33,554 bases of DNA from NCBI GenBank assembly GCA_903892045.1, contig CAITGX010000449.1:1-33554 (forward strand), in the 5' to 3' direction. Every line of letters starts with the position of its first letter. Position 1 is the first letter of the stretch. Shown one piece after another: positions 1 to 33,554 of this stretch. The notes under the pieces are model-generated. The model saw only the letters and a program-made list of their open reading frames with translations, did no database searches and was not told the DNA's origin. The position numbers and the translations under genes were made by a program. The stretch comes from an uncultured Planctomycetota bacterium. GTDB taxonomy: Bacteria; Planctomycetota; UBA1135; GCA-002686595.

Positions 1-474
1 CTGCGAGGCGAGCCGCTCGCAGCGCTGGTCGGACCGCTCGAGCCCTGGCGAGCGTTGCGACAGGCGCTGCTCGTGCTCGCCGTGACGCTGCCGCTCTGGG
101 GCCTCGGCACTGTCCTCGCCCTGCGCGGCGGCTGGGTCTTCCCGGCGCTCGGAACGACCGGCGGCGCGACGCCCATCGCGCTCGTGACCCTGCCGCTCGT
201 CGAGGAGTTCTTCTTTCGCGGCGACCTGCAGCCGCGGCTCGAGCGCGTGTGGCCCGAGCGACGCACGCTGCTCGGTGCGCAGGTCAGCCGGGGCTGGCTG
301 GTCGCCGCGCTGGCGTTCGGCCTCGCTCACCTGCAGCTCGGTCCGCTCGCGGCCGCAAGCCGCGTCGTACCGGGACTCGTGCTCGGCCACTGTCGCGCGG
401 CGACCGGCTCGATCTGGGCCGGCTGGCTCGTGCACGTCGCTTACAACCTCGCCGGCTCGCTGTTCGCTGGCTGA
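1..474 (+). CDS. CPBP (CAAX protease/bacteriocin-processing) family glutamic-type intramembrane protease, 5'-truncated by window edge
   Basis: Frame is open from base 1; the listed ORF starts at an internal TTG. Motifs EEFFFRG, FGLAHL and HVAYN are typical of CPBP/Abi proteases. Confidence 0.8.
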   Translation: MRGEPLAALVGPLEPWRALRQALLVLAVTLPLWGLGTVLALRGGWVFPALGTTGGATPIALVTLPLVEEFFFRGDLQPRLERVWPERRTLLGAQVSRGWLVAALAFGLAHLQLGPLAAASRVVPGLVLGHCRAATGSIWAGWLVHVAYNLAGSLFAG

Positions 475-1199
475 CGGACGCGGGCGATCGAGAGCGCCGC
501 GAGCGCGCCGAGACAGCTCCACTGCGCGAACGTGAGGCCGCCGCAGCGCGGGTCGACATCCGCCGCCGCGATCGCGCCGCTCGCGATCGCCGCAAGCGCG
601 TCGTCACCGTCGATGCGCAGGAAGTCGAGCAGGAAGCGCGCGGGTGCGTAGGCGAGCACGAAGGTCGCGAGCACTGCACCATCCGACCTCCGGCGCTGGA
701 AGGCACGCACGCACAGCGCGAGCACGGGCAGGGCGAGCAGGGCCTCGTACAGTCCGAGGTCGTGGCGCAGGCCATCCGGGTAGGCGCAGGCCAGCACGAA
801 CTCGCTGCGCGCTCCGGGGTGATCGTGGGCGAGAAAGCACCCAAGGCGCGCGAGCGGCCACGCGGCCGCGAGTCCGAGCAGCACGAGCTCGGCGGCTGCG
901 GCGAAGCTCCTGCGCACGAGTCGCGCGAACAAGAGCGTCCCGAGCGCACCCCCGAGGAACCCGCCCGCGGACGACAGTCCGTACGTGAGCGAGAAGAGCG
1001 CCACCCACGGTCGCTCGCCGAGCCCGTCGGGCGAGTGGAACAGCAGCGCGGCAAGATGCGCACCGATGAGACCGCTGACGAGCGCCATCGAGGCCGCCAC
1101 GAGCCCTACCGAGGCCCGTTCGCCGCGCGCGCGCGCGGCCCACGCGCTCGTCGCGAGCCCGAGCGCCGCAGCAGCCGTGGAGGTGACGACGAAGCTCAT
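441..1199 (-). CDS. Prolipoprotein diacylglyceryl transferase (Lgt)-like integral membrane protein
   Basis: 252 aa hydrophobic protein with ARLGCFLAHDHPG, RHDLGLYEAL, RFLLDFLRIDGDD and LTFAQW motifs in Lgt-like order. The 3' end overlaps the convergent CPBP gene. Confidence 0.7.
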   Translation of the reverse strand: MSFVVTSTAAAALGLATSAWAARARGERASVGLVAASMALVSGLIGAHLAALLFHSPDGLGERPWVALFSLTYGLSSAGGFLGGALGTLLFARLVRRSFAAAAELVLLGLAAAWPLARLGCFLAHDHPGARSEFVLACAYPDGLRHDLGLYEALLALPVLALCVRAFQRRRSDGAVLATFVLAYAPARFLLDFLRIDGDDALAAIASGAIAAADVDPRCGGLTFAQWSCLGALAALSIARVRQPANSEPARL

Positions 1200-1263
1200 C
1201 GCAGGACCGTGGACCCCATCCTACGGCGACGCCGCGGGGGACTGGTATGCTCGCCAGCCAGCG

Positions 1264-1896
1264 ATGGACGCGGCCTCGCAGGAACTCGAGCGACTGGCGC
1301 AGCGCGCGGCGGCGGGCGATCGCGGGGCCGTCGACGTGCTCATCGCGCGCTACCTGCCGGAGCTGCACGCCTTCGTCCGCCTGCGCGCGGGCCCGGTGGT
1401 GCGTGCGCGCGAGTCGAGCTCGGACATCGTGCAGTCCGTGTGCCGCGAGGTGCTCGAGCACATCGACCGCTTCCAGTTCCCGAGCGAGTCCGCGTTCAAG
1501 CAGTGGCTCTACACGACCGCACTGCGCAAGATCCTCAACCGCCACGACTACTGGCTCGCGCAGAAGCGCGACGCGCAGCGCGAGATCGGACTCGGCGCGA
1601 ACGCGAGCGGCTCGTTCGACGAGGGCGCCCTGCTCGACTGCTACGGGCGCTTCTCCTCGCCGAGCCACGGCGCCGTGCGGCGCGAGGAGCTCGAGCGCAT
1701 CGAGCGCGCCTTCGAGCAGATGCCCGAGGAGTACCGCGAGGTGATCACGCTCGCGCACCTGGTCGGGCTCTCGCGCGCCGAGATCGCGCAGCAGCTGGGC
1801 AAGAGCGAGGGAGCCGTGCGAGTGCTGCTGCACCGCGCGCTCGCGCGCATGTCGTCGATCCTGAGCGGACCTGGCACGGGCGGAGAGGGAGAGTGA
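1264..1896 (+). CDS. RNA polymerase sigma factor, ECF/sigma-70 family
   Basis: Region 2 (SSSDIVQSVCREVLEHIDRFQF...FKQWLYTTALRKI) and region 4 (MPEEYREVITLAHLVGLSRAEIAQQLGKSEGAVRVLLHRALARM). Start chosen at ATG 1264 within the longer ORF 985-1896. Confidence 0.88.
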   Translation: MDAASQELERLAQRAAAGDRGAVDVLIARYLPELHAFVRLRAGPVVRARESSSDIVQSVCREVLEHIDRFQFPSESAFKQWLYTTALRKILNRHDYWLAQKRDAQREIGLGANASGSFDEGALLDCYGRFSSPSHGAVRREELERIERAFEQMPEEYREVITLAHLVGLSRAEIAQQLGKSEGAVRVLLHRALARMSSILSGPGTGGEGE

Positions 1897-1900
1897 TTCC

Positions 1901-3400
1901 ATGGAGATCGAGTTCCACGGCGCGACGGACGGGACCACGGGCAGCTGCCACGTGCTGCGCGCGGGCGGGCGGCAGGTGCTGCTCGAGTGCGGGCTCTTCC
2001 AGGGCCACCGCGAGGACACCTACAAGCGCAACTCGCAGTTCCGCTTCGACCCGCGCGCGATCGACGCGGTGATCCTCTCGCACGCGCACATCGACCACTC
2101 CGGGCGCCTGCCCATGCTCGTGCGCGGCGGCTTCAAGGGCCCGATCCACTCGACCGGCGCGACGGTCGACCTCGCCGAGCCGATGCTGCTCGACAGCGCC
2201 AGCATCCAGCTCAAGGATGCCGAGTTCCTCAACAAGCGCCGCGTGATGGACAAGGTGCGCGCACGGCGTGAGCGCCGCGGGGAGCGCTACCAGGCCCGCC
2301 ACGCGCTGGCGCACTTCCACACCCACGACGACGCTCCGGCGCTCGCGGTCTCCAACCCGCCCAAGCGCGAGGTGCTGCCGCTGTACCTCGAGGAGGACGT
2401 GCGCGACACGCTGCCCCTGTTCGTCCCGCACCACTGGGGCGACTGGTTCCAGATCGGCCCGTCCCTGCGCGTGCGGCTGCACGACGCCGGGCACATCCTC
2501 GGCGCCTCGTGGGTCGAGCTCGAGGCGCGCGAGCGCGGCAAGACGGTGCGAGTCGTGTTCTCCGGTGACTACGGGCGCCCGCAGCCGATCCTGCGCGATC
2601 CCGTGCCGCTCGCACCCGCCGACATCGTGATCTGCGAGAGCACCTACGGCGATCGCTGCCATCCGCCGGTCGACGACACCGAGGCGCAGCTCTCGCTCGC
2701 CGTCGAGCGGCTCCACAAGCGCCGCCGCGGCAAGCTGCTCATCCCGGCCTTCGCCGTGGGCCGCACGCAGCACATCCTGTACGCGCTCTCGCGCATCTTC
2801 GAGCGCAAGAAGATCGCGGACATTCCCGTGTACGTGGACAGCCCGCTCGCCAAGCGCGCGACGGAGATCGTCTACAAGCACCGCGAGTGCTTCGACGACG
2901 ACGCGCTGGCGCGCCTGCGCAAGGCCGAGTCGGGCGAGCATCGCCTCAAGGTGCACTTCACCCAGACCGTCGACGACAGCAAGGCACTCAACCAGGCCAA
3001 GGGCCCGATGGTGGTCGTCTCGGCCTCGGGGATGATGGAGTCGGGCCGCATCCTGCACCACCTCGCGTGGGCGATCGGCAGCCCGGACACCGAAGTCGCG
3101 GTGGTCGGCTATCAGGCGCAGGGCACGCTCGGCCGGCGCCTCGTCGACGGTGCGCGCGAGGTCAACATCCTCGGCATGCTGCACGCCGTGCGCGCGCGCA
3201 TCACGATCATGAACGGCTTCTCCGCGCACGCCGACCGCGACGGGCTGCTGCAGACGCTGCTCCCCATCGCGCCGCAGTGCAAGTCGCTGTTCCTCGTGCA
3301 CGGCGAGAACGACCAGCGGCTGCCGCTCGCGCGCACGCTCGGCCAGCGCGGCTTCGCGCGCGTCGAGTGCCCGCGCAACGCGGCCGTGTGGAAGCTGTGA
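1901..3400 (+). CDS. MBL-fold beta-CASP ribonuclease/exonuclease family protein
   Basis: SHAHIDHSG, DAGHILGASWVEL, FSGDYGR, ESTYGDR, LLIPAFAVGRTQ, VSASGMMESGRILHHL, GFSAHADRDGLL: full MBL and beta-CASP motif set. Confidence 0.95.
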   Translation: MEIEFHGATDGTTGSCHVLRAGGRQVLLECGLFQGHREDTYKRNSQFRFDPRAIDAVILSHAHIDHSGRLPMLVRGGFKGPIHSTGATVDLAEPMLLDSASIQLKDAEFLNKRRVMDKVRARRERRGERYQARHALAHFHTHDDAPALAVSNPPKREVLPLYLEEDVRDTLPLFVPHHWGDWFQIGPSLRVRLHDAGHILGASWVELEARERGKTVRVVFSGDYGRPQPILRDPVPLAPADIVICESTYGDRCHPPVDDTEAQLSLAVERLHKRRRGKLLIPAFAVGRTQHILYALSRIFERKKIADIPVYVDSPLAKRATEIVYKHRECFDDDALARLRKAESGEHRLKVHFTQTVDDSKALNQAKGPMVVVSASGMMESGRILHHLAWAIGSPDTEVAVVGYQAQGTLGRRLVDGAREVNILGMLHAVRARITIMNGFSAHADRDGLLQTLLPIAPQCKSLFLVHGENDQRLPLARTLGQRGFARVECPRNAAVWKL

Positions 3401-3786
3401 GGCCGCTGCGCGCGCACGCGCCGCACGAGCTGCGCACGGACCTGCTCGAGCGCGCTCGCGCGGCCGCGCCGCGCGAGGCCTGCGGCCTGCTGCTCGGCCG
3501 CCGCACGCCGGACGGCATCGAATTGGAGTCGCTCGCCGAGCTGCCGAACCGTGCACGCACGGCCGATGCGTTCGAGCTCGAGCCGCTCGACGTGCTCGCC
3601 GCCGAGCGCGCGGCGCTCGCGAGCGGGCGCGAAGTGGTCGGGGCCTGGCACTCGCACGTCGACGCACCCGCGGTGCCCTCCGTGCGCGACCTCGCCGGAG
3701 CGGGCTACGGTCTTTCGCTCGTGATTTCCCTGCGCGCGAACGAGCTGCGCGCCTGGCAGGGCGCGGTCGAGCTCGAGCTCGCCTGA
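3397..3786 (+). CDS. JAMM/MPN+ (M67-type) metallopeptidase-like protein
   Basis: EACGLLLGRR and WHSHVDAPAVPSVRD, an exact H-x-H-x7-S-x2-D JAMM motif. GTG start at 3397 overlaps the upstream TGA by 4 nt. Confidence 0.82.
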   Translation: MRPLRAHAPHELRTDLLERARAAAPREACGLLLGRRTPDGIELESLAELPNRARTADAFELEPLDVLAAERAALASGREVVGAWHSHVDAPAVPSVRDLAGAGYGLSLVISLRANELRAWQGAVELELA

Positions 3787-4311
3787 TCAGGCCGGGAGCG
3801 GCCCGTCCCAGTGGCAGGTCGCGCGTGCGACGTTGCCGCGCGCGCTGAACTCGAGTGCTTCGCACAGCTCGCGCACGATCGCCAGTCCGCGACCGGAGCG
3901 ACGTCCGGGCAGCGGCGCGCGCGGAGCTCGTGGATCGAAGCCGGAGCCGCTGTCCTCGACCTCGATCGAGAGCACCGGATCGCCGTGCAGCGTCTCGAGC
4001 GCGAGCGCGATGCGCACGCGTCCGGTGCGGTTCTCGCGCAGGAGCCGCTCGCGCAGCACGTAGTAGTCGCTGAAGCCGCCGTCGCGCTCCTTGAGCGCCG
4101 AGTCGAGCCCGAGCACTCCGTGCTCGAGAGCGTTGTGCCACAGCTCCGCGACCACCAGCGCCACGGAGTCGATCGAGTCGCGCGTCCAGCCCGCCTCCGC
4201 GAGCGCTTCCTCGCAGGCGTGCACCGGGTCCGCGGCACCGAGCTCGCTACCTTCGAGCGTGAGGTCGAAGCGCCAGCCCGTCGCCGGAGCTTGGGGGGAG
4301 AACGGGCCCAT
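3787..4311 (-). CDS. RsbW-like anti-sigma regulatory factor / HATPase_c domain serine kinase
   Basis: N box ELWHNALEHG, G1-like DSGSGFDP, G2-like GRGLAIVRELCE. Confidence 0.88.
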   Translation of the reverse strand: MGPFSPQAPATGWRFDLTLEGSELGAADPVHACEEALAEAGWTRDSIDSVALVVAELWHNALEHGVLGLDSALKERDGGFSDYYVLRERLLRENRTGRVRIALALETLHGDPVLSIEVEDSGSGFDPRAPRAPLPGRRSGRGLAIVRELCEALEFSARGNVARATCHWDGPLPA

Positions 4312-4318
4312 CGCGCGC

Positions 4319-4621
4319 TCAGGCCACCGTGAACCAGTGGCCGAAGTCGCTCGCGGCCAGCGTGCGCGCCACCAGCGGGCGCGGGTGCTCGAGCGTGACC
4401 GAGGCGCCCTTCGAGGCCGCGAAGTCGCGCAGGAGCAGCAGCATCCCGAGCGCGGAGCTGTCGAGGTACTCGGCGTCGCGCAGGTCGACCACGAAGGCGG
4501 AAGGCTCGCGCTCGCACTCCTCGTAGGAGCGCAGGAAGGTCTCGCGGGAGCGGAAGTCGAAGCGTCCGGCGACGCGCAGCGTGAGCGTGCCGTCGTCGGA
4601 GAGGGTGGAGAGGATCGGCAT
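4319..4621 (-). CDS. STAS-domain anti-sigma factor antagonist (RsbV/SpoIIAA-like)
   Basis: 100 aa; LRVAGRFDFRSRETF...FVVDLRDAEYLDSSALGMLLLLRDFA. Internal ATG at 4621 of the longer ORF; 7 nt upstream of the RsbW-like gene. Confidence 0.88.
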   Translation of the reverse strand: MPILSTLSDDGTLTLRVAGRFDFRSRETFLRSYEECEREPSAFVVDLRDAEYLDSSALGMLLLLRDFAASKGASVTLEHPRPLVARTLAASDFGHWFTVA

Positions 4622-4665
4622 AGGGGGCGGCGAGGAATGTCGACCGCCGGAAGGAGTTTCTTGGG

Positions 4666-4680
4666 GCGCAGGCGCTGCGC
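4666..4680. repeat. Inverted repeat GCGCAG-GCG-CTGCGC
   Basis: 6-bp perfect arms around a 3-nt spacer in the divergent STAS/fur intergenic region. A larger 9-bp pair GGGGCGCAG (4663-4671) / CTGCGCCCC (4714-4722) overlaps the left arm. Confidence 0.5.
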
Positions 4681-4780
4681 TTTCCCGTCTCTGGGCCCGA
4701 GTTCCCCCGGCGGCTGCGCCCCATGGCCCGCCTCGGCGGAGGGGGCAAGGTCGGAGCTGGGGGCTGGAATTCGTCTGGAG

Positions 4781-4795
4781 CTGGACTAAGTCCAG
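4781..4795. promoter_or_regulatory. Candidate Fur-family operator, 7-1-7 inverted repeat CTGGACT-A-AGTCCAG
   Basis: Perfect 7-bp arms around one central base, ending 3 nt before the ATG of a Fur-family regulator. Fur-family boxes (Fur, PerR) classically have 7-1-7 architecture. Confidence 0.5.
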
Positions 4796-4798
4796 AAC

Positions 4799-5305
4799 AT
4801 GTCTGCGCACGTGCCCCCGCCCGCTGCCACTTCCGGCCCATCGGGCGCCCCTTCCGGCCCGCCCAGCCTCCCGGCCCTGCGCGAGCGCCTCGCGGCCTGC
4901 GGCATCGGCCCCTCGGCCCAGCGGCTCGCCATCGCCGAGGTGGTGCTCGCCACCGACCGCCACCCCTGCGCGGAAGCCGTGCTGGCGGCGGTCTCCGCGC
5001 GCCTGCCGAGCATCTCGCGCGCCACGGTCTACGCCAGCCTGGCGCTGTTCGTCGAGCGCGGCCTGCTGCGCGAGCTCGCGCTCGAGGAGGGCCGCGTGGT
5101 CTACGACCCCAAGCTCGAGCCCCACCACCACTTCATCGACGACGCGACCGGCGCGATCGTCGACGTGCCGTGGGATGCGCTCGCGGTGCGCGGCGTGCCC
5201 GCGCTGCCCGGCGTCGACGTGCGCGAATACCAGGTCGTCCTGCGCGGCTCTCTCCGCGCGGGCGACCGTCGTTCCTCTCCTCCCACCCCCCACCCGCAAG
5301 CCTGA
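4799..5305 (+). CDS. Fur family transcriptional regulator (PerR/Irr-like, no CxxC structural zinc motif)
   Basis: LRERLAACGIGPSAQRLAIAEVVLATDRHPCAEAVLAAVSARLPSISRATVYASLALFVERGLLRE...EPHHHFIDDATGAIVDV; Fur winged helix followed by HHH metal motif. Confidence 0.87.
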   Translation: MSAHVPPPAATSGPSGAPSGPPSLPALRERLAACGIGPSAQRLAIAEVVLATDRHPCAEAVLAAVSARLPSISRATVYASLALFVERGLLRELALEEGRVVYDPKLEPHHHFIDDATGAIVDVPWDALAVRGVPALPGVDVREYQVVLRGSLRAGDRRSSPPTPHPQA

Positions 5306-5307
5306 CC

Positions 5308-5844
5308 ATGCTGACCATCGGAGATCGCCTCCCCGCCTTCCGCCTGCAAGCCGCCGTGTCCCTCGAGAAGGGCCAGGAATTCGCCGAGCTCACCCACGAG
5401 AGCTACCCGGGCAAGTGGCTCGTGCTGTTCGCGTGGCCGCTCGACTTCACCTTCGTGTGCCCGACGGAGATCGCCGAGTTCGGACGCCGCAACGCGGACT
5501 TCCGCGAGCGTGACGCGCAGGTGCTCGGTCTCTCCTGCGACTCGCAGTTCGTGCACCTCGCGTGGCGCAAGGACCACGCGGACCTGAAGAACCTGCCCTA
5601 CCCGATGCTCGCGGACCTCAAGCGCGAGCTGTGCGGCGCGCTCGGCATCCTGCACAAGGACGAGGGCATCCCGCTGCGCGCGACGTTCCTCGTCGATCCG
5701 CAGGGCGTGATCCGCTACGTGTCGGTGCACGACCTCTCGGTGGGCCGCAACGTCGACGAGGTGCTGCGCACGCTCGACGCGCTGCAGACGGACGAGCTCT
5801 GCCCCTGCAACTGGAAGCCGGGCCAGGCCACGCTCAAGGTCTAG
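5308..5844 (+). CDS. ahpC: Peroxiredoxin, AhpC/TSA (typical 2-Cys type)
   Basis: PLDFTFVCPTEIAEF peroxidatic Cys motif, resolving-Cys tail ELCPCNWKPGQATL. Start at ATG 5308, 2 nt after the fur stop. Confidence 0.93.
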   Translation: MLTIGDRLPAFRLQAAVSLEKGQEFAELTHESYPGKWLVLFAWPLDFTFVCPTEIAEFGRRNADFRERDAQVLGLSCDSQFVHLAWRKDHADLKNLPYPMLADLKRELCGALGILHKDEGIPLRATFLVDPQGVIRYVSVHDLSVGRNVDEVLRTLDALQTDELCPCNWKPGQATLKV

Positions 5845-5851
5845 GCGTGCG

Positions 5852-6409
5852 ATGGACGCCCTCGAAGCGCTGCGGACGGGCCTCCCGGAGGCCACCAAGG
5901 ACATCCGCCTGAACCTCTCGAGCGTGCTCGCCGACGGCGCGCCGCTCGATCTCGACCAGCGTCTCGGCTGCGCCTACGCCGTGGCGCTCGCCACCGGCTC
6001 GGTCGAGCTCGCGCACGCCATCCGTGCCGAGGCGCAGGGCAAGGCCTCGCCCGCTGCGCTCGAGGACGCCACCGCGGCCGCCGCGCTGGCGGCCATGAAC
6101 AACGTCTACTACCGCTTCCGCCACAAGGTGGGCAGCGAGTCCTACGCACAGCGCAGCCCGCGCCTGCGCATGAATCGACTCGCGCAGACGGCCGGTCCGC
6201 GGACCAGCATGGAACTCTACGTCCTCGCCGTCAGCGCCTACAACGACTGCGAGACCTGCGTGCAGGCTCACGAGCGGCTCGTGCGCGAAGGCGGGCTCGG
6301 CGAGGACGCCGTCCACGAGGCCGTGCGCATCGCCGCGGTCGTCGCCGGGGTGGCCACGGCCCTCGCGGCGGCGCGCGTCGAGCGTGCGAGCGCGTCCGAG
6401 CACCCCTAG
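5852..6409 (+). CDS. AhpD-like alkylhydroperoxidase / carboxymuconolactone decarboxylase family protein
   Basis: NDCETCVQAHERLVREGGL, a C-x2-C-x3-H AhpD active-site motif, directly downstream of ahpC. Confidence 0.88.
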   Translation: MDALEALRTGLPEATKDIRLNLSSVLADGAPLDLDQRLGCAYAVALATGSVELAHAIRAEAQGKASPAALEDATAAAALAAMNNVYYRFRHKVGSESYAQRSPRLRMNRLAQTAGPRTSMELYVLAVSAYNDCETCVQAHERLVREGGLGEDAVHEAVRIAAVVAGVATALAAARVERASASEHP

Positions 6410-6434
6410 GGAAAGCAGCGAAGGAGCCGTTCCG

Positions 6435-6956
6435 ATGACCCGCAACACGCTGAAGCCGGCTGCACGGCCCAACGCCGTGCGCACCTCGACCCCGAGCAGC
6501 CTGAGCGAGACGACGCGCGAGCGCATCGTCGCGGAGCTCAACGACCGGCTCGCCGATGCCGCCGACCTGCACTCGCAGGTCAAGGTGGCGCACTGGAACG
6601 TCAAGGGTCCGCAGTTCGCGGCCCTGCATCCGCTGTTCGAGACGTTCGCGGTCGCTCTCGCGGGCTGGATCGACGAGCTCGCCGAGCGCGCCGTGATCCT
6701 CGGCGGAACGGCCTATGGAACGGTGCGACAGGCCGCGCGCGCCTCGCGCATCGCCGAATACCCGAGCGAGGTGACGCGCGACCTCGAGCACGTCGAGCTG
6801 CTCGTGGCGCGCTTCGACACCTTCGCCGAGGGCCTGCGGGCCACGCGCGGGCTCGCCGAGGAGTTCGGCGACATCGACACCGCCGACCTGCTGACAGCGA
6901 TGCTCCAGCAGCACGAGAAGCACGGCTGGTTCCTGCGGGCCACGCTCGGCGTCTAG
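6435..6956 (+). CDS. dps: Dps/ferritin-like DNA starvation/stationary-phase protection protein
   Basis: DLHSQVKVAHWNVKGPQFAALHPLFE...WIDELAERAVILGGTAYGTVR, Dps ferroxidase signature. Shine-Dalgarno-like AAGGAG upstream of ATG 6435. Confidence 0.92.
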   Translation: MTRNTLKPAARPNAVRTSTPSSLSETTRERIVAELNDRLADAADLHSQVKVAHWNVKGPQFAALHPLFETFAVALAGWIDELAERAVILGGTAYGTVRQAARASRIAEYPSEVTRDLEHVELLVARFDTFAEGLRATRGLAEEFGDIDTADLLTAMLQQHEKHGWFLRATLGV

Positions 6957-7100
6957 CTCTCGGAGAGGCCCGCGGCCGCGATGCGGCGGCAGCCGCGACC
7001 GGTCGTGTCGAGCGAGCGCCCACCGGGCACTCCCGCTCGAACCTGTGCGCGGGCCGCATGACTTCCGCGACAGCGGTCGAGTACCTTCTGCGCAGCGAAC

Positions 7101-8132
7101 ATGACGCTCCGCAGGATGCTCCGCACGCCGCTCGCCCTCGTCTCTCTCGTGGCGCTCTCCGCGACGCTCGTCGCGGCGAGCGTTGCGCTGCGGGACCGTG
7201 CGCCCTGGCCTCTCCGGCCGCCGGCCCCGGTGCCGGACGGCCGACCCGACAAGCTCGCTCACGCCAGCTCGCTCGCGTGCGCGGAGTGCCACGCCGCGCA
7301 GGTCGAGGAGTGGGCCGGCACGACCCACGCGCTCGCGTGGGAGAACGAGCCGTACCAGGAGGACCTCGAAGGTCGCAAGAAGGCCGAGAGCTGCCACGGC
7401 TGCCACGCGCCGGTCGCGCTGCACGGCGCCGAGGACGCGCTGCTCGCGGGCAAGCCCGAGGCCCGCAAGGACGCGCGGCACCTCGGTGTCTCGTGCGAGA
7501 GCTGTCACCTCGCCACGGATGGTGCCCTGCTCGGACCGACGGGCGTCGCCACGGACAAGCACGCGACGCGCAAGGGCGCGAGCTTCTCGGGCTCGGGCTC
7601 GAACGCGCTGTGCGCGAGCTGCCATCGCACCACGGTGGGGCCGGTGATCGGCCTCGCGCGCGATTTCGAGCAGTCCAAGGCCGCGGAAGAGGGTGCGACC
7701 TGCGTCAGCTGCCACATGGCGCCGCGCGCGGAGGTCTCGCACGACGGCGGCACGCGCGTCGTGCGCAGCCACGCGCTGCAGACGCCGCGCGACCCGGCCT
7801 TCCTCGCGCTCGGCTTCGAGCTCGAGCTCGCGCTCGACCCGCTCGGCGCGCGCCTGAGGGTGCGCAACCGCGCGGGGCATCGCATTCCGGGCCTGATCGG
7901 CCGCGAAATCGAGCTCGTGGCGACCGCCCTCGATGCCTCGGGGGCCGTGCTCGGGGCCGAGACGCTCGCGCTCACCACCGAGAGCTACCTGCCCGTCGAC
8001 GAGGATGCGGTGCTCGCGCTCCCCGCGCGCACGGCGCGCGTGCGCGTGCTCGGTCGCCACCACGATCCGCGCCTCGCGAAGCCCGTGACCTTCCTCGAGC
8101 GCGAGCTCGAGCCCGGCCGAGAGCAGCGCTAG
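7101..8132 (+). CDS. Multiheme (pentaheme) c-type cytochrome with C-terminal beta-rich domain
   Basis: Five CxxCH motifs: CAECH, CHGCH, CESCH, CASCH, CVSCH. N-terminal hydrophobic signal/anchor; C-terminal VRNRAGHRIPG motif typical of multiheme cytochrome tails. Confidence 0.88.
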   Translation: MTLRRMLRTPLALVSLVALSATLVAASVALRDRAPWPLRPPAPVPDGRPDKLAHASSLACAECHAAQVEEWAGTTHALAWENEPYQEDLEGRKKAESCHGCHAPVALHGAEDALLAGKPEARKDARHLGVSCESCHLATDGALLGPTGVATDKHATRKGASFSGSGSNALCASCHRTTVGPVIGLARDFEQSKAAEEGATCVSCHMAPRAEVSHDGGTRVVRSHALQTPRDPAFLALGFELELALDPLGARLRVRNRAGHRIPGLIGREIELVATALDASGAVLGAETLALTTESYLPVDEDAVLALPARTARVRVLGRHHDPRLAKPVTFLERELEPGREQR

Positions 8133-8148
8133 CGCGCAGCCCCGCCCC

Positions 8149-9693
8149 GTGTCGCGCCTCCTCTGCTCGCTGCTCCTCTTCGTCGGCCTCGCCGGCGCGG
8201 CGCGCTCGCAGTCGGGCAGCGAGGATTCCGTGGCGCGCGCGCAGGCGTGGCTCGCGCGCGCGAGCCGGCCGACGCTCGCGCTGTCCGACGACGAGGTGCT
8301 GCAGCTCGAGCGCTGGCTCGACGACCTGCGGCTCGTGCAGGTGATCCAGCCGGAGCGGCGCACGACCGTGTTCGCGCTGCTGCTCGACCTCTCAGCGCTC
8401 GATCCCGGCGAGAGCCCGCCGCCGGCGCTGCAGACGCCGTGGCAGCGCATGCGCGTCGGGCGCTCCGCCTTCGCCTCCCTCGGGCCGGCCCTCGACCTCT
8501 CGAAAGACGGGGCGACCCAGCGCTGGCTCGCGCGCGAGGTGCTCGCCCGCGGCGAGAGCGCGGCCCGCGCCCGGCGCATCGAGGCGCTCGAGTGTCTCGC
8601 GGGCCGTCGCGAGCAGGAGACGCTCTCGGGGCTGCTGCACTGCGCCCGCGCCGCGGACGCGCAGGTGCGCGAGCTCGCGATGCGCGCGCTCGTCGGCTGG
8701 CCGGACGACGGCGTGCACCTGTTCATGCTCGCGCAGCTCGCGGAAAACGTGCGCCAGCCGGGCTGGGTCAACGTCGCGCTCGTGCGCCAGCACTTCCAGT
8801 CGCTCGAGCGGCTCGGGACGGGTCGCGCGGCGCAGGCCGTGGTCGCGTTCGTGCGTCCAGCGCTGGTCTCGACGAGCTGGCGCGACACCGTGCGCGCGCT
8901 GCCCTTGCTCGCGCGCGTCGACGACACCCTGGCCGTGCCGGTGCTGATCGAGAGCCTCGGCTTGTGGGTCGCGCGGCGCGAGGCCGGCGGCGGCTCGCGG
9001 CGGGTCGAGGCGGAGTTCGTGGCCGAGCTGCGGCGTCGCTCGGGGCGTACCATGGGCCCCTTCCCGGAGCGCTGGTCCCTGTGGTGGCGCGCCCGCAGCT
9101 CCGGCACACTGGTCGATGGTCCCGGAGAGGCCGAGGCTCCGACCTCCAGGGCGGGCTTCTACGGCCTGCGCCCGGAGACTGACCGGGTGACGTTCCTGAT
9201 CGACGCCTCGGGCTCCATGAACCAGGCCGTGTCCGAGGGCGTCACGCGCTACGCCCAGGCGCTCGAGCAGCTCGTCGGGTTCCTCGGGGGGCTCGAGCCG
9301 GGGACGCGCTTCCGGGTCGTCCTGTTCGAGACCAACCCGCGCGTCTGGAAGGACAGCCTACAGCCCGCCAGCCGCAGCTCGATCGAGGCCGCGGAGCGCT
9401 GGGTGGCCTACCAGCGCCCGGACGGAGGCACCTACCTGCGCCCCGGCGTGGAGACCTGCCTCAGAGTCGGATTAGACGGAAAAATCGACCTCAAGGCCCT
9501 CGAGGAGGACACGGTCATCGTGCTGTGCGACGGCGAGACGGCCGAGGGTCGCGGCTGGGTGTGGCCTTGGTGGCGGGAGGTGGCGGAGGAATCCTGCGTG
9601 CGCTTCCACTGCGTCCAGCTCGGCGGAGGCGGCAACGGCACGCTCGAGGCGCTGGCCGAGGTCTCCGGGGGCGAGTTCGTGCGCGTCCCCTAG
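8149..9693 (+). CDS. Secreted protein with HEAT-like region and C-terminal von Willebrand factor A domain
   Basis: N-terminal signal peptide (LLCSLLLFVGLAGAARS), helical repeat region, VWA MIDAS VTFLIDASGSMNQ...DGGTYL...VIVLCDGETAEG. GTG start. Confidence 0.78.
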   Translation: MSRLLCSLLLFVGLAGAARSQSGSEDSVARAQAWLARASRPTLALSDDEVLQLERWLDDLRLVQVIQPERRTTVFALLLDLSALDPGESPPPALQTPWQRMRVGRSAFASLGPALDLSKDGATQRWLAREVLARGESAARARRIEALECLAGRREQETLSGLLHCARAADAQVRELAMRALVGWPDDGVHLFMLAQLAENVRQPGWVNVALVRQHFQSLERLGTGRAAQAVVAFVRPALVSTSWRDTVRALPLLARVDDTLAVPVLIESLGLWVARREAGGGSRRVEAEFVAELRRRSGRTMGPFPERWSLWWRARSSGTLVDGPGEAEAPTSRAGFYGLRPETDRVTFLIDASGSMNQAVSEGVTRYAQALEQLVGFLGGLEPGTRFRVVLFETNPRVWKDSLQPASRSSIEAAERWVAYQRPDGGTYLRPGVETCLRVGLDGKIDLKALEEDTVIVLCDGETAEGRGWVWPWWREVAEESCVRFHCVQLGGGGNGTLEALAEVSGGEFVRVP

Positions 9694-9970
9694 GCGCGCG
9701 GCGCGCGGCGCGGGGCCGCGCGCCTCGCGCTCGCGCCCGCGAGGCGTCCCGGCAATTCCATCGCCCCGGGCGCGCCGCTATGCTCTCGGCCCCCATGAAT
9801 CGACGGCGGAGGCCCGCGTGGTCCGTCCGTGGTCGGTTCGCCCCACAGCCCCATCCCCCGCCCTGACCGGCGTCCGCAGGCCTCCCCCAAGGCCCGGGCG
9901 AGCGGAACGGGTGCACCCCCGCGAGCGCAGAGCCCCCCGCTGGTGGCGGCCGCGCGCCCGCGCAGAAGCG

Positions 9971-10332
9971 ATGCTCCAGAACTACGCCCCGATCCTGATC
10001 CTCGCGCTGGTCGTCGCGGGGTTCGCGATCGCGAACCTGATCATCTCCGACGTGCTCGGCAAGAAGCGCCGCGCCATCGGCAAGGCCGACGCCTACGAGT
10101 CGGGCATGGATCCACAGGGCAGCGCGCGCGTGCGCCTCTCGATCCACTTCTACCTGATCGCGGTGCTGTTCATCCTGTTCGACGTCGAGTCGATCTTCCT
10201 GATCCCGTGGGCCGCCACGGTGCGCTCGCTGTCGGCGCAGGGTCTGGGGCCGGTGATGTTCTTCGAGGTGCTGGCCTTCGTCGGCGTGCTCGCCGTGGGT
10301 CTCGCCTATGTCTGGCGCAAGGGAGGTCTCGA

Positions 10333-10345
<13 letters not shown>
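9971..10345 (+). CDS. nuoA: NADH-quinone oxidoreductase subunit A
   Basis: [40 protein letters not shown]; start ATG 9971. Confidence 0.95.
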
Positions 10346-10994
<649 letters not shown>

Positions 10995-10998
<4 letters not shown>

Positions 10999-11528
10999 GC
11001 GACGCCAACGCCACCGCCGCGAGCACCGACGCCGCGCCGCGCTTCGTCGCCGCGCTCGGGGCTCTCCCCCACTGCATCTCGCAGTCGCCGGACGGACCGG
11101 TGATCGAGGTCGACGTCGCGAACCTGCACGCCGTGCTGGCGGCGCTGCGCGACCGCGCGGGCTTCGAGATGTGCAGCTTCGTCACCTGCATCGACCACTA
11201 TCCCGCCGAGCCGCGCTTCGCGCTGCACCACCAGCTGCTGTCGCTCGCGCACAACGACCGCGTGCGCGTGCGCTGCGTGCTGCCGGGCGAGAGCGCGCCC
11301 ACGTGCACCGACCTGTGGCCGGGCGCGAACTACATGGAGCGCGAGTGCTTCGACATGTTCGGCGTGCGCTTCGAGGGCCACCCCGACCTGCGCCGCCTGC
11401 TGATGCCCGACGGCTACGACCACTACCCGCTCCGCAAGGAGTTCCCGCACCACGGCATCGAGCCCGATCGCCTGTACCGCGAGTGGGACCGCGCGCGCCG
11501 CGCGAGCTGGACGGAGGACGCCCAATGA
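10995..11528 (+). CDS. nuoC: NADH-quinone oxidoreductase subunit C
   Basis: [51 protein letters not shown] start 10995, 4-nt overlap with nuoB. Confidence 0.95.
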
Positions 11529-12757
11529 CGCTCACGAAGCAGGTCTTCGAGTACGTGCCCGCGCCGCCCCAAGGCGACGACCCGCTGCACGGCGAGCTCT
11601 TGACGCTCAACATGGGTCCGCAGCACCCGGCGACCCACGGCGTGCTGCGCATCGTCGTCACGCTCGACGGCGAGCGCATCGTCGAGTGCGATCCCGTGGT
11701 CGGCTACCTCCACCGCGGCAAGGAGAAGAGCGCCGAGTCGCTCGGCTGGCACAAGTTCTTCCCGCACACCGACCGCCTCGACTACGTGCAGCCGCTGATG
11801 AACAACATCGGCTACGCGCTCGCGATCGAGAAGCTCGCCGGTCTCGAGGCCCCGCCGCGCGCCCAGGTGATCCGCGTGCTCCTGATGGAGCTCTCGCGCA
11901 TCATGGGGCACCTGATCTACCTCGGCACCCAGTCGATCGACCTCGGTGCCGTGACGATCTTCTTCTACGCCTTCAAGGAGCGCGAGAAGCTGTACGAGAT
12001 CGTCGACGCCTACACCGGGCACCGCATGAACAACACCTACGTCCGCATCGGCGGGGTGTACGCGGACGTCGACGAGAAGGTCGAGCGCATCATCGAGGAG
12101 TTCCTCGTCGAGTTCCCCAAGGGACTCGACGACATGGACAAGCTCTTGACGCGCAACCGCATCTGGAACGACCGCAACCGCGGCATCGGCGTGATCTCGC
12201 GCGAGGATGCGCTCGCGATGTCGCTCACCGGCCCGGTGCTGCGCGGCTCGGGCGTCGAGTGGGACCTGCGCCGCGCGCAGCCCTACTGCGGCTACGAGAG
12301 CTACGACTTCGACGTTCCGACGGGCGCGAGCGGCGACTGCTACGACCGCTACCTCGTGCGCCTCGAGGAGATGCGCCAGAGCTGCCGCATCGTGCGCCAG
12401 GCCCTCGATCGCCTCAAGACGATCAAGGGCGACGTGCTCGCCGAGGACCGGCGCTTCGTGCTGCCGCCCAAGGACCTCGTGCACAAGTCGATGGAAGAGC
12501 TGATCTTCCAGTTCAAGGTCGTGACCGACCTGCGCCTGCCGAAGGGCCAGAGCTACCGCGGCATCGAGTCGTCGAAGGGCGAGCTCGGCTTCTTCGTGGC
12601 GAGCGACGGCAGCTCCAAGCCGCTGCGCTGCCACATCCGTGCGCCGGGCCTGATGAACATCCAGGCGCTTCCGATGCTGGCCAAGGGCCGGCTGTTCTCC
12701 GACATGGTCTCCCTGATCGGCTCCATGGACTTCGTCATGGGCGAGGTGGATCGCTGA
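11525..12757 (+). CDS. nuoD: NADH-quinone oxidoreductase subunit D
   Basis: LNMGPQHPATHGVLR, GYLHRGKEK, DRLDYVQPLMNN, ELSRIMGHL, C-terminal MGEVDR; start ATG 11525. Confidence 0.97.
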   Translation: MTLTKQVFEYVPAPPQGDDPLHGELLTLNMGPQHPATHGVLRIVVTLDGERIVECDPVVGYLHRGKEKSAESLGWHKFFPHTDRLDYVQPLMNNIGYALAIEKLAGLEAPPRAQVIRVLLMELSRIMGHLIYLGTQSIDLGAVTIFFYAFKEREKLYEIVDAYTGHRMNNTYVRIGGVYADVDEKVERIIEEFLVEFPKGLDDMDKLLTRNRIWNDRNRGIGVISREDALAMSLTGPVLRGSGVEWDLRRAQPYCGYESYDFDVPTGASGDCYDRYLVRLEEMRQSCRIVRQALDRLKTIKGDVLAEDRRFVLPPKDLVHKSMEELIFQFKVVTDLRLPKGQSYRGIESSKGELGFFVASDGSSKPLRCHIRAPGLMNIQALPMLAKGRLFSDMVSLIGSMDFVMGEVDR

Positions 12758-13223
12758 TGGCACTTCCCGACAAGCTCAAGGCCGAGTTCACCGAACTCGT
12801 CACGCACTACCCCGAGAAGCGCGCGGGCCTGATCCCGGCGCTGCACCGCTGCCAAGAAGAGCTCGGCGGCTGGCTGAGCCCGCAGACGATCGAGGACTTG
12901 GCCGAGTTCTTCGGCCTCGAGCCGGTCGAGGTCTTCGGGGTCGCGACCTTCTACCCGATGTTCCGCCTGACGCCGCGCGGTCGCCACTTGGTCAGCGTGT
13001 GCCACAACATCTCGTGCACGCTGCGCGGCGCGGAAGCGTTGCTCGCGCACGTCTGCCACGTCACCGGCTCGCCGGTCGGCGGCACGTCGCCCGACGGCAA
13101 GTTCAGCGTGGTGCGCGTCGAGTGCCAGGGCGCCTGCGCCAACGCGCCGATGTTCGACCTCGACGGGACCTACCACGAGGACCTCGACGCCGCGAAGGCC
13201 GAGCAGGTCCTGAGGAGCTGCCA

Positions 13224-13227
<4 letters not shown>
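12757..13227 (+). CDS. nuoE: NADH-quinone oxidoreductase subunit E
   Basis: VFGVATFYPMF, CHNISC (C-x4-C) and CQGACANAP (C-x3-C) 2Fe-2S ligands; ATG overlaps nuoD stop. Confidence 0.95.
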
Positions 13228-14545
<1,318 letters not shown>

Positions 14546-14549
<4 letters not shown>

Positions 14550-16027
14550 CCAAGATCCAGATCAACGGTCGCGAGGTCGAGGCCGATCCGAAGCAGCCGC
14601 TCATCCGCGCCTGCCACGACCAAGGCGTCGACGTCCCGATGTACTGCTACCACCCCGGCCTCGCGCCGGTCGGTTCCTGCCGCATCTGTCAGGTCGAAGT
14701 CGCGGCCGCGCCGGGCCAGCCGTCGCGCGTCGTCGCGGCCTGCCGCACGCCGGTCAGCGAAGGCATGGTGGTCTCGACGGACACCCCGAAGGCGCACGAC
14801 ACACGCCGCGAGTGCCTCGAGTTCCTGCTGAAGAACCACCCGCTCGACTGCCCGATCTGCGACAAGGCCGGCGAGTGCGACCTGCAGGACTACTCGTTCA
14901 ACGAGGGCCAGGGCAAGGGACGCTCGAGCGAGCCGCGCCGCAAGCTCGAGAAGCGCAAGTCGCTCGGCGACGTGATCGTGCTCGACGAGGAGCGCTGCAT
15001 CCTGTGCTCGCGCTGCGTGCGCTTCTTCACGGACGTGACGAAGAAGGCGCAGCTCACCGTCGAGGGCTTGGGCTCGCGCTCGGTGATCAACACCTACATG
15101 GACAAGCCGCTCGAGGGCAACTACCAGGGCAACCTCGCGGACATCTGCCCGGTCGGCGCGCTCACGAGCAAGAAGTTCCGCTTCCAGGCGCGCGTCTGGA
15201 ACCTGTCGAAGACGCTCTCGACCTGCGGCGAGTGCTCGCGCGGCTGCTCGATCTCGGTCGAGGCCCTGCGCGCGAAGGAAGTGAAGCGCCTGCGCCCGCG
15301 CTACAACGCGGCCGTCAACCAGTGGTGGATGTGCGACACCGGTCGCCACGCGCTCGCTCCGCTCACGCGCCCGCTCGCGCCCGAGGGCGCGGTGCTCGGC
15401 GGTCGCCTGCGCGGCGCCGCAGTGCGCGGCTACAACGGTCTCGAGCTCGCGGACGACGTCGCGGCCCTCGACCTCGCGGCCGACATGCTCGCGGCACACC
15501 CCGGTGCGGCCGTGATCGTCTCGCCCTTCGCCACGCAGGAGGAAGCCAAGGCCGCCCTGGCGCTCGCGCAGGCGCTCAAGGCGACCCCGCAGTTCGTGTC
15601 GCCCGCACCCAACGGCCTCAAGGACGACCTGCTGCACACCGGCGACCCGTGCCCCAACCGGCGCGGCCTCGTCGAGCAGGGCTTCACGGCGCTCGAGCCC
15701 GCGGCCGCGCTCGCCGCGCTCGCGGCCGCGCCCGCCGCAGTGCTCGCGGGCGAGCGCGTGCTCGAGTTCCTCGGCCACGAAGGTCTCGCCAAGCTGCCGA
15801 CGAAGCTGCGCCTCGTCGCCTTCGACGTCGAGACGAGCGACATCCCCGCGCTCGACGTGGTGTTCCCGGTGCCGACGCACGTCGAGAAGTCCGGTCACTG
15901 GGTCAACGTCGACGGTCACGTCGGCGTGCTCAACGTCGCGGTGCCGCCGCCCTCGGGCGTGCGGCGTCTCGATGCCCAACTCGCGGCGCTCGCCGCCAAG
16001 CTGGCGGCCACGCCGGCCCGGAGCTAG
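14546..16027 (+). CDS. nuoG: NADH-quinone oxidoreductase subunit G (compact, 493 aa)
   Basis: 2Fe-2[49 protein letters not shown], and CGECSRGC...WWMC. C-terminal oxidoreductase domain is short. Confidence 0.92.
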
Positions 16028-16033
16028 GGAGCG

Positions 16034-17071
16034 ATGGAAGACTTCGTCAAGGAACTCCCCGTGTGGGTGCTGTGGGTCGCCAAGGTGGCGATCATCTTCG
16101 GCGGTCTCGTCGCCACCGCGGCGCTGATGTCGCTCGCCGAGCGCAAGGTCTCGGCGTGGATGCAGTACCGCCACGGCCCCAACCGCGTCGGGCCCTTCGG
16201 CCTGCTGCAGCCGCTCGCCGATGGCATCAAGTTCATCTTCAAGGAAGAGCTGATCCCCGCGGGCGCCAACAAGTTCCTCTTCCGCCTCGCGCCCGCGCTG
16301 GCGGCGATCCCAGCGATGATGACGATCGCGGTGATCCCGATCGGCACGATCCAGATCGGCGAGACCAAGATCCCCTTCTCCATCGCGCAGGTGGACTTGG
16401 GGATCATGTACATGCTCGCCCTCGGCGGCCTGTCGGTGTACGGCGCGATCTTGGGCGGCTGGGCCTCGAACTCGAAGTACTCGCTGCTCGGTGGCCTGCG
16501 CGCGAGCGCGCAGATGATCAGCTACGAGCTCACCCTGATCCTCTCGATCCTCGTGGTCGTCGCGCTCTCGGGCTCGCTCGACCTCGGAGCCATCGTGGAG
16601 GCCCAGCGCGTGAACGGCCTGTGGAACGTGTTCACGCCCTTCGGCGCGCTCGCCTTCGTGCTGTTCACGATCGCCAGCTTCGCGGAGACGAACCGCCATC
16701 CCTTCGACTTCGCCGAGTGCGAGCCGGAGCTCGTCGGCGGATTCCACACCGAGTACTCGGCCATGCGCTTCGCGCTGTTCTTCCTGGGCGAGTACTGCGC
16801 CATGACCGTGATGGCGTGCCTCAACACCACGCTGTTCTTCGGCGGCCCGTCGGTCCCCTTCTGGGCCAACGCGCCGTGGTACGTCGGCATCCTCGCCTTC
16901 CTCATCAAGGCGGGCTTCTTCCTGTTCCTGTTCATCTGGGTGCGCTGGACTCTCCCCCGCTTCCGCTTCGACCAGTTGATGCGGCTCGGATGGAAGGTCG
17001 CGCTCCCGATCGCGCTGGCGAACTTGCTCGTCGTCGGTGCGTGGGTCGCCTTCAGCACGAAGGGCAGCTAG
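16034..17071 (+). CDS. nuoH: NADH-quinone oxidoreductase subunit H
   Basis: [67 protein letters not shown]. Confidence 0.96.
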
Positions 17072-17074
17072 GCC

Positions 17075-17583
17075 ATGGTCGTCGTCCAGCGCAAGGAACT
17101 CACGCTCGCCGAGCGGCTGTACCTGCCCGAGGTGCTGCGCGGCCTGTCGCTCACGTTCCGCAAGTTCTTCGAGAAGCCGATCACCCGGCAGTATCCCGAG
17201 CAGCCGCTGCCGACCGATGAGGTCACGCGCGGCCAGCCGCGCCTCGTCGTCAAGGACGATGGCAACATCGCCTGCGTGTCGTGCGGCATGTGCGAGATCG
17301 CCTGCCCGGCCTACGCCATCACGATCGACGGCGGCGAGACCGATCGCATGATCGAGCGCGAGCCGAAGAAGTTCGAGATCGACATGCTGCGCTGCATCCT
17401 GTGCGGCTTCTGCGAGGAAGCCTGCCCCAAGGACGCGATCTTCATGTCGAACGAGCTCGAGCTCGCCGACTACACGCGCGCGGGCCTCGTGTACGACATC
17501 GAGAAGCTCAAGCGCCCGAAGAGCGCGCTGCAGAAGCGCATCGACTACGTGTACCGGCTCAACAACCGCTGGCGGAGCAAGCA

Positions 17584-17587
<4 letters not shown>
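17075..17587 (+). CDS. nuoI: NADH-quinone oxidoreductase subunit I
   Basis: Two 4Fe-4S motifs [12 protein letters not shown] and [12 protein letters not shown]. Confidence 0.95.
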
Positions 17588-18125
<538 letters not shown>

Positions 18126-18129
<4 letters not shown>

Positions 18130-18446
18130 ACATCCCGACCGCGCACCTGCTGTACCTCTCCGCGGGCCTGTTCGCCCTCGGCGTGCTGGGCTTCATGGTC
18201 CGGCGCAACGTCATCGTCGTGCTGATGTGCGTCGAGCTGATGCTCAACGCCGCCAACCTCGCCTTCCTCGCCGCGAGCCGCCAGCACGCCCTCGAGGGCA
18301 AGCCCGCGCTGCAAGGCCCGATCTTCGCCATCTTCGTGATCACCGTCGCGGCGGCCGAGGCCGCGGTCGGCCTCGCGCTGATCATCGCGCTCTACCGTCT
18401 GAAGCAGTCCGCCGAGACCGACGCCGCGGCGGAGATGAAGGGTTAG
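18126..18446 (+). CDS. nuoK: NADH-quinone oxidoreductase subunit K
   Basis: 106 aa; [40 protein letters not shown]. Confidence 0.95.
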
Positions 18447-18450
18447 TCGA

Positions 18451-20442
18451 ATGCAGAGCCACGAGTCCCACGCGTGGCTCTGGTGGATCCCGCTCCTGCC
18501 GCTCATCGGCAGCGCGATCGCCGGAGCCCTGCACCTTGCCACCCTGCGCGCTCGCAAGAGCGACCCGCAGGCGAGTGCGCCCGCCAGCCTCGCCCCGTGG
18601 ATCGCCTGCGGCGCGATGCTCGGCGCCTTCGTGCTGTCGCTGCAGGGCTTCCTCGCCCTGCGCGGCCTCGAGCCCGCGGCGCGTCACCTCGCGAGCACCG
18701 CCCACCAGTGGATCTCCATGGGTGGCATCGACGTCGATCTCGGCCTCGTGCTCGACCCGCTGTCCTCGGTGATGACGCTGGTCATCACGGGCGTCGGCTT
18801 CCTGATCCACGTGTACGCCTCGGGCTACATGAAGGGCGACCCGGGCTACGGCAAGTTCTTCGCGTACCTGAACCTGTTCGTGTTCGCGATGCTGATGCTG
18901 GTGCTGTCCAGCTCGCTGCTCGGCGTGTTCATCGGCTGGGAAGGCGTCGGCCTGTGCTCGTTCCTCCTGATCGGCTTCTGGTACGAGAAGGGCTGGCCGG
19001 CGGAAGCCGCGCAGAAGGCCTTCGTCATGAACCGCGTCGGTGACGCGTGCTTCCTCATCGGCTCGTTCTTGCTGATGCGCCTGTTCGGCACGCTCGACAT
19101 GAAGACCATCGCGGACACGGTCGGCTCGGCGAAGAGCTTCACCGACGAGCAGGCGCTCCACATGTCGCTCGCCGCGCTGTTCCTGTTCGGCGGCTGCTGC
19201 GGCAAGTCCGCGCAGTTCCCGCTCTTCACGTGGCTGCCGGACGCCATGGCCGGCCCGACGCCGGTGAGCGCGCTGATCCACGCCGCGACCATGGTGACGA
19301 GCGGCATCTACCTCGTCGTGCGCTTGAACCCGCTGTTCGCGGCCTCGGGCTGGGTCCTGCCGGTGATCGCCACGGTCGGCGCGCTGACCGCGCTGATCGG
19401 TGGCTCGACGGCGCTCGTCCAGCGCGACATCAAGAAGGTGCTCGCGTACTCGACCGTCAGCCAGCTCGGCTACATGTTCCTCGCGCTCGGCTCGGGCGCC
19501 TGGGCCGCCGCGCTGTTCCATGTCGTGACGCACGCGTTCTTCAAGGCGCTGCTCTTCCTCGGTGCGGGCTCCGTGATCCACGGCATGCACGAGGAACAGG
19601 ACATGCACAAGATGGGCGGCCTGCGCAAGCACATGCCGCAGACGTACCTCACGTTCCTCGCGGGTGCCGCGGCGCTCTCGGGCCTGCCGCTGCTCTCGGG
19701 CTTCTTCTCGAAGGACGAGATCCTCGCGCACGCCTTCGCGAACGGCGGCCTGTACTACGGCCTGTGGGCCGTGGGCGTGGTCACGGCCGCGCTCACCGCG
19801 TACTACACGTGGCGCATGGTTGCGCTGACCTTCTTCGGCGAGGAGCGCTTCGACCACCACCACGTGCATCCGCACGAGAGCCCGCTGGTGATGACGCTGC
19901 CGCTGATGGTGCTCGCGGTGCTCTCGATCCTCGGCGGCGTGCTCGGCCTCCCGCCGGTGCTGCACGTGCCGCACCTGCTCGCGGAGTGGCTCGCGCCGGT
20001 GACCGACGCGGGCAACAGGATCCTCGCGGAGAGTCACGGCGAGCACCACCTGAGCCACACGCTCGAGTGGATCCTGCTCGGTGTGGGCTCGGCGATCGCG
20101 CTGGGCTTCGCGCACACCGGCTTCCACGCGCACAAGGAAGGCACCGCGCAGGACGAGTTCTTCGCGCGCAAGCGCCCGTCGCTCGCGGCCTACCTCGGCG
20201 ACGCGTGGACGATCGACTCGGGCTACGCCCGCATCATCGTGCTGCCGCTGCGCATGCTGAGCTTCCTGATCGCCGTGGTCATCGACCAGTTCGCGATCGA
20301 CGGTCTCGTCAACGGCGCGGGCCGCACGGCGCGCGACATCGCGCAGTGGTCGCGGCGCACCGTCGATGGCAGCCTCGCGAGCTACGCCCTGTGGATGGGT
20401 GCGGGCGCGCTGGCGATCTCGGCCCTGTGGATGTGGAGCTAG
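18451..20442 (+). CDS. nuoL: NADH-quinone oxidoreductase subunit L
   Basis: GWEGVGLCSFLLIGFWYE, FPLFTWLPDAMAGPTPVSALIHAATMVTSGIYLVVR, QRDIKKVLAYSTVSQLGYMFLALG. Confidence 0.97.
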   Translation: MQSHESHAWLWWIPLLPLIGSAIAGALHLATLRARKSDPQASAPASLAPWIACGAMLGAFVLSLQGFLALRGLEPAARHLASTAHQWISMGGIDVDLGLVLDPLSSVMTLVITGVGFLIHVYASGYMKGDPGYGKFFAYLNLFVFAMLMLVLSSSLLGVFIGWEGVGLCSFLLIGFWYEKGWPAEAAQKAFVMNRVGDACFLIGSFLLMRLFGTLDMKTIADTVGSAKSFTDEQALHMSLAALFLFGGCCGKSAQFPLFTWLPDAMAGPTPVSALIHAATMVTSGIYLVVRLNPLFAASGWVLPVIATVGALTALIGGSTALVQRDIKKVLAYSTVSQLGYMFLALGSGAWAAALFHVVTHAFFKALLFLGAGSVIHGMHEEQDMHKMGGLRKHMPQTYLTFLAGAAALSGLPLLSGFFSKDEILAHAFANGGLYYGLWAVGVVTAALTAYYTWRMVALTFFGEERFDHHHVHPHESPLVMTLPLMVLAVLSILGGVLGLPPVLHVPHLLAEWLAPVTDAGNRILAESHGEHHLSHTLEWILLGVGSAIALGFAHTGFHAHKEGTAQDEFFARKRPSLAAYLGDAWTIDSGYARIIVLPLRMLSFLIAVVIDQFAIDGLVNGAGRTARDIAQWSRRTVDGSLASYALWMGAGALAISALWMWS

Positions 20443-20455
20443 GGAGACCGAACCC

Positions 20456-22003
20456 ATGGAACTCGTCCTCCTGACCTTCCTCCCGCTCCTCGGCGCGCTC
20501 GTCGTGCTCTGCACGCCGCGCGCCGCGGAAGGCCTGCAGCGCGGCATCGCGCTCGCGACCACGCTCGCCGTGGCCGTGCTCGGCGTGAAGCTGTTCCTGG
20601 GCTACGGAGTGCCGGGCGCCGACGCGACGCCGTACTCGTTCAGCGTGCCGTGGTTCAAGCTGCCCTCGGGCTACGCGGCGCCGACGCAGGTGCACTTCAG
20701 CCTCGCCATGGACGGCATCTCGCTGCTCATGGTCACGCTCACGGCCGTGCTGATGCCGATCGTGATCCTCTCGACGTGGGGCCACGTCGAGAAGCGCGTG
20801 AAGGAGTTCATGGTGTGGATGCTCGTCATGCAGACGGGCATGCTCGGCACCTTCCTCGCCGTCGACCTCGTGCTGTTCTACTTCTTCTGGGAAGTGAGCC
20901 TGATCCCGCTCTACTTCCTGGTCGGCATCTGGGGCGGCGAGCAGCGCCTGTACGCGACGGTCAAGTTCTTCCTGTACACGCTCGCCGGCTCGCTGCTGAT
21001 GATGATCGCGATCATCGCGATCCTGTTCGACCGCGGGACGAGCGACCTCGGCGAGCTGATCACGCAGCTCGGCAGCCAGCCACTCGAGCAGCAGCTGTGG
21101 TACTTCGTGGCGTTCGCGCTGGCCTTCGGCATCAAGGTGCCGATCCTGCCGTTCCACACGTGGCTCCCCGACGCGCACACGCAGGCCCCGACCTCGGGCT
21201 CGGTGGTGCTCGCGGGCGTGCTGCTCAAGATGGGCACCTACGGCCTCCTGCGCTTCTGCATTCAGATGCTGCCGGACGCCGCGGTCGCCGCGGCGCCCTG
21301 GATGATGGCCCTCGGCGCGATCGGCATTCTCTACGGAGCGCTGCTCGCGTGGGCCCAGACCGACCTGAAGCGCCTGATCGCGTGCTCGTCGGTGAGCCAC
21401 CTCGGCTACGTGGTGCTCGGCCTGTTCGCGCTCACGCCCGCGGGCCTCTCCGGCGGAATGCTGCAGATGGTGAACCACGGCATCTCCACCGGCCTGCTGT
21501 TCCTCTTGGTCGGCATGATCTACGAGCGCCGCCACTCGCGCGCGCTCGACGCGTTCGGCGGCGTCGCCACGGTGATGCCCGTGTTCGCGCTGTTCTGGGT
21601 CTTCACCGTGCTCTCGAGCGCCGGCCTCCCGGGTCTCAACGGCTTCGTCGGCGAGTACCTGATCCTGCTCGGCTCGTTCCAGAGCTCGCCCCTGTGGTCG
21701 GTGATCGGCCTCACGGGCGTGATCTTCGGCGCCGTCTACCTGCTGATGGCGACGCGCAAGATGCTGTTCGGCGCCTGCACGAACCCCGAGAATCAGCACC
21801 TCACCGACATCAACGCGCGCGAGATCGGCCTGATGATCCCGCTCGTGGTGCTCGCGGTCTGGCTGGGCGTGCGACCGAACGACTTCATGGGCAAGGTCGA
21901 GCCTGACCTCGCCAAGGTCCATCGGCGCGTGGCCGAGGCCCAGCAGTCCACGGCGGCGCTCGGCGACGTCACCCCGGTCTCGGAAGGAGTCGCGGCGCGA
22001 TGA
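20456..22003 (+). CDS. nuoM: NADH-quinone oxidoreductase subunit M
   Basis: FYFFWEVSLIPLYFLVGIWGGEQRLYATVKFFLYTLAGS, PFHTWLPDAHTQAPTSGSVVLAGVLLKMGTYG; start ATG 20456. Confidence 0.96.
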   Translation: MELVLLTFLPLLGALVVLCTPRAAEGLQRGIALATTLAVAVLGVKLFLGYGVPGADATPYSFSVPWFKLPSGYAAPTQVHFSLAMDGISLLMVTLTAVLMPIVILSTWGHVEKRVKEFMVWMLVMQTGMLGTFLAVDLVLFYFFWEVSLIPLYFLVGIWGGEQRLYATVKFFLYTLAGSLLMMIAIIAILFDRGTSDLGELITQLGSQPLEQQLWYFVAFALAFGIKVPILPFHTWLPDAHTQAPTSGSVVLAGVLLKMGTYGLLRFCIQMLPDAAVAAAPWMMALGAIGILYGALLAWAQTDLKRLIACSSVSHLGYVVLGLFALTPAGLSGGMLQMVNHGISTGLLFLLVGMIYERRHSRALDAFGGVATVMPVFALFWVFTVLSSAGLPGLNGFVGEYLILLGSFQSSPLWSVIGLTGVIFGAVYLLMATRKMLFGACTNPENQHLTDINAREIGLMIPLVVLAVWLGVRPNDFMGKVEPDLAKVHRRVAEAQQSTAALGDVTPVSEGVAAR

Positions 22004-23457
22004 ACGCCCAAAGCCTGCTCCAGATGTTCGACGCGAACGCGCTGCGCGCGGTCGCACCGATGCTCGCCCTTGCGCTCGGCCTCGTGCTCGTGCTGCTCGC
22101 CGGCGTGTTCCCGCTCGGCCGCGCCGTGCGCTCGGCCCTGGTCGTGGCCGCCCTCGTCGCCTCGGCCGTGCTGCACGCCAACTTGCTGCTCGGTGGCGAG
22201 ACGCCGGGCAAGGTGCTCGCCGGGACCTTCGAGGCCACCTCGACCACCGCCATGTGGGGCCTCGTGTTCGTCGCGAGCACGCTCTTCGCGTGGCTCTACA
22301 GCGTGCGCTACTACGACGAGGACGCGCCGTTCAAGAACGAGCACGACGTGCTCATGCTCGCGACCCCCATCGGCATGATGCTGATGGCCGGCGCGCGCGA
22401 CCTGATCGTGTTCTTCATCGGTCTCGAGCTGCTCTCGATCCCGCTCTACGCGCTCGCGGCCTTCCGTCGCGACCGCGCGCGCTCGGTCGAGGCAGGCCTC
22501 AAGTACTTCCTGCTCGGCGCCTTCGCCGCGGGCTTCTTCCTGTACGGGACGGCGCTCGTGTACGCGACGACCGGGAGCCTGTCGCTCGACATGCTCGCCG
22601 ACCCGGCCCAGCGCGCCGCTCTCGGCAGTCCGATGGCGCTCGTCGGCGTGGCCCTGATCGCCGCCAGCGTGTTCTTCAAGGTCAGCGTGTTCCCGTTCCA
22701 CCTGTGGGTGCCCGACGTCTACGAGGGCGCCCCGACGCCGGTGACGGCCCTGATGGCGACGGGCACGAAGGCCGCCGGCTTCGCGTTCCTGATGAGCGCG
22801 CTGGTGCTGCTGCCCGCGTCGACGGCGAGCACCGTGGCGCTGATCGCGGTGATCACGATGGCCGCCGGCAACTTCGGCGCCCTCGCCCAGACGGACGTGA
22901 AGCGCATGCTCGCTTACTCGGGCATCGCGCACGCCGGCACCCTGCTGCTCGGCGTCGCGGGCGCGATCCACGGCGATCCGAGCAACGGCGGAGCGGTGCA
23001 AGCGAGCCTCGTCTACATGACGGCCTACGTCGCCACCGCCGCGGGCGCCTTCGGACTGCTCGCGCTGCTCGAGCGCGACGGCGGGCCGACGACCCTCGAG
23101 TCCCTCAAGGGCCTCGCGCAGCGTCGTCCGTGGGTCGCGGCCGCGCTGACGCTGTTCATGCTCTCGCTCGGCGGTATTCCCGCGACGGGCGGCTTCCTCG
23201 GCAAGTACCTCGTGTTCTCGGTGGCCGTGCGCTCCGAGCTCACTGGCTTCGCGATCCTTGGCGTGCTGCTCTCGGTCGTCGCGCTCGGCTACTACCTGCG
23301 CGTCATCATCGCGATGTACATGCAGGCGCCGGAGCACGATGCGAACGTGCCCGAGCCGCGCCCCGCGAGCGCCGCCGCGACGCTGGCCTCGATCACTTGC
23401 GCCGCGCTCGTGCTGGCCACGGGCATCCTGCCGGGCTGGCTGCTCGAGCTCACCTGA
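22000..23457 (+). CDS. nuoN: NADH-quinone oxidoreductase subunit N
   Basis: GLELLSIPLYALAAFRR, PFHLWVPDVYEGAPTPVTALMATGTKAAGFA, QTDVKRMLAYSGIAHAGTLLLG. Confidence 0.95.
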   Translation: MNAQSLLQMFDANALRAVAPMLALALGLVLVLLAGVFPLGRAVRSALVVAALVASAVLHANLLLGGETPGKVLAGTFEATSTTAMWGLVFVASTLFAWLYSVRYYDEDAPFKNEHDVLMLATPIGMMLMAGARDLIVFFIGLELLSIPLYALAAFRRDRARSVEAGLKYFLLGAFAAGFFLYGTALVYATTGSLSLDMLADPAQRAALGSPMALVGVALIAASVFFKVSVFPFHLWVPDVYEGAPTPVTALMATGTKAAGFAFLMSALVLLPASTASTVALIAVITMAAGNFGALAQTDVKRMLAYSGIAHAGTLLLGVAGAIHGDPSNGGAVQASLVYMTAYVATAAGAFGLLALLERDGGPTTLESLKGLAQRRPWVAAALTLFMLSLGGIPATGGFLGKYLVFSVAVRSELTGFAILGVLLSVVALGYYLRVIIAMYMQAPEHDANVPEPRPASAAATLASITCAALVLATGILPGWLLELT

Positions 23458-23481
23458 GCGACCTTCACCGCGCCGACGAAA

Positions 23482-23512
23482 CGGGGCGTCTCGCGCGAGC
23501 GGGGCGCCCCGC
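23482..23512. terminator. Candidate bidirectional terminator between convergent nuoN and PilZ gene
   Basis: CGGGGCG (23482-23488) pairs with CGCCCCG (23505-23511), enclosing the palindrome CTCGCGCGAG. 14-bp palindrome GCGGGGCGCCCCGC at 23499-23512. No T-tract seen. Confidence 0.4.
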
Positions 23513-23518
23513 GCGCGT

Positions 23519-23809
23519 TCACTCCGGACGCTCGAACTCGACCGCGAAGCCGGTCGTGTGCTCGCTGAGGCGCTCGACGCGCACGAGCCGCCCGGGGTAG
23601 CTCTGCTCGTGACCGTCCTGCACCAGCTTGAGCGTCACGCGCACGGGCTCGTGCGCGAAGAAGAACACTCCGTCCGCCGAGATCTGCTCGGCACGGCCCG
23701 CGATCGACTTCGAGTCGAAGGCCACCTCGAGCAGGATGTCATCGCTGCGACGGGAGGCCTTGCGACGTTCCGGGGGACGCGGGGGCTGCGGTTCTGCGGG
23801 GGAGCTCAT
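23519..23809 (-). CDS. PilZ domain protein
   Basis: ERRKASRRSDDILLEVAF...GRAEQISADGVFFFA...GRLVRVERLSEHTTGFAVEFE; RxxxR and D/N-x-S-x-x-G style motif. Internal start MSSPAEP assumed. Confidence 0.72.
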   Translation of the reverse strand: MSSPAEPQPPRPPERRKASRRSDDILLEVAFDSKSIAGRAEQISADGVFFFAHEPVRVTLKLVQDGHEQSYPGRLVRVERLSEHTTGFAVEFERPE

Positions 23810-23921
23810 GCGGGCGTGGGCGCGACGAGGGCGCGCCGCGCTGGCGAATCGTAGCGCATCGGGACGGGACATGGGCGAGGGCGCAGGACAGGCCGCGGCG
23901 GAGCGCGGTAGGATCCTCGCC

Positions 23922-24317
23922 ATGAGCGCCCCTCGCCCCCACCCGCATTTCAACGACAAGGGAACCCTCGACTGGCACACGAGCTGGAAGGAGGCGCTCG
24001 GAAGCGCCAAGGCCCAGGGCAAGCTCATCTTCATCGAGTTCGGCCGCGAGGCCTGAGGCCAGTGCCGCGCCCTCGTGCAGGGCGCCGTCCCCCACCCCGA
24101 GATCGCTCCCTTGCTCCAGCAGCACTTCGTGGCGCTCGCGTCCGACTGCGACGACGCCGAGTACGAGGTCGAGGTCCTCGCCGGCCAGCTCGAGGATGCC
24201 TACATGCTGCCTTTCGTCCTCTTCGCCGATGCCGACGGCCGCTTCCTCGGCGGCAACTCGGGCGCGATCAACCCGCTGTACTTCAAGCGCACCCTCGAGA
24301 AGCTCGTCCAGAAATGA
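23922..24317 (+). CDS. Predicted thioredoxin-like selenoprotein (UxxC), in-frame UGA at 24054-24056 read as Sec45
   Basis: Same-frame continuation across TGA: MSAPRPHPHFNDKGTLDWHTSWKEALGSAKAQGKLIFIEFGREA-U-GQCRALVQGAVPHPEIAPLLQQHFVALASDCDDAEYEVEVLAGQLEDAYMLPFVLFADADGRFLGGNSGAINPLYFKRTLEKLVQK. Trx fold on both sides of the UGA, cis-Pro region (MLPFVLFADADG), bSECIS-like hairpin, ATGA overlap with next gene. Confidence 0.85.
24064..24088 (+). promoter_or_regulatory. Putative bacterial SECIS (bSECIS) hairpin downstream of the in-frame UGA
   Basis: GCGCCCU (24067-24073), loop CGUGC (24074-24078), AGGGCGC (24079-24085): 7 perfect pairs, extendable past a C.C mismatch by C-G and G.U. Loop begins 17 nt after the UGA; G is second loop base followed by U. 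Confidence 0.75.
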
Positions 24318-25483
24318 TCCAGTCCTTCCAGCCGCCCGCACGCACGCTCCTCGGACCCGGCCCATCGGACGTCGCCCCGTCGGTCTCGCGCGCCCTCGCT
24401 GCGCCGACCTTGGGGCACCTCGACCCGAAGCTGCTCGGCTGCATGGACGAGCTGCGCGGGCTCCTGCGGCCCGTGTTCGGCACGAGCCATCCGGCGACGT
24501 TCCTCGTCTCGGGCACGGGCACGGCCGGCATGGAAGCGGTGCTCGCCAACCTGATCGAGCCCGGCGAGGTCGTGCTCGTGCCGGTGCACGGCTACTTCGG
24601 AGCTCGCATCGCGGAGATCGCGGCGCGCTGCGGTGCTGACGTCGTGCGCGTCGACGGCGAGTGGGGGCGCGCGAGCGATCCGGAGCGCGCGCGGGCCGCT
24701 CTCGGCGGCAGGCAGCCCAAGCTGGTCGCGGTGGTCCATGCCGAGACCTCGACGGGCGTGCGCCAGGACCTCGCGCCTTGGAGCGCGCTCGCGCGGGAGC
24801 ACGGTGCGCTGTTCGTGACCGACACGGTCACTTCGCTCGGCTGCATTCCGATCGGCGTCGACGCCCACCACATCGACGGCGCCTGGTCCTGCACGCAAAA
24901 GGGACTGTCCTGCGCGAGCGGCATGTCCCCCGTCACGTTCTCGCCACGCGCCGTCGAGCGCATGCGCGCGCGCAGCCGCAAGGTGCAGAGCTTCTACCTC
25001 GACCTCGGCCTGCTGCTCGAGTACTGGGACGGCGCGCACGTCTACCACCACACGATCTCGTCGAACCTGATCTATGGCGTGCACGAGGCGCTGCGGCTCA
25101 TCCACGAGGAGGGTCTCGAGGCGCGCTTCGCGCGCACAGCGCTGGTCTCGCGCGCGGCCTGCGCGGGCTTCGAGGCGCTCGGGCTCGAGCTGCTCGTCCC
25201 CGCCACCGAACGCCTGCCCCAGCTGCTCGCGGTGCGGGTCCCCGAGGGCGTCGACGACGTGCGCGTGCGCACGCGCCTGCTGCAGCAGTTCGACCTCGAG
25301 ATCGGCGGAGGCCTCGGCGCGCTCAAGGGCAAGCTGTGGCGCGTGGGACTGATGGGGCACGGCGCGACGCGTCGCAACGTGCTGTTCCTGCTCGCCACCT
25401 TGCGCACCTGCCTCGAGGGCGAGGGCTTCCGGCCCAAGGGCGATGGAGCCGCCGCCGCCGACGCGGTCTTCGGGGGACGCTAG
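24314..25483 (+). CDS. Class V pyridoxal-phosphate aminotransferase (alanine/serine-glyoxylate aminotransferase-like)
   Basis: LLGPGPSDVAPSVSRAL, VSGTGTAGMEAVLANLIEPG, HAETSTGV, WSCTQKGLSCASGMSPVTFS (PLP Lys), VGLMGHGATRRNV; ATG 24314. Confidence 0.93.
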   Translation: MIQSFQPPARTLLGPGPSDVAPSVSRALAAPTLGHLDPKLLGCMDELRGLLRPVFGTSHPATFLVSGTGTAGMEAVLANLIEPGEVVLVPVHGYFGARIAEIAARCGADVVRVDGEWGRASDPERARAALGGRQPKLVAVVHAETSTGVRQDLAPWSALAREHGALFVTDTVTSLGCIPIGVDAHHIDGAWSCTQKGLSCASGMSPVTFSPRAVERMRARSRKVQSFYLDLGLLLEYWDGAHVYHHTISSNLIYGVHEALRLIHEEGLEARFARTALVSRAACAGFEALGLELLVPATERLPQLLAVRVPEGVDDVRVRTRLLQQFDLEIGGGLGALKGKLWRVGLMGHGATRRNVLFLLATLRTCLEGEGFRPKGDGAAAADAVFGGR

Positions 25484-25489
25484 CGCGCG

Positions 25490-28336
25490 ATGAGCTCTCC
25501 GCGTCGCTCGCTGTGGGCCGCGGCCCTCCTGTTCGTGCTCTCGGGGCTCACGGGCCTCGTGTACGAGACCGTGTGGTTCAAGCGACTGGGCCACGCCTGG
25601 GGCAGCTCTTCTCTGGCGATGGCGAGCGTCGTCGCGACGTTCCTGTGCGGTCTCGGGCTCGGAGCCTGGATCGCGGGGCGCATCGCGGATCGCTCGCGGC
25701 GACCGTTGGCGCTGTACGGCTGGTGCGAGCTCGGCATCGCCGCGCTCGCGCTGCTCGTGCCCTTCGAGTTCCACTGGCTGCTCGAGAGCGCCGCGCCACT
25801 CGCCCACGAGCTCTCCGACTCGCCGGTCCTGCTCGTGGGCCTGCGCTTCGCGCTCACGTTCCTCGTCATCGGTCCGCCGTGCGTGCTGATGGGAGCCACG
25901 CTGCCGCTGCTCACGCGTCAGTTCGCGGCGCAAGGCCTGTCACTCGGCGCGTCCGCGGCGTGGCTCTACGCGTTCAACGCGCTCGGTGCCGCCGCAGGCG
26001 CCTGGCTCGCGGGTTTCTTCCTGCTCGAGCAGTTCGGACTGGGCTGGACCAACGGCCTCGCAGCCGCCGTGAACGCGGCGGTCGGCCTCGCGGCGCTCGC
26101 GCTGGCGCGCACGGTCGAGACGTCGGACACCGCGTACGTCGAGCCCGCGACACTGGAAGTCGAGGAGGTCTCTCCGCGCTCACTGCAGCTCGCCGCGCTC
26201 GGAAGCGGCGTGGCATCGATCACGCTGCAGATGCTGTGGGCGCGCGAGCTCGCGCTGCTCCTCGGCGGCACGACCTATGCCTTCAGCGCCACGCTCGCGA
26301 TCTTCATCCTCGGCATCGGGCTCGGCAGCCTGTGGTTCCGCCTGGGCTTCTCCGAGCGCCCGCGGCTCGAGAAGCTCGTGAGCCTCGCGGCGGCGCTCGT
26401 GGTGCTCGCGACGCTCGGCGGCCTCGCTCTGGAGCCCGGCCTCGCGCGCGCCGTCGGCTACCTCCGCGACGGGCGCGGCGACGGCGGCTTCAACGCGGTG
26501 CTGTGCGCCTCGACGGCTGCGGTCCTGCAGCTCCTGCCCACCGTCGGCATGGGGCTCCTCTTCCCGGCGCTCGTGCAGCTCTCGCGCCAAGGCGCGGCGC
26601 GCGCGGGCCACGCGGTCGGTGCGCTCTACGCGTGGAACACCGCCGGATCGATCGCGGGCGCCGCCTGCGGCGCGCTGCTGCTCCTGCCCGCGCTCGGCAG
26701 CTTCTGGACTTTCCGTGCGGCACTGCTCGTGTACGCGCTCTTGCCACTCCTGCTCTTCCGTGCCCGCGCCTTCGCCGTCGCGACCTCGATCGCCTGCGCC
26801 ACGGTGCTGCTCTCCGACTGGCGCCGGCCCGACCCGCTCGACACCAACGTCGGCAGCTACATGTACGGCCCGACGACGCCCGACGACGTGCGCGCCACGA
26901 TGCGGCCGGTGTTCTTCGAGGAAGGCGCCAACTGCAACGTGCTCGTGCTGCAGGGCGAGAAGCTCGCGCTCGAGGGCGGCGCGAAGCCCGAGGAGTTCTT
27001 CAACCTGCGTTCGAACGGCAAGGTCGACGCATCGACGGGCGAGGACATGCCGACGCAGCTCGGCATCACGTGGGTGCCGCAGTTCCTGCGTCCCGCCGCG
27101 CGCAACGTGCTCGTGATCGGCATGGGTTCAGGGACGACCGCGGGCGCGGCCGCGCTGCTGCCCGGCACGCAGGTCACGGTGTGCGAGATCGAGCGCGGCG
27201 TGATCGAGTCGACTCGCTGGTTCGAGAGCGTCAATCACCGGCCGCTCGAGCGCGACAACGTGCAGGTCGTGGTCGACGACGGCCGCAGCTTCCTCCAAGG
27301 CCACCCCGGCGGCTGGGACATCATCGTCAGCGAGCCCTCGAATCCGTGGATCGCCGGCGTCGCGAACCTCTTCACCGAGGAGTACTACCGCACCGCACAG
27401 CGCAAGCTCGCGCAGGGCGGAGTGCTCGCGCAGTGGCTGCAGACGTACTCGTTCGATGCAGAGGACTACGCGCTGGTCGTGCGCACGGTGCAGCGCGTGT
27501 TCCCGCGCTGCGCGTTCCTCCGGCTCGGACACTACGACACGCTGATCCTCGCGAGCGAAGCGGAGCTCTTCCCCGATGCGGGGACGCTCGATCGCACCCA
27601 GCGCAAGGTCGACGCGATCCCGGAAGTGATCGCCGACCTCGAGCGCCACTTTGGCTCGCGCGACGTGCGCTCGGTGATCCTGCAGCGACTGTGGCTCGAC
27701 GAGCACGGCCTCGCGCGCTTCACCGCCACGCTCGGCGGCAGCGACCTCAACACCGACCTCAACATGCGGCTCGAGTTCGCCGCGCCACGCAGGCTCTTCG
27801 GCGAACTGACCGACCCTGCCGAGCGCACGTTCAAGCTCCTGATGCAGTCGGCGGACAGCACGCTCCACCCGAACCTGTTCACGCGCTGGCGCTGCGGACC
27901 CGAGCAGCTGCCAGCCCTCAAGGAGCTGAAGTCCAGCATGCTCCGCGCCGAGGCCATCGCTCCGGCAGCCGCGGTGGTCGCGCTGGGCCTCGCCTACGCC
28001 GACGATGACGGCGAGCTCGTCGCGGACCGCCTCCTGCTCGACGGCTCCATCCCACCGCAGGAGTTCCGCGAGCAGGTGACGCGCCTCGCCAGCAGCGCGC
28101 CACTGGAGGTGCTGCGCCTGGGGCACCAGCTCGGCGAGCTCGGACAGCACAACGCCGCGCGCGTCGTGTTCGAGCTGCTCACCGAGCGCTTTGCGAACTC
28201 GGCGACGGCGTGGCACGGGCTCTCCGTGCAGCAGCGGAGCCTCGGCGACGGCGCAGCCGCGGACGCTTCTCTCGCGCGTGCCCGCGAGCTCGACCCGCTC
28301 CACGACCGCTTGCTGCAGTTGCCCGCAGCTCGCTAG
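25490..28336 (+). CDS. Fused MFS/spermidine synthase-like membrane protein with C-terminal TPR-like region
   Basis: N-terminal multi-TM region (LFVLSGLTGLVYETVWFKRLGHAWGSSSLAMASVVATFLCGLGLGAW), methyltransferase-fold VLVIGMGSGTTAGA...CEIERGVIESTRWF...VVVDDGRSFLQ...IIVSEPSNPWIAGVANLFTEEYY. Confidence 0.88.
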   Translation: MSSPRRSLWAAALLFVLSGLTGLVYETVWFKRLGHAWGSSSLAMASVVATFLCGLGLGAWIAGRIADRSRRPLALYGWCELGIAALALLVPFEFHWLLESAAPLAHELSDSPVLLVGLRFALTFLVIGPPCVLMGATLPLLTRQFAAQGLSLGASAAWLYAFNALGAAAGAWLAGFFLLEQFGLGWTNGLAAAVNAAVGLAALALARTVETSDTAYVEPATLEVEEVSPRSLQLAALGSGVASITLQMLWARELALLLGGTTYAFSATLAIFILGIGLGSLWFRLGFSERPRLEKLVSLAAALVVLATLGGLALEPGLARAVGYLRDGRGDGGFNAVLCASTAAVLQLLPTVGMGLLFPALVQLSRQGAARAGHAVGALYAWNTAGSIAGAACGALLLLPALGSFWTFRAALLVYALLPLLLFRARAFAVATSIACATVLLSDWRRPDPLDTNVGSYMYGPTTPDDVRATMRPVFFEEGANCNVLVLQGEKLALEGGAKPEEFFNLRSNGKVDASTGEDMPTQLGITWVPQFLRPAARNVLVIGMGSGTTAGAAALLPGTQVTVCEIERGVIESTRWFESVNHRPLERDNVQVVVDDGRSFLQGHPGGWDIIVSEPSNPWIAGVANLFTEEYYRTAQRKLAQGGVLAQWLQTYSFDAEDYALVVRTVQRVFPRCAFLRLGHYDTLILASEAELFPDAGTLDRTQRKVDAIPEVIADLERHFGSRDVRSVILQRLWLDEHGLARFTATLGGSDLNTDLNMRLEFAAPRRLFGELTDPAERTFKLLMQSADSTLHPNLFTRWRCGPEQLPALKELKSSMLRAEAIAPAAAVVALGLAYADDDGELVADRLLLDGSIPPQEFREQVTRLASSAPLEVLRLGHQLGELGQHNAARVVFELLTERFANSATAWHGLSVQQRSLGDGAAADASLARARELDPLHDRLLQLPAAR

Positions 28337-29655
28337 CGCGCCCGCGCCTTGGCGTTGGCGAGCAGCGACTCGAGCTGCGCGAGCGCCGCCGGATCGGTGA
28401 GTTCCCTGCGCGCGCGCGCGATGAGCTCTTCCTGCAGGCTTCCGAGCCCCCCGCGCGTCGCCGCGCCCGCGAGCGTGACGAAGGCCGCCGGGCGACGATC
28501 GACGCCGAGCACGACTGCGCACAGGGCGCTCGCGTCCGGCCCGCGACCGATGGCGGCGAGCGCCTCGACGTGCATCGACGCCGCAGCGAGCGTCGATGTG
28601 CGCCGCACCTCGAACGGATCGATGCCCTTGGACTGCGGCTCCGGGACGGGCCGACCTTCCTTGGCAGCCTTCTCGGCCTCGGCAGCCGTGCGCGCGAGGT
28701 CCTCGGCCAGAGCGCGATAGCGGGCATCGAAGTCCGCGAGGAAGTTGGGGCGCCCGGCGAGAAACTCCTCGAAGCGCCGCTCGCGGAACAGGCTCTGCGC
28801 CACCATGTCCGAGAAGCTCGCGGCGAGCACTTCGGGCGCGACGTCGCCCTTGGCCTTGAGCGCGCGCCAGGTCTCGAGCTGCTTCTCGGGGGTCACCAGC
28901 GCGGAGTTCAGCGCCGCCAAGTCGAGCGCCAGCTCGAGCTGCACGTCGCCTTCCTTGGGCTCGAGGAGCCGCGCCGCGAGCGCGTCGCGCCGTGTCACGA
29001 GCTCCCGGCGCACCGGCTTCATGCGGTTCGCCATCTGCCCGAGCTTGTAGATCGTCGCTTCGCGGCGCATCTGCACGAACTCGGGCTCGTTCGCGCCGTT
29101 GTCCCACGCCCACAGGTAGTGCTCGATCGCGCGCTCGTGCAGGAGCACGTCGATGTAGCAGTCGCCGAGCAAGGCACGCGCGAGCGCACTCTTCGGGTTG
29201 TCCTTCACGCGCGCGCGCGCCGGCGCCATGAAGTCCACGTGCTTGAGCATCGGCTGCATCGCTGCCATGAGCGCGCGCGGCTCGACCTCGCCGCTCCAGC
29301 GCTCGACCTCCGCTGCGCTCGCGTTGCACAGGACGACGGCTCCCGCACCATCGACGCCGAGGGCCCCGGCGACGGCCGGAGCACTCGCCAGATCGAGCTT
29401 GACCGCCACCGCGCGAGCCTCGAGCCAGCGCACGAACACGGCGTCCTGCAGCACGCTCGCTTCGAAGCTGCGGCCCGCCTCGGTGCGCGAGTCGAAGAAG
29501 CCGAGCACCAACGCGCGCTTCTCCTCGCGCGCCGCCAGCTGGGCAGCCTCGACGGGGATGGGGCGGTAGCCCTGCGGCGGGGCCTGCGGAGCCGGTGCCG
29601 GAGAGGGGTCCTGCGTGACGGCCAGGGCGAGGGCGAGAAGAGCGTGGTGCAGCAT
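28333..29655 (-). CDS. Secreted protein with degenerate thioredoxin-like N-terminal domain and helical (TPR-like) C-terminal region
   Basis: Start MLHHALLALALAVTQDPS (signal peptide) at CAT 29653-29655. EEKRALVLGFFDSRTEAGRSFEASVLQDAVFVRWLEARAVAVKLDL resembles a Trx fold without CxxC. The ORF track's 1297 aa frame is over-extended. Confidence 0.6.
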   Translation of the reverse strand: MLHHALLALALAVTQDPSPAPAPQAPPQGYRPIPVEAAQLAAREEKRALVLGFFDSRTEAGRSFEASVLQDAVFVRWLEARAVAVKLDLASAPAVAGALGVDGAGAVVLCNASAAEVERWSGEVEPRALMAAMQPMLKHVDFMAPARARVKDNPKSALARALLGDCYIDVLLHERAIEHYLWAWDNGANEPEFVQMRREATIYKLGQMANRMKPVRRELVTRRDALAARLLEPKEGDVQLELALDLAALNSALVTPEKQLETWRALKAKGDVAPEVLAASFSDMVAQSLFRERRFEEFLAGRPNFLADFDARYRALAEDLARTAAEAEKAAKEGRPVPEPQSKGIDPFEVRRTSTLAAASMHVEALAAIGRGPDASALCAVVLGVDRRPAAFVTLAGAATRGGLGSLQEELIARARRELTDPAALAQLESLLANAKARAR

Positions 29656-29826
29656 GTGTCTCCCCAAGTATCCCCCACTGACCACCTGCGTGGACAGGTG
29701 CACGGGCCGCAAGGGCTCCTCGGGCCTCCCCGGTGTCGACTGGGGCATGGCACGGACTTCGCTTTGCCTGCCTGCGGCGGCAGCGGGCCCTGAAGCCCGT
29801 GCCAGCCCCCTCGGAAAGGAGTGCCC

Positions 29827-30201
29827 ATGAAGCCTATCGCTCGCCGCGCGCTCGCCCTCGCGCCCCTGCTCCTCGCACCGCTCCTGCTCGCCCCCGTGGC
29901 AGTCGCGCAGACGCAACTGGATGTGCGCCTGCGCACGCCGCGCCGCGCGCCCATGCCGACGCGCTGCACGGTGCGGGAATGGGTGCCGGGGCACTACGAG
30001 ACTCGCCTCGAGCGCGTCTGGGTCCCGGGAGCGACGCGGCAGGAGTGGCGGCCCGCGCGCGAGGAGTGGCGCCTCGACCTGCGCGGCTGCGCGGTGCTCG
30101 TGCTCGTCGAGCCGGGCCGCTGGATCACGGTGACCGAGCCCGGTCGCTTCGAGACGCGCGAGCGACGCGAGTGGGTCCCGGGGCACTGGCGGATGCGCTA
30201 G
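29827..30201 (+). CDS. Small secreted protein with WVPG-type imperfect repeats, function unknown
   Basis: RBS AAAGGAG upstream of ATG 29827; signal peptide MKPIARRALALAPLLLAPLLLAPVAVAQ; REWVPGHYETRLERVWVPG...EPGRFETRERREWVPGHWRMR. Confidence 0.7.
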   Translation: MKPIARRALALAPLLLAPLLLAPVAVAQTQLDVRLRTPRRAPMPTRCTVREWVPGHYETRLERVWVPGATRQEWRPAREEWRLDLRGCAVLVLVEPGRWITVTEPGRFETRERREWVPGHWRMR

Positions 30202-30268
30202 GCGCCCGACGTCGGGGGAGCTTCGGGCCGCGGTCCTCACGGGCCACGGCGCAGGCTCCCGAGTGGAG

Positions 30269-30299
30269 GGTCCCCTGCGGCACGGTGCCGCAGGGGACC
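30269..30299. repeat. Perfect 14-bp inverted repeat, GGTCCCCTGCGGCA-CGG-TGCCGCAGGGGACC
   Basis: All 14 pairs Watson-Crick, 3-nt loop; lies between the secreted-protein gene (ends 30201) and the EamA gene (starts 30391). Possible terminator but no T-tract follows. Confidence 0.75.
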
Positions 30300-30390
30300 G
30301 ATTCGTCCGCGTCGCGCGAGGCGTGCAAGCGGGACATCGCTGTGGGATGCTTCCCGCGCCGCGCAGTCGCCGCTCGCGAGCCGCGCGTCC

Positions 30391-31296
30391 ATGTCCGAGA
30401 GCAAGAAGTCGCCCACGCCGCTCGCCGTGGCCCTGCTGGTCGCGCTCCTGTGCGCGATCTGGGGCAGCACGTGGATCGTGATCCGCGGCGGGCTCGAGGT
30501 GCTGCCGCCCTTCACGGCCGCTGCCGCGCGCTTCGTGATCGCCGCGCTCGCCATGACGCTGGTCACGGCGGCGCTGCGGCACCGCGAGGGCGGTGGCAAG
30601 CCGCCGACGTGGCTGTGGATCGCGCTGGGCACGCTCAACTTCTTCGGTTCCTACGCGATCGTGTACCGCACGGAGACGCTCCTGCCGTCGGGGCTCGTCG
30701 CGCTCCTGTGGGGCGTGTTCCCGATGCTCTCCGCGCTCGCCGGTCACTTCTTCCTGCCGGGAGAGCGCCTGCGCGGCGCACACTGGATGGGCTTCGGTCT
30801 CGGGCTCGCGGGACTGGCGCTGCTGTTCCTCACCGACGTGGCGAGCTTCGGACCCGAGGGCATCCCTGCAGCCGCGGTCCTGCTCATCTCCCCCATCGTG
30901 TCGACGATCGGCAACACGTTCGCCAAGCGCAGTGGCAAGGGCGTGAGCTCGCTCGAGCTCAATCGCAACGCGATGGCGCTCGGAGCCGTCCTGCTCTCGC
31001 TGCTCGCCTGCGCCACGGAGGAGCCGCTCGCGGTCGAGTGGAACGCGCGAGCGGTGTTGAGCGTGACGTACCTCGCGCTCGCGGGCACGGTGCTGACCTT
31101 CGGCCTCTACTACTGGCTGATGCGACACGTGGCCGCGAATCAGCTCAGCCTGATCGCCTATGTGACGCCCGTGGTGGCGCTGGCACTCGGCTTCGCCTTT
31201 GGCGAGCGGCTCACGCCTTGGACGGCCGCGGGCGCGACCCTGATCGTCGGCAGCGTCGCGCTGGTCGTGCGCGTGCCCAAGCGCGGCGACGGCTAG
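30391..31296 (+). CDS. EamA/DMT family transporter (RhaT-like permease)
   Basis: AIWGSTWIVIRGGLEVLPPFTAAAARFVIAAL...; two EamA-like halves, C-terminal YVTPVVALALGFAFGERLTPWTAAGATLIVGSVALVV. Confidence 0.92.
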   Translation: MSESKKSPTPLAVALLVALLCAIWGSTWIVIRGGLEVLPPFTAAAARFVIAALAMTLVTAALRHREGGGKPPTWLWIALGTLNFFGSYAIVYRTETLLPSGLVALLWGVFPMLSALAGHFFLPGERLRGAHWMGFGLGLAGLALLFLTDVASFGPEGIPAAAVLLISPIVSTIGNTFAKRSGKGVSSLELNRNAMALGAVLLSLLACATEEPLAVEWNARAVLSVTYLALAGTVLTFGLYYWLMRHVAANQLSLIAYVTPVVALALGFAFGERLTPWTAAGATLIVGSVALVVRVPKRGDG

Positions 31297-33554
31297 CGCC
31301 GCGGACGACGTGCGGCAGCCCACGAGCGCCGCTGCGTCGCGAGGTCGAGCGGGGCCTCGCGCCCGAACTCGAGGTCGACCTGCACGGTCGCGATCTCGTG
31401 CGGACGCATCGGCACGCACAGCACGCTCCACGGCAGCTGGGGCGGCCCGTGGGGAGCCGCGCAGGGCTTGGCGGCGAGCGGCGCGAGCACGCGGCCGAGC
31501 AAGTCCGTCTTCGCGGCGCGAGCGATCGGGCCGGGCAGCTTCAGCAGCGCCTCGCCCTCGCGACCCTCGAACTCGACCAGCCGCAGCACGAACGGATCCG
31601 CGCACTCGGCGGAGAATGCGCCTTCGAGGCCGTGGGCCGCGCGCTGCGACTCGCGGTGCAGGGCCGTGCACAGCACATGCGTCGACTCGACCTCGAGAGC
31701 GCCGAGCGTCTTGGGCAGGTCGCCGCCGCCCGCCACCGCCGCGAAGCTCTCGAAGCGTGGAGAGCCCAGATTGCACTCCATCGCGAGCCGAGCGCGCTCG
31801 ACGGATGCGAGCGCGCCGTGCGGGAACAGCCAGAACTCCGCGTCGAACACGTTGTCGTAGTGCTCGCCGTCCCACAGGTCGCTCGAGTGCAGCAGCGCGC
31901 GCACGCCGCGCGACTCGCGCAGGAACTGCTGGGAACCGTCGTGCACCACGAGCAGGCCGCGACCCTCCTCGCCGGCCTCGAGCAAGTCGACGAAGCTGTG
32001 CGCCGTGAACGGGCGCGAGACCTCCTCGAACACCTGCGGCGAGCCCAGCGGGTCGCCGGTCGGGTACTTGCGCGGCCGATCGCGCTCCGCTCGCACCTCG
32101 CTCGTTCCGTACGGATGGTCGTGCAGGAGTCGCGCCGGCGTGAAGCGCGGCGCAATCGCGAGCCCGAGCGCCGACATGAGCCCCGGATCGGGCTGCGCGA
32201 CGTTCTCGCCCTGCAGGCGCACCCACAGCGCGTCGTGCACCATCGAGAGCGAGTAGGTGACGCGCACGCGACTCCCGCCGCGCCCCTCGCGCAGGAACAC
32301 GTACTCGGCGAACTCCTGCCCGTCGGGCGAGCTCGAGAGATTGACCGTCGAGAAGCGCTCGAGCGCTCGCTCGCGCCGCATCTCGAGCGCGCCCAGCGGC
32401 CGTCCGGGAGCGAGAACGCCGTCCGGCCAGTCACGCGAGTGCACCTGACTCACGAGCCCGCTCGCGCGGTCGATGCGCACCTCGAACGAGCCCCGCGACA
32501 GCACGAGCTCGCGCTCTTCCTCGCGCATCTCGATCCGCCCGAGCGGCGCTTCCTCGATCTCGTCGTACGGATCGACGACGCGATAGCCGAAGGCCGGCAC
32601 CCCGCGAACGACGCCGTGATCGTGGGCGATGTCGCGCGTCCAGCCGAGCGTGTTGTAGACGATCGTGCCGCCCTCGGGCCCGTCGACGCGCTTGCCGAGA
32701 TACTCGAGTGTGCGCGCGAAGATCTCGCCGCCGGTCGCGATCGAGCGCTCAAACAGGCGCTCGCCGTAGGCGCCGCACTCGCCCTCGCCGGAGTGAACCT
32801 CGTGGTGCTGTCCCGCGAGCAGGTCACGCCACGCGTCGTCGAGCTCCCAGTGCGGATAGACGCGCAGGCCCGCGTAGGGCCGACCGAAGAGCCCGGCCAG
32901 CGAGCACAGGCTCTCCGCCGCGAGCAGCTGTTCCTCGGCCGTGCGGCTGTAGCGCAGCACGTAGTCGCCGTTCTTGGCCGTGGTGGTGCCGTGCCATGCG
33001 TCGTCGAGCGTGTAGCCCCGCACGGGGAGCTCCGGCGACGCGGCGCGCAGGGTCTCGGCGAGCTCGCTCAGGGTGCAAGCACGCAGCTCGAAGCGTGGAT
33101 CGGTGAGCAGCGCCCGCAGGGGTCCGAGCAGCTCGGCCGACGAACACAGGCCTCCGGCCAGCGGTTGCAGCTCGAGCCACTGGCGCACCGCGAGCGGCCC
33201 CGACGCGCGTGCGAGCCGGGTCGCGAGCTGGGCGCCGAGTTCCTCGAGCCACTGCTGCAGCACGAACTCGGTGCGCGGGAGCGCGACGAGCCGCGTGCCG
33301 TCGAGTCCTTCCCAAAGAACGAGCGGTGCAGCCTCCTCGGGCAGCTCGGGACTGTTGCGCGTCCACTGGTACGAGAGCGAGGCACAGCGCACGCCGACGC
33401 CGGCGAGGATCTGCGGCAACTGCGGATAGAAGTCGAGTTCCTCGCTCCAGCGCGCGCGCGGCCAGACGCCGAGCAGCCGTCGCACCGTGCGCATGCCGCG
33501 CACGTGCTGGCGCACGTTGCTCTCCCCGCCGTGGAACAGACCGATCGGCTGGCC
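31293..33554 (-). CDS. Glycoside hydrolase family 38-like (alpha-mannosidase-related) protein, N-terminus truncated by window edge
   Basis: Frame open to base 33554: GQPIGLFHGGESNVRQHVRGMRTVRRLLGVWPRARWSEELDFYPQLPQILAGVGV...; GH38 C-terminal-like FDAEFWLFPHGALAS region. Confidence 0.68.
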   Translation of the reverse strand, partial: GQPIGLFHGGESNVRQHVRGMRTVRRLLGVWPRARWSEELDFYPQLPQILAGVGVRCASLSYQWTRNSPELPEEAAPLVLWEGLDGTRLVALPRTEFVLQQWLEELGAQLATRLARASGPLAVRQWLELQPLAGGLCSSAELLGPLRALLTDPRFELRACTLSELAETLRAASPELPVRGYTLDDAWHGTTTAKNGDYVLRYSRTAEEQLLAAESLCSLAGLFGRPYAGLRVYPHWELDDAWRDLLAGQHHEVHSGEGECGAYGERLFERSIATGGEIFARTLEYLGKRVDGPEGGTIVYNTLGWTRDIAHDHGVVRGVPAFGYRVVDPYDEIEEAPLGRIEMREEERELVLSRGSFEVRIDRASGLVSQVHSRDWPDGVLAPGRPLGALEMRRERALERFSTVNLSSSPDGQEFAEYVFLREGRGGSRVRVTYSLSMVHDALWVRLQGENVAQPDPGLMSALGLAIAPRFTPARLLHDHPYGTSEVRAERDRPRKYPTGDPLGSPQVFEEVSRPFTAHSFVDLLEAGEEGRGLLVVHDGSQQFLRESRGVRALLHSSDLWDGEHYDNVFDAEFWLFPHGALASVERARLAMECNLGSPRFESFAAVAGGGDLPKTLGALEVESTHVLCTALHRESQRAAHGLEGAFSAECADPFVLRLVEFEGREGEALLKLPGPIARAAKTDLLGRVLAPLAAKPCAAPHGPPQLPWSVLCVPMRPHEIATVQVDLEFGREAPLDLATQRRSWAAARRPRR

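Follow-up and report, generated by a model that had tools for sequence, protein, structure and literature searches.

An in-frame UGA at codon 45 of a planctomycete gene, in the place of the first active-site cysteine of a thioredoxin-type motif, is almost certainly read as selenocysteine (Sec), if we may judge from several kinds of sequence evidence. The gene lies in what we call the window, the whole stretch of 33,554 nucleotides that was analysed (contig C449 of a fragmented Planctomycetota MAG, 91% complete, with an assembly of 4.4 Mb). We hold with high confidence that its product is a small thioredoxin-fold oxidoreductase, probably cytosolic, in which Sec takes the part of the first active-site cysteine.

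The gene and its relatives

When TGA is read as U, positions 23922-24317 (+) give a single protein that starts MSAPRPHPHFNDK, continues through KLIFIEFGREA-U45-G-Q-C48-RALVQG and finishes with LEKLVQK, the stop codon being TGA 24315-24317. The original prediction was of one gene of 131 residues with the motif U45-G-Q-C48, split at the TGA by an ORF caller; its coordinates and residue numbers all proved correct on re-translation, and the plain ORF list supplied with the DNA does cut the frame at 24056. The features concerned are as follows.

23910..23913, + strand: AGGA, likely ribosome binding site by inference from the sequence, with the ATG 8 nt downstream
23922..24317, + strand: thioredoxin-fold selenoprotein CDS, 131 aa, ATG start (sequence, PF13899 match, homologs)
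24054..24056, + strand: TGA codon 45, read as Sec, where the first active-site Cys would be (TGA in 42/69 homologs, Cys in 27/69)
24063..24065, + strand: TGC codon 48, resolving Cys of UxxC, invariant (alignment of homologs)
24067..24085, + strand: bacterial SECIS hairpin of 7 bp, arms 24067-24073 and 24079-24085, apical loop CGUGC at 24074-24078 (covariation, fold, published model)
24210..24212, + strand: CCT, Pro97 of an invariant LP motif (alignment), expected from the fold to be the cis-Pro facing the active site
24314..25483, + strand: class-V aminotransferase gene, a neighbour outside the selenoprotein, its ATG overlapping the selenoprotein stop (ATGA)

Within the taxonomic family of the source genome, relatives were detected in 55 of 81 genomes (E up to 1e-20), many of them with one internal TGA, and phylum-wide in 38 of 392 sampled genomes (E up to 1e-18), spanning six families. 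Those with names are all planctomycete MAGs, several of them from lakes, and a search of plasmids found no relatives there. Among the 69 homologs examined (a count that leaves aside G131:C99 and G365, both remote and each with one TGA, whose site is unmatched by the pattern used), codon 45 is TGA in 42, TGC or TGT in 27 and nothing else, so that an in-frame UGA in a conserved frame is aligned with Cys, and the second cysteine, Cys48, is kept in all 69. In comparisons with the three nearest relatives, all within the genus, the part 3' of the TGA has a dN of 0.08-0.12 and a dS of 0.52-0.57 and, since dN is thus far below dS, it is under purifying selection. Given the family-wide relatives, the restriction of codon 45 to TGA, TGC and TGT, and this downstream selection, the in-frame TGA is not there by chance. 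A plain gene caller cuts such genes at codon 44, so that wherever a genome has the TGA form, this widespread redox protein of planctomycetes escapes annotation.

Fold and predicted function

The window protein passes the Pfam profile Thioredoxin_7 (PF13899) with 45 bits against a cut-off of 27, and an AlphaFold2 model made from a 22-row alignment, with Cys for Sec, has a thioredoxin fold (pLDDT 95.8, pTM 0.90) in which residue 45 sits just ahead of the first active-site helix (residues 46-55) and P97 is the expected cis-Pro. The best PDB matches of the model are a Methanosarcina domain (3ira), DsbD-gamma and a Thermus thioredoxin, and DsbH domains are also among the matches. The profile score, the CxxC-type site, the LP motif and the fold together place the protein among the thioredoxin-fold oxidoreductases, the activity itself being predicted: it is from fold and motif alone that we infer a thiol-disulphide oxidoreductase function. 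There is no apparent signal peptide on the 131-residue protein. Four remote UGA homologs (L115, L116, L117 and L121) are apparently longer, being extended at the C-terminus and hydrophobic over a stretch at the N-terminus, and are perhaps exported.

How might such a protein work? The selenolate of Sec45 would be the nucleophile, attacking a disulphide or some other oxidised substrate, and the resulting mixed selenide-sulphide would be resolved by Cys48, both steps following from established thioredoxin chemistry; the oxidised Se-S pair would then presumably be re-reduced by the thiol system of the cell. Several positions of the alignment are invariant across 22 diverse members (H7, P8, H9, F10, D12, W18, E39, G41, R42, [U/C]45, C48, V52, D75, D77, L96, P97, G106, G111 and G114). 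It might be argued that the protein, even with Sec at residue 45, is simply a general thioredoxin, as it has the thioredoxin fold, UxxC and the LP motif, and thioredoxins are among its structural matches. However, its profile matches are to Thioredoxin_7 and DsbH, with none to PF00085 at E up to 1; its active site follows the pattern [UC][GSTP][QGND]C across the alignment, not CGPC; and it has an extra invariant N-terminal motif, HPHFxD. We therefore consider a general thioredoxin unlikely, and the invariant HPHF-x-D N-terminus, together with the D-x-D loop, would suggest an enzyme with a dedicated partner.

The SECIS hairpin

Numbered from the U of UGA, nt 14-20 pair with nt 26-32, and the loop has an invariant GU at 22-23. 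In a first set of 32 distinct UGA sequences, 100% of pair cells hold standard pairs, compensatory changes on both sides occur at five of the seven pairs, and 0 of 500 shuffles match the covariation score. A set of 41 UGA sequences, which extends to further families and includes L047, the weakest of all with only five of the seven pairs formed, still has 99.3% of pair cells paired, against 79.4% in shuffles, and 51 doubly changed cells, against 13.2 in shuffles, a number reached by 0 of 500. As these shuffles keep the kinship between sequences in, kinship is addressed by slid controls, which are 33-56% paired in the 41-sequence set and so far below the true position (as they are in the first set too), and by the Cys forms: among 21 Cys homologs the pair cells stand at 68.0% (shuffled mean 66.2%), and 16 of the 21 do not form pair 18-28. 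Coding constraint alone is not behind the pairing, because the peptide is nearly the same in the TGA and Cys sets. At the level of sequence, the strongest evidence for reading UGA45 as Sec is this difference between the TGA-bearing and the Cys-bearing versions of one protein.

The constraints published for bacterial SECIS elements are a loop of 3-9 nt, a stem of 4-16 bp, a G at loop position 1 or 2, a spacing of 16-37 nt and an energy of at most -7.5 kcal/mol (PMC13188914), and the window hairpin agrees with all of them (loop 5 nt, stem 7 bp, the G in position, spacing 17 nt, energy below -7.5). Folded alone, the window sequence gives a hairpin that is not stabler than its shuffles (z -0.59); it is the covariation, and not the single-sequence folding energy, that is evidence for a SECIS. 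A search of the region against Rfam returned chance matches only.

That the TGA is an ordinary stop, whether in a broken gene, between two separate ORFs or through a sequencing error of TGC to TGA, would agree with the plain ORF search, which stops the frame at codon 45, and with the fragmented state of the MAG; but TGA recurs in 42 homologs across many independent assemblies, dN is far below dS beyond it, and a covarying hairpin accompanies the TGA forms, so we give this explanation almost no credence.

The meaning of UGA in the host genome

The genes that bacterial selenoproteins call for (selA, selB, selC and selD) are all present in the source genome. In profile searches selA gave 498.9 bits, selB 330.8 bits (a single frame covers both its GTPase and its C-terminal part) and selD 306 bits, and tRNA-Sec, with the anticodon TCA, scored 71 bits. 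The selD gene (L010, G000:C38) has an in-frame TGA of its own, reading DCAGUAGK, and this UGA in CAGU is presumably the one established as the Sec site in SelD selenoproteins. The motif of SelD in a recent selenoprotein catalogue is UxxK (PMC13188914). With selD itself a selenoprotein gene, the genome has at least two. The gene for RF2 (prfB; L126, G000:C473) is present too and keeps a classical UGA-dependent programmed +1 frameshift site (CUU-UGA-C), from which it follows that UGA still terminates elsewhere in the genome.

A genome-wide reassignment of UGA to Trp, Gly or Cys (the last of which would equally account for a UGA that stands in frame where Cys is expected) can be set aside as exceedingly improbable, since the selenoprotein gene itself ends in TGA, in step with its relatives, the frameshift site in prfB would have no purpose unless UGA were a stop, a SECIS hairpin would be needless, and the TCA-anticodon tRNA found is tRNA-Sec. 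The reading of UGA45 as Sec, as originally predicted, is thus supported, at the level of sequence, by the Sec machinery, by the occurrence of TGA or Cys at codon 45 and by the covarying hairpin; all the computational checks proposed with that prediction gave positive results, and nothing that it named as counting against the idea was observed. Sec would be inserted with the aid of the SECIS loop 17 nt past UGA45, together with SelB, tRNA-Sec, SelA and SelD.

Exchange of selenium and sulphur forms

The nearest relatives of the window gene (L022-L024) are Sec forms; another member of that genus, L025, has Cys. Another taxonomic family (f21) has homologs with 40-48% identity along most of the sequence. 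These have kept UGA (UGNC), have their own version of the hairpin and, it appears, are hydrophobic over a stretch at the N-terminus and extended at the C-terminus. On a tree of the homologs (132 columns, with the trait position masked) the Sec/Cys label changes 13 times (bootstrap range 12-14; at least five changes are forced by well-supported branches), the tree being unrooted, so that the direction of change is not readable from it. The selenium and sulphur versions of the family have thus replaced each other many times, in about 13 exchanges, among which there may be regains of Sec from Cys.

Of the 37 genomes of the family searched, 34 have selA over the cut-off and 34 have tRNA-Sec over the cut-off. 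Most of the Cys-form genomes among them have both, and because the machinery is present even there, Sec is exchangeable in these lineages. Among the first relatives, selA is present in each of the 14 UGA-bearing genomes and tRNA-Sec, over the cut-off, in 13; G006, which has the UGA form and selA, shows no tRNA-Sec over the gathering score, probably through incompleteness of its assembly. Close relatives, even within one genus, differ in Sec or Cys while nearly all keep the machinery, and they therefore form a clean natural experiment on the reasons for retaining or abandoning Sec, and on the rate at which an unneeded SECIS decays. It is a tentative idea, and rather doubtful as a whole, that this is a substrate-dedicated enzyme in which Sec was gained and lost several times in lineages that kept the machinery, the SECIS arising and decaying in step.

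Relation to known selenoproteins

The original prediction left open whether the family had already been described; it is absent from NCBIfam (June 2026), where no model scored over its cut-off for the window protein, and from a 2026 catalogue of 119 selenoprotein families, the full Table 1 of which has none with this domain and UxxC (PMC13188914). The thioredoxin-type families of that catalogue have other domains or motifs (PMC13188914). Thus, the thioredoxin selenoprotein (PF00085, UxxC; PMC13188914) has the fold, the N-terminal active-site Sec and the resolving Cys in common with the window protein, but the latter has PF13899, the HPHFxD N-terminus and UGQC, and neither the PF00085 match nor the CGPC-type site of a classical thioredoxin. 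The nearest NCBIfam model is the Trx7/PDZ selenoprotein NF041199, which likewise has a Thioredoxin_7-type domain, but its Sec is at the other Cys (CxxU, against UxxC here), the model extends over 390 positions with PDZ, and the window protein scores 24.3 bits where the cut-off is 300. The thiol:disulfide interchange selenoprotein (PF13098; PMC13188914) is also thioredoxin-like with UxxC, but the window protein scores 23.8 bits against its cut-off of 27. The DsbD C-terminal (gamma) and Thioredox_DsbH (DUF255) domains, among the best structural matches, have CxxC at the same place; they are, however, Cys domains of larger proteins, whereas the window protein stands alone at 131 aa. The models for the UxxC thioredoxin-like selenoproteins SaoT (NF040730) and HUIPC (NF047660) gave no match at all in the NCBIfam search.

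A literature search for a thioredoxin with UGQC returned none, and there is no such family in the passages found of a 2022 selenoprotein list. Planctomycete selenoproteins as such are already known (PMC4807772), though the selenoproteome of the phylum is little described. Set against NCBIfam, Table 1 of the 2026 catalogue and the passages found of the 2022 list, the family is probably new, of a familiar kind (the UxxC thioredoxin-fold selenoproteins); it would add one to the approximately 119 catalogued prokaryotic selenoprotein families.

Gene neighbourhood

In the clade of the window the gene lies between nuoN and the class-V aminotransferase gene, whose order and spacing are identical in L052 and L054, and the stop/start overlap (ATGA) suggests that the two may be translationally coupled. 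The aminotransferase was considered as a general functional partner and dropped, as the gene is missing from two close UGA-bearing relatives (L051 and L053), where a spermidine-synthase-like gene directly follows the thioredoxin gene, and as neighbours vary by clade, other clades having AICARFT/IMPCHase or a DUF255 protein. In L063 (2088-4307) a gene for a DUF255 (Thioredox_DsbH) protein is directly 3' of the selenoprotein gene, and its product is possibly a redox partner. Elsewhere in the window, at approximately 28333-29500 (-), a translated protein has what by eye may be a thioredoxin-type domain together with repeats, the CxxC site having seemingly been replaced (FFDSRTEAGRSFE).
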